From assembly GCA_002742765.1 (NCBI GenBank), contig DLUF01000053.1, forward strand, positions 1-46,711: DNA of 46,711 bases, written 5' to 3'. A program made the translations under genes and the position numbers. This document shows positions 1 through 46,711 of this stretch, piece after piece. The notes under the pieces were generated by a model, which saw only the letters and a program-made list of their open reading frames with translations, was not told the DNA's origin and did no database searches. Positions within the stretch are counted from its first letter, which is position 1. Each line of letters begins with the position of its first letter. This DNA comes from Sulfurospirillum sp. UBA12182. Lineage in GTDB: Bacteria > Campylobacterota > Campylobacteria > Campylobacterales > Sulfurospirillaceae.

Positions 1-29
1 AAAAACTCAAAGACCAAGGCAAAATCTAA
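1..29 (+). CDS. fdhC: 3' end of a second fdhC copy (partial)
   Basis: Only the last codons are present. Read from base 3 they give KLKDQGKI and a TAA stop at 27-29. The C-terminus of the complete FdhC further down (stop at 10611-10613) is KLKDQGKV. The first 23 bases of the window are identical to bases 10585-10607, which includes the bases before the shared codons. This indicates that a paralogous formate dehydrogenase gamma subunit, and probably a second fdh operon, ends here. The identification rests on a very short match, but it is exact, in frame and followed at once by a stop and a hairpin. Confidence 0.7.
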
Positions 30-33
30 CTTT

Positions 34-65
34 CAGAGAAGAAGAGTTAAGCTCATTCTTCTCTG
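34..65 (+). terminator. Hairpin after the first fdhC end
   Basis: CAGAGAAGAA (34-43) pairs with TTCTTCTCTG (56-65). A further GAG/CTC pairs inside it next to a one-base bulge. It lies 4 bases after the fdhC stop. The T-tract after it is weak (TTACTTTCTATTT), so termination may be partial. Confidence 0.55.
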
Positions 66-126
66 TTACTTTCTATTTAAAAAAAGATAATATAGTGACA
101 TTTCATTAAACCTTTAAGGAATTAAG

Positions 127-336
127 ATGAAACTAAGTGCAAGAAATGTGATTGAGGGAGTAGTAAAACAGGTAGATATAGGTGCAGTTAACGTAGAAAT
201 AACTGTTGAACTTGCTCCTCAAACGTATATAACTTCTATCATAACCAAAAAATCTTTTGAAAATTTAGGTATTCAAGAAGGTAAAAAAGCTTACATCGTT
301 GTAAAAGCATCAGATGTTATGGTAGGTGTTGATTAA
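127..336 (+). CDS. Stand-alone Mop (molbindin-like) protein
   Basis: This 69-residue protein is a single Mop/TOBE-type oxyanion-binding domain. It opens with the typical SARNVIEGVVKQV block, continues with an alternating beta pattern (NVEITVEL, TYITSIIT) and ends with AYIVVKASDVMVGVD. Proteins of this type bind molybdate or tungstate in the cytoplasm as oligomers, acting as a store or buffer. It has the usual length of one Mop unit. It lies between a second fdh cluster and the tup genes, which fits a role in tungsten or molybdenum handling. The ModE-like regulator in this window has no Mop domain of its own, so this protein could supply the sensing function, but that is inference. The start follows TTTAAGGA with normal spacing. 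Confidence 0.85.
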   Translation: MKLSARNVIEGVVKQVDIGAVNVEITVELAPQTYITSIITKKSFENLGIQEGKKAYIVVKASDVMVGVD

Positions 337-341
337 TTTTA

Positions 342-369
342 AAAAGAGAAGTCTTAAGGCTTCTCTTTT
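342..369. terminator. Bidirectional terminator between mop and tupC
   Basis: AAAAGAGAAG (342-351) and CTTCTCTTTT (360-369) form a 10-bp stem with an 8-base loop. A-tract and T-tract flanks suit termination in both directions between the convergent genes. It overlaps the tupC stop codon. Confidence 0.75.
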
Positions 370-1393
370 AATTTGTATTAAAAGCTTCTTGTGAAAAACT
401 TAAAATAACTTTTTCTCTAAGAGAAAAGCTATTTTTCTTAAACTCTTCATAGTCCATGATAGCTTCTATGGTATACTCTCCGACATTTATTTTCAAAGAG
501 ACTTCATCATCTTTTTGTAGATGAGAGATCTCTTTTATAAAGCCTTCTAGGAAGAACAATTTCTCTTTACATGTAAAGATTTCTTTCGTAAGAGAGATTT
601 TCCTTGGATTGATAGCAATTCCTCTTTTTTCTCCAACTCTCCACTCTTTAGGGATTTGTAAATGTTGGTCATCTCCAAAGTGAAAAATCTTGTTTTTCCC
701 TTTTTCTTCCCATTTGCCAAAGATAAAGTTACTCGTAGAAAAATCCATAACTCTACCAAAGTGTAAGCCAACTTGTCTAGTTGCTAAAGAGGAGAGCCAA
801 AGCAAGTCATGACTAGCGATGATGACAGTTGTTTTCCATTGTTGATTTGCATAACTTATCGCATCAGAGAAGATGGGTACGCCATTGTAATCTAAGCTAT
901 TTGTAGGTTCATCTAAAAGGAGAGTTTTTGGTTTGAGTATGAGCCTCGCCGCAAGACACACACGCTGTGTCTCTCCACTTGAGAGTTCATGCCACTGTCT
1001 TTGGAGAAACTTTTTAGGCAAAAGTCCTACAAGTTCAAGTACCTCTTCCATCCTTTTTTGTGCATTTTCCATATCATCATGGAGTTTTAATCCAAAAAGA
1101 AGATTTTCCTTGACAGACCTTTTTAAAAGAGTTGGTTCAGGAAGTAAAATCGTGATTTCACGCTTTACATGTAAAGGTATCAACTGGTGTGAAAAGCCCT
1201 TATATAAGAGTTCTCCACTCAAAGGAGATTCTAAAAATGCTAAATGTCTTAAAAGAGTACTCTTACCACTTCCATTAGAACCTATCAGTCCTAAGATTTC
1301 GGATTGGTTGATTTGGAGTGCATGGATATTGAGTATAGGTTTAGTGTTGTAACTTGTTTGGATATTGTTTAGTTTGTATAAGATTTCACTCAA
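368..1393 (-). CDS. tupC: Tungstate ABC transporter ATP-binding protein TupC
   Basis: This 341-residue ABC ATPase powers tungstate import with TupB and TupA. Walker A is GSNGSGKST near residue 38. The signature motif is LSSGETQRV near residue 136, Walker B is TLLLDEP near 156, and the switch His lies in ASHD. About 120 residues follow the ATPase core and resemble a C-terminal TOBE-like regulatory region. The gene overlaps tupB by 4 bases (ATGA), so the two are translationally coupled. Assignment to tungstate rather than molybdate comes from the neighbouring TupA, which matches the tungstate-specific family. Two copies of the iterated palindrome TTTACATGTAAA lie in the gene, read as FTCK and LHVK. 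Confidence 0.87.
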   Translation of the reverse strand: MSEILYKLNNIQTSYNTKPILNIHALQINQSEILGLIGSNGSGKSTLLRHLAFLESPLSGELLYKGFSHQLIPLHVKREITILLPEPTLLKRSVKENLLFGLKLHDDMENAQKRMEEVLELVGLLPKKFLQRQWHELSSGETQRVCLAARLILKPKTLLLDEPTNSLDYNGVPIFSDAISYANQQWKTTVIIASHDLLWLSSLATRQVGLHFGRVMDFSTSNFIFGKWEEKGKNKIFHFGDDQHLQIPKEWRVGEKRGIAINPRKISLTKEIFTCKEKLFFLEGFIKEISHLQKDDEVSLKINVGEYTIEAIMDYEEFKKNSFSLREKVILSFSQEAFNTN

Positions 1394-2094
1394 GACCTCA
1401 TTCCTCCAGAGCGTTTTTTGAGCGCAAATAGTGAAAGATTTGCAGCAAAAGCTATGAGGATAAGCACCAGCCCAAGAGCGATACCCATGGCAAATTCACC
1501 TTTGTTTGTTTCCAAAGAGATAGCAGTTGTGATGGTTCTTGTAAACCATTTGATGTTACCTCCTATCATCATAGCGATTCCAACTTCAGCAACAACTCTT
1601 CCATATGCAGTCACTATCGCGGCTATCAAAGCATGTCTTAGTTCCCAAATTACATTTTTAACCATCTGAAAAAGTGTAGGATAAAATGAAGATAGTGTGA
1701 GATAAAGTTTTCTGTCCATACCTTCGATGGCAGTTGCACTCAAAGAGATAACGATAGGCAAGGCTAATATAGTTTGTCCGATGATGATACCTTTTGCAGT
1801 ATATAAAAGCTCATACTCTCCAAAAGGTCCACGATAGGAGATAAAAGCATAGACTATAAGCCCTACAACAACAGTAGGTAAAGCTAGGAGCGTATCGGAA
1901 AGTAACTTTAAAGATTTTCTAAAAGGGAACTCAAAAAATCCCAAAATAAATCCCAAAGGAAGACCTATAATCACGCTTAAAAGAATCGATACACTAGAGG
2001 TTCTAATAGTGATGTCAATAGCCGAGATGGTTTCAGGATCTAGTCGTATAAGTAAAAAAATTGCCTCTTTGAGACCCTCTAAGATATAATCCAT
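1390..2094 (-). CDS. tupB: Tungstate ABC transporter permease TupB
   Basis: This 234-residue inner-membrane protein has about five or six hydrophobic helices and the permease EAA-type loop (IWELRHALIAAIVTAYGRVVAEVG, near residues 150-175), which contacts the ATPase. Length and sequence fit TupB rather than the longer ModB or WtpB. It is the first gene of a minus-strand tupBC pair diverging from tupA. The 92-base gap to the tupA start holds one TATGC-type operator half-way, so one regulator could act on both directions. The motif VAEVGIAMMIGGNI is typical of the tungstate family. Confidence 0.87.
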   Translation of the reverse strand: MDYILEGLKEAIFLLIRLDPETISAIDITIRTSSVSILLSVIIGLPLGFILGFFEFPFRKSLKLLSDTLLALPTVVVGLIVYAFISYRGPFGEYELLYTAKGIIIGQTILALPIVISLSATAIEGMDRKLYLTLSSFYPTLFQMVKNVIWELRHALIAAIVTAYGRVVAEVGIAMMIGGNIKWFTRTITTAISLETNKGEFAMGIALGLVLILIAFAANLSLFALKKRSGGMRS

Positions 2095-2146
2095 GCTGAT
2101 AATTTTCTCTTTACATTTGATTTAAAATAAGCTACCATTACGCAAA

Positions 2147-2163
2147 TGTGCAAAATAAGCATA
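2147..2163. promoter_or_regulatory. Putative ModE-type operator upstream of tupA/tupBC
   Basis: TGTGC-AAAATAA-GCATA is an imperfect inverted repeat with a 7-base A-rich spacer. It matches three other sites in this window (3237, 10684, 12311) in half-site sequence and exact spacing. It ends 10 bases before the tupA Shine-Dalgarno, so binding should block tupA transcription or initiation. Confidence 0.6.
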
Positions 2164-2186
2164 ATTAATACGTGGAGGATTATCCT

Positions 2187-3026
2187 ATGTTTTCATTGAA
2201 AAAAAGCTTAAAGACAAAAGCCCTATTTTTGGCACTTTTGTTAGGAATGAGTCACTTAGGTGCAGCCGAGTTAAAGATGGCTACAACAACAAGTACCGAT
2301 AACACAGGTTTACTTGACGTACTAGCTCCTATGTATAAACAAGACACGGGAATTGATCTTAAATGGGTTGCTGTTGGAACAGGAAATGCGCTTAAACTTG
2401 GCGAAAATTGTGATGTAAGTGTTGTTTTTGTTCACTCACCAAAAGTAGAAAAAGAGTATGTGGCTAAAGGTTTTGGGGTAGATAGAACACCTGTTATGTT
2501 CAATGACTTTGTAATTATTGGTGATCCAATCTATAAAGAGAAGTTTGCAGGAAAGAGCATCTCTGAAGCATTTAAAATCATTCAAAATGAGAAGATTAAG
2601 TTCGTAAGCCGTGGTGATAAATCTGGAACACACAACAAAGAGAAGAGTGTTTGGCAAGCAGCAAGCGGAAGTGTCCCTGAAAAAGAGTCTTGGTACCTTC
2701 AAGCAGGTCAAGGTATGATAGCAACTATCAACATCGCACAAGAGCAAAAAGGTGTAACTTTGACAGATAGAGGAACTTTTATCAAATACGAAGCAAACCA
2801 TAAAGGAAACCCACCTTTGGTTATCGTTTTTGAAGGAGATGCTAGTTTAAACAATTTTTACTCTATCATGGCTGTAAATCCACAAAGATGTCCAAATACA
2901 GATTATAAAGGTGCAAAACAGTTTATTGACTGGATTGTTTCAGATAAAATTCAAAAAGCGATAGGGGATTTTAAACTTTTAGATAAACAACTTTTTACTC
3001 CTGATGCAAAAACAAGAGCAAATTAA
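2187..3026 (+). CDS. tupA: Tungstate-binding periplasmic protein TupA
   Basis: This is the substrate-binding protein of the tungstate importer. The N-terminus MFSLKKSLKTKALFLALLLG, with a cleavage point near GAA/EL, is a Sec signal peptide. The mature part starts with KMATTTSTDNTGLLDVLAP, where the TTSTxxTG motif contacts the oxyanion. VGTGNALKLG and the later SRGDKSGTHNKE block are also typical of TupA. The chosen ATG at 2187 has GGAGGA at 2174-2179. An in-frame GTG at 2172 would overlap that site and is less likely. The mature protein is about the usual family length. It diverges from tupBC. In Campylobacter jejuni the Tup system supplies tungsten to formate dehydrogenase, and the neighbouring fdh genes suggest the same job here. 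Confidence 0.9.
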   Translation: MFSLKKSLKTKALFLALLLGMSHLGAAELKMATTTSTDNTGLLDVLAPMYKQDTGIDLKWVAVGTGNALKLGENCDVSVVFVHSPKVEKEYVAKGFGVDRTPVMFNDFVIIGDPIYKEKFAGKSISEAFKIIQNEKIKFVSRGDKSGTHNKEKSVWQAASGSVPEKESWYLQAGQGMIATINIAQEQKGVTLTDRGTFIKYEANHKGNPPLVIVFEGDASLNNFYSIMAVNPQRCPNTDYKGAKQFIDWIVSDKIQKAIGDFKLLDKQLFTPDAKTRAN

Positions 3027-3041
3027 AACCTTTTGATACAA

Positions 3042-3071
3042 TAAGCTAAGAGATTTTATGCTCTTAGCTTA
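3042..3071 (+). terminator. Hairpin after tupA
   Basis: TAAGCTAAGAG (3042-3052) pairs perfectly with CTCTTAGCTTA (3061-3071) around an 8-base loop. The stem lies 15 bases after the tupA stop. No T-tract follows, so it may act as a partial terminator or an mRNA 3' end protector. Confidence 0.55.
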
Positions 3072-3473
3072 AACCCTCCTAAATCTAAAACACAAAAATT
3101 ACACTTTTTTGAAAATCTTTTAAAAAATTCTACATATCTTTTGAGAAAAAAAAGAAAAAATTTACACATTTTGCAAAAAAAAACAAATTTTTTTCTTAAA
3201 ATTTTTTTGCAAAAAAAAGCGAGATTTTTTAAAAAATATGCAAAATTTGCATATTTTTATCTTTTCGTATAGATGGGGCAAGTAGAAAATAAGATATTTT
3301 TACTCCCATATAAGCAAAGCTACTTTTACCACAAAAAAAGAGTCAAAAAAACGTCAAAAAATTAGTCTAAAAGCCTAAAAATAGGGAGTTTAGTTTTTCT
3401 TGTTAAGAATGCTTTAAACAACTTACACTTACAATACGGTAAATGATTATTGACCACTGGAAGTGAGAAAAAG
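3072..3473 (+). other. Long AT-rich intergenic region before the fdh accessory operon
   Basis: About 400 bases hold no convincing gene. The first part (3100-3235) is A- and T-tract DNA with two copies of TTTTGCAAAAAAAA about 34 bases apart. It is followed by the perfect TATGC operator (3237-3253), a possible -10 TATAGA (3268-3273), a GGG...CCC hairpin (3275-3307) and about 165 bases of apparent leader to the ATG at 3474. A second possible promoter lies close to the gene (TTGTTA near 3400, TACACT/TACAAT at 3424-3435). Confidence 0.5.
3232..3258. promoter_or_regulatory. Perfect ModE-type operator upstream of the polyferredoxin operon
   Basis: The arms AAAAATATGCAAA and TTTGCATATTTTT flank one central A, giving a flawless 27-base palindrome whose core is TATGC-N7-GCATA (3237-3253). 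It is the best of the four related sites. The right arm contains TTGCAT, which could be the -35 box of a promoter with TATAGA at 3268-3273 (15-base spacer), so occupancy would be expected to affect initiation. Confidence 0.65.
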
Positions 3474-5153
3474 ATGCAAAAAGAGTATTTGTTTTATGAC
3501 CAAGCTTCATTAGAGTTTCCACTCGATGAGAGTATAGAGGTTGTAAATTCTTTTGAAGATATAGAGGATGGATATTTGGTTTCCAATATAGAGACAGATT
3601 CATCATATATATATGCCCCAGAGATAAACTACTATATAAAAAATTCCCAAGATGAGATTAGTAACAAGATAGTCAATGTCAAAAAGCTTTATGACATCAG
3701 AGGTGTTGTGTGTGATTTGGCTCAGGACTTAGACTTTAGCCAAGAGGTTGGAGACAAACTGCTTATCGTTTCAAACGAAAATCAAGACGCATTAGCACAA
3801 GAACTTAACTCGGCTGGATTTACTACTATCATCTTAAAGCCAGAACAGATTATAGATGTTGAGGGCAAGATAGGCTCTTTACATGTAAGCTTGAAAAAAG
3901 ATGATGAAGAGTTAGAAGTGCAAACAGATCAAATCCTTTGGTTTGATGCTCCCCAGTTTGCGATGACTCAAAGTGGAACAGTTGACCCAGTAGTTCTTGG
4001 CTTAGAAAAAGCAGTTGCAACGCTTAAAAAGAGATTGGGCGTTTATAACTATAAAAACTTTATCAAATATGACCCAAAAATCTGTCAATACCATGAGAGA
4101 CGTGAAGAGATATGTGGAAGATGTGCTGATGTATGTCCAACAGTAGCAATCCTAAAAATAGATGAAGAGAAACATTTGGAGTTTTCACACGTAGATTGTC
4201 ATGGCTGTGGAGGGTGTATCTCTATCTGCCCTAGTGGAGCACTTGATTACTCTCAAATGCCTCGTGTTGCCTTTAGAGAACTTGCTCAGTTTTATAAAGA
4301 TACAGTAGCTTTGATTGTCCCTAAAAAGATGTCGATAGAAGCTTTACATGTAAAGACTCCAAAAGGGGTTTTGCCACTCGCTATAGAGGGGGAGAAGTTT
4401 TTACATGAAGCACATTTGATGAGCTTGATTCAAACAAGCGGTCAACCTGTTGTATTTTACACTGACTTTATCTCAAAAGGAAGTGGTGATGCGATAAGAA
4501 TCGTCAATGAAGCTTTTAAAAGAAAATATAACAAACAAGCGATTTTTGTTTGTGAAAATGAGCAAGAGTTAGAAGAAGCATTTAGCAAGCTTGAATCTCT
4601 TAGTGAGTGTAAATATGGTTTTAATGAAGAGGGTATGGCAAAAAGAGAAATCTTCTCAGCTCGTCTTTCTCATCTTGTAGGAGAAGATGACTTAGGTGTC
4701 ATTCAAACTGGTCCGCATATCCACTATGGTAGTGTGAATATCAATGAAGAAGCCTGTACACTCTGTTTGAGCTGTGTTGGAGCATGTAATGTAAGAGCAC
4801 TAACTGCTCACCCAGAAGACAATACTTTGAGATTTAATCCATCGATTTGTACAAACTGTGGATACTGTGAAGTTACTTGTCCAGAGAAAAATTGTTTGAG
4901 TGTTGTATATGATGAGTTGAGTCTTAAGCCTGATTATTTTAAACAAAATATAAAAGCAACTGCCCAATTATTTGCCTGTGTAGAGTGTGGAAAAGAGTTT
5001 GCAACAGTACAAGCAGTGGAAAAGATTGCAAAACTCATGAGCCCAAAATTTGTAGGGGATGAAGCAAAGATAAGATCACTTTACTGCTGTGCTGATTGTA
5101 AACCTAAAGTTACTATCATGGCTCACGTCCAAAAAGAGAGAGGAATTATATAA
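3474..5153 (+). CDS. Polyferredoxin-like 4Fe-4S protein of the fdh locus
   Basis: This is a cytoplasmic iron-sulfur protein of 559 residues with no signal peptide. A first ferredoxin pair begins near residue 205 (CGRCADVCP and CHGCGGCISICP). A second pair lies near residues 425-475 (CTLCLSCVGACN and CTNCGYCEVTCP). A C-terminal four-Cys knuckle (CVECGKEF...CCADCKP) follows. The N-terminal 200 residues have no motif I recognise. Such proteins precede the TorD-like gene in several Campylobacterota fdh loci, but their exact role is unknown to me. Electron transfer to or from formate dehydrogenase, or cofactor assembly, are both possible. ATG 3474 is preferred over an in-frame TTG at 3450. The stop overlaps the next start (TAATG). 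Two palindrome copies occur, read as LHVS and LHVK. Confidence 0.75.
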   Translation: MQKEYLFYDQASLEFPLDESIEVVNSFEDIEDGYLVSNIETDSSYIYAPEINYYIKNSQDEISNKIVNVKKLYDIRGVVCDLAQDLDFSQEVGDKLLIVSNENQDALAQELNSAGFTTIILKPEQIIDVEGKIGSLHVSLKKDDEELEVQTDQILWFDAPQFAMTQSGTVDPVVLGLEKAVATLKKRLGVYNYKNFIKYDPKICQYHERREEICGRCADVCPTVAILKIDEEKHLEFSHVDCHGCGGCISICPSGALDYSQMPRVAFRELAQFYKDTVALIVPKKMSIEALHVKTPKGVLPLAIEGEKFLHEAHLMSLIQTSGQPVVFYTDFISKGSGDAIRIVNEAFKRKYNKQAIFVCENEQELEEAFSKLESLSECKYGFNEEGMAKREIFSARLSHLVGEDDLGVIQTGPHIHYGSVNINEEACTLCLSCVGACNVRALTAHPEDNTLRFNPSICTNCGYCEVTCPEKNCLSVVYDELSLKPDYFKQNIKATAQLFACVECGKEFATVQAVEKIAKLMSPKFVGDEAKIRSLYCCADCKPKVTIMAHVQKERGII

Positions 5154-5923
5154 TGGATAGAAAGTCTGTAAATCCAGCAAGATCACTTTACTATGGTTTT
5201 TTTAGTAAGATGTTAGTTTTTACTACAAGAGAAGATAGATTTGATGGTCTTAAAGAAGCACTTGATGTGATGATAGTAAATGCACTTGATGAAAATTCAC
5301 AAGAAGCACTAAAAGAGATAAAAGAGTTTATAAGTGCTGGGGGATATGAATATCTTGTTAGAGAGTATGATGAGATTTTTCACAATCCAGAATCTCCTGT
5401 TGTTCGCACCACAGCTTCTTTTTATCATGAAGGTGTAGAGAGTGGAAGAAAAAGAGTTGAAGTAAAGAACTTTTTAGGAAAAACAAGAATTAGACGCAAT
5501 GAAAAAGAGTTTAAAGAAAACGAAGACAGTGTCGGCTTTTTAGTCACTTTTATGCATGAACTTATAGAGCTTATTATCAAAGGTGAAAACTCTTATGAAA
5601 GCTTGCAACATTGTGTATTTGTAGAGATTATCAATGAGTTTTTTGATGAGTTTATCGAAGAGCTTTACAATCATCCAAAAGCTAATGCATATAAATCAGT
5701 AGCGGTAGTTCTCAATGCATTTTTAGAGTTTGAGAGACTCTACTTTGATGTTACAAAACCAGCTATGAAAGAAAAAGTGGTAAAAGAGGCTGAACCTTGT
5801 GAGTTTATCAGTGATGAAGAAGCACAAAGAAGAGCTATCAACCGAGCAAAACGTGAGGCTGATGCCATAGTTAAATCATGTTCAATTGAAGATGCATATA
5901 ACCACAATAGCGAAGAGATGTAG
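5153..5923 (+). CDS. TorD-like molybdoenzyme chaperone of formate dehydrogenase
   Basis: This 256-residue, mostly helical, soluble protein belongs to the TorD/DmsD family of redox-enzyme maturation chaperones. It has the family's central YDEIFHNPESPVVRTTASFYHEG segment and the helix-rich ending. These proteins bind the Tat signal peptide or apo-form of a molybdenum or tungsten enzyme until the cofactor is inserted. The C-terminus has an extra charged tail (EEAQRRAINRAKREADAIVKSC). It overlaps the polyferredoxin stop by one base and is followed by an intrinsic terminator, so the pair form one unit ahead of fdhXABC. In C. jejuni the equivalent gene stands beside the small Tat protein, as here. 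The client is therefore almost certainly FdhA or FdhX. Confidence 0.8.
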   Translation: MDRKSVNPARSLYYGFFSKMLVFTTREDRFDGLKEALDVMIVNALDENSQEALKEIKEFISAGGYEYLVREYDEIFHNPESPVVRTTASFYHEGVESGRKRVEVKNFLGKTRIRRNEKEFKENEDSVGFLVTFMHELIELIIKGENSYESLQHCVFVEIINEFFDEFIEELYNHPKANAYKSVAVVLNAFLEFERLYFDVTKPAMKEKVVKEAEPCEFISDEEAQRRAINRAKREADAIVKSCSIEDAYNHNSEEM

Positions 5924-5938
5924 GTTAAAAGAGGTTAT

Positions 5939-5966
5939 AGAGCCAAAAGTGTTTGGCTCTTTTAAC
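5939..5966 (+). terminator. Intrinsic terminator after the TorD-like gene
   Basis: AGAGCCAAA (5939-5947) pairs with TTTGGCTCT (5952-5960) around AGTG and is followed by TTTAAC. A smaller hairpin follows at 5965-5982 (ACTTCTT / AAGAAGT). Together they separate the accessory pair from fdhXABC, so transcription of the latter is attenuated or starts again here. Confidence 0.7.
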
Positions 5967-6005
5967 TTCTTTTTCAAGAAGTAAATTATAACGAAGGAGG
6001 ATTGT

Positions 6006-6206
6006 ATGCAAGAAAGCAGACGTGGCTTTTTGAAAAAAGCTGCAGTTGCTGGAAGTGTTGCTGCTATCGGTGCAGTAAGTGCTACAGCTTCAGGTTCTAA
6101 AGAATCGTACAGTTCAAATGGCGTTGTTGTTGGTAACTCTCCAAAAAAAGAGATTACTTACAAGAAAACTAAAGCTTGGGATGATTACTATCGTACAGCT
6201 TTATAA
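6006..6206 (+). CDS. fdhX: Small Tat-signal formate dehydrogenase subunit (FdhX-like)
   Basis: This 66-residue protein starts with a Tat signal (ESRRGFLKKAAVAG), a short hydrophobic stretch and ATASG. About 35 polar residues follow, ending in KAWDDYYRTAL. It matches the small Tat proteins that precede fdhA in Campylobacter-type loci. They are thought to help assembly or export of the enzyme. It has no cysteine, so it is not an electron carrier. AAGGAGG at 5995-6001 is a near-perfect ribosome site. The gene is 19 bases before fdhA and surely co-transcribed with it. The name FdhX is used by analogy, and its biochemical role is inferred. Confidence 0.8.
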   Translation: MQESRRGFLKKAAVAGSVAAIGAVSATASGSKESYSSNGVVVGNSPKKEITYKKTKAWDDYYRTAL

Positions 6207-6225
6207 AAATTAGGAGAAGATGAGT

Positions 6226-9090
6226 ATGGAAAACATCACTCAACGAGCTCTTGCGACTAAGATAGGTCGTAGATCGTTCCTTAAGATGGCAGCAATTGCT
6301 GGTGCATTTGGTGCAACCAGTTCGTTTGCTAGTGGGGGCGTAACAAGAGCAGCAACAGAGGAAGAGGTAAAAGACCCATTCCCAGGAAGTAAAAAAGTTA
6401 AAACAATCTGTACTGCTTGTTCAGTAGGTTGTGGTATCATCGCAGAAGTTCAAAATGGTGTGTGGGTACGTCAAGAGGTAGCTCAAGACCATCCTGTAAG
6501 TTTAGGTGGACACTGCTGTAAGGGTGCTGATATGATCGATATGGTCAGATCAGAAGTAAGATTAAAGTATCCAATGGTAAAAGAGAAAGGTCAATGGAAG
6601 CGCATCAGTTGGGATGAAGCAACAGACCGTATCACTAAAAAATTGGAAGACTTAAGAGTTAAAAGTGGCCCTGATGCTGTTCAATTTTTAGGTTCAGCAA
6701 AGATGAGTACAGAGCAAGCTTACTACTTTAGAAAGTTTGCAGCATTTTTTGGAACAAACAACACAGATCACCAAGCTAGAATCTGACATAGTGCAACAGT
6801 CGCCGGTGTGGCGAATACATGGGGTTATGGCGCTATGACTAACTCACTTGGAGATATCCAAAATGCAAAAGCTATTATCATTTTTGGTGCAAACCCAGCG
6901 GTAAATCACCCTGTTGGTTTTCAACATTTCTTAAAAGCAAAAGAGAGAAATAACGCACAATTAATCGTTATTGATCCTCGTTATACAAAAACAGCTGCAA
7001 AAGCAGATTTGTTTGCACAAGTAAGACCAGGTACTGACGTTCCATTTATGTATGGTATGTTACACCTAATTTTTAAAAATGGATGGGAAGATAAAGAATT
7101 CATCGATGGCCGTGTTTATGGTATGGATGAAATCAGAAAAGAAGCGGCAAAGTGGACTCCGGAACTTGTAGCAGAAGTAACTGGCGTAAGTCAAGAAAAA
7201 CTTATCCAAATTACAACTGTATACTCTAAAAATAGACCAGGAACTCTTATCTGGGCTATGGGTTTAACACAACATTCAGTAGGTACATCAAATACTCGTT
7301 TAGCTCCTATCGTTCAACTTTCTTTAGGAAACATGGGACAAGAGGGTGGTGGTACAAATATCCTTCGTGGTCATGATAACGTTCAAGGTGCTACGGATAT
7401 GGGATGTTTGGCTGATAACCTTCCTGGTTATTATGGTCTAGCTGAAGGTGCTTGGAAATACTTCGCAAAATCTTGGGGAGTTGATTATGAGTGGCTTCAA
7501 AAAAGATTTAAATCTCCAGAGTGGATGACTAAAAAAGGTTTCTCATTAGCTAGATGGTATGCAGGTGTTCTTGGTGGTAAGCCAGGTGAAGATGCAATCC
7601 ACAATGCAGGAACTAACCTAAAAGCACTTGTTGTTTTTGGAAATGGTATAACATCTATTTCACAACAAGCAAAAGTAAAAGAAGCTCTTGATAATTTAGA
7701 GATGATTGTACTTGCTGATCCATTTGTAAATGAAGCAGCAATCCTAACAGATAAACAAGATGATATCTTTTTACTTCCAGCTGCTACACAGTTTGAAACA
7801 AGTGGTTCTGTAACTGCTACAAACCGTTCAGCTCAATGGAGATACCAAGTAGTTGAGCCTCTTTATGAGAGTAAGCCAGATCAAGAAATCATGTTTATGA
7901 TGGCTAAAAAACTAGGTTTTTACAATGAGTATACAAAAGGTATGCTATTAGAAGAGACAAAAGACGGTAAAATCGCTCCAATCGCTGGCAAAAAAGACTT
8001 CACATGGCCAGAAGATGCTACAAATGAAATCGCTCGTATCATAAAAACAATCGGATTAACTGGTTGGAGAGCTGATAGAATTAAAAAACATACTGACAAC
8101 TGGCATATGTTTGACCAAGTAAGCCTTAGAGGTTTTGGACCAATGAAAGGTGAATACTATGGTTTACCATGGCCTTGTTGGACAACAACTCACTCAGGAA
8201 GTCCTATCCTTTATAACGTAGATAGACCTGTAAGTGAAGGTGGTATGGGCTTTAGAAACAGATTTGGTATGGAGCACAATGGTGTAAGCCAAATGGCAAG
8301 TCAAAAAGTATCAGTAAAAGGTTCTAAAGTTAAAGGTGGTCATCCAGAAATCACTAAAGAGAACATCGAAAAAGTTCTAGGTATCACACTTACTGAAGCA
8401 GAAAAAGCTGCTATGGGTGCTAACTGGAAAGTCGATAACTCTAACTTGATTGTTAAAAAATGTATGGAAGCAGGAATTGCTCCATATGGAAATGCAAGAG
8501 CGAGAACTATCGTTTGGCAATTCCCTGACCAAATACCAATTCATAGAGAGCCACTACACTCTCCAAGACCAGATATGGCAAAAAGATATCCTTCGTTTGA
8601 AAAAGATAAGCCAAATCACTACCGTGTTGATACAAAATACGGAACATTACAACAAAGTAAAGAGTGGGGTAAAGAGTTCCCAGTCAACCTTGTTACTGGT
8701 CGTTTAGTTAACATGAATGGTGCTGGTATGGAAAATAGAGCTTCTAAATATCTTGCAGCTCTTACTCCAGAGATGTTCTGTGATATCCATCCAGATTTAG
8801 CAAATGAGTATGGAATTAGAGATGGTGGTATGATGTGGATTCACTCTCCTGAGGGAACAAAAATCAAGGTAAAAGCTAAATTCTCATTTAGTGTTAGCCC
8901 TGATAGAATCTTCATACCTTTCCATTTTGCTGGTTTCTTCCAAGGTGAGGATAGAACAGGAAACTTCCCAGAGGGAACAGCTCCATATGCATCGGGTGAG
9001 AGTGCTTGTACAGTTACAAACTATGGTTATGACATCATCACTCAAATTCCTGAAACAAAAGGCGGTATCTGCCGCATAGAGAAAGCGTAG
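6226..9090 (+). CDS. fdhA: Formate dehydrogenase major subunit, selenoprotein FdhA
   Basis: This periplasmic molybdopterin oxidoreductase oxidises formate to CO2. In-frame TGA at 6784-6786 encodes selenocysteine (about residue 187 of 954) in the active-site block ARI-Sec-HSATV. Without recoding the gene would look split in two. The Tat signal GRRSFLKMAAIAGAFG lies near the N-terminus. It is followed by the 4Fe-4S ligands CTACSVGCG and GHCCKG, the catalytic domain, and a C-terminal MGD-binding domain (NLVTGRLVNMNGAGMENRAS). ATG 6226 has AGGAG at 9 bases. ATG 6220 is also possible but only 3 bases from it. A hairpin just after the UGA fits a bacterial SECIS. The metal, W or Mo, is not visible in the sequence, but two tungstate-type importers flank the locus. 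Confidence 0.96.
6784..6822 (+). promoter_or_regulatory. Bacterial SECIS element in fdhA
   Basis: UGA at 6784 is followed after 13 bases by TCGCC (6800-6804), loop GGTGT and GGCGA (6810-6814). The distance and the G-rich apical loop are typical of SelB-binding hairpins such as that of E. coli fdhF. The element is inside the coding sequence. Confidence 0.8.
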
Positions 9091-9100
9091 GGGGTGAGAG

Positions 9101-9691
9101 ATGAGTAGTAATGAAATGTCAAAAATGAAATTCTATTGTGATGACAATAGATGTATAGAGTGTGATGGTTGTTCAGTAGCTTGTGCTGAAGCGCATGAGT
9201 TACCAACAGGTGTAAATAGAAGAAAAGTAGTAACACTTAACGAAGGGATTGAGGGAAAAGAGTTTTCAACATCAATCGCTTGTATGCATTGTACAGACGC
9301 TCCTTGTGAGCAAGTTTGTCCAGTAGATTGTTTTTATGTTAGAGAAGATGGAATCGTTCTTCATGATAAAAACAAATGTATCGGTTGTGGTTACTGCTTA
9401 TATGCTTGCCCATTTGGTGCTCCACAGTTCCCAAGAGATGGTGCATTTGGTACAAAAGGTGCAATGGATAAGTGTACTATGTGTGCTGGTGGACCAGAAG
9501 AGACAAACTCTGAAAAAGAGAGACATCTTTATGGACAAAATAGAATTGCTGAAGGTAAAGTTCCTGTTTGTGCAGCTATGTGTTCTACAAAAGCACTTTT
9601 AGTTGGCGAAGCACAAGAAGTAGCAAAAATCTATCGTCAGCGTGTATCATCTTATGGTAAGGGTGTACAGAGCGCTCCTTATGGATGGTAA
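9101..9691 (+). CDS. fdhB: Formate dehydrogenase iron-sulfur subunit FdhB
   Basis: This 196-residue ferredoxin-type subunit carries electrons from FdhA to cytochrome b FdhC. Four cysteine clusters are visible in order: CIECDGCSVAC, CMHCTDAPCEQVCP, CIGCGYCLYACPFGAP and the CTMC...C..AMC pair. They are enough for four 4Fe-4S centres. It has no signal peptide, so it should be exported in complex with FdhA through the Tat pathway. It lacks the C-terminal membrane helix of E. coli FdnH/FdoH, as in other Campylobacterota versions. It starts 10 bases after fdhA with GGGGGTGAGAG upstream. The end YGKGVQSAPYGW is followed 22 bases later by the fdhC start. Confidence 0.93.
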   Translation: MSSNEMSKMKFYCDDNRCIECDGCSVACAEAHELPTGVNRRKVVTLNEGIEGKEFSTSIACMHCTDAPCEQVCPVDCFYVREDGIVLHDKNKCIGCGYCLYACPFGAPQFPRDGAFGTKGAMDKCTMCAGGPEETNSEKERHLYGQNRIAEGKVPVCAAMCSTKALLVGEAQEVAKIYRQRVSSYGKGVQSAPYGW

Positions 9692-9713
9692 TGCATCAAT
9701 GAAGGGAAAAGTG

Positions 9714-10613
9714 ATGAGAAAATATTTTTATTTCATCATTGCGACCTTGTTTTTGGCATCAGCTGCGTATGCAGCTGATAGCCAGATATGGGGCGATATG
9801 AGAGTAACAAATATCTTCGGATATGGACAAGTAGAGTCAAAGAACTTAGGACCACTATTTACAATGCTCCAAAGTGAGTACTTTCCAATGATATTTTTTG
9901 GGATACTAGTAGGTGTGCCAGCTGCATTTGCGATGCACTACCTAGCGATAGGACCAAAAGTATTTCCACATGGAGGGAAGAAGATATACATATTTAGTGT
10001 ATTCAATAGATTCGTCCACCAAGTGGCAGCACTCTCATTTATCATACTTGTACCAACAGGATTTATGATAGTGTTTGGAGATAAACTAGGGGGCGGTAGC
10101 CTAATAAGATTAGCAAAAGATTTACATGGCTTAGCAACAGTACCCTTTGCAATCGTAGTAATACCTATGTTTTTAATGTGGCTGAAAGACGCATTTTTTA
10201 ACTTCGATGACGTTAAATGGATGATGATAGTTGGTGGATATCTCTCAAAAGAGAAGAGACCAATCCCAGCAGGGAAATTTAACGCAGGTCAAAAGATGTG
10301 GTACTGGATAGCAACATTAGGTGGTATGATAATGATACTAAGTGGAGCTGCGATGTATTTTATGGATTTCGATATAGCCTGGTTGAGAGAGATTACAGGA
10401 TTAAGCCAAATCGATATCCTAAGAGCATCAGCGATTATACATAATGTAGTAGGGTTTGCAGTAGTAGCACTGTTTATTACACATGTATATATGTCAGTAT
10501 TTGCTATCAAAGGAGCAATCCACTCTATCATAGATGGACATATGGAAGAAGAAGAAGTTAAAATCCTCCATAGCTCTTACTATAAAAAACTCAAAGACCA
10601 AGGCAAAGTATAG
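9714..10613 (+). CDS. fdhC: Formate dehydrogenase cytochrome b556 subunit FdhC
   Basis: This 299-residue membrane subunit passes electrons from FdhB to the quinone pool. It has a cleavable-looking N-terminus (MRKYFYFIIATLFLASAAYA), then four hydrophobic helices. Candidate haem-ligand histidines lie in FNRFVHQ, DLHGLATV, IIHNVVGF and FITHVYMS. ATG 9714 is chosen because AAGGGA lies at good distance upstream. ATG 9699 in frame is possible, and any longer form would overlap fdhB. The C-terminal KLKDQGKV is almost identical to that of the partial copy at the start of the window. A strong terminator follows, closing the fdhXABC unit. Confidence 0.93.
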   Translation: MRKYFYFIIATLFLASAAYAADSQIWGDMRVTNIFGYGQVESKNLGPLFTMLQSEYFPMIFFGILVGVPAAFAMHYLAIGPKVFPHGGKKIYIFSVFNRFVHQVAALSFIILVPTGFMIVFGDKLGGGSLIRLAKDLHGLATVPFAIVVIPMFLMWLKDAFFNFDDVKWMMIVGGYLSKEKRPIPAGKFNAGQKMWYWIATLGGMIMILSGAAMYFMDFDIAWLREITGLSQIDILRASAIIHNVVGFAVVALFITHVYMSVFAIKGAIHSIIDGHMEEEEVKILHSSYYKKLKDQGKV

Positions 10614-10635
10614 TAAAATGTGGCTAGTACATTAA

Positions 10636-10675
10636 ATCCGTAACGCTTGAGAGATGGCGTTATGGATTTTTTTTG
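10636..10675 (+). terminator. Intrinsic terminator after fdhC
   Basis: ATCCGTAACGC (10636-10646) pairs with GCGTTATGGAT (10657-10667), with one G-U pair, around a 10-base loop. It is followed directly by a run of T. This is the clearest factor-independent terminator in the fdh region. Confidence 0.85.
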
Positions 10676-10683
10676 TTAAAATA

Positions 10684-10700
10684 TATGCAAAAATAGCATA
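10684..10700. promoter_or_regulatory. Putative ModE-type operator upstream of fdhD
   Basis: TATGC-AAAAATA-GCATA has both half-sites perfect and the same 7-base spacer as the other three sites. It ends 4 bases before the fdhD ribosome site (AGGAGA, 10705-10710). It follows the fdhC terminator, so fdhD-modE has its own promoter and is probably autoregulated by the ModE-like product. Confidence 0.65.
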
Positions 10701-10714
10701 GTATAGGAGAAAAT

Positions 10715-11518
10715 GTGGAGTTAATTTCTGAAACAATCTATGAGACTGAAGTTACAAAAATCAAAGATGGAAAGAAGATTATCGTCAAAGATACTGTTAT
10801 CAGAGAAATTAAATTAGAGATTCTTATTAATGGAAAAAATGTTGGCTCTTTGATGGCTGTTTCAGTTGATTTAAAAGAGTTGGCTGTCGGATTTTTGATG
10901 AGTGAGAGTATCATTGAAGATGTTAACGATATCAAAACAGTTACCTTAGAAGATGTTGATACCAAAACCTTCAGAGTACATATTGAGGCAAAAGTCAATG
11001 AGAAAAACATACAAAGACTAGACCTTGAAGGTGTGATTGTAAGTGGTTGTGGTAGAGGAATTAGTACACAAATCTCCAAAATTGCTATCGAAGCAGCTGT
11101 TATCAAAAGCGATTTTAGCATTGAAGCAAAGCTACTGTTTAAAGAGATGGCAGAATTTTATAAAGGCTGTCCTTTATATGAACAAACAGGTTGCGTGCAT
11201 ACAGCTAAACTTTACTATGATGAAAATACCTATTTCATAGGAGAGGATATCGCTCAACATAACACTATCGATAAAGCTGTTGGAAAAGCTAGGCTTGCTG
11301 GCATAGATGTGAGTAAATCTTTTTTGATGGTAAGTGGAAGGCTTAGTTCAGAGATGGTAGCAAAAGCTGTAACACATCAGATACCAATCCTAGCTTCAAG
11401 AACGGCTAGTACATGTAGAGGTGTAAACATAGCCGATAAATTTGGTTTAACTCTCATAGGGTTTGTAAGAGGAGAGAAGATGAACATCTATAGAAATGCG
11501 GAGAGAATCCATGTCTGA
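10715..11518 (+). CDS. fdhD: Formate dehydrogenase sulfurtransferase FdhD
   Basis: FdhD (267 residues) transfers sulfur to the molybdenum cofactor of formate dehydrogenase and is required for activity. Family blocks seen are NGKNVGSLMAVSVDLKELAVGFLMSE, the SGCGRG loop near residue 113, QTGCVHTAKLY near 152 and the C-terminal TASTCRGVNIADKFGLTLIGFVRGEKMNIY. In E. coli two loop cysteines (CxxC) are described. Here the loop has a single Cys (GCGRG) plus a second Cys in TGCVHTA. The start is GTG at 10715. ATG at 10713 is out of frame and hits a stop. The end overlaps the ModE-like gene by 8 bases. Confidence 0.93.
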   Translation: MELISETIYETEVTKIKDGKKIIVKDTVIREIKLEILINGKNVGSLMAVSVDLKELAVGFLMSESIIEDVNDIKTVTLEDVDTKTFRVHIEAKVNEKNIQRLDLEGVIVSGCGRGISTQISKIAIEAAVIKSDFSIEAKLLFKEMAEFYKGCPLYEQTGCVHTAKLYYDENTYFIGEDIAQHNTIDKAVGKARLAGIDVSKSFLMVSGRLSSEMVAKAVTHQIPILASRTASTCRGVNIADKFGLTLIGFVRGEKMNIYRNAERIHV

Positions 11519-12254
11519 TTTGAAAACTATGATTAAAGAACATCTCAATGAAGAGGGAAAACTTGATTGTAAAGATGCCTATAAGATAGCAGCAAAGACA
11601 AAAACGCCTATCAAAGAGGTGGGAGAAACTGCTAAAAATATGGATATTCGTATCTCTGCTTGTGAACTAGGACAGTTTGGAAAGTACAAAGGCACAGGTG
11701 AGTTTAACGAAGTTGCACAAGAGAGGCTTAAACCCTTTATAGATGAGCAAAATAGAGTTACATGTAAAGAGGCTCGTGGACAAGCGGGGGGCATTGGACC
11801 CAAAGCCATACGAGGAACTCTAAAAGCAGAAAATATAGATGTTACTTACTGTGAACTTGGTTGTTTTACTGAGAAAAAAAAGAAAAGATTAGAAATCAAA
11901 ACTAAAACTTGGATAGAAAATCACGCTGGTGATTTGCTCTTTGGAAAAGGGAAAACTGAAGTACTTGAACTTATCGAGCAAGAGGGAAGCATAGCAAAAG
12001 CTGCTGAGAAGTTAGGCATGAACTATAAAAAAGCTTGGACACATGTGAAGATACTACAACGAAATCTTGATGATGTTCTTGTAGAATCTCAAAAAGGTGG
12101 AGGAGATACTGGGGGAAGTGTTTTAACTCCAAAGGCAAAAGAGTTTATAGCAAATTATAGGCAACTTCAAAAAGATATAGAAGATTATGCAAATCAGAGG
12201 TTCAAAGAGCTTTTTTTAATCCCAAGAAATAAAAACGAGTTTGATATAAAATAG
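11511..12254 (+). CDS. modE: ModE-like regulator with duplicated N-terminal Cys domain
   Basis: Residues about 135-230 of this 247-residue protein match the ModE winged-helix domain: GKTEVLELIEQEGSIAKAAE, then GMNYKKAWTHVKIL, then GGDTGGSVLTPKAKEFI. The C-terminal Mop/TOBE molybdate-sensing region of E. coli ModE is absent. Instead the first 125 residues hold two copies of a roughly 45-residue unit with shared marks: DCKDA / TCKEA at the start and MDIRISACELGQF / IDVTYCELGCF at the end. I do not know a named domain for it. The conserved Cys suggest metal, Fe-S or redox sensing. ATG 11511 has GGAGAG 6 bases upstream, and an in-frame ATG at 11496 is less likely. It probably binds the TATGC-N7-GCATA sites. 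Confidence 0.82.
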   Translation: MSDLKTMIKEHLNEEGKLDCKDAYKIAAKTKTPIKEVGETAKNMDIRISACELGQFGKYKGTGEFNEVAQERLKPFIDEQNRVTCKEARGQAGGIGPKAIRGTLKAENIDVTYCELGCFTEKKKKRLEIKTKTWIENHAGDLLFGKGKTEVLELIEQEGSIAKAAEKLGMNYKKAWTHVKILQRNLDDVLVESQKGGGDTGGSVLTPKAKEFIANYRQLQKDIEDYANQRFKELFLIPRNKNEFDIK

Positions 12255-12310
12255 ATAGGTGCCTCTTTATAGGGGCTAAAATTTGTTTTGCTATTTTTTT
12301 GCTATACAAA

Positions 12311-12327
12311 TATGCAAAAATCACATA
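12311..12327. promoter_or_regulatory. Putative ModE-type operator upstream of wtpA
   Basis: TATGC-AAAAATC-ACATA has one mismatch in the right half. The spacer length is identical to that of the other three sites. It lies 14 bases before AAGGAGA of wtpA, the same relative placement as at tupA. Confidence 0.6.
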
Positions 12328-12352
12328 TTTTACATTTTCAAAAGGAGAAAAG

Positions 12353-13300
12353 ATGAAAAAATTGGCTTTAAGTTTAGGTTTACTTGCAACACTAGGTTTT
12401 GCAAAAGAGGATATTTTGATGTTCCATGCAGGTTCTTTATCAGTACCATTTGCCGAGATTGAAAAGGTTTTTGAGGCTAAATATCCACAATATGACGTAA
12501 AAAGAGAAGCAAGTGGCTCAGTTGCAGCGGCAAGAAAAACAACAGATTTAAAAAGAGCTGCAGATGTTATGGCAAGTGCAGATTACAAAGTAATCGATAC
12601 TATGCTTATCCCAAATCATGCAAAATTCAATGCGCATTTTGCAACAAATGAGATGGTTTTAGCATTTACTCCAAAGTCAAAATATGCTGATGAAATCAAC
12701 TCTGATAACTGGCCTGATATCTTTTTAAGAGATGGTGTTACAGTTGCTCACTCAAATCCAAATCTAGACCCTTGTGGATACCGTTCTATGTTAGTAACTA
12801 TGCTTGCTGAAAAGCACTACAATAAACCAGGTTTGTATGACAAACTATTTGGTTATGGTGACCACTATGAAGTGGGTGAAGAAGATACTAAAAAAGTAAT
12901 CGTAAGACCTAAAGAGACTGATCTTTTAGGACTTTTAGAAGCTGATCAGTATGACTATCTTTACATCTACAAATCAGTTGCTGACCAGCACCACTTAAAG
13001 TATGTAACTCTTCCAAAAGAGGTAAGCTTACAAAGTGCAGAACTTGCAGAACTTTATAAGAGTGCTAAATTTAACATTGATGGTAAAAAACCAGGTGAAG
13101 TAAAAGCACAAATCGGTGCTCCGATGGTTTATGGTATCACAGTTTTACAAAATGAAAATTCACCTGTAAACAAAGAAGGTGCTATCAAGTTAGTAAACTT
13201 TATCCTTTCTCCAGAGGGTGCTGCGATCCTTAAAAAGAATGGTCAAGATGCGATTCAACCACCAGCAGTTTTTGGTGATGCATCTATCTTGGGCAAATAA
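12353..13300 (+). CDS. wtpA: Tungstate/molybdate-binding protein WtpA-like
   Basis: This 315-residue periplasmic binding protein has a Sec signal (MKKLALSLGLLATLGFA/KED). The mature part begins DILMFHAGSLSVPFAEIEKVF and goes on with EASGSVAAARKTTDLKRAADVMASAD, the arrangement of the WtpA/ModA group III proteins first described in archaea. These bind WO4 or MoO4 with Asp and Glu joining the coordination. NPNLDPCGYRS and RPKETDLLGLLEADQYDY hold likely ligands. ATG 12353 has AAGGAGA at 12342-12348. An upstream in-frame ATG at 12299 would cover the operator and is rejected. It heads a three-gene operon with wtpC and wtpB. Whether tungstate or molybdate is preferred cannot be told from sequence. 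Confidence 0.88.
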   Translation: MKKLALSLGLLATLGFAKEDILMFHAGSLSVPFAEIEKVFEAKYPQYDVKREASGSVAAARKTTDLKRAADVMASADYKVIDTMLIPNHAKFNAHFATNEMVLAFTPKSKYADEINSDNWPDIFLRDGVTVAHSNPNLDPCGYRSMLVTMLAEKHYNKPGLYDKLFGYGDHYEVGEEDTKKVIVRPKETDLLGLLEADQYDYLYIYKSVADQHHLKYVTLPKEVSLQSAELAELYKSAKFNIDGKKPGEVKAQIGAPMVYGITVLQNENSPVNKEGAIKLVNFILSPEGAAILKKNGQDAIQPPAVFGDASILGK

Positions 13301-14283
13301 TGAGTTATCTGTCTTTAAAATCCCTAAGCTTTGGCTTAGGGGATTTTGAGCTCAAAGACATAACATTTGATGTAAACGAAGGGGAGTATTTTGTTATCCT
13401 CGGACACTCAGGAGCTGGAAAAACTGTTATCTTAGAGTCAATCGCAGGATTACACAAAGTAGAGGGTTCAGTTCACTTTAACAATGATGATATAACAGAA
13501 CTTACTCCAGAAGAGCGCGATATAGGGTTTGTGTATCAAGATTTTGCACTTTTTCCAAATATGAATGTAAAAGATAATATCACCTTTGCAGCTAAATATA
13601 GAAAAATTGAAAATCAAAAAGCTCTAATGGAAGATTTGATAGAGTTTTTGGGTTTACAAAAGATTATAGATAGACGCATCGATAATCTCTCTGGTGGAGA
13701 GAAACAAAGAGTTGCGATTGCTAGAGCAATCTTTGCTCAGCCTAAAATCTTACTTTTAGATGAGCCACTTAGTGCGATAGATCCTACTTTTAGAAATCAA
13801 ATCATGAAGTTTTTAAAAGAGATTCATAAAAAGTACAAGCTTACAACTTTACATGTAACGCATAATTTTAGAGAAGCTTCGTATCTAGCAGATAAGATTG
13901 CCATAGTGATAAATGGAAAAGTTGTTCAGGTTGGAAGTGCAAACAGTGTTCTCTCCGCTCCAACTAGTTTGGAAGTAGCAGAGTTTCTAGGCTTTAAAAA
14001 TATCTTTGATGCCTCTTTGATTGGAGAAGAAAAGGGAAAGATGTTCTCAATCGATCCAAATGAAATCCTTGTCTCCTCACAAGATAACCTTACAAATGAC
14101 TTTATTTTTTGTGGGGTGATGGATGAGTGTATGGGTATAGTGGACCACTTTAAACTCTATGTGGATGTTGGTGAGCATCAGTTTTTCATAAAAGTTTTAA
14201 AGCGTGATCATGCAAATTGCTCGATAGATAGAGGGGAAAAACTCTATATAGGATTTGATAGAAAGGATATAAGTTTCATATGA
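13300..14283 (+). CDS. wtpC: Oxyanion ABC transporter ATPase (WtpC/ModC-like)
   Basis: This 327-residue ABC ATPase has Walker A GHSGAGKT near residue 34, signature LSGGEKQRVAIARAI near 130, Walker B ILLLDEP near 150 and switch VTHN near 186. A C-terminal extension of about 110 residues (ASLIGEEKGKMFSIDPNEILVSSQ...) resembles a TOBE-type regulatory domain as in ModC/WtpC. In some members this gives feedback inhibition by the oxyanion. The start overlaps the wtpA stop by one base (TAATG) and the end overlaps the permease by 4 bases, so all three are coupled. One palindrome copy is read as LHVT. Confidence 0.87.
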   Translation: MSYLSLKSLSFGLGDFELKDITFDVNEGEYFVILGHSGAGKTVILESIAGLHKVEGSVHFNNDDITELTPEERDIGFVYQDFALFPNMNVKDNITFAAKYRKIENQKALMEDLIEFLGLQKIIDRRIDNLSGGEKQRVAIARAIFAQPKILLLDEPLSAIDPTFRNQIMKFLKEIHKKYKLTTLHVTHNFREASYLADKIAIVINGKVVQVGSANSVLSAPTSLEVAEFLGFKNIFDASLIGEEKGKMFSIDPNEILVSSQDNLTNDFIFCGVMDECMGIVDHFKLYVDVGEHQFFIKVLKRDHANCSIDRGEKLYIGFDRKDISFI

Positions 14284-15059
14284 ATTCGATAAAGAAAAAT
14301 TGGTTTGGAACTCTACTTATTTTGTTTGGTGGGATAATGCTTTTCTTTTTAACCTATCCACTCTTTAAGATGTTTGTGAATAACGAAGTCAAAACACTTC
14401 TTTCTACTATCCAAGAAGCTGATGTTTCAAATGCGATAATTTTAACTATGAAAGTATCACTTTGGGCAACACTTTTTGCTCTCATAACAGGGCTTCCTTT
14501 AGCATATATAATTGCTAGATTTGATTTTTATGGAAAGTCTATCGTAGAAGCTTTTATAGATATTCCTATCATGATACCGCATACTGCTGCTGGGATTGCT
14601 TTGATGATGGCATTTAACCGAGGAAGTATGGGAGAATTTTTCAACTCTTTTGGTATCTCTTTTATAGGAAGTGAAGAGGGGATTATGATAGCGATGATGT
14701 TTCTCTCAGCAACATTTTTGATAAATGGGGCTAAAGAGGGTTTTAAAAAAGTTGACATTAAACTTGAAAAAGTGGGGAGAACTTTGGGAGCTAATCCTTT
14801 GCAAGTCTTTTTTGCTATCTCTATACCCAATGCGAAAAAAGATATCATCAACGGTTGTTTGATGATGTGGGGAAGAGGACTTGGAGAGTTTGGAGCTGTT
14901 GTTATCTTGGTGTACCATCCGATGACAGCACCTGTTTTAATCTACGATAGATTTACAAGCTTTGGTCTTAGTTACTCTGCACCAGTTGCAGCACTGATGA
15001 TAATCCTCTCTATTTTTGTGTTTCTTTTTGTAAGGTTTATAAATAACAAATTAAGATAA
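14280..15059 (+). CDS. wtpB: Oxyanion ABC transporter permease (WtpB/ModB-like)
   Basis: This 259-residue inner-membrane permease has about six hydrophobic segments. The EAA loop is KVGRTLGANPLQVFFAISIPNAKKDIINGCLMMWGRGLGEFGAVVI, near residues 160-210. PIMIPHTAAGIALMMAF is typical of molybdate/tungstate permeases. It closes the wtpABC... set, here ordered A-C-B by similarity. No T-rich terminator was found right after it. The next 85 bases hold an inverted repeat in front of the chemoreceptor gene. Confidence 0.87.
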   Translation: MNSIKKNWFGTLLILFGGIMLFFLTYPLFKMFVNNEVKTLLSTIQEADVSNAIILTMKVSLWATLFALITGLPLAYIIARFDFYGKSIVEAFIDIPIMIPHTAAGIALMMAFNRGSMGEFFNSFGISFIGSEEGIMIAMMFLSATFLINGAKEGFKKVDIKLEKVGRTLGANPLQVFFAISIPNAKKDIINGCLMMWGRGLGEFGAVVILVYHPMTAPVLIYDRFTSFGLSYSAPVAALMIILSIFVFLFVRFINNKLR

Positions 15060-15095
15060 GTAAAAATTTTTTAGTTATTATTATAAGATTTTCAT

Positions 15096-15130
15096 ATGAT
15101 AGTGGTAGCATGAAAAATTACCACTATCAT
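15096..15130 (+). promoter_or_regulatory. Perfect 12-bp inverted repeat before the chemoreceptor
   Basis: ATGATAGTGGTA (15096-15107) and TACCACTATCAT (15119-15130) flank an 11-base loop. The right arm ends 2 bases before GGAG of the next gene. A possible -10 TATGAT (15095-15100) lies in the left arm with TTAGTT 18 bases upstream, so the repeat may be an operator or an mRNA hairpin limiting translation. There is no T-tract, which argues against a simple terminator. Confidence 0.5.
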
Positions 15131-15144
15131 TTGGAGATTTGTTA

Positions 15145-16803
15145 ATGAAAAAATATTTTTTTACCTTAGGTTTGGGGTATACACTTTTTATCGCCATTTT
15201 AATATTGCTAACACTTTTCTTAACACCTTATGCAATCATCGGCATAATTGCTATTTATATACTCTTTGTAGTTCATGTTTTTTATGGTCTGATAAATCCC
15301 ATTAACACTGCTTTTGAGAAGTTAGAAGGATTCAAAACAAGATTAAAACAAGAGCGTGTAAACAATGAAAAAGAGTTTTTACATGTACTCTCAAACTCAT
15401 CTTTTGTAAAATCACTTTTTGAGAGTATCTATAAATTTTTATCAAAGCTCATAAAGCTTTCTGAAAGTTACTCTCACTCTGCGGGAACAAACTCTATAGC
15501 AACCGCTAGTTTGATGTTTTCAATACAAAACATGACCCAAAAACTTGAAGAAAAATCGCTCGCAGTTTCTGAGATATCAAAGGCTACGGAGATTATATAT
15601 GAACATATCAATGAAGTGAGTCAAAACTCAGTAAATGCTTCACTCTCGGCTTCAAAGTCAATGGAAGAGAGTAAAAACAGTATGAATGAACTTAGTCTTG
15701 TGATAAAAAGCATGGAAAATATAAATGAAAAAACCAATGATGCTACGATAAAAGTTGATGGATTAAAAGAGAAATCACTTAGTATTCAAAATGTTACAAC
15801 CGTTATCGATGATATAGCAGACCAAACAAATCTCCTTGCTCTCAATGCTGCCATAGAAGCTGCGCGTGCAGGAGAACATGGACGTGGATTTGCAGTTGTT
15901 GCGGATGAAGTAAGAAATCTAGCTGAGCGAACTTCTCGTTCGACTGGCGAAGTCAATATCATCGTAAAACAGATTCAAGAAGATACAAATAGTGTTTTTG
16001 CAAGTATAGATGCACTCCAAAAAGAGGTTCAAATCGCTTCGCAAAAAGTTCAAATAGTAGGACTTGAGATACATGAATTTGTAAAAAATATAGGTGAAAT
16101 TGAAAAGCAGTTAGAGATAATCGCGAAAAACTCTGATAATAATAGTCTCCAGATAGCAAATATCAAAAATTCCATTGCTCGAATTAGTGAGCAGCTAGAA
16201 GCTGGAACAAAAGAGATGAGAGAAATTTCATCTCAAACTGAGGATATCATCTCAAGTGCTGAAGGAGCTCATGAAGAGGTAAGTGAGTTTGCGATGGATG
16301 AGTACAATGAAAAGATGTATGGTATCTGTAAAGAGGCAAAAGAGCAGATAGAGAAGATTTTTGAAGATGCGATTGCAAATCATATTTTAAGTATAAGTGA
16401 TGTTTTTGATACAGATTTTAAACCAATTCCTAATACAAATCCACAAAAGTATACAAATAGATATGACAGTTTCACTGATAAGTATTTTCCAGCTGTTATA
16501 GATAGAGTCAAAAAAGAAAACAGTAATGTCCTCTACACTGTTGCTATGCACAAATCAGGTTATATCTCTACTCATAACGCTAGAGCACCACTTACAGGAG
16601 ATTATGAAAAAGACCTTTTTGGTAATCGTTCAAAAAGAATCTTTACTGATAGAGGATTACGCGGGGCAAATCATGAAAAGAATGTTCTTTTGCAAACATA
16701 TAGAAGAGAAGATGGAGTTATCATGCATGACATCTCTATGCCTATTTATGTTGGGGGAAAACATTGGGGTGGGTATCGTATAGGGTATTTACCTCAAGAG
16801 TAA
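15145..16803 (+). CDS. Methyl-accepting chemotaxis protein with C-terminal sensor domain
   Basis: This 552-residue chemoreceptor has two close N-terminal membrane helices (about residues 5-55, [20 protein letters not shown] and [20 protein letters not shown]) with almost nothing between them. It therefore has no periplasmic ligand domain. A helical signalling region follows, with hairpin tip [40 protein letters not shown] near residues 220-260. The last 140 residues form a globular domain ([28 protein letters not shown]... [11 protein letters not shown]) like C-terminal PAS/Cache-type sensors seen in other cytoplasmic-sensing receptors. Its ligand is unknown. Proximity to the fdh and oxyanion genes suggests redox or formate, but this is inference. 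ATG 15145 has GGAG 8 bases upstream. Confidence 0.85.
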
Positions 16804-16808
16804 AAATA

Positions 16809-16826
16809 GTATTATGCGAATAATAC
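16809..16826 (+). terminator. Hairpin after the chemoreceptor gene
   Basis: GTATTAT (16809-16815) pairs with ATAATAC (16820-16826) around GCGA, 5 bases after the stop. It is AT-rich and lacks a long T-run. A second hairpin AAAATGT/ACATTTT (16843-16867) follows. Confidence 0.4.
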
Positions 16827-16873
16827 ATAAATATTTGAGTGAAAAATGTTCTAAAAGTGCACATTTTAGGGGT

Positions 16874-16902
16874 TTGCAAGATTTTGAAAATAGTGCTACA
16901 AT
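16874..16902 (+). promoter_or_regulatory. Sigma-70 type promoter for the 61-aa gene
   Basis: TTGCAA (16874-16879) and TACAAT (16897-16902) are separated by 17 bases, the ideal spacing. TG lies just upstream of the -10 box. It is about 30 bases before the ribosome site of the gene at 16935. Confidence 0.6.
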
Positions 16903-16934
16903 ATACTCCACAAAATTAAAATAAGGGGAATATT

Positions 16935-17120
16935 ATGTTTGTAAAACTAAATGATAGAGTCTACCTTAATGCAGATAGAATTACTCGCATCAAAATTGAT
17001 GAAGTACAAGATGGCATTAGAATTAGATTTTATGAAGGACAAGTTCAAGTAGCAAAAAGTAAAGTTTATCCTACTTTCGATGAAGCTCAATCTTGGATTG
17101 AAAAAACTTTCAACAAATAA
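16935..17120 (+). CDS. Small conserved-looking protein of unknown function
   Basis: This 61-residue protein starts MFVKLNDRVYLNADRITRIKI and ends SWIEKTFNK. Predicted secondary structure is several short beta strands followed by one amphipathic helix. The opening resembles the small flagellar FlbD-like fold (residues that stand for a required side chain, then a RIT/RIK strand), but the match is too weak for a name. It has its own good promoter, AAGGGGA ribosome site and a downstream hairpin, so it looks like a real monocistronic gene. No cysteine or signal peptide is present. Confidence 0.65.
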   Translation: MFVKLNDRVYLNADRITRIKIDEVQDGIRIRFYEGQVQVAKSKVYPTFDEAQSWIEKTFNK

Positions 17121-17124
17121 ACAA

Positions 17125-17144
17125 AGAGCCTTTTAAAAGGCTCT
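17125..17144. terminator. Palindromic hairpin after the 61-aa gene
   Basis: AGAGCCTTTT/AAAAGGCTCT is a perfect 20-base palindrome, 4 bases after the stop. The pairs AGAGCC/GGCTCT form the stem. No T-tract follows, and a small CCTAA/TTAGG hairpin lies at 17158-17170. Confidence 0.55.
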
Positions 17145-17214
17145 ATCTGTCATTAAACCTAAGGATTAGGTGACATAAACTCTCAAACTTAAAAACTACA
17201 AATTAACGGAGATA

Positions 17215-17814
17215 ATGATGATTATAGATTGTAAGGGATTAGTTTGCCCAGAACCAGTTTTAAAAACAAAAAAAGCTCTCGAAGAGTTACCAAACGATTC
17301 TATCTTAGAAGTGAGTGTGGACAATGTTGCTTCAAAAGAGAATGTTCTAAGATTTGCTTCAAAACAAGGTTTTAGTGCAGATGCAGAGGATTTGGGTGGA
17401 AATGTTTTTAAAATCACTATCGTAAAAGGTTATGAGTGCGGTATAGTCGCTCAAACTCCAAGCAATGAATCAAAATTTTTAAATAAAGTACTTTTTATAA
17501 AAGATGATAAAGTAGGTGAAAATGAGCTTGGAAGTATGCTTGTTGTCGGTTTTTTAAAAAGTATTTTAGAGCTTCCAAAGCTTCCACAAACTATTATATT
17601 CGTCAACAAAGGTGTTTTACTTACAAGTGCTGATGAAAGTAGTGATGTTATCAAGATTTTAAAAAATTTAGAAGAAAAAGGTGTTGAGATATTTTCGTGC
17701 GGTGTTTGTTTGGATTTTTATAAAGTCTCAGATAAACTCAAAGTTGGCAAAATCGGAAATGCTTATGGGACTATTGAAACCCTCTTTAACTCTGAAGGAA
17801 CGATAAGTATATAA
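17215..17814 (+). CDS. yedF: Selenium metabolism protein YedF (TusA domain plus DsrE domain)
   Basis: This 199-residue two-domain protein has an N-terminal TusA/SirA domain with the CPEP motif (IDCKGLVCPEPVLKTKKAL), whose Cys carries sulfur or selenium. The second half is a DsrE-like domain (KVLFIKDDKVGENELGSMLVVGFLKSI... EIFSCGVCLDFYKV) with a CxxC pair near residue 161. This architecture is known as the putative selenium metabolism protein YedF, commonly found next to selD. Here its stop overlaps the selD start by one base (TAATG), which supports a joint role in delivering selenium for selenophosphate. GGAG at about 17206 supports the first of two adjacent ATG codons. Confidence 0.88.
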   Translation: MMIIDCKGLVCPEPVLKTKKALEELPNDSILEVSVDNVASKENVLRFASKQGFSADAEDLGGNVFKITIVKGYECGIVAQTPSNESKFLNKVLFIKDDKVGENELGSMLVVGFLKSILELPKLPQTIIFVNKGVLLTSADESSDVIKILKNLEEKGVEIFSCGVCLDFYKVSDKLKVGKIGNAYGTIETLFNSEGTISI

Positions 17815-18845
17815 TGAATAATAGCTATAAATTAACAAAGTTTGTCAAAGCTGCTGGTTGAGCTGCCAAATTAGCTCCGGGTGAGCTATCACATGTCCTT
17901 GGCAAGCTTACATGTAACGATGAGAGACTTTTAGTTGGTATAGATAGTAATGACGATGCGAGTGTATTTGCACTCAATGAAAACCAAGCACTCGTGCAAA
18001 CAGTCGATTATATAACACCTGTGGTTGATGACCCGTTTGTTTATGGACAAGTTGCTGCTGCAAACTCACTAAGTGATGTATTTGCTATGGGGGCAGATGT
18101 CTTAACTGCTATGAATCTTGTAGGATTTGATGGTTGCCACCATCCAAAAGAGGTTCTAGGCGAGATACTAGCTGGTGGACTTTCAAAGATAAAAGAGTGT
18201 GGCGGTGTTTTAGCAGGAGGTCATACCATAGAGACTCCAGAGATGACCTATGGGCTTAGTGTAAGTGGTCTTGTTCATCCAAAAAAGATTTATCGAAATA
18301 ACACTCCACGAGTAGGGGATTTGCTGATTTTAACAAAACCTATCGGATTAGGAGTGCTTACTACTGCCATAAAGGCAGATATGTTAGATGAAAAAGCGAT
18401 AGAAAAAACAGCACAGATTATGGCTCAGTTAAACTATAAAGGCTCACTTGCTATGCGTTTATATGATGTGAGTGCTTGTACAGATATTACTGGATTTGGT
18501 TTGGCTGGACACGCTTTAGAGATGGCAGGGAACAGTGTGAGCTTGGAGTTTGATTTTTCGCTCATTCCTCTTATAGAAGAAGCGATAGAGTTAGCAAGTA
18601 TGGGTATCATTCCAGCTGGAACATACAATAACAAAGCGTATGTATCTTTACATGTAAAGAAGATAAGAGCCTACGAGGATGATATCTTTTTTTATGATGC
18701 GCAAACTTCTGGCGGATTGCTTATAAGTGTAAATCCAAAAGATGCTCAAAAACTTTTATCCACTCTAAAAGAAGAAGGCTATGAATATAGCCAAATTATC
18801 GGTGAAGTAAAAAACAAAGATGAAAAGAGTTTGATTATACGTTGA
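17814..18845 (+). CDS. selD: Selenide, water dikinase SelD (selenoprotein)
   Basis: SelD makes selenophosphate from selenide and ATP. The reading frame from ATG 17814 crosses TGA at 17859-17861 in KAAG-Sec-AAKLAPG, the exact place of the catalytic Cys/Sec (Cys17 in E. coli). The product is thus a 343-residue selenoprotein that depends on its own pathway. ATP-binding and core blocks are DDASVFALN, QTVDYITPVVDDPFVYGQVAAANSLSDVFAMG, GGVLAGGHTIETPE and TDITGFGLAGHALEM. A hairpin starts 10 bases after the UGA. Counting only from the downstream GTG would lose the active-site region and is wrong. Two palindrome copies are read as LTCN and LHVK. Confidence 0.94.
17859..17888 (+). promoter_or_regulatory. 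Bacterial SECIS element in selD
   Basis: After the UGA (17859-17861) TAGCTC (17872-17877) pairs with GAGCTA (17883-17888) around CGGGT. A 6-bp stem, G-rich 5-base loop and 10-base distance are similar to the hairpin in fdhA, as expected for one SelB. Confidence 0.8.
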
Positions 18846-18885
18846 TGAAATTTTGATATTTTTTTGATGTTTTTAGGCTTATAAT
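18842..18885 (+). promoter_or_regulatory. Response-regulator-type operator and promoter of the potassium operon
   Basis: TTGAT occurs at 18842, 18853 and 18864, exactly 11 bases apart, followed by T/A-rich fill. The -10 box TATAAT is at 18880-18885, with 11 bases between the last TTGAT and it and no separate -35 box. Tandem 11-base direct repeats ahead of a -10 box are the arrangement used by PhoB/OmpR-family activators. The KdpE-like product of this operon is the obvious candidate. The first repeat overlaps the selD stop. Confidence 0.6.
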
Positions 18886-18912
18886 ACTTCCATCTAAGAA
18901 AAAAGGAAGTTT

Positions 18913-19014
18913 ATGTCAAATCATTTTTTTGAGATATTAACGGAAGATGCTTTTTTAGTTATCCTTCTTGTTTTAATACTCGTTAAAATCTTGAGTACGA
19001 CTTTAAAGACTTAG
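18913..19014 (+). CDS. Small one-helix membrane peptide (KdpF-like position)
   Basis: This 33-residue protein consists of a polar start (MSNHFFEILTEDA), one hydrophobic helix (FLVILLVLILVKIL) and a short STTLKT tail. GGAAG lies 4 to 8 bases upstream and the stop is 3 bases before the kinase start. It fits the size and topology of KdpF-type or other small membrane regulators, but its sequence shows no clear family. Being the first gene of the sensor-TrkAH operon, it may modulate the kinase or the Trk channel; this is inference. Confidence 0.6.
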   Translation: MSNHFFEILTEDAFLVILLVLILVKILSTTLKT

Positions 19015-19017
19015 TGA

Positions 19018-20022
19018 ATGCTAAAAAAATACAAGTTTCATCTCGTTTTACTCTTTGTACTCCTTTTTATCACGCTTATTAGCCATCTTTTTAGAACAGA
19101 TTTAGAGGTGATCAATATCGCCTTAATCCATCTTTTACCTGTGATTTTAGTAGCACTTAGAGGAGATTTTCTACTCACTATTGTAGTTACTTTAGTGACA
19201 CTTGTTTTGTTTGATTTACTTTATATCCCTCCTTTATATAGTTTTGATGTTCACGATATCTACTATATTTGGAGTTTTATCATCTTTATCTTAGTTGGAT
19301 ATATCATCACATGGCAGGCAAAAAAAATCCATTCAAATCAAATCAAAGAAGTTTTGCTCAATGCTCTTTCTCATGATTTAAAAACTCCTATATCCTCTAT
19401 ACTTGGTAACACAATGATACTCCTTGATAAAGAGGAGATTCAAGATAAAGAGGGTTTGTTAGAGATTAAAAAATCGAGTGAAAAAATCAACCGTTTGATA
19501 GCAAATCTCTTAGATAGTGCGAGATTGCAAGGTGATTTTGTAAAACTTCGTTTTGATTGGTGTGATTTAGAGGATACTTTAGGTGTGGCTTTGCAAGAGT
19601 TTGATTCTTCTAGTATAGATAAAATCCAAATCCAAATCGAGCCAAATATCCCTCTTTTTTGGGGTGATTGTACTTTGATAAGCAGGCTTTTTGTCAATCT
19701 TATCGATAATGCACTCAAATACACAGAAGAGAGAGAAAAAATCAAAATTTCTATGTATCAACAAGATAAAGAGATACATATCAAGTTTTTTAACCAAAGC
19801 AAAGTTTTTTCCAAAGAGGATTTAAAAAATATCTTTGATAAGTTTTATAGACTAGATAATGCAGCGGATATCTCAGGTAGCGGTATAGGGCTTTCGATAT
19901 GCAAAAATATAGTAGATTTGCACCAAGGACATATACAAGCCTCTTGCGAAGAAGATGGCTTATACTTCATCATCAAATTACAGATTTTAAAAAGAGCTTT
20001 TATGATAGATAAAGAGTTATAA
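19018..20022 (+). CDS. KdpD-like sensor histidine kinase (short form)
   Basis: This 334-residue membrane kinase has an N-terminal part (residues about 8-100) with four closely packed membrane helices. It is like the DUF4118 region of KdpD, with LTIVVTLVTLVLFDLLYIPPLYSF typical. The H-box NALSHDLKTPISSILG (His near 119), N-box LFVNLIDNALKYTE near 227 and G2-box GSGIGLSICKNIV near 288 follow. The large cytoplasmic KdpD N-terminal domain and the USP domain are missing. It is followed without a gap by the KdpE-like gene and then trkA-trkH, so it probably senses potassium or osmotic state and controls Trk instead of Kdp. Confidence 0.85.
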   Translation: MLKKYKFHLVLLFVLLFITLISHLFRTDLEVINIALIHLLPVILVALRGDFLLTIVVTLVTLVLFDLLYIPPLYSFDVHDIYYIWSFIIFILVGYIITWQAKKIHSNQIKEVLLNALSHDLKTPISSILGNTMILLDKEEIQDKEGLLEIKKSSEKINRLIANLLDSARLQGDFVKLRFDWCDLEDTLGVALQEFDSSSIDKIQIQIEPNIPLFWGDCTLISRLFVNLIDNALKYTEEREKIKISMYQQDKEIHIKFFNQSKVFSKEDLKNIFDKFYRLDNAADISGSGIGLSICKNIVDLHQGHIQASCEEDGLYFIIKLQILKRAFMIDKEL

Positions 20023-20724
20023 ATGGAGATAAAAGAGATAATTTTAGTTATAGAAGATGACAAAGCTATCGCAAAGATTTTAACTGCTGCTCTTGAAGAT
20101 AGCTATAAAGTTATTGTTTCTAAGAGTCTTGAAGATGCATATCGAAAGTTTACGAGCTTTAATCCCTCTTTGATACTTTTAGATTTAGGTTTGCCAGATG
20201 GAGATGGAAAAGAGTTTATCAAACGAGTCAGAGAGTTAGGGGATAAGCCTATCATCGTGGTTTCTGCTAGGTTTGATGAAAAAGAGATTGTCAATTGTTT
20301 GGATTTGGGGGCTGATGATTATGTGACAAAACCTTTTTCCATCAAACAGCTTCAAGCTCGTATCCGCTCGACTTATAGAAGATATGAGAGACATATGAGT
20401 CCTTTAGATAACAGAGTTGTTTGCCAAGAATTGAGCGTTGATTTAGTTAGTCGTGTTGTTATGAAAAATGAGACTCTCATCAAACTTACTCCTACTGAAT
20501 ATAATCTTTTAAAATTCATGATAGTACGCCCAAATAAGGTTTTAACACATCAAGTTATCTTAAAAGAGATATGGGGAGTAGGGTATCAAAATGAGATGCA
20601 GTATTTGCGAACTTATATAAACTCATTAAGAAAAAAGATAGAAACAGATACGACAAGACCAAAATATATAATCACAGAATCAAGTATCGGGTATCGGTTT
20701 TGTTGCAATGAAGAGGAGCATTGA
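20023..20724 (+). CDS. KdpE-like response regulator (OmpR family)
   Basis: This 233-residue protein has a receiver domain with acidic pair EDD near residue 9, phosphoacceptor Asp in LILLDLGLPDGDG near 54, Ser/Thr in VVSAR, and Lys in VTKPF near 105. The winged-helix domain contains KLTPTEYNLLKFMIVRPNKVLTHQVILKEIWG and ends with YIITESSIGYRF, the close match to KdpE. It starts directly after the kinase stop and overlaps trkA by one base. The three 11-base-spaced TTGAT repeats before the operon are its likely target. Confidence 0.88.
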   Translation: MEIKEIILVIEDDKAIAKILTAALEDSYKVIVSKSLEDAYRKFTSFNPSLILLDLGLPDGDGKEFIKRVRELGDKPIIVVSARFDEKEIVNCLDLGADDYVTKPFSIKQLQARIRSTYRRYERHMSPLDNRVVCQELSVDLVSRVVMKNETLIKLTPTEYNLLKFMIVRPNKVLTHQVILKEIWGVGYQNEMQYLRTYINSLRKKIETDTTRPKYIITESSIGYRFCCNEEEH

Positions 20725-22040
20725 TGGATATCATTATAGCGGGTGTTGGTGGAGTTGGATTTAGATTAGCCAAAGCTTTGAGTGTCGCTCACAATGTAAT
20801 CGTGATGGATAGAAATGTAGAAGCTCTCAATAAACTTCAAGAAAGCATAGATGTCTTAACATTAGGTGGAAATGTAGAAGACCCAAGAACTTATGAGGCT
20901 CTTTTAGAAAAAACATATGACCTTTTTATAGCAGTTACCGATAGTGATGAGATAAATATCATCTCTTCGCTTATAGCCCAAGAGCGTATCAAAGTAAGGC
21001 AAAAAATAGTTCGGCTCAAAAATGAGTTTTTTGCGAGAAGCTCTATCGCTCAAAAAGTTGGCATAACTGAAGCGGTTTTTCCTTTTGAACTCACAGCACT
21101 TTCTGTAAAAGCGCTTTTAGATTTCCCAAAAGCAAACAATGTTAAATCGTTCTGTGGAACATCTCTAAAGCTTATCTCTGTAAGGACTTTTTTTGAAAAT
21201 GAAGCTGAACAAATCAGTATCAATGAAATTAGAAATGAGAGAGTTTGCATAGCTGGCGTGGATAGAGGAAAGAAGTTTTTTATCCCCTCTAATGAGGATT
21301 ATCTTTTGCATGATGATATGATTTATCTTTTTGGAAAGCCTGAAGAGATTAAAAAGATATGCTCAAAAATCAATAAAAACATGCCCTCAGTCATAAAAAA
21401 TGTTGTTATCTTTGGTGCAGATGTTTTGGGTGTAGAGATAGCAAAAGTTCTCTCAAAAGAGAATATTGCTATCAAAATAGTCGAAAAAGATATTCAAAAA
21501 TGTAAAAACGCAGCCGAACTCTTACAAAACAGAGCAACTGTTATCAGTAGCAAATACGGGGACAATGTTTTTTACGAAGAAGAGGGACTTAAAAATGCAA
21601 ATATGGTCATAGCGACAAGTGCTAATGATGAAGAAAATATCGTCAAATGCGTAGAGGCTAAAGAACATGGTGTTAAGAAAGTTGTTGCTATCAACAACGA
21701 TATAAAACACTATAATCTAATGCACTCTTTGGGGATGATGGTTGTAAGAGGTCCAAAGATTAATGCTTATTACTCCATTTTAGAACTCATCGGTTCAAGC
21801 TCCATTGTAAGAGAAAAACTGTTTTGTGGTGGAGAAGCGATAGGGTTTATTAGAGAAGTAATCCCATCAGATAAAAAACTAAAAGCGATCGAGGGTGAAG
21901 ATATCTTGTCACTCATTATCCATGAAGATGAGATATTTTGCTTTAAAAAAGATTTCATTCCTGAGCAAAAAAGTATCTTGGTATGTTTTTGCAAAAGAAA
22001 ACATGAACAAAGGTGTCGAGAGTGGATAAACAATCTATAA
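20724..22040 (+). CDS. trkA: Trk potassium uptake regulatory protein TrkA
   Basis: This 438-residue cytoplasmic gating ring protein carries two RCK repeats. The first NAD-binding fold is MDIIIAGVGGVGFRLAKAL with DRN after beta 2. The second begins near residue 225 (NVVIFGADVLGVEIAKVLSKENIAIKIVEKD). Each is followed by a TrkA-C type segment. It binds the TrkH channel and switches it with nucleotide. ATG 20724 is preferred because GAGGAG lies 5 bases upstream and it overlaps the regulator stop (TGATG). It overlaps trkH at its 3' end. Confidence 0.9.
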   Translation: MDIIIAGVGGVGFRLAKALSVAHNVIVMDRNVEALNKLQESIDVLTLGGNVEDPRTYEALLEKTYDLFIAVTDSDEINIISSLIAQERIKVRQKIVRLKNEFFARSSIAQKVGITEAVFPFELTALSVKALLDFPKANNVKSFCGTSLKLISVRTFFENEAEQISINEIRNERVCIAGVDRGKKFFIPSNEDYLLHDDMIYLFGKPEEIKKICSKINKNMPSVIKNVVIFGADVLGVEIAKVLSKENIAIKIVEKDIQKCKNAAELLQNRATVISSKYGDNVFYEEEGLKNANMVIATSANDEENIVKCVEAKEHGVKKVVAINNDIKHYNLMHSLGMMVVRGPKINAYYSILELIGSSSIVREKLFCGGEAIGFIREVIPSDKKLKAIEGEDILSLIIHEDEIFCFKKDFIPEQKSILVCFCKRKHEQRCREWINNL

Positions 22041-23476
22041 AAAATATCTTAAAAATCCTCTCTCTTGTGGGCATGGGTTTGTCTTTTTTGTTTTTGTTGC
22101 CTATCTTTATAGGAGTACATTATCAAGAGCATTTTTTTGATTTTTTGGTTTTTGATGCAGGATTTTTTCTTTTGAATTTTTTGTTTTATCTCGTAGTTAG
22201 AAATCATGAAGTAGCTTTGAGTATCAAAGAGGGTATCTTGTCTGTAAATCTCATCTGGATACTTCTTGGTGTCGCAGGTGGAGTTCCATTGTATCTTTAT
22301 TCTGACATCTCTATTTTACAAGCTTTTTTTGAAGCTATAAGTGGGTTTACCACCACAGGAGCTACTATCTATGCAGACATAGAAGCGCTCCCTAATATGT
22401 TGTTGATGCATAGAAGTTTGATGCACTGGATTGGAGGTATGGGGATTATCGTTTTAAGTGTAGGACTTTTATCTTTGATAAACCCAAATGGTTCTTTAAC
22501 CCTTTTTAAAGCAGAATCAACTGGTATAAAGCTTGAAAAAATAACTCCTAAGATAAAAGATACTGCGATACAACTCTGGCTGATATATCTTCTTTTCACG
22601 GCTATTTGTACCTTTTTACTCACTATCGAGGGTATGAATTTTTTTGATGCACTCAATCATGCTTTTTCTACTATCTCCACAGGAGGTTTCTCTACGAAAA
22701 ATAGTTCTGTCGGATATTTTTCCGATGACCCGCTTATCCTTTGGACGATTACTTTTTTTATGATTATCTCAGGTATCAACTTTTTAGCACACTTAAAGTT
22801 TATGAAAGGAGATACCATAGGCTATAAAACAGAAGAGGTTTTTTGGTATCTAGTTATCTTTTTAACGATAAGTTTGGCTTTGATGATAAGTGCACTCATA
22901 AAGACTGATTTGGGTTGGTTTGAAGCACTCACACATGCGAGCTTTAACGTAGCTTCACTCCTCACTACGACAGGCTTTGCTTCCAATGATTATGAACTTT
23001 GGGGTTCTTTATGTGTTACACTTTTTTTTATCGTAATGCTCATAGGAGGCAATGCAGGCTCAACTTCTGGTGGCGTTAAAGTGGTACGCTTTGTTTTAGG
23101 GGCAAAAGTTGCCTTTGCTGAGATACAAAAAATCCTACATCCAAGTGCAATCATCAATGTCTTTATGAATAAAAATGTCATTTCACCTAACATCATCTCA
23201 GCTACTTTTGGCTTTTTCTTGCTTTTTGTTTTTACAAATGCGATTATCGTGGTATATCTCTTTGCAAATGGTTATGATGCCCTTACTTCAGTTTCAACTG
23301 CTATTGCTTGTGTTGGCAATGTTGGTCCTGGATTTGGTATGATAGGTCCATCAAAAAACTACGCTTTTTTTTCCGATGTAGACCTGAGCATCCTCTCTTT
23401 TGCGATGATTATAGGAAGATTAGAGATCTATACTTTTTTTCTCATTTTGATGCCAAACTTTTGGAAAAAATTTTAA
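22022..23476 (+). CDS. trkH: Trk potassium channel protein TrkH
   Basis: This 484-residue membrane protein has eight to ten hydrophobic helices and four selectivity-filter loops: ISGFTTTGATIY, FSTISTGGFSTKN, ASLLTTTGFASND and ACVGNVGPGFG. GGNAGSTSGGVKVVR is the conserved loop that contacts TrkA. GTG at 22022 is chosen since AAAGG lies 8 bases upstream. A GTG at 22013 would have no ribosome site. The gene overlaps trkA by 19 bases. It is the last gene of the operon and ends at a bidirectional hairpin. Confidence 0.9.
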   Translation: MDKQSIKNILKILSLVGMGLSFLFLLPIFIGVHYQEHFFDFLVFDAGFFLLNFLFYLVVRNHEVALSIKEGILSVNLIWILLGVAGGVPLYLYSDISILQAFFEAISGFTTTGATIYADIEALPNMLLMHRSLMHWIGGMGIIVLSVGLLSLINPNGSLTLFKAESTGIKLEKITPKIKDTAIQLWLIYLLFTAICTFLLTIEGMNFFDALNHAFSTISTGGFSTKNSSVGYFSDDPLILWTITFFMIISGINFLAHLKFMKGDTIGYKTEEVFWYLVIFLTISLALMISALIKTDLGWFEALTHASFNVASLLTTTGFASNDYELWGSLCVTLFFIVMLIGGNAGSTSGGVKVVRFVLGAKVAFAEIQKILHPSAIINVFMNKNVISPNIISATFGFFLLFVFTNAIIVVYLFANGYDALTSVSTAIACVGNVGPGFGMIGPSKNYAFFSDVDLSILSFAMIIGRLEIYTFFLILMPNFWKKF

Positions 23477-23493
23477 GGGTTGTAAAACCCTTA
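23474..23493. terminator. Bidirectional terminator between trkH and the MFS gene
   Basis: TAAGGGTT (23474-23481) pairs with AACCCTTA (23486-23493) around GTAA. It overlaps the trkH stop and touches the stop of the minus-strand neighbour. Flanks are T- and A-rich. Confidence 0.7.
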
Positions 23494-24642
23494 TTATCTT
23501 ATGCTTTTTACAAGCAACAATGCCATAGGGATACAACCAAGTGCTAAGATATTTGTGATGATATAAGTTACATGTAAACCTAACATATCCCCTAAAATCC
23601 CTACACCAAAAACCACAAAAGAACTAACACCAAAGTTGATAGACATATACATACTATTCATAAAAGTTGGCATATTTGAGTTTGTGTCTTGTACTGTTGC
23701 CATAAGCACTGGACCTGTTGAAAGAAGAAAAAGCCCTAAGATTGCTAGAACAGCCATATGCTGTGTTAAGATAAAAATCGCCATAAAAACAGCAGACCCG
23801 ATACTTGCTATCAAAAGAGTGTTTTTTCTACCTATCCTATCTGAGATATTGCCTGAGAACATAGTTCCTAAAACACCAAATCCTTGCAAAATAGAGAGTG
23901 AAATCCCAGCATACCAAAGGCTTTGTCCTTGTCCTATAAGGTACACAGGAAGATAAAGCGTTAAAGCTCTTTTCATCGCCGATTGAAAAAGGATAAATCC
24001 ACCCAAAACGCTTAAAAAAGGAGTAAATCTCTTGAGAACTCTTTGAGTATCGCCTTTTTCTTTTGGTTTTTGTAAGGGTCTGTTCGTATCAAAGTCTTTG
24101 AGTTTTATATATAAAAAAAGAGAAGCGATAATCCCTAAAGGCATGAGTTTGTAAATGCCTTCAAACCCCCACCAAGAAACCCCAGCAGTAACCAAAAGCG
24201 GTCCTAATGTTCTTGCTAGTTCGCCTCCAACCATAAAAAAGCTCATGCCAGTTCCCACTTTTTCGCCACTTGATTCTTTGATCATCGTAGGAGAAGGAAC
24301 ATGAAAAAGAGCAGCAGAAATCCCAGCTACAAACAAAAGGATAAAAACAACACTATAAGAAGGGGCTAATCCTATCAAAGACATGGAGATAGCAGTGATA
24401 GCAGGAGTAAGAATAACAAAGTATTTTACACCAGTTTTTTCAGCAATAAGCCCGAAAAATGGATTTAACAGAGCAGGAACATTTCTAGCAACATCTAAAA
24501 TAGCACTCATAAAAAGTGAAATTCCAAGTTTTTCTATGAGAAGAGGCAATAGTGGAGCTAAAAAAGCCGAGTATGTGTCGTGTGCAAGATGCGCAAATGA
24601 GAGCGTAAAAACTTTATCTTTTTGAAACTTTTTGTTCTGCAA
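23494..24642 (-). CDS. Major facilitator superfamily transporter
   Basis: This 382-residue protein has twelve hydrophobic segments. It has the MFS loop motif GNISDRIGRKNTLLIASIG near residues 255-275 and the matching loop GLIAEKTGVKYFVILTP near 60. The opening KVFTLSFAHLAHDTYSAFLAPLLPLLIEKLG resembles the fosmidomycin-resistance (Fsr) type of drug efflux pump, with HDTYSAFLAPLLP the main hint. The substrate is unknown. The start is TTG at 24642 with AAGGA on the minus strand at correct spacing. One palindrome copy is read as LHVT. Confidence 0.82.
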   Translation of the reverse strand: MQNKKFQKDKVFTLSFAHLAHDTYSAFLAPLLPLLIEKLGISLFMSAILDVARNVPALLNPFFGLIAEKTGVKYFVILTPAITAISMSLIGLAPSYSVVFILLFVAGISAALFHVPSPTMIKESSGEKVGTGMSFFMVGGELARTLGPLLVTAGVSWWGFEGIYKLMPLGIIASLFLYIKLKDFDTNRPLQKPKEKGDTQRVLKRFTPFLSVLGGFILFQSAMKRALTLYLPVYLIGQGQSLWYAGISLSILQGFGVLGTMFSGNISDRIGRKNTLLIASIGSAVFMAIFILTQHMAVLAILGLFLLSTGPVLMATVQDTNSNMPTFMNSMYMSINFGVSSFVVFGVGILGDMLGLHVTYIITNILALGCIPMALLLVKSIR

Positions 24643-24689
24643 TGTGTATCCTTTTTTAGGAGAAATGATACAATAGACAAACTAAAAAA

Positions 24690-25100
24690 ATGGACAAAAA
24701 TATGACTTACTTAGAGTGGATGGCTTTACATGTAAAAAAGCATCAGGAGATTTTGAAGAAGTTAGAGCATTTAAGTGATGCGGAAGTGATAGAGTATTTT
24801 TGCTATGAAAATATGCGAAAAAACGAACCAGATTTTTGTCCACTCTATGCTCTTGAGCAAAAATGTCATGAGACGGAAGAGTTAAACTGTTATTTGTGTG
24901 GATGTCCTCATTTTAGACTTAAAAATGATGTACATGTAAAGAGTTTTTGTGCTGTTAATTCTCGTTTTGGAAAAGAGTTTAAAACAAAAGATGAGGTTCA
25001 TCAAGACTGTTCTGATTGTATTATCCCCCATAAAAAAAAGTTTATCGAAAAATTCTTTTTGAGAGATTGGAACCTTATCATGAAAGATATCAAATCTTAA
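24690..25100 (+). CDS. Cysteine-rich small-domain protein (zinc-finger-like)
   Basis: This 136-residue soluble protein has nine cysteines mainly in FCPLYALEQKC, LNCYLCGCPHF, FCAV and DCSDCIIPH. This order matches the cysteine-rich small domain family (zf-like, Pfam PF04071), thought to bind metal. Function is not established. ATG 24690 has a poor ribosome site. ATG 24702 would shorten it by 4 residues. It is divergent from the MFS gene with only 47 bases between starts, so regulation could be shared. One full palindrome (LHVK) and one near copy (VHVK) lie inside this short gene. Confidence 0.65.
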   Translation: MDKNMTYLEWMALHVKKHQEILKKLEHLSDAEVIEYFCYENMRKNEPDFCPLYALEQKCHETEELNCYLCGCPHFRLKNDVHVKSFCAVNSRFGKEFKTKDEVHQDCSDCIIPHKKKFIEKFFLRDWNLIMKDIKS

Positions 25101-25194
25101 CATTTTTTAAAAAAAGAGATTTATTAGGATAGATATACTCTTATTTTATCCTTTTTTGTAGTATCATAGTAAAAATCCAACATAAGGAAAAGTT

Positions 25195-25932
25195 ATGAAA
25201 AGAGTATTTTTAGTTTTTATTTTTAGTGTGGTTTTTGCTTTAGCAAAAGAGGGTAGCTTTGTAACTTATGAGGTTGATGGTGTGAGTTATGAAGCGTATT
25301 ATAGTTCCCCATCAAAAGATGCACCGCTTGTTTTTTTGGTGCATGATTGGGATGGTTTAGGCGAATATGAGATAAAACGAGCTTCAATGCTCTATGAGAT
25401 GGGTTATGCAACGTATGCTGTGGATATGTTTGGCAAAGGTGTAAAAGCAGATAGTGTTGCAAAAAGAAAAGAGCTCACAGGTGCTTTGTATGAAGATAGA
25501 GACAAAATGCGAAAAATCCTCTATGCTGCTTTACACCATGCCAACACGCTAGGTGCAAATGTGGACAATGCAGTGGGCATTGGGTATTGCTTTGGTGGTA
25601 CTACTATCTTAGAATTTGCAAGAAGTGGTGTAAATCTAAAAGCTTTTATCCCTTTTCATGGTGGTTTTAAAACACCCGATGGACAAAGTGTGGCTGATAT
25701 AAAAGGTGAAGTAGTCGTTTTCCATGGAACAGCTGATTCCTCGATTAGCATGGAAGAGTTTGCTCAGTTTGCCAAAGAATTAGAAGCTGCTAAAATTCCT
25801 CATGAAATGCATACTTACAGTGGAGCACCACACGCCTTTAGTGTTTTTGGAAGTCCTAGATATCATGAAGTAGCCGATAGAAAATCTTGGGAAAGATTTA
25901 GCGAGTATCTCAAAGAAGTTTTTGCGAGATAA
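25195..25932 (+). CDS. Exported dienelactone hydrolase family protein
   Basis: This 245-residue alpha/beta hydrolase has a Sec signal peptide (MKRVFLVFIFSVVFALAKEG). The nucleophile Cys lies in GIGYCFGGTT near residue 127, the acid in FHGTADSSIS near 177 and the His in SGAPHAFSVFG near 208. VFLVHDWDGLGEYE is the oxyanion-side block. Dienelactone hydrolases cleave enol-lactones, but periplasmic relatives often have unknown substrates. It has its own AAGGAAAAG ribosome site and is convergent with the amidotransferase gene. A GTGCTTAGTG inverted repeat follows. Confidence 0.82.
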   Translation: MKRVFLVFIFSVVFALAKEGSFVTYEVDGVSYEAYYSSPSKDAPLVFLVHDWDGLGEYEIKRASMLYEMGYATYAVDMFGKGVKADSVAKRKELTGALYEDRDKMRKILYAALHHANTLGANVDNAVGIGYCFGGTTILEFARSGVNLKAFIPFHGGFKTPDGQSVADIKGEVVVFHGTADSSISMEEFAQFAKELEAAKIPHEMHTYSGAPHAFSVFGSPRYHEVADRKSWERFSEYLKEVFAR

Positions 25933-25936
25933 AGCC

Positions 25937-25989
25937 GTGCTTAGTGTTATAGAACATTGTAACTCAGGAGGTATCTATGCACTAAGCAC
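25937..25989. repeat. Inverted repeat enclosing a strong ribosome site and a two-codon frame
   Basis: GTGCTTAGTG (25937-25946) and CACTAAGCAC (25980-25989) form a 10-bp stem. The 33-base loop contains AGGAGGT (25966-25972), and five bases later ATG CAC TAA spans the loop/right-arm border. No gene follows on this strand. It may be a terminator hairpin for the hydrolase gene or a remnant of a lost gene start. Confidence 0.45.
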
Positions 25990-26005
25990 TGGGTCATTTT
26001 AGCAT

Positions 26006-26731
26006 TTATTTGCTTGAAAAATAGTTTGAAGCAAACTGTATAAATTCTTCTATGAGGGTGTTTGCATAGGGAGTTTTTTTGACACTGTTTTTTAATCTTT
26101 CCATATCAAATCCCATCTGGATGAGTTCTGTTTTTTGCTCTTGGATGTAATGATGCATAATTTTTTCGTCAAATTCAGGATGGAATTGTACTCCCCAGAT
26201 AACTTCACCAAATCGGACTATATGATGTTTGTCATGTTCATTGGAAGCTAAAGCAACAGCGTTTTTAGGAAGTGTTAAAGCGCTTTGCATGTGGGTTACA
26301 TGTGCTTCAAAGTTTGAAGGAGCATTTTTAAAAAGTGGGTCGCTTTTCGCCTCAGATGCAGTATACACAGCAACAGTTCCTATCTCTTTACCTTTGGGAT
26401 TGTCTGCTACAACTCCTCCTAAAGCTTTTGTTAGTAGTTGATGTCCATAACAGATACCCAAAATCGGGATAGTAGCTTTGTTGGCTTTTTTTATCCACTC
26501 TTCAACCCTCAAACTCCACTCTAAATTTTCAGTAACCATCGAATGAGAACCTGTTATGATAACTCCTAAAGTCTCTTCAATTTTTGGTAATTCTTCGTCT
26601 TTTAAAATGTGAATTGTCTTTACATGTAAAGGTGAAGATATGTTGCTTTCAACCCAGTTGTGAAAGTCACCTAAACTCTGTTTTGTAGTGTCAAAAGTCT
26701 CACCAACTTTAAATATATAAAAATTTTTCAT
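26006..26731 (-). CDS. Class I glutamine amidotransferase-like protein
   Basis: This 241-residue protein has the catalytic triad nucleophile in GICYGHQLL (Cys near 94) and His-Glu in GVQFHPEFD near 181. The block VIITGSHSMVTENLEWSLRVEEWIKKA resembles the GMP-synthase-like amidotransferase proteins that act on gamma-glutamyl compounds. No synthase domain is fused. Its acceptor is unknown. ATG at 26731 is preferred over 26749 because AAAGGTGG lies directly upstream of it. One palindrome (LHVK) and one near copy (AHVT) are present. Confidence 0.78.
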   Translation of the reverse strand: MKNFYIFKVGETFDTTKQSLGDFHNWVESNISSPLHVKTIHILKDEELPKIEETLGVIITGSHSMVTENLEWSLRVEEWIKKANKATIPILGICYGHQLLTKALGGVVADNPKGKEIGTVAVYTASEAKSDPLFKNAPSNFEAHVTHMQSALTLPKNAVALASNEHDKHHIVRFGEVIWGVQFHPEFDEKIMHHYIQEQKTELIQMGFDMERLKNSVKKTPYANTLIEEFIQFASNYFSSK

Positions 26732-26832
26732 TTGCCACCTTTTTCGCAATTATAACGAATCTTATAGAGTAAAGAGGAGATGGTTTTTGTTGAAAAAATA
26801 ATCATGAAGAAATTTTTATTGTTAGCTTAAAT

Positions 26833-26930
26833 GGCGAGAAGGTGTAGGAATCGAACCTACCAACAACTAGTCAACTAGCCATCCATCGGGTTTGAAGCCC
26901 GTGCTGCCCACCAGGGTCAGATACCCCCCA
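26833..26930 (-). tRNA. selC: tRNA-Sec (anticodon UCA)
   Basis: On the minus strand the anticodon arm CGGG-CTTCAAA-CCCG presents UCA. It is followed by a long variable arm (GGCTAG-TTGA-CTAGTT), a T-arm GTAGG-TTCGATT-CCTAC and a templated GCCA end. The long variable arm and UCA anticodon identify selenocysteine tRNA. The acceptor 5' strand is a run of six G, so pairing with ACCTTCTC needs three G-U pairs, and the outermost base pair is uncertain. For this reason the 5' boundary may shift by one base. It decodes the UGA codons of fdhA and selD. Confidence 0.88.
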
Positions 26931-26988
26931 CTTTTTGAAATGAGAATGTAACTTTATCTAAAAATATGTAAAAAAAAGCTTATTTAAC

Positions 26989-27801
26989 TTAAGCTGCTAT
27001 TTTTTCATGTTTGAAATTTTTGAGTGCTTCATAAGCTTCTTGGATTTTATAAAATCTTTGAGTATTTATATTTGCTTCTTGAGGTGTTAGATTGTTTTGA
27101 TGGTCAGGATGAAATCTTTTTGCAAGTCTAAGGTAGTGTTTTCGTATCATCTCAAAAGAGTCATCTTCATTGACATTGAGGATTTTGCAGTAGTAACTGA
27201 TAGTTGGTGCACTTGTTTGGGTATAGCAATTTGTAGTTGAGTTGTTAAAAAGATAGTTTAATTCATATTTATTAAAGTTATATTGCATCTGATTTCCAAG
27301 TATGTTTTGTTTACTCAAAAGTGTAAAAAGCTCTTTTCTTAAAGTCAGGTTGATTTGTGAGATAACGATAGATTTCTTTTGTATATCATAAGAAGAGGTG
27401 TATTTTTTAAAAAAGTTGACAAAATACCAAAACATAAATTTTTCATCTTCTGATAGCTTTACATGTAAAGCTTTGCCATAAACTTTAAAATCAAGAGAAA
27501 TTACTTTTATAGGGGAAGTAGAGTTCGCTACAACAAACTTGATAGGTTTATCATAAGAGTCTATAAGTCTTTTAAGAAAGTGTCCATTATTTGTAGTAGT
27601 TTTATAAGCATATAGTTTATAGAGGTTAAGTAAAAATTTTTTCCTCTCCCAAATCTCTTTTTTACAGTAAAGATTGATGAGTGTATTGTTAATCCAAAAA
27701 GATTTAGAGAACTTTAACAAAGAGTTTTTAATCTCTTCATAGTTAGGACACGATTCGCCAATAGTTAATGTTATACAAGTGTTTGATAAACTTAGCTTCA
27801 C
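26989..27801 (-). CDS. J-domain protein with unknown N-terminal region
   Basis: Only the last 65 of its 270 residues are recognisable. They form a J domain with LNVNEDDSFEMIRKHYLRLAKRFHPDHQNN, whose HPD motif (near 235) stimulates DnaK ATPase. The first 200 residues, rich in Lys, Asn and Tyr, match nothing I know. J-at-C-terminus proteins of this layout occur in Campylobacterota. The start is GTG at 27801 with AGGAG 7 bases upstream. The gene lies upstream of tRNA-Sec on the same strand with about 60 bases between. One palindrome copy is read as LHVK. Confidence 0.78.
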   Translation of the reverse strand: MKLSLSNTCITLTIGESCPNYEEIKNSLLKFSKSFWINNTLINLYCKKEIWERKKFLLNLYKLYAYKTTTNNGHFLKRLIDSYDKPIKFVVANSTSPIKVISLDFKVYGKALHVKLSEDEKFMFWYFVNFFKKYTSSYDIQKKSIVISQINLTLRKELFTLLSKQNILGNQMQYNFNKYELNYLFNNSTTNCYTQTSAPTISYYCKILNVNEDDSFEMIRKHYLRLAKRFHPDHQNNLTPQEANINTQRFYKIQEAYEALKNFKHEKIAA

Positions 27802-27960
27802 AAATACTCCTGAATTTTACTCTTAAAAAGTAAAGCAAAAGTAGTTCCATCGCCTAAAATAAGGTATATTTATATATTTTTAAAGTTCTTTGAGATAAAC
27901 CTTGGAACGCTAGGCGAAAAAAATACTTATATATTCGTGATATTGGCAAAAGGGGTTTCA

Positions 27961-28347
27961 ATGGCTAAAAAAGTGATTTTAGTTGATGACTCAAAGACGA
28001 TTTTAGCAACTGCCGAAATGGCTTTGGAAGAGATGATAGCAAATGGAGTGATAGATTTTCGCTCATATCTCAATCCAGCAGAGCTTCTTGAAGATTTGTT
28101 AAGTGGACAAGAAGATTACGATCTTTTGATTAGTGACATTAATATGGCTCAAATGAGTGGGCTTGATTTAGCAGAACAACTAAAATCTCACGACTCCTTT
28201 AAAAATAAACCTATATTGATACTCACAACAGAAAGCTCTCCAGAGATGAAAATGCGAGGTAAATCCATAGGGGTTACAGGATGGATGGTAAAGCCTTTTA
28301 ATGATGCAAAACTCGTAAAAGCAATACAGATGGTTTTAGGATTATAA
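27961..28347 (+). CDS. CheY-like single-domain response regulator
   Basis: This 128-residue receiver domain has no output domain. Acidic pair VDDS is near residue 8, phospho-Asp in LLISDINMAQMSGLD near 59, Thr in ILTTES near 88, and Lys in MVKPFND near 110. It is the first gene of a chemotaxis cluster, which suggests a CheY-type role in motor control or as phosphate sink. ATG 27961 follows AAAGGGG. An in-frame TTG at 27937 is not needed. The main CheY of the organism may be elsewhere. Confidence 0.87.
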   Translation: MAKKVILVDDSKTILATAEMALEEMIANGVIDFRSYLNPAELLEDLLSGQEDYDLLISDINMAQMSGLDLAEQLKSHDSFKNKPILILTTESSPEMKMRGKSIGVTGWMVKPFNDAKLVKAIQMVLGL

Positions 28348-28389
28348 CAGTAAGAACTAAGTCGTACAAATATCAAGGACGGTGGTATC

Positions 28390-28899
28390 ATGGAAAAAGA
28401 AGAGAAAGAGGGTTTGCCTTTAAACAAAAATAGGTTTTTAACATTTTACTTAGAAGATGAAATATATGGCGTAAATATCTTTGAAGTAAAAGAGATTATC
28501 GCTATGATGACGACAACAGCAGTTCCAAAAACACCAGCTTTTATCAAAGGTGTTATGAATCTACGAGGGAACATCATCCCAGTTGTAGATATGCGTTTAA
28601 AGTTTGATATGCCTCATAAAGAACCAGAGATGTATACTGCCATAGTTATCATCAATATAGAAGGCAAAAACATCGGTTTTATCGTAGATAAAGTTGAAGA
28701 AGTTGTTAATGTGGAAGAAGAAAACATCTCCGCACCTCCAGAGTTTGGTTCAAATATCGATACAAAATTCATAAGTAAGATGGCGAGATTTAATGATAAG
28801 GTGATAATGATACTAGATTTAGTGGCTCTCTTTGGTCAAGAAGAGTTAAACATGGTTCAAAGTTTAAATAAAACAACAAATAGTGAGGTTTCACAATGA
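28390..28899 (+). CDS. cheW: Chemotaxis coupling protein CheW
   Basis: CheW (169 residues) bridges receptor and CheA. The fold is seen in [24 protein letters not shown], the conserved [21 protein letters not shown] near residues 55-75 and [20 protein letters not shown] near 95-115. About 12 charged residues precede the domain. It starts after AAGGACGGTGG and overlaps the receptor gene by 4 bases, so the pair is likely made together. Confidence 0.93.
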
Positions 28900-30863
28900 A
28901 AAAAATGACTTTAGGAAAGCAGATAGGATTAGGTTTTGGGATTTTGTTGACTATAACTCTTCTTTTAGGAGGGCTAGCAGTTTATAACATGAACAGCGCC
29001 GCTAAGAATGCATCGAAGATGGCAAATGTGTATGTTCCAGAAGTCATCGTTGGTGCTGATGTTTTTAGAGTGGCAAACAATGCTCGCTATGCGATTAGAG
29101 CTTTTACGATGGCTGATGATGAAGAAGCATTAGCAAGTGCTAAAAAAGATTTTGCAGAGTTACAAAGACTTTTAGCTGAAGCAAAAGAGTTAAGTAAAAA
29201 GTATGACTTAAAAAAGCTAGCAGAGTATGAGAGTAGAGCCTCAAGTGCATTAGAGGAGTATATGGCTTCTGTTTTAAGAAGTGAAAAAGATTTGGTAGAA
29301 AAAAAGAAATTTGATAAATTAATGGTTGATAACGGAGCTATTTTTATGCAAAATGCAGCAGATTATCTCCATTCTCAAGAAGAAGCTATCCAAAGAGAGT
29401 TTGATGCTCATGCTGAAGTATCAAAGCTCAAAGAAAGAAGTAGCAAAATTACACTTATCAATGATGTGATAGATGAAGGTAATGCTATAAGAATTGGTGG
29501 ACAAAGAGCGCAAGTACTTAATGATATCCAAGTGATGAAAGATGCCATCAATAGATTTCAAGCTATTAAAGAAAAAATTGCTCAGATTCGTCTAGTAACA
29601 AGACTAGCAATCAATCTAGAACAACTAAAAAACGTAGAAAACGCAGCAAAAATCTATGAGGATTCAATGTTAGGAATCTTAAGAGTGATGGAAGCTACTG
29701 AAAAAGAGAATGTACTTCGTGTGAAACTTGCTGCTGATGTAGTAGGTGCAGCACAAGACACGGTAAACATAGGTGTTGAAAATACAAAAGATTTAGCACA
29801 AGAAGCAGATGCTGATTTGGTGACTTCATCAAATGTTATGTTAGGTGGTTTAGTTATAGCGATGCTTCTAGGTATCATTCTTGCTGTTTTTATCATCAGA
29901 AACATAGTTAAAATCATTTCAGCTTCTGTACAAGCTATTTCAGAGGGTACAACTCAAGTGGTAAGTGCAAGTGACCAAATCTCAGCAGCTTCCGTTTCTC
30001 TTGCAGAAGGTGCAAGTTCTCAAGCAAGCAGTGTAGAAGAGGTGAGTGCAACTATCGAAGAAGCGACAGCAAGTAACTCTCAAAATGCTGAAAATAGTAG
30101 AGAAGCAAACATCCTTGCTCAAAACTCCAACACAGCAGCAAGAAATGGAAATGAAAAAGTTCAAGAATTGATGGTAGCTATGGAGAAGATTACTGATTCT
30201 TCACAAAAAATCGCTAAGATTATCAAAACTATTGATGAGATAGCTTTCCAAACAAACCTTTTAGCCTTAAATGCCGCAGTTGAAGCCGCACGTGCAGGAG
30301 AGCATGGTATGGGCTTTGCCGTTGTTGCTGAAGAGGTTAAAAACTTAGCAGAGCGTAGTGCGGAAGCTGCAAAAGAGATTACAGGAATCATCGAAACTAG
30401 TATAGAACAAGTAAAGATGGGAACAGATGTCGCAAGCAAAACAAAATCCTCTTTTGATGAGATTTTAGATGGTATTAAAAAGACTTCAGATCTTATCGGA
30501 GAGATAGCAGTTTCAGCAAAAGAGCAAGCAGATGGTATGAATCAGATAGCAACAGCTATGGGCTCAGTAGATCAAATCACGCAACAAAATGCTGCCGCTT
30601 CAGAAGAGACTGCTGCTGCAGCAGAGGAGTTAAATGCACAAGCAATCTCTATGTTAGAGAGTGTTGCTGAGATATCTGCTTTAGTTGGTTTAGATATGCA
30701 AGCAAGAGGAGTTAACACTCGAAAGAGAGAACCTCAAAGATTGCAACAAAAACCAAGTACAGTAAAAAAACTTGCAAATAACCCAAAAAACGCAACACAA
30801 AAAAGAGCAAATAGCCCGCAAGAAGTATTTCCTTTAGATGATGATGATTTAAAAGAGTTTTAA
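28896..30863 (+). CDS. Methyl-accepting chemotaxis protein with helical periplasmic domain
   Basis: This 655-residue receptor has a first membrane helix at residues 8-28, a second at about 308-330 and a helical periplasmic domain between them. That domain contains [20 protein letters not shown] and [10 protein letters not shown], in the style of the HBM (helical bimodular) sensor. The signalling tip [40 protein letters not shown] lies near residues 450-490. The C-terminus is a flexible Gln/Asn/Lys-rich linker ending [10 protein letters not shown]. That tail resembles the end of the kinase-like protein at 34065 and may be a docking tether. No ligand can be assigned. It has a strong terminator right after the stop. 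Confidence 0.9.
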
Positions 30864-30866
30864 CCA

Positions 30867-30890
30867 AAAAGAGGGGAAATCCCCTCTTTT
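30867..30890 (+). terminator. Strong intrinsic terminator inside the chemotaxis cluster
   Basis: AAAAGAGGGG (30867-30876) pairs with CCCCTCTTTT (30881-30890) around AAAT, 3 bases after the receptor stop. It should separate cheY-cheW-mcp from the STAS-cheA part, or reduce readthrough into it. Confidence 0.8.
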
Positions 30891-30909
30891 ATAGCAAAAA
30901 AGGGTTGTC

Positions 30910-31179
30910 ATGTATATAGATGGTGATATTTTAGAGTTGGATATTGATATGGATCTTGAAGAAGTGAAAGCTCTAAGAGATTTTGTAAAAGACAGATTAG
31001 AGTATATAGAAGAGATAAAATTTGTCAATGAAAAAGAGGCTTCTCCTCTTTCTTCCGCACTTTTTCAACTTTTGTATTGTGTGAAGCTATCAAAACCAGC
31101 GATTAAAATGGATTTTTTCGATAAGCCACCTTACGAATTGAAAAATTATGGAAAAATGTATTGGATATTCCATGAGTAG
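30910..31179 (+). CDS. Small STAS-like protein upstream of cheA
   Basis: This 89-residue soluble protein has a beta-alpha order that fits a STAS domain: strand DGDILELDI, helix LEEVKALRDFVKDRL, strand IEEIKFVNE, then ASPLSSALFQLLYCVKLSKP, where Ser 47/50 would sit at the phosphorylation loop and helix, then strand IKMDFFD. Sequence similarity to named families is weak, so this is a fold guess. It follows AAGGG, starts 19 bases after the terminator and overlaps the cheA start by 8 bases. Confidence 0.6.
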   Translation: MYIDGDILELDIDMDLEEVKALRDFVKDRLEYIEEIKFVNEKEASPLSSALFQLLYCVKLSKPAIKMDFFDKPPYELKNYGKMYWIFHE

Positions 31180-33247
31180 AGAAAAATTAAAACAGATATT
31201 TATCGAAGAAGCAACAGAGATTATAGAGAAACTTGATATAGATATCCTTGAATTTGAAGAAGACCCAAGTAACAAATCTCTTTTAGATGAGATTTTTAGG
31301 GGAGTACACACACTAAAAGGGAGTGCAAACGCTTTTAATTTTACTAGACTAGGCGAGTTTGTTCACCATTTTGAAGATGCATTAGATTATTTTAGAAGTG
31401 CAGATGAAGCACCCACTACACAGCAAATAGATCTTTTTTTAGATGGAATTAATGTCATTAAAAATACACTTGAATATGAAATTCAAGAAAATGAAGAGTT
31501 TCCACAAGGCTATGTCGAGTGTTTAGATGGGATTCATAAAATCCTAGAAAACATAACAGAAGCTCCTCTACATGAAGAACTAGCTACATCATCAACAGAT
31601 TTAGCTGAAGAGTTTTCTTGGGATGAAGATGAAACAAAAGAGTATGAGATAGAGAATTTCTTCGAAGAGCTACAAGAGAGTGAAGAGCTTTTTGAGATAA
31701 CGCTAAAGTTTGATGATGACATTTATCTAAGAGGATTTGATCACTTTTTGTTTTTCAAAAATCTCTCGGGCATAGGGAGGATTTTATGTTCTTATTGGCA
31801 TATGAATTTGGTAGGAGATTTACATAACTTTGATGTTGAAAAAAATAATTTCAAAGAAGTAAAAATCGCTTTTGCTACAAAAAGTACTTATGATGAGATT
31901 TTGGAGATTTTTGATTTTGTGGAAGAAGAAGAGTTTCATATCTTACATGTAAAGCCTAAAACCTCTCAAAAAGAGATTGAAGAAGTTCAAGAAATTCAAG
32001 AAGAAAACATAAACACAACTCAAAAAGAAGCTCCTGTAAAAGAGGAGGTACAAACTTCAAACAATCAACAAAAAACGCAAGCAGCGGTAACTCCTACTAG
32101 AAGTTTTTTGAAGATAGATTCGCAAAAACTAGATGAGCTTTTTGATTCTATTGGTGAGTTAGTTATCGCCCAGAATTATCTAGCACAAAATCAGATTATT
32201 AAACAAGTCAGAAATGCTGAAGTAAGCAAAACCATAGAAAATCTCTCAAAGATTACAAGACTCATTCAAAACCGAGTTATGTCGCTAAGGATGATTCCTA
32301 TTCGTGATACTTTTGCAAAAATGAAAAGAGTTGCTAGAGACTCATCTAAAAAAGTAGGAAAAGAGATAAATCTAGTGCTAGAAGGAGAAGATACCGAGAT
32401 AGATAAAACGATGGTTGATGCTCTTTCTGACCCACTTATCCATATCATTAGGAACTCTATCGACCATGGTATAGAATCAGACTCACAAGAGAGACTTAAA
32501 GCTGGAAAAGATGAAAAGGGAAATGTAACTTTGAGTGCATACCATAGAGGTGGCAATATCATCATCGAGATTAAAGATGATGGTAGAGGTATCAACAAGG
32601 AAAAAGTCTATAAAAAAGCACTAGAGAGAGGTATCATCAGTCCAGAAGATGAACTGAGTGATTCTCAAGTTTATAACTTGATTATGCAACCTGGTTTTTC
32701 AACAGCTGATGTGATTAGTGATATATCAGGACGAGGAGTGGGACTTGATGTAGTAAGGACTTCTATTGAAGGCATTAGAGGAAAAGTAGACATCTCTTCA
32801 GAAGCTGGAAAAGGGAGTACTTTTTCTATCGTTTTACCACTTACTTTGGCGATTATAGATGGTATGATAGTAAGAAGTAAAGATAAAACTTTTATCATTC
32901 CAACACTTTGTATCATCGAATCTTTTAGACCACAAAAAGCTTCTGTGCATGCTGCTAAAGGCAAAGAGGAGTTTGTGCAGCTTCGAGAAGAGCTTCTTCC
33001 TGTTGTGAGGTTAAACCATAAACTAGAACTTAACAATGAAAAACCAAATATTTGGGAGTCAACACTTGTCTGTATAGAAAACGAAAAGGGAAAATTTGCT
33101 CTTTTAGTCGATGATTTGGTAGGAAGACAACAAGTAGTTATAAAATCTTTAGGAGAGTATTTTTCTCAAACTGAGGGAGTTTCTGGTGGTGCAGTTATGG
33201 GAAATGGTGAGGTTGCACTTATCTTAAATATTGAAGAACTCTACTAG
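31172..33247 (+). CDS. cheA: Chemotaxis sensor kinase CheA
   Basis: This 691-residue kinase has the HPt domain with phospho-His in GVHTLKGSANAFNFTRL near residue 47. It then has a P2-like region (FEITLKFDDDIYLRGFDHFLFFKNLSGIGRIL near 170-205), a Gln/Lys/Thr linker and dimerisation helices (LDELFDSIGELVIAQNYL). The ATPase domain shows the N-box LIHIIRNSIDHGIES near 425 and the G-box DGRGINKEKV. The C-terminus is CheW-like (IIPTLCIIESFRPQ ... VVLPVVRLN-type). Length is normal. The preferred start is ATG 31172 (MSREKLKQIF), which overlaps the STAS-like gene. The acid-rich P1-P2 linker is odd. One palindrome is read as LHVK. There is no receiver fusion, unlike Helicobacter or Campylobacter CheA. 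Confidence 0.93.
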   Translation: MSREKLKQIFIEEATEIIEKLDIDILEFEEDPSNKSLLDEIFRGVHTLKGSANAFNFTRLGEFVHHFEDALDYFRSADEAPTTQQIDLFLDGINVIKNTLEYEIQENEEFPQGYVECLDGIHKILENITEAPLHEELATSSTDLAEEFSWDEDETKEYEIENFFEELQESEELFEITLKFDDDIYLRGFDHFLFFKNLSGIGRILCSYWHMNLVGDLHNFDVEKNNFKEVKIAFATKSTYDEILEIFDFVEEEEFHILHVKPKTSQKEIEEVQEIQEENINTTQKEAPVKEEVQTSNNQQKTQAAVTPTRSFLKIDSQKLDELFDSIGELVIAQNYLAQNQIIKQVRNAEVSKTIENLSKITRLIQNRVMSLRMIPIRDTFAKMKRVARDSSKKVGKEINLVLEGEDTEIDKTMVDALSDPLIHIIRNSIDHGIESDSQERLKAGKDEKGNVTLSAYHRGGNIIIEIKDDGRGINKEKVYKKALERGIISPEDELSDSQVYNLIMQPGFSTADVISDISGRGVGLDVVRTSIEGIRGKVDISSEAGKGSTFSIVLPLTLAIIDGMIVRSKDKTFIIPTLCIIESFRPQKASVHAAKGKEEFVQLREELLPVVRLNHKLELNNEKPNIWESTLVCIENEKGKFALLVDDLVGRQQVVIKSLGEYFSQTEGVSGGAVMGNGEVALILNIEELY

Positions 33248-33249
33248 AT

Positions 33250-34062
33250 ATGCAAACTTTAAAGCTCAAAAAAAGTGAATTTGACTTTTTAAAAGAGTAT
33301 ATTTATAACAATATAGGGATTTCTCTCAGCGAGCAAAAGATATATCTTGTTCAAGGAAGGCTGAGTAAGCGTCTTAAAGAGTTGGGTTTAAGCTCTTTTG
33401 AGGAGTATTGTAAACTCTTGAGTGATGATATAAAGCGTTCAGAGTTGAGTTATTTAGCATCGCTTATCTCAACAAATGTGACCTCTTTTTTTAGGGAAGA
33501 ATCACAATGGAGATTTTTAGAAAAAAATATAGAAACAATAGGGCTTAATAAGAGATTACGTATCTGGTCAGCAGCTAGTTCAACTGGAGAAGAGCCTTAT
33601 AGTATCAATATGTTTTTACATGAACACATCACTGATATAGTAAATTGGGATGTGAAGATTTTGGCAACAGATATCTCTACAAAAGTTCTCAAAATTGCTC
33701 AAGCAGGAGAGTATAAGACAAAAGCCTACGAGATGCTTTCTAAGAGATATCAGATAAAGTATTTTACAAAAGCAGGGTTGGATACTTTTGCTATAAAGCC
33801 TTTTATAAAAAAAGATATAAAATTTAGATTATTTAATCTTGTTACAGGCGATTACAAAGTTTTTGGTGGGAAAAAGTTTGATATTATCTTTTGCAGAAAT
33901 GTCATGATTTATTTTGATAAAAAAACCCAAAATGAACTTGTAGCAAAATTTTATAACTTATTGAATATGGGAGGTTATCTGTTTATAGGTTCTTCAGAGG
34001 CTCTAACAGATATCAAACAAGGCTTTAAATTAGTAAGTGGATCAATCTATAAAAAGGTTTAG
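33250..34062 (+). CDS. cheR: Chemotaxis methyltransferase CheR
   Basis: CheR (270 residues) methylates receptor glutamates with S-adenosylmethionine. The N-terminal helical domain contains FDFLKEYIYNNIGISLSEQKIYLVQGRL. The SAM-binding blocks are WSAASSTGEEPYSINMFL near residues 112-128, KILATDISTKVLKIAQAG near 137, and DIIFCRNVMIYFDKKTQ near 210. It lies 2 bases after cheA. No TPR extension is present. The preceding receptor has no NWETF tail, so if CheR tethers it would have to use the DDLKEF end instead. Confidence 0.93.
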   Translation: MQTLKLKKSEFDFLKEYIYNNIGISLSEQKIYLVQGRLSKRLKELGLSSFEEYCKLLSDDIKRSELSYLASLISTNVTSFFREESQWRFLEKNIETIGLNKRLRIWSAASSTGEEPYSINMFLHEHITDIVNWDVKILATDISTKVLKIAQAGEYKTKAYEMLSKRYQIKYFTKAGLDTFAIKPFIKKDIKFRLFNLVTGDYKVFGGKKFDIIFCRNVMIYFDKKTQNELVAKFYNLLNMGGYLFIGSSEALTDIKQGFKLVSGSIYKKV

Positions 34063-34064
34063 AG

Positions 34065-34961
34065 ATGGAAAAAGAAGTTTTAAGTGACGAGAGGTTATTG
34101 CAAGAAGTACAAAAGCGATTTGATGAAAAAAATGCAACTCTTAAAGAGATGGAGTTTTTAACAAAAAAACTTTATGACTTAAATCAAAAATTAAAAGATA
34201 CCGATAAAGTCAAAGGAGAGTTTCTCTCTTTGATAAAAAATGTTTTTAACAACCCTATGAGCTCTTTGCTAAATCTTTCTCGTATGATGCAAAAAAATGA
34301 AGATTCTCCTCAGACGCAAAAGATTAAGGCTTTTATCCAAACAGAACTTCTAAAGCTTGATTTTCAGCTTAACAACATTTTTACAGCGGCTGAGATAGAA
34401 GCGGGTGAAACTTCAAGTTACTTTTCAGAGGTCAATGTAGAAACTATTTTTGATGAAGCTCTTAGCTCTTTTGAGTATCTTATAGAGCAAAAAAGCTTAC
34501 ATGTACGAAAAGAGATAAACATAGGTGTAAGACTTGTTAGTGATGCAAAAAAATTAAGAACTATTTTGTTAAATATTATTTCAAATGCATGTGAATACTC
34601 TTTTAGAAATCAAGAGATAAAGTTTGTAGCAACAATAGATGAAAATAATTTGTTTTTAAATATGCATAATGTAGGAGATGTGATTTCTAAAGAGCATAAA
34701 AAAGAGGTTTTTAACCGTTTCCAAAAGGTTGATAAAAACTCAAAAGCAAGAGAATCAGTAGAAGGTTTAGGACTAGGTCTTAGTGTAGTGAATGCTCTTG
34801 TAGAATCACTTGAGGGTGAAGTTGATTATGAATCTAGTGAAGAGGAAACAGTTTTCCAAATCAAGATTCATATAGATATAAAAGATGAAGCAAGTTCTTG
34901 TATGACTGATAGTGCAAATGAGTTTTTATTTGATGATTTTGATGATATGAAAGAGTTTTGA
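34065..34961 (+). CDS. Degenerate histidine-kinase-like protein of the chemotaxis cluster
   Basis: This 298-residue cytoplasmic protein has the kinase layout but an altered H-box. Where the motif SHELRTPL is expected near residue 60, it reads KNVFNNPMSSLL, so the phospho-His is replaced by Asn. The ATP part keeps the N-box LLNIISNACEYSFRN near 168 and the G2-box EGLGLGLSVVNALVESL near 232. The D-box (MHNVGDVI) lacks the usual DNGxG. A helical region (about residues 10-50) could be a coiled coil. The C-terminus ends FDDFDDMKEF, matching the end of the receptor at 28896. It may be a pseudokinase scaffold. It overlaps cheD by one base. Confidence 0.75.
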   Translation: MEKEVLSDERLLQEVQKRFDEKNATLKEMEFLTKKLYDLNQKLKDTDKVKGEFLSLIKNVFNNPMSSLLNLSRMMQKNEDSPQTQKIKAFIQTELLKLDFQLNNIFTAAEIEAGETSSYFSEVNVETIFDEALSSFEYLIEQKSLHVRKEINIGVRLVSDAKKLRTILLNIISNACEYSFRNQEIKFVATIDENNLFLNMHNVGDVISKEHKKEVFNRFQKVDKNSKARESVEGLGLGLSVVNALVESLEGEVDYESSEEETVFQIKIHIDIKDEASSCMTDSANEFLFDDFDDMKEF

Positions 34962-35434
34962 TGCTACCTCGTAAATTTATACATGTCGGCGAAATTTTTG
35001 TAGCAAATGAACCAACAGAAATCGTAACTGTCTTAGGTTCTTGTGTTGGCGTGTGTATCTATGATAGGTTTGAGATGATAGGGGGGATGAATCATTATCT
35101 TTTACCTTTATGGAATGGAAATGGACTAGAAAGTCCAAAATATGGAAATATAGCTATCCCAAAACTCATAGAACAGATGGAAAGGCGCGGATGTTTAAAG
35201 AGAAATTTAGAAGCCAAGATTTTTGGTGGGGCAAATATCCATAAAACAAACTCTGAAGGACAGATGATAGGCAAAAAAAACATCATGATAGCTAAACAGA
35301 TTTTGGCAGAGTATCATATACCTATAAAAGCAGAAGATACAGGTGGAAACAATGGAAGACGTATTATGATGATTAGTGATGTTAACAAAGTGATGTTAAA
35401 ATATACAAAAAACGAGATGTTCGATGGCAATTAG
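34961..35434 (+). CDS. cheD: Chemoreceptor glutamine deamidase CheD
   Basis: CheD (157 residues) deamidates receptor glutamine side chains. The active-site Cys is in TVLGSCVGVCIYD near residue 28, the His in GGMNHYLLP near 45 and the Thr/Ser loop is present. Later blocks AKIFGGANIH and AEDTGGNNGRRIMM are typical. The start ATG overlaps the stop of the previous gene (TGATG), and the end overlaps cheB by 11 bases. CheD alongside CheB and CheR gives a complete adaptation set. Confidence 0.92.
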   Translation: MLPRKFIHVGEIFVANEPTEIVTVLGSCVGVCIYDRFEMIGGMNHYLLPLWNGNGLESPKYGNIAIPKLIEQMERRGCLKRNLEAKIFGGANIHKTNSEGQMIGKKNIMIAKQILAEYHIPIKAEDTGGNNGRRIMMISDVNKVMLKYTKNEMFDGN

Positions 35435-36443
35435 GGTACTCATAGTTGATGATAGTGCAACTGCTAGGATGATTTTAAGTGAAATTCTCTCTTCAGATGC
35501 TAGGATAGAAGTAGTAGGAACAGCGCAAGATGCGTATGTTGCACGTGATAAAGTAGTAGAGTTAAAGCCTGATGTTGTCTGTTTAGATGTTGAAATGCCT
35601 CGTATGGATGGAGTTACTTTTTTACAAAAACTGATGCAACATTTTCCAACCCCTGTTGTTATGGTTTCTTCTTTGACAAGAAAGAGTGCGAAAGTGACAC
35701 TAGATGCTTTAGAAGCTGGGGCGATAGATTATGTGGCTAAACCACACTCTAATATCTATGATGGAAAAGATTTAATAGCTAAAGAGCTGATTGAAAAAGT
35801 AGTTGCGGCTTCTTATGCCGTGGTTAGAAAACGTGTAGCCCCTTTGAAAATAGACCAAAAGTTGAGCATAGCAGAGACGACAAAAAAGTTGATTGTGATT
35901 GGGTCGAGTACGGGGGGTACAGAGGCTTTAAAAACTGTTCTCTCAGGGTTACCAAAAAACTCTCCTGCTGTTTTGATAGTCCAACATATGCCACAAACTT
36001 TTGTCCCCTCTTTCGCAGAAAGATTAAATAGTATATGCGATATAGACGTAAGGGTAGCTCAAAATGGCGAGTTTTTACAAATCGGCACAGCATTGATTTG
36101 TCCAGGAGGACTTCATATGGTACTTAGACGCTCTGGTGCTAGGTATTATGTTGAAGTTGGGTCTGGAAAAAATGTAAATGGACATTGCCCTAGTGTAGAT
36201 GTACTTTTTAATTCTGTTTCAAAAGTTGCAGGAAGTAATGCTGTGGGGGTAATCTTGACAGGTATGGGAAATGATGGGGCAAAAGGGATGTTACATCTTC
36301 ACAATGAAGGTGCAAAAACGATAGCTCAATCAGAGGCAACTTGCGTAGTATATGGTATGCCAAAAGAAGCAGTAAAGCTCAATGCTGTTGATAAAGTTGT
36401 AGATTTAGAAAAGATATCCTCAGAGATACTTAAGGTGTTGTAA
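35424..36443 (+). CDS. cheB: Chemotaxis response regulator methylesterase CheB
   Basis: This 339-residue protein has a receiver domain with DDSATAR at the start, phospho-Asp in VVCLDVEMPRMDG near 54, MVSSLT and AKPH. A methylesterase domain follows with the triad in IGSSTGGTEALKTVL (Ser near 162), LIVQHMPQTFVPSF (His near 190) and LTGMGNDGAKGM (Asp near 284). It removes receptor methyl groups, opposing CheR. Many Campylobacter and Helicobacter CheB proteins lack the receiver or the whole gene, so this full-length form points to a free-living relative. It is followed directly by the PAS kinase gene. Confidence 0.94.
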   Translation: MAIRVLIVDDSATARMILSEILSSDARIEVVGTAQDAYVARDKVVELKPDVVCLDVEMPRMDGVTFLQKLMQHFPTPVVMVSSLTRKSAKVTLDALEAGAIDYVAKPHSNIYDGKDLIAKELIEKVVAASYAVVRKRVAPLKIDQKLSIAETTKKLIVIGSSTGGTEALKTVLSGLPKNSPAVLIVQHMPQTFVPSFAERLNSICDIDVRVAQNGEFLQIGTALICPGGLHMVLRRSGARYYVEVGSGKNVNGHCPSVDVLFNSVSKVAGSNAVGVILTGMGNDGAKGMLHLHNEGAKTIAQSEATCVVYGMPKEAVKLNAVDKVVDLEKISSEILKVL

Positions 36444-37961
36444 ATGCAAAACTTCTCCCAAAAAAGTGACATAGGTATTCTTTTTATGGGAGGACTGACG
36501 TTAGATTATGAACTGCTCACTTCTATCAAAAATTTTTATACTAACATTTATCTGGAAACAGAAGAAAAACATATCTTAGCTTGCATAGAAAAATACCAAC
36601 CTAAAGTCATCGTGACTACATACCAACATAAAGAGGTCATATATGATGATGTGATTCACATAGTAAAACTTTCAGAACCAGATATCAATATCATTATGCT
36701 TGTTAATGAAACAAGTTGTGGAAGCATGAAAAAAATCTTATCTTTAGATTGTGATACATACTTATATATAGATGAAAGAAAAGAGATTATCATCAAAAAA
36801 ATTCTCTATGCACTTAGAAATGCTCAAGAGAGGCTAGATTCAAGTAAAAATGAAGAGTATTATAATGCTCTTTTAGAAAGCTCTATTGTTTCTAAATCAG
36901 ATCCAAATGGCATCATTACTTATGTAAATGAGAATTTTGTGAAAGTTACTGGGTATTCAAAAGAGGAGTGTTACGGTAAAAATCATAGTATCTTACGTCA
37001 CCCCTCAAATCCTAAACAGATGTATGAAGTGATGTGGAAAGTTATCAAAAGTGGTCAAGTGTGGAGAGATAGAGTTTTAAATAAAAACAAAGATGGAAGT
37101 GATTTTTGGGCTGAGACGACGATTATCCCTTATAAAGATAAAAAAAGTGGAAAAATCATAGAGTATATTGCTATTAGAAGAGATATAACAGCTATGCTTC
37201 AAATGAAAAGAAAGATTATGAAGCAAGAGAGCGAAGCAAAGGAACAACATAAAATCGCTGAGGCAAAAGACTCTTTTTTGATTTTATTTACGCATGAACT
37301 CAAAACACCATTAAATGCGATTATTAATTTTACAAAATATCTTTTAAATCATGTAAGTAAAGAAACTATTAATAAAATACCACTTTCAAAAAGAGAGTAT
37401 CTTTTAGAACAGATTTTAGGTTCTGCTCAAATGATGCTTACTGATGTAACAAATATCTTAGATATAAGTCGCATCAAAAGCCACAAACTAAGCTATACAT
37501 ACAGCTCTTTTAGTGTAAAAAATACTATCAATGAAGTGATAAAAAATCATGCTTCTTTAGCAGAAGAAAATGGTGTTACAGTCTCTTTTACTGATGATGG
37601 AAGTGAACCTTTTATCACTAGTGATGAGAAAAGATACCAACAAATTTTAGCAAATGTTCTCTCAAATGCTATAAAATACTCCTGTGGACAAGTGAAGATT
37701 AATTTAACAAAGATAAACAATAGTGTTCAAGTTATCATCGAAGATAATGGTGAAGGGGTAGAAGATAAAGAGTCTATTTTTGAACTTTTTGAGCAAAGTG
37801 GTAAAGGACTTTTAAAAAAAGAGCAAAAAGGGACTGGAATTGGATTGAATTTTGTTAAACTTTTATGTCAAGATTTAAAATTTGAGTATATGGTTGAGGA
37901 CTCAAAAAATCTAGGTGGTTTGAAGTTTATATTGATTAAGGATTTAAAGGTCAACAAATGA
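36444..37961 (+). CDS. PAS-domain sensor histidine kinase
   Basis: This 505-residue soluble kinase has residues 1-125 resembling a receiver fold without an obvious phospho-Asp (IGILFMGG..., IIMLVNETSCGSMKKIL). A PAS domain follows (about 145-255) of the Aer-like type: PNGIITYVNENFVKVTGYSKEE, then HSILRHPSNPKQMYEVMWKVIKSGQVWRD. A short coiled coil leads to the H-box FTHELKTPLNAIINFTKYL (His near 283), N-box NVLSNAIKYS near 410, D-box EDNGEGV and G2-box GTGIGLNFVKLL. It starts right after cheB and overlaps the receiver gene by 4 bases, so these two form a cognate pair. The Aer-like PAS suggests redox or flavin sensing. Confidence 0.87.
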   Translation: MQNFSQKSDIGILFMGGLTLDYELLTSIKNFYTNIYLETEEKHILACIEKYQPKVIVTTYQHKEVIYDDVIHIVKLSEPDINIIMLVNETSCGSMKKILSLDCDTYLYIDERKEIIIKKILYALRNAQERLDSSKNEEYYNALLESSIVSKSDPNGIITYVNENFVKVTGYSKEECYGKNHSILRHPSNPKQMYEVMWKVIKSGQVWRDRVLNKNKDGSDFWAETTIIPYKDKKSGKIIEYIAIRRDITAMLQMKRKIMKQESEAKEQHKIAEAKDSFLILFTHELKTPLNAIINFTKYLLNHVSKETINKIPLSKREYLLEQILGSAQMMLTDVTNILDISRIKSHKLSYTYSSFSVKNTINEVIKNHASLAEENGVTVSFTDDGSEPFITSDEKRYQQILANVLSNAIKYSCGQVKINLTKINNSVQVIIEDNGEGVEDKESIFELFEQSGKGLLKKEQKGTGIGLNFVKLLCQDLKFEYMVEDSKNLGGLKFILIKDLKVNK

Positions 37962-39241
37962 GAAAGATTTTACTGGTAGATGACAATGACAACAATCGCT
38001 TAACGCTAGAACTCTTATTAGAAGAGATAGAAAATGTAGAAGTTTTTGAAGCTCATGATGGAGAAGAAGCGATTAGTATGTGTCAAAAAGAGAATTATGA
38101 CCTTATTTTTATGGATATTATGATGCCTCGTGTTGATGGTTTTGAAGCTACTAAAGCCATAAAAGAGAGTGGACACAAAGCGATGATTATAGCTTTGAGT
38201 GCTCTTGATGATGAAGCTTCTAAACATAAGATGATGTCTCTTGGAGCAGAGGATTACTTAACTAAGCCTGTTAATGCAGAATTGTTTCAAATGAGAGTTA
38301 AAAACTATCTAATGATTATAGACAAGAGAAAGAAAAAAGTTTTTGATCTTGAAGCTATCAACCCTTTTAATAAAAATGTTTTCAATCGAAGTTGCAATTT
38401 TCGTATCAATTCTGAAGAAGCTTTAGCTGAATTTTGGGATTATTGGTTGAATGGCACAAAAAATATTCTTGATTTGAGTGATTGTGTTCGTATCATTTAT
38501 GGCTTTGGTTTATGGCTTCTAAAAAGAGATAAAAGATTTCATATCATTGCTGAAGAAAACGATGAAAAACTTTATATAACTCTTTTTGATATCTCTCTTA
38601 TCAAAAAAAATGTGATAAGAAATCTTTTGTTAAAACACTATCCAAATGCTCAATATATCTTAAATGAGGGGACTTTATCGTTTCAATTAGATAAAATGGT
38701 TATGCAAGAAAAAGAGAGTATAGAAATCTCTGATGAGAAGAAAGAGATTTTGAAAAAAACTCATAATAACACCATTCATGCAAGTGATTATGTCAATAAC
38801 ACAGCGATTAATTTGATGGGTAAAATTGATGGTCTTGAAGAGATAAATAATGAAATAGATGAAGCAATTTTAATTTTTGAAGATAATCCTTCAACAAAAA
38901 CACTTTATAGTGTGATTGAAAACTTTGAAGAGTATAACAAGGTCTTACAGCAGCTTGATGACTTTGAACATTTAGCTTTTGCTATCAATACTCTCATGAC
39001 TTTTCTTTCTAACATAACACAAGAGCAGTTTAGTCCCGAGAAAGTTAAAAATCTAGCCTCCATGCTTCTAAATCTTTTACATGATTTAGAGTCTTGGAGA
39101 CAAAATGTTTTTATCTTACAAAACGCAAGAGACATCCACTATCTTGATGCTTCATTGCTTAGTTCATGTATCCAGATGGAAGCTGTATTTGACGATAAAG
39201 CACTAGCAGATGAGGATGAAGGAGAGTTAGAGTTTTTCTAA
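37958..39241 (+). CDS. Response regulator with unknown C-terminal domain
   Basis: This 427-residue protein has a receiver domain (residues 1-122) that is complete: VDDND, phospho-Asp in LIFMDIMMPRVDG near 53, ALSAL, and LTKPV. The 300 residues after it match no output domain I recognise. A mixed alpha/beta part (SEEALAEFWDYWLNGTKNILDLSDCVRIIYGFGLWLL) comes first. A helical second part follows, with DDFEHLAFAINTLMTFLSNITQEQF and RDIHYLDASLLSSCIQMEAVF. It ends ADEDEGELEFF, an acidic tail closing with aromatic residues, roughly like two other proteins of the cluster. It has no DNA-binding or cyclase domain. It is partner of the PAS kinase by gene order. Confidence 0.8.
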   Translation: MRKILLVDDNDNNRLTLELLLEEIENVEVFEAHDGEEAISMCQKENYDLIFMDIMMPRVDGFEATKAIKESGHKAMIIALSALDDEASKHKMMSLGAEDYLTKPVNAELFQMRVKNYLMIIDKRKKKVFDLEAINPFNKNVFNRSCNFRINSEEALAEFWDYWLNGTKNILDLSDCVRIIYGFGLWLLKRDKRFHIIAEENDEKLYITLFDISLIKKNVIRNLLLKHYPNAQYILNEGTLSFQLDKMVMQEKESIEISDEKKEILKKTHNNTIHASDYVNNTAINLMGKIDGLEEINNEIDEAILIFEDNPSTKTLYSVIENFEEYNKVLQQLDDFEHLAFAINTLMTFLSNITQEQFSPEKVKNLASMLLNLLHDLESWRQNVFILQNARDIHYLDASLLSSCIQMEAVFDDKALADEDEGELEFF

Positions 39242-39248
39242 AACTCTA
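39228..39248. terminator. Bidirectional hairpin between the chemotaxis cluster and the PP-loop gene
   Basis: TAGAGTTTT (39228-39236) pairs with AAAACTCTA (39240-39248) around TCT. It overlaps the stop of the receiver gene and nearly reaches the stop of the minus-strand gene. Confidence 0.6.
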
Positions 39249-39251
39249 CTT

Positions 39252-40250
39252 TCATATAAGGTATTGATGCGCTTCTTCTCTAGTCTCAAAAGGAGATGCT
39301 TGGATGCTTTGCGTTCCTACTTCTACCGTGTATATCTCATTTGGCGAAGTTTTGCAAAAAGTTAAAACAAGCCTAGCACTTAAATTTTTATCCTCTTTAT
39401 TTGCACTCTTAGAAAGAAGCGCAAAAGGACCAGGTACTCCTAAAGTTTTTACTCTTAGATATTCCTCATGGTTTACAGACTCAAGGATTTCATTTTCTGC
39501 TTGGTCTCTGCCTATTATGAGTTTTGACTGGTTTGGCAACCTTAAGTGACGACCTGCTTTTAAAAGTGCCACATCTTTTACATGTAAAGATTCATACTTT
39601 AAAAACTCTTTGAGTTTTTCACTAAATCTAGGATCAGTAAGTAAACAACCTCCACCTGGACTTTGAAAATCTTCCCAACCATACTCTTTGGCTAAAGCTA
39701 GCTGTGTATCTCTTCCTCTTCCTGTGATACCTAAAAGTTTATCCCTATCAACCCAACCTTCAATTTCAGGCTTTGTAAGAGGCATATGCTTTGCACTCAT
39801 AGGACGCAATATCAAATCCTCTTCTAATCCTGAAAGTTTTTTGACTGAACGCATAGCATCACTTCTTTGACTCATGGGTCTTTGCCCTAAAACTTCCCCA
39901 CTGATGATGAATTGAGCATTAAGCTTGTCTAAAAGAGAACTTGCGATTTTAAACATATATCCATGACAATCAATACAAGGGTTGAAATGTTTTCCATATC
40001 CATACTTTGGAGAAAAAAGAATATCTCTTATGTACTCTTCTTTTATATCTACAACATGAAGCGTAGCACCTACTAAAGAAGCTCTGTTTTGAAGTGTTTG
40101 GGTAATGTCTGTTTTGCTCCCAAATCCGATATCCATATATAAAGCTATAACTTCAATTCCTTGTAAAGTCAAAAGTTTTATAGCTATCATACTATCTAAG
40201 CCCCCACTAAAGAGAGCAAGCGCTTTTACATTTTTTTTAGATGGATTCAT
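39252..40250 (-). CDS. PP-loop ATPase, MnmA/ThiI-like tRNA-thiolation type
   Basis: This 332-residue protein has the PP-loop ALFSGGLDSMIAIKLL near residue 13, the conserved NPCIDCHGYMF near 90 with a CxxC, and ISGEVLGQRPMSQR near 118. The middle block DFQSPGGGCLLTDPRFSEKLKEFL is typical of a family of tRNA-sulfurtransferase relatives found in Campylobacterota and other anaerobes. The adenylation of tRNA uridine with sulfur transfer is likely but not proven. The N-terminal THUMP domain of ThiI is absent. The start lies inside the dnaG end (14-base overlap), so it is co-transcribed with dnaG. One palindrome is read as LHVK. Confidence 0.78.
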   Translation of the reverse strand: MNPSKKNVKALALFSGGLDSMIAIKLLTLQGIEVIALYMDIGFGSKTDITQTLQNRASLVGATLHVVDIKEEYIRDILFSPKYGYGKHFNPCIDCHGYMFKIASSLLDKLNAQFIISGEVLGQRPMSQRSDAMRSVKKLSGLEEDLILRPMSAKHMPLTKPEIEGWVDRDKLLGITGRGRDTQLALAKEYGWEDFQSPGGGCLLTDPRFSEKLKEFLKYESLHVKDVALLKAGRHLRLPNQSKLIIGRDQAENEILESVNHEEYLRVKTLGVPGPFALLSKSANKEDKNLSARLVLTFCKTSPNEIYTVEVGTQSIQASPFETREEAHQYLI

Positions 40251-41883
40251 ATGTGACTAATTTTCCTTGTTTAAGTTTAAAGATATTTTCTTGAATTTTG
40301 CGTATTTTGAAGCTTTTATGCTCATAATCAAGCTTAGAACTCTTTACATGTAAAAGTTTTGAAGAGTAATAAGTTATCAAAAAGTTTATCATCGCTTGCA
40401 TTAGCTCATCTTCATTATAGATTTTGATATCATCGTCTAAGAGAATTTTTCGCAAAGATGGATGTTCGTGTTCGTTTTTTAACAATGCCAAAAGTTCCAT
40501 GTTGTGAGTTTTAAACATGGAAACATCTATCGTATCCAAAAGGGTATCAACTAAGGAGGGCTTATGCAAAAGTGTTTTGATGATAGTTAGCTCTAAAACA
40601 TCTTCAAAATTTTCTCTTTTTTTTGTTGCTTGTTTTGGTTTGTGTGTTTGCACTTTGACAAGATTTTGTGCGATATTTAATTTGCCAGAGAGTAATCCTA
40701 CGTAACTGCTAGAAACCGAAGATGGTAAAGTTTTAAGATAAAGACTTCCCTCTTCTAAAGCTTGTTGTTTCTCTAAAGGATTTTTGATGTCATATTTTTT
40801 TACAATTCTCTCGATACAAAATTCAACGAAAGGTTGAGGATTTCTAAAGAGTTTGCTTAGTGTATCGAGTTGATTTTTTTGCACCATATCAGCAGGATCC
40901 ATCCCCTCTGTAAAAAGAACAACACCACCGTTTATCCCTAAAGCACTGAGCATAGTTGCTGCTTTTAATGCCGCACTTATACCAGCTGTGTCTCCATCAT
41001 AAGCTAAGATAACTTTTGGATTTACCCTTGTTAAAAGAGGAATATGCTCTTTTGTTAAAGCAGTACCAAGCGTTGCAACAGCATTTTTAAATCCAGCTTG
41101 ATGGAGCATAATAACATCCAAATACCCTTCAGTAACGATAATTGCTCTTTCTTGATGTATGGCATCTTTTGCAAAATAGTACCCATAAAGTAGATAAGAT
41201 TTGTTAAAAAGTTTCGTTTGTGGAGAGTTGACGTATTTTGCAGGATGATTGCTGATAGTCCTACCACCAAAACCGACTATTTTACCACTAGCTGAATGGA
41301 TGGGAAAAGTTATACGCTCTATAAATCTGGCATATGCACTTCCTTTTTCTCCTATCCCAGCAACACCTACATCAGCCGCTTCAGCGATGGTATAGCCATG
41401 TGAACTTAAAAAACTAAGTGTTTGAGAAGAGCTTGGGGCATAGCCTAGTTCAAACTTCTCTATACTAGCTTCACCGATACCCCTTTGTTGGATGTATTCA
41501 AGAGCTATCTTGTTATGGTCTAAGTTTTTTCTATAAAAGAGATTGAGATTTTCTAAGATTTTTTTGTCATTTTGAGGCTTGCCATCACTACTGGTGTATG
41601 AGAGTGAAAAGTTATACATCGTTGCTAATTTTTCGATAGCTTCTGGGTAGGTTAGCTTTTCATACTCCATAACAAACTTGATGCTATCACCACCAGCTCC
41701 ACAACTAAAACAGTGATAAATCTGCTTTGAAGGGGAGATAACTAAGCTAGGATTTGAATCATTATGAAAAGGGCAAACTGACTTAAAATTTGCTCCATTT
41801 TTTTTAAGCTCTAAGTAGTGACCAACTACATCAACAATATCAAGACGTGATTTTAAATTTTCTATGGATTGTGTTTCTATCAT
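40237..41883 (-). CDS. dnaG: DNA primase DnaG
   Basis: DnaG (548 residues) makes RNA primers at the replication fork. The zinc-binding domain has CPFHNDSNPSLVIS and YHCFSCGAGGDSI (Cys/His near 38-64). The TOPRIM core shows IVTEGYLDVIMLHQAGF near 248 and ILAYDGDTAG near 294. The C-terminal helicase-binding region is weakly conserved, as usual, and runs on beyond residue 420. The order dnaG - TPR gene - rnhA - rnc - aroC is kept in Campylobacterota. A palindrome copy near the 3' end is read as LHVK. Confidence 0.95.
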   Translation of the reverse strand: MIETQSIENLKSRLDIVDVVGHYLELKKNGANFKSVCPFHNDSNPSLVISPSKQIYHCFSCGAGGDSIKFVMEYEKLTYPEAIEKLATMYNFSLSYTSSDGKPQNDKKILENLNLFYRKNLDHNKIALEYIQQRGIGEASIEKFELGYAPSSSQTLSFLSSHGYTIAEAADVGVAGIGEKGSAYARFIERITFPIHSASGKIVGFGGRTISNHPAKYVNSPQTKLFNKSYLLYGYYFAKDAIHQERAIIVTEGYLDVIMLHQAGFKNAVATLGTALTKEHIPLLTRVNPKVILAYDGDTAGISAALKAATMLSALGINGGVVLFTEGMDPADMVQKNQLDTLSKLFRNPQPFVEFCIERIVKKYDIKNPLEKQQALEEGSLYLKTLPSSVSSSYVGLLSGKLNIAQNLVKVQTHKPKQATKKRENFEDVLELTIIKTLLHKPSLVDTLLDTIDVSMFKTHNMELLALLKNEHEHPSLRKILLDDDIKIYNEDELMQAMINFLITYYSSKLLHVKSSKLDYEHKSFKIRKIQENIFKLKQGKLVTYESI

Positions 41884-41995
41884 TTAGTTATCTTTTCATA
41901 TCGTTTAATTAAAGCTCTTTGTAGTATCATAAAGCTATTATACTAAATTTGCTATAATAAACCTCTTTTGTGAAACTTATTGAAAAGGTAGTAGT

Positions 41996-43036
41996 TTGGA
42001 AAATTTCTTTATAGAGTACAGAGACCCTATGTTTGGTTTGATTATACTGTTTTCTGCTATCTTTATCATCTCTTTTGTGAATTATTGGTGGGGTGCTTTT
42101 AAGTCAAAAGAAGAGAAGCACGGAATTGAACAATTTATAAAAAAGTTTGAGATAGTAAGTGATGAAGATGAGTACAAAAAACTCCTCAAAGACCATGCTA
42201 TTCCTGTTGAGTCACTTGCCCTTTTAGCTCATGCTTATACAAAAAGTGGAGATTTTGAAAAAGCTATTGGACTTTATCTTATCATCTTAGAGAGAACAAA
42301 AGAGAAGAAGAAAAAAGAGTTTATCTTAAGTGAACTTGGAAAAACTTATTTTAAAGCGGGATTTCTAAGAAGAAGTGCAGATATCTTTTTAGAATCTCTA
42401 AGACTACACCCAAGAAATGCAGAATCTTTGAAATTTTTAAGTGTGACATATGAAAAACTCAAAGAGTTTGATAAAGCGATAGAGGTTTTAGACTCTTTGG
42501 AAGAACTTGGTGCCAAAGTGACAAATCAAAGAAGCTATCTGAAAGCTTTATCTATCATATACAACTATCAATTAAGCGATACTCAAAAAGTAAAAGAGAT
42601 AAAAAAACTTTTAGAAAAAGCTCCTTTCTTACAAAGAAAGTATTTTGAATTTTTAAAAAGAATCAATAAAAAAATAGAGATTAAAGAGCTTGATACTTTT
42701 GATTTACATGCTCTGATAGATCTTTTGTGGTATGAAGATTTAAGTTTCATTGATTTAAGAGAGTCTAAGAGTGTACTTGTACAAGAGATTTTAAGTGCTA
42801 AGGATTTGGCAGCTGAGGTAGAAGTATTTGAGTATTTTGAGTTTGAAGTTCTTGCAAAATTAAAAAAAGCTGGTTTTACAAAAGCATCTTTAAACTTTGA
42901 GTATATCTGTGATGAGTGTAAGCATACATTCCCAATTCATTTTGATAGATGTCCAAACTGTCACTCTATCGCGAGTGTAAAGATACAACCGATTATTTCA
43001 AAAGAGAATCATGAAGAAAATATCTCTTTTCTCTGA
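41996..43036 (+). CDS. Membrane-anchored TPR protein with zinc ribbon (LapB-like)
   Basis: This 346-residue protein has one N-terminal membrane helix (MFGLIILFSAIFIISFVNYWWGAF). Several TPR repeats follow (for example ALLAHAYTKSGDFEKAIGLYLIILERTK and SADIFLESLRLHPRNAESLKFLSVTYEKLKEFDKAIEVLDSL). A C-terminal four-Cys ribbon, YICDECKHTFPIHFDRCPNCHS, is also present. This is the layout of LapB (YciM), which controls LpxC and lipopolysaccharide in E. coli. A similar role here is an inference from architecture. The start is TTG 41996 with AAAAGG, or ATG 42029. The end overlaps rnhA by 26 bases. Confidence 0.75.
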   Translation: MENFFIEYRDPMFGLIILFSAIFIISFVNYWWGAFKSKEEKHGIEQFIKKFEIVSDEDEYKKLLKDHAIPVESLALLAHAYTKSGDFEKAIGLYLIILERTKEKKKKEFILSELGKTYFKAGFLRRSADIFLESLRLHPRNAESLKFLSVTYEKLKEFDKAIEVLDSLEELGAKVTNQRSYLKALSIIYNYQLSDTQKVKEIKKLLEKAPFLQRKYFEFLKRINKKIEIKELDTFDLHALIDLLWYEDLSFIDLRESKSVLVQEILSAKDLAAEVEVFEYFEFEVLAKLKKAGFTKASLNFEYICDECKHTFPIHFDRCPNCHSIASVKIQPIISKENHEENISFL

Positions 43037-43433
43037 TGGTTCAGCCTTAGGCAATCCTGGTTTTGGTGGTTATTGCGCTATACTTCGCTACAAAGATAGC
43101 GAAAAAATCATCAGTGGTGCCAAGATGGATGCTACCAACAACCAAATGGAACTTTTAGCAGTTATCGAAGGGTTAGCAGCGCTTAAAGAGCCTTGTGAAG
43201 TAGAAATCACTAGTGATTCTAGCTATGTGGTAAAAGGGATTAATGAGTGGTTAAAGGGTTGGGTTCAAAAAGATTTTAAAAAAGTAAAAAATCCAGAACT
43301 TTGGAAGCGGTATCTTGAAGTTGCAAAACCTCATAAGATAAAAGCTTTTTGGGTAAGAGGGCATGATGGTCATGAAGAAAATGAGCGTTGTGATGAGATT
43401 GCAAAGCAAGAAGCAGAAAAACTTAAACACTAA
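43011..43433 (+). CDS. rnhA: Ribonuclease HI
   Basis: RNase HI (140 residues) cuts the RNA strand of RNA-DNA hybrids. Catalytic acids are visible in [16 protein letters not shown] (Asp near 8), [13 protein letters not shown] (Glu near 47), [12 protein letters not shown] (Asp near 68) and [12 protein letters not shown] (Asp near 129). The basic handle part is present ([21 protein letters not shown]). It starts inside the TPR gene and is 8 bases before rnc. Length is slightly below the E. coli protein. Confidence 0.95.
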
Positions 43434-43441
43434 GGAGAGAG

Positions 43442-44122
43442 ATGACACGAGCAGTTGAAGAGTTACAAAAGCGGTTGGATTATCAGTTTAAAAACAAAAA
43501 TCTGATAATCGAGGCACTTACTCATAAAAGTTACAAAAAGCCATACAACAACGAGAGGCTAGAGTTTTTGGGTGATGCAGTATTGGATTTGATTGTTGGG
43601 GAGTATTTGTATCATGAATTTCCCCATGTTCCAGAGGGAGATTTGTCGAAACTTCGAGCTTCACTTGTTAATGAAAAAGGCTTTGAAAAATTAGCTAAAC
43701 TTCTAAATCTAGGCTCTTTTATCTACATCTCTACTGCTGAAGAAAACAACAAAGGAAGAGATAAGCCCTCACTCCTTTCAAATGCTTTTGAAGCTGTTAT
43801 GGGTGCTTTGTATCTGGAAGCTGGTTTACAAAAAGTGAAACCGATAGTTATCTCTCTTTTGGAAGAAGCATATCCAAAAATTGATTTGGAGACTATTTTC
43901 CAAGATTATAAAACAACATTGCAAGAGTTTACACAAGCAAATCAAGGCATAACCCCTGAGTATATCTTAGAAAACTCAAGTGGACCTGACCATAAAAAAG
44001 AGTTTGAAGTTTCGGTAAACATTAGAGGTCATCGCATAGCCATAGCCAAAGGTCGCAGTAAAAAACAAGCACAGCAAAATGCGGCTAAGATTGCTTTAGA
44101 ATTGTTAAACAAGGAAAAATAG
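43442..44122 (+). CDS. rnc: Ribonuclease III
   Basis: RNase III (226 residues) processes rRNA and other double-stranded RNA. The signature [20 protein letters not shown] lies near residues 36-55, the second acidic site in [18 protein letters not shown] near 110-127, and a dsRNA-binding domain ([21 protein letters not shown]... [19 protein letters not shown]) at residues 155-224. The start follows AAGGAGAG. Its stop abuts a possible 21-codon frame that leads into aroC. Confidence 0.95.
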
Positions 44123-44188
44123 ATGCATTCACAAAGTAGAAATTTTTATGCAAGATACAATCAAGAAAAAGGCATAAAAGATGAGTAA
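44123..44188 (+). CDS. Possible 21-residue peptide between rnc and aroC
   Basis: ATG 44123 immediately follows the rnc stop, has AAGGA 7 bases upstream and encodes [21 protein letters not shown]. The frame ends at 44188, overlapping the aroC start (44181) by 8 bases. It may serve only to carry ribosomes into aroC (translational coupling). Three aromatic residues stand close together (FYARY), but there is no hairpin set that would mark a leader attenuator. Confidence 0.35.
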
Positions 44189-45266
44189 CAATATTTTTGG
44201 GAAAAAACTCAGTTTTACAACTTTTGGTGAATCTCATGGTAAAGCCATAGGATGTGTTATAGATGGTATGCCTGCTGGAGTGAGAATTGATGAAGATTTT
44301 CTCCAAAGTGAACTTGATAGAAGAAAACCTGGTCTTAACAAATTTGCAACTTCGAGAAAAGAGGGCGACAAAGTAGAGATTTTAAGTGGAGTTTTTGAGG
44401 GATTGAGTACAGGAACTCCTATGGCTTTAATTATTTTTAATGAAAATCAAAAGAGCCATGATTATGAAAATATAAAACATATCTTTCGTCCAGGTCATGC
44501 CGATTTTACTTATTTTGCTAAATATGGCTTAAGAGATTATAGAGGTGGTGGTAGAAGTAGTGCGAGAGAAACAGCCGCTAGAGTTGCAGCAGGAGCTGTT
44601 GCAAAGTTATTACTCAATGAAGTAGGTGTCAAAGTAGAGAGTGGGATTTGTCAGATTGCTGATATAAAAGCGCAAGAGTATGATTTCTTACATGTAAGCC
44701 AAAGTGAAATCTATGCGCTGGACAAAAATGTTGAAACTGCTCAAAAAGAGGCTATCTTAGAAGCTAAAAATGCTCACGATTCTGTTGGTGGTGTAGCTTT
44801 AGTACAAATCAAAAATGCGCCTAAAGGTTTGGGTGAGCCACTATATTATAAGCTAGATGCACTTTTGGCTGAAGCGATGATGGGCATCAATGGAGTAAAA
44901 GCAGTAGAGATTGGAGATGGATTTATCTCTTCACAAAAAAGAGGTTCTCAAAACAATGATACACTGAGCAAAGATGGCTTTAACTCAAATCATAGTGGCG
45001 GTATCTTAGGTGGGATAAGTAATGGCGATGATATCTTGTTGAAAGTCTATTTTAAACCAACCCCTTCTATCTTTATCGAACAAGATACAGTTGATATCTA
45101 TAACAAAGAGCAAAAATGCTCCTTAAAAGGTCGACATGACCCTTGTATCGCCGTTAGAGGTAGTGTCGTTGCTGAGGCTATGAGTGCTTTTGTAATAGCT
45201 GATTTACTTCTTTTAAATATGAGTTCCCGTTTAGAAAATGTAAAAAAAGTTTACTCTTCTTTGTAA
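44181..45266 (+). CDS. aroC: Chorismate synthase AroC
   Basis: AroC (361 residues) makes chorismate from EPSP using reduced FMN. Family signatures are [20 protein letters not shown] near residues 11-31, [17 protein letters not shown] near 93, and [25 protein letters not shown] near 118-142. The C-terminal [24 protein letters not shown] is present. Length is normal. A palindrome copy is read as LHVS. The previous gene spacing suggests coupling with the small frame upstream. Confidence 0.96.
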
Positions 45267-45332
45267 AATCATACATATCTCATAAGAGATAGATACAATT
45301 TCTCTTTATATCTACATATAGGGAGATGTTGT

Positions 45333-45821
45333 ATGAACCCATTTGAACAAGCTATGCGTATGGAGCTAGAAGCAGAGAAGTTATATAAAAATATGGCAGA
45401 AAAAACATCAGATAGCAAGCTAAAAGGGCTACTTATCATGCTAGCTGATGAAGAAACTAAGCATTATAAAACATTTGAAAAAATGTCAAAAAACTTAGCT
45501 CTTGGAGACGTTGCTAGTTTTGATATACAAGAAGTTGTAAGAAAAGTTTTTTCGAGTATCAAAGAAGAGAAAAAAAGATATAACTTTAGTGATGAGCAAG
45601 TTGCTCTTTATAAAAAAGCAGCCATAGCTGAAGATAGAGCTTATGAATTTTATCTTCAAAAAGCGCAAGAGATAGAAGATGAAGCTCAAAAACAAGCTTT
45701 TTTAGCGATTGCCAAAGAAGAGAAAAAACATCAAGAACTTTTAGAAAATCTTGCAGACTTTGTAGAGAGTCCGTCTATATGGCTTGAGAGTGCAGAGTTT
45801 TATAGAATTATAGAAGAGTGA
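45333..45821 (+). CDS. Rubrerythrin-like ferritin family protein
   Basis: This 162-residue four-helix bundle protein has two Glu/ExxH motifs for a di-iron site. The first pair is in RMELEAEKLYKNM and DEETKHYKTFEKM; the second is in AEDRAYEFYLQKA and KEEKKHQELLENL. The C-terminal rubredoxin domain of classical rubrerythrin is missing, leaving only a short WLESAEFYRIIEE tail. These proteins are linked with peroxide or iron handling in anaerobes and microaerophiles. AGGGAGATGTTGT precedes the start. A possible -10 TACAAT lies near 45294-45299. Confidence 0.85.
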   Translation: MNPFEQAMRMELEAEKLYKNMAEKTSDSKLKGLLIMLADEETKHYKTFEKMSKNLALGDVASFDIQEVVRKVFSSIKEEKKRYNFSDEQVALYKKAAIAEDRAYEFYLQKAQEIEDEAQKQAFLAIAKEEKKHQELLENLADFVESPSIWLESAEFYRIIEE

Positions 45822-45843
45822 GCCTAAAACAGAGTTGGCTCAC
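45818..45843. terminator. Bidirectional hairpin between the rubrerythrin-like gene and rnhB
   Basis: GTGAGCC (45818-45824) pairs with GGCTCAC (45837-45843) around a 12-base loop. It overlaps the ends of both convergent genes, whose stops are only 2 bases apart. Confidence 0.55.
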
Positions 45844-46372
45844 GTAAGCTTCTGATTTTATAGCTTTTTCTATGGATTTGTGAATAGCCAAACTGCTCAA
45901 TTTCTTTTACATGTAAAGCTGTTATATAGCCTTTGTGTTTTGGAAAACTGTAATTTGGAAAATCAGATGCTATCTCGTACATATATCTATCTCGGCTTAC
46001 TTTAGCTAAGATACTAGCAGCACTCACTTCTAAGACTTTGCTATCAGCTTTTACCATAGTCTCTACGCCTTCAACACCAAAAGAGCTATTTCCATCCATG
46101 AGGATTTGGTACTCTTGAAACTCTTTTTTTATCTCTTTGAGAGCGTAACTAAGACAAAAACTTAAGCCTTTTGTGTCTATCATATGATTGTCGCAAAAGA
46201 CTATTTTGTACTTTGCATTTTCTTTGATGATATCAAACAACTCTTCTCGTTTTTTTTCACTTAAAACTTTAGAATCTCTCAATCCTTCGATGGTTTGATT
46301 TAAGACAACTCCTGCTACAACAAGAGGTCCAGCACAACATCCTCTTCCTGCTTCATCAATCCCACATATCAT
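45824..46372 (-). CDS. rnhB: Ribonuclease HII
   Basis: RNase HII (182 residues) removes single ribonucleotides and RNA primers from DNA. Catalytic residues lie in MICGIDEAGRGCCAGPLVVAGVVL (Asp-Glu near 5-6), MVKADSKVLEVSAASILAKVSRDRY (Asp near 108) and the flanking Asp in FPNYSFPKHKGY. Length is at the lower end for the family. A palindrome copy in the gene (read as LHVK) and another 11 bases before the start codon both occur, so the pair enclose the gene. Confidence 0.94.
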   Translation of the reverse strand: MICGIDEAGRGCCAGPLVVAGVVLNQTIEGLRDSKVLSEKKREELFDIIKENAKYKIVFCDNHMIDTKGLSFCLSYALKEIKKEFQEYQILMDGNSSFGVEGVETMVKADSKVLEVSAASILAKVSRDRYMYEIASDFPNYSFPKHKGYITALHVKEIEQFGYSQIHRKSYKIRSLREPTLF

Positions 46373-46382
46373 TTCAATCCTT

Positions 46383-46394
46383 TTTACATGTAAA
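46383..46394. repeat. The only intergenic copy of the iterated palindrome
   Basis: TTTACATGTAAA lies in the 71-base gap between the divergent rnhB and phosphatase starts, about 11 bases from the rnhB start codon. Its position overlaps the expected ribosome site or leader of rnhB, so it could affect expression there, unlike the genic copies. Confidence 0.75.
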
Positions 46395-46443
46395 GATATT
46401 ATAACGAAAAAATGGTATTATGCTTTTAAACAAAAGGAGACAG

Positions 46444-46711
46444 ATGCATAGAGAAAAAAATATGAACTCCGAGTTAGAAAATGCTTTTAACAAAGAACTC
46501 AATATCATAAAAAACGACCTTTATTATCAACAACTTGAAGTACCTCGTGGTACAAATACATTTTTGATACGTTTAGACATCGCTTATTCTCCTATGGAGA
46601 TTTTGAGTGGGGATTCGTACTCTATACGAAAGAATTATGATGGAAAGATTGTTTTTTTTCTTGTTGATGCTATGGGGAAAGGTATATCCCCAAATAATTC
46701 CATAACATTTA
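46444..46711 (+). CDS. SpoIIE/RsbU-like serine phosphatase, N-terminal part (cut by window end)
   Basis: The frame runs from ATG 46444 (AAAGGAGA upstream) to the window edge without a stop, 89 complete codons. It shows the start of a PP2C-type SpoIIE domain: DIAYSPMEILSGDSYSIRKNYDGKIVFFLVDAMGKGISPNNS. The Asp in the GDSYS block and DAMGKG are the metal-binding positions. Only about 45 residues precede the domain, so no sensor domain comes before it. Such proteins dephosphorylate anti-sigma-factor antagonists or STAS proteins. The rest of the gene and its partners lie outside. Confidence 0.8.
   Translation, partial: MHREKNMNSELENAFNKELNIIKNDLYYQQLEVPRGTNTFLIRLDIAYSPMEILSGDSYSIRKNYDGKIVFFLVDAMGKGISPNNSITF

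Follow-up and report, generated by a model that had tools for sequence, protein, structure and literature searches.

A potassium-uptake operon in the Sulfurospirillum sp. UBA12182 DNA analyzed here (a stretch of 46,711 nucleotides, called the window throughout) is preceded by a box of two TTGAT-type half-sites at a fixed distance from its −10 element. The same site and geometry are conserved in five families, in front of operons with different K+ transporters; the box is also present before kup, and it is absent where the kinase-regulator pair encoded by the operon is absent. Comparison with characterized systems makes it probable that the operon's own KdpE-type regulator autoregulates the operon and, placed as PhoB would be, promotes K+ uptake, with both the binding and its sign deduced from sequence.

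The promoter and the operon behind it

TTGAT occurs four times upstream of the operon, at 18831, 18842, 18853 and 18864, with an exact 11-bp period. The initial annotation had reported three copies, beginning at 18842; the period was correct, and the in-phase copy at 18831 had been missed. It had also placed the repeats about one turn upstream of TATAAT and in lieu of a −35 box. The distance from the last TTGAT to the TATAAT is indeed 11 bp, and no TTGACA-like hexamer was found 16–18 bp from the TATAAT at 18880. The proposal that the repeats accommodate tandem PhoB/KdpE-type dimers had to be narrowed: spacing and half-site layout match the published KdpE site, but only one dimer site (two half-sites) is conserved. 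The conserved unit consists of the last two repeats, i.e. a TTGATA-N5-TTGATG doublet (18853–18869) with a 6+5+6 layout at the −35 position (Table 1).

The exact pattern TTGAT-N6-TTGAT-N6-TTGAT was matched twice (overlapping) in the window and not at all in 100 dinucleotide shuffles. The TTTTGAT-N4-TTTTGAT doublet is unique at 0 mismatches in the 2.25-Mb genome. The doublet score before the TATAAT at 18880 was 10/10, compared to 7/10 or less before the other 42 TATAATs of the window.

The gene upstream, selD (17790–18845), has an in-frame TGA (KAAG-U-AAK), so that SelD is itself a probable selenoprotein. The minus strand of the window carries a gene for selenocysteine tRNA at 26836–26931.

Table 1. 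Features of the promoter and operon (window coordinates)
Feature	Position	Strand	Remarks
Fourth in-phase TTGAT	18831–18836	+	selD Leu-Ile codons, among the last of the gene; absent from the nearest relative, G001
Third in-phase TTGAT	18842–18847	+	Overlaps selD stop codon (18843–18845); absent from the nearest relative, G001
Half-site 1, KdpE-type, TTGATA	18853–18858	+	Fixed register kept in orthologous operons
Half-site 2, KdpE-type, TTGATG	18864–18869	+	Conserved; 6+5+6 layout with half-site 1, as in PMC3264566
−10 box TATAAT, without −35 box	18880–18885	+	Gap of 11 in 38 of 41 orthologs
Small ORF (33 aa, single-span), KdpF-like in size, operon head	18913–19014	+	Similar tiny ORFs in many orthologous operons
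Short KdpD-like histidine kinase	19018–20022	+	DUF4118 + HisKA + HATPase_c; without KdpD or Usp input domains
KdpE-like OmpR/PhoB-family response regulator; presumed ligand of the box	20023–20724	+	Domain and family-model matches, structure comparison
TrkA, cytosolic K+-channel gating subunit	20724–22040	+	PF02254 (TrkA_N domains)
TrkH, K+-channel subunit; sole TrkH gene found in the genome	22013–23476	+	PF02386
Terminator-like hairpin, then T-rich tail; operon end	23474–23493	+	

The genes 3′ of the promoter are tightly packed or overlapping, in the order small membrane ORF, histidine kinase, response regulator, TrkA and TrkH. The initial annotation had named a Trk system and a KdpE-like regulator among the products, and both identifications stand. 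The Trk K+-uptake system is represented by the TrkH channel (PF02386) and by TrkA with its TrkA_N domains (PF02254). For the regulator, the best NCBIfam match was the KdpE model (209.8 bits, under the equivalog cut-off of 325), and the best solved structure was E. coli KdpE (PDB 4kny). Residues R193, R200 and T215 have been named as DNA contacts of KdpE (PMC3264566); their equivalents, R196, R203 and T218, are invariant in the regulator alignment. When genome contigs were scanned with this alignment, distant KdpE homologs from other phyla were among the matches listed. The best family model for the kinase was KdpD (184 bits, under the cut-off of 1123). As in KdpD, a DUF4118 membrane domain is joined to a HisKA/HATPase core; a domain search found neither the KdpD N-terminal domain nor the Usp input domain in this protein.

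In many orthologous operons (L267–L273, L293, L297), a single-span ORF of 26–34 aa separates the box from the kinase gene. An example from f9, again KdpF-like in size, is MSISNIIMLTILGILTLILLIKLPKA. The small ORF is apparently missing in genus g2. It may encode a small membrane protein, so far unannotated, that partners the kinase or the transporter.

Neither KdpA nor Kup was detected in the source genome (98.8% complete), and TrkH is present in one copy. Of the three importer families searched (KdpA, Kup and TrkH), this operon provides the only member found there, and, with no KdpA, kdpFABC was not found as a target for a Kdp system.

Conservation and distribution of the box

Orthologous operons were located first via the regulator and then, blind to the box, via the kinase, in a search that covered 399 genomes of the order. 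Forty-one of them, from five families (f1, f9, f17, f6 and f21), were compared. The doublet and TATAAT together scored at least 15/16 in 38 of the 41 at a period of 11 and a gap of 11 (the exceptions were G120, G148 and G219); because this score was refined with the sequences already in view, and because the genomes are related, the p values of single promoters serve for description, and it is the gap, the period and the non-orthologous controls that carry the argument. Other gaps were satisfied by 0–5 of the 41 promoters and other periods by 0–9. Eight non-orthologous kinase promoters (seven of distant kinases and one of a paralog) scored 10–12/16, and the paralog in G232 is without the box.

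In the nearest relative (G001) and the other f1 genomes, the promoter reads TTTTGAT-N4-TTTTGAT-N11-TATAAT (with one mismatch in G380), and the sequence and genes 5′ of it differ. The promoters of f9, f17, f6 and f21 are more degenerate, yet TTGAY-N6-TT(G/T)AY-N11-TATAAT is retained; most of those in f9 have TTTAC as the second half-site. The half-site has G at position 3 in the window, as it does in most relatives. TT opens each half-site, save that one half-site in G204 starts with CT. Counterparts of the repeats at 18831 and 18842 were absent from G001 and the g2 genomes. In 20 of the 41 promoters (loci L262, L264–L273 and L274–L285, of f9, f6 and part of f17), a second KdpE-like doublet of the TTTATA-N5-TTGAT type precedes the proximal box by exactly 31 bp, an offset of approximately three helical turns. 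The importer genes that follow the sensor and regulator vary (TrkA-TrkH in g1 and G248, KtrB-KtrA-like elsewhere), with sensor, regulator and box constant.

A search of the 399 genomes for the exact promoter returned 16 matches: 14 before the kinase gene, one before a probable broken-off kinase copy (the contig ends 83 bp after the promoter, in an apparent kinase start) and one before kup. An exact shorter form gave nine matches in 14 genomes, all at the kinase operon or kup. The kup promoters fall into two classes. Boxed kup genes occur in five genomes, all of which have the operon; the box is exact in G013 and degenerate in G030, G380, G022 and G036. The unboxed class includes all copies from the five surveyed genomes in which kup occurs without the operon. 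The G013 gene (L092, L115, L116; G013:C1:1591808-1593123), which is the sole exact-boxed kup, is split across two reading frames and is thus probably a pseudogene; other genomes have intact boxed copies, in which the box is more degenerate.

The box was absent from the kdpFABC promoters of the same genera, and those genomes have a separate, full-length KdpDE. In genus g2, the kdpFABC promoters have a conserved upstream stretch of their own, CATCCTAACAAAATCCTTATCTTTTA..., unlike the box (L117–L119, L122 and L123, upstream of kdpA), which is possibly the site of the full-length KdpE. In G002, a genome of the same genus as the source, selD is directly followed by trkA-trkH, and kinase, regulator and box are all absent; the box is likewise absent from same-family genomes without the kinase-regulator pair. 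The two kup classes, the kdpFABC promoters and G002 together indicate that the box travels with the kinase-regulator pair and precedes K+ importers of different kinds (Trk, KtrB-KtrA-like and Kup). The initial annotation had proposed looking for the same repeat before orthologous operons. Since the core pair is kept at a fixed −10 distance in 38 of 41, its interpretation, positive autoregulation of a Trk system by a Kdp-type pair, is not refuted, and it gains further support from the box before kup, a K+ transporter gene of another kind.

Several candidates were rejected. A weak box in G002 proved to be trkH coding sequence. Near matches with one mismatch in other families (L061–L070 and L087–L090) precede unrelated genes and were treated as chance occurrences, with the exclusion of L064, which is an exact operon match in G056. 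Another doublet promoter, found in G000:C85 and relatives, was discounted because it differs in the first half-site, lacks an Rfam match and is not closely followed by an ORF. This conserved promoter, TTTNGATGAACTTTTGAT...GTATAAT (G000:C85:3691-3725, L096; also L078, L093 and L094), has no long ORF close downstream and may serve a short gene or an RNA not yet described.

Proposed mechanism and alternatives

The mechanism that best fits these observations would begin with the short KdpD-like kinase, which would phosphorylate the regulator, presumably when K+ or turgor is low. A dimer of the phosphorylated regulator would then bind TTGATA-N5-TTGATG head-to-tail on one helix face, the last two repeats serving as one dimer site. 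Because the site stands in for the −35 box, as pho boxes usually do in E. coli, we infer that the bound regulator acts like PhoB, i.e. by directly recruiting sigma-70 RNA polymerase to the −10-only promoter. Transcription of the small ORF, kinase, regulator, trkA and trkH would consequently rise, which would amount to direct positive autoregulation. Features that count against this reading include the G at position 3 of the half-sites, a position differing from that of the E. coli site, and the kdpFABC promoters without a box in relatives.

In sigma-70 promoters of Campylobacterota, a periodic A/T signal replaces the −35 box (PMC3656092, PMC3847290), and the repeats could be this signal only, with no regulator bound. 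The sequence at the repeats is rich in T and shares the phase of such a signal, which would account for the missing −35 box; since the periods are similar, part of the T-richness may belong to the promoter, not to the operator. That the signal is the whole explanation is nonetheless quite improbable, as the letters TTGAY themselves, beyond A/T richness, are conserved across families, the combination is confined to K+-uptake promoters (none of the 16 exact matches in 399 genomes or the nine in 14 genomes was assigned to another kind of gene), and the doublet scores at the window's other TATAATs are inferior. Another OmpR/PhoB-family regulator of K+ uptake might own the box, given the dozens of response-regulator homologs in the genome (42 matches) and an 11-bp repeat layout that is common to OmpR-family sites. 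This seems very unlikely, because box and kinase-regulator pair come and go together: the box is found in nearly all orthologous operons and not in same-family genomes lacking the pair, and G002 retains trkA-trkH without kinase, regulator or box.

A different sign of regulation was also considered. OmpR-family regulators are capable of repression, site and polymerase footprint overlap, and the promoter might function without help, since Campylobacterota promoters need no −35 element. Negative autoregulation, in which the regulator would block RNA polymerase near the −10 box until relieved at low K+, is still judged unlikely: the geometry is that of activating pho boxes (PMC4971064), the known action of KdpE on kdpFABC is activation (PMC5458449), and K+ importers of several types carry the box. 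That three or four repeats work together as an array of tandem dimers, which would extend the single-dimer mechanism and not oppose it, is doubtful to a lesser degree. Four in-phase copies were observed with none expected, and the second doublet 31 bp upstream in 20 of the 41 promoters demonstrates that two-dimer promoters exist in this system. The upstream repeats of the window, however, are missing from G001 and the g2 genomes, overlap selD codons and the stop, and are 22 bp upstream rather than 31.

Beyond the proposed activation by the operon's own regulator, the balance tips modestly toward an apparently undescribed K+ regulon that spans several families of the order, wherein a minimal Kdp-type pair with its autoregulatory KdpE-like box forms a portable module controlling the importer behind it (Trk, Ktr) or elsewhere (Kup). 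If this is true, importers that are normally constitutive would be inducible, and K+ or turgor would be sensed by the DUF4118 membrane domain alone. Trk has been described as constitutively expressed and Kdp as an inducible pump (PMC3610689); here, control of Trk or Ktr seems to lie with a Kdp-type pair. Each component (KdpE sites, PhoB-like geometry, Trk and Ktr) is already known. A short KdpD/KdpE pair with an autoregulatory box controlling Trk/Ktr was not found in a partial literature search, which is weak evidence of absence. The analysis yields a defined operator, a predicted regulon (Ktr/Trk and Kup) and a natural minimal KdpD; as the latter is devoid of the KdpD and Usp input domains, what KdpD senses could be tested with the membrane domain alone. 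It also provides an example of how to tell a sequence pattern in a −35-less promoter apart from the A/T periodicity that Campylobacterota promoters have in general.

Comparison with known systems

The E. coli KdpE site upstream of kdpFABC comprises the 6-bp repeats TTTATA and TTTACA on either side of a 5-bp spacer, and their TT is invariant across genera; KdpE binds there at −72 to −50, upstream of the −35 box (PMC3264566). The box of the window has the same two 6-bp direct repeats, N5 spacer and opening TT, with a KdpE-like regulator encoded nearby and K+ uptake as the target. It differs in having G at position 3, where E. coli has T (TTTAYA), in being set against the −10 box, and in preceding a kinase-regulator-Trk/Ktr operon instead of kdpFABC.

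In position, the box resembles the pho boxes of E. coli, where PhoB sites usually replace the −35 region (PMC4971064): both have direct repeats with an 11-bp period instead of a −35 box, next to a sigma-70 −10 element, although the half-site letters and the physiological system are different. The proteins are akin to KdpD and KdpE in the DUF4118 domain and kinase core and in the regulator's nearest model and structure, and they differ in the kinase's missing input domains, the sub-equivalog score of the regulator and the lack of kdpA in the genome. With Campylobacterota sigma-70 promoters in general, the promoter shares a TATAAT −10 box without a −35 box and an A/T-rich, periodic upstream region; it is distinguished from them by specific TTGAY half-sites, which keep a fixed register and are restricted to K+-uptake genes.
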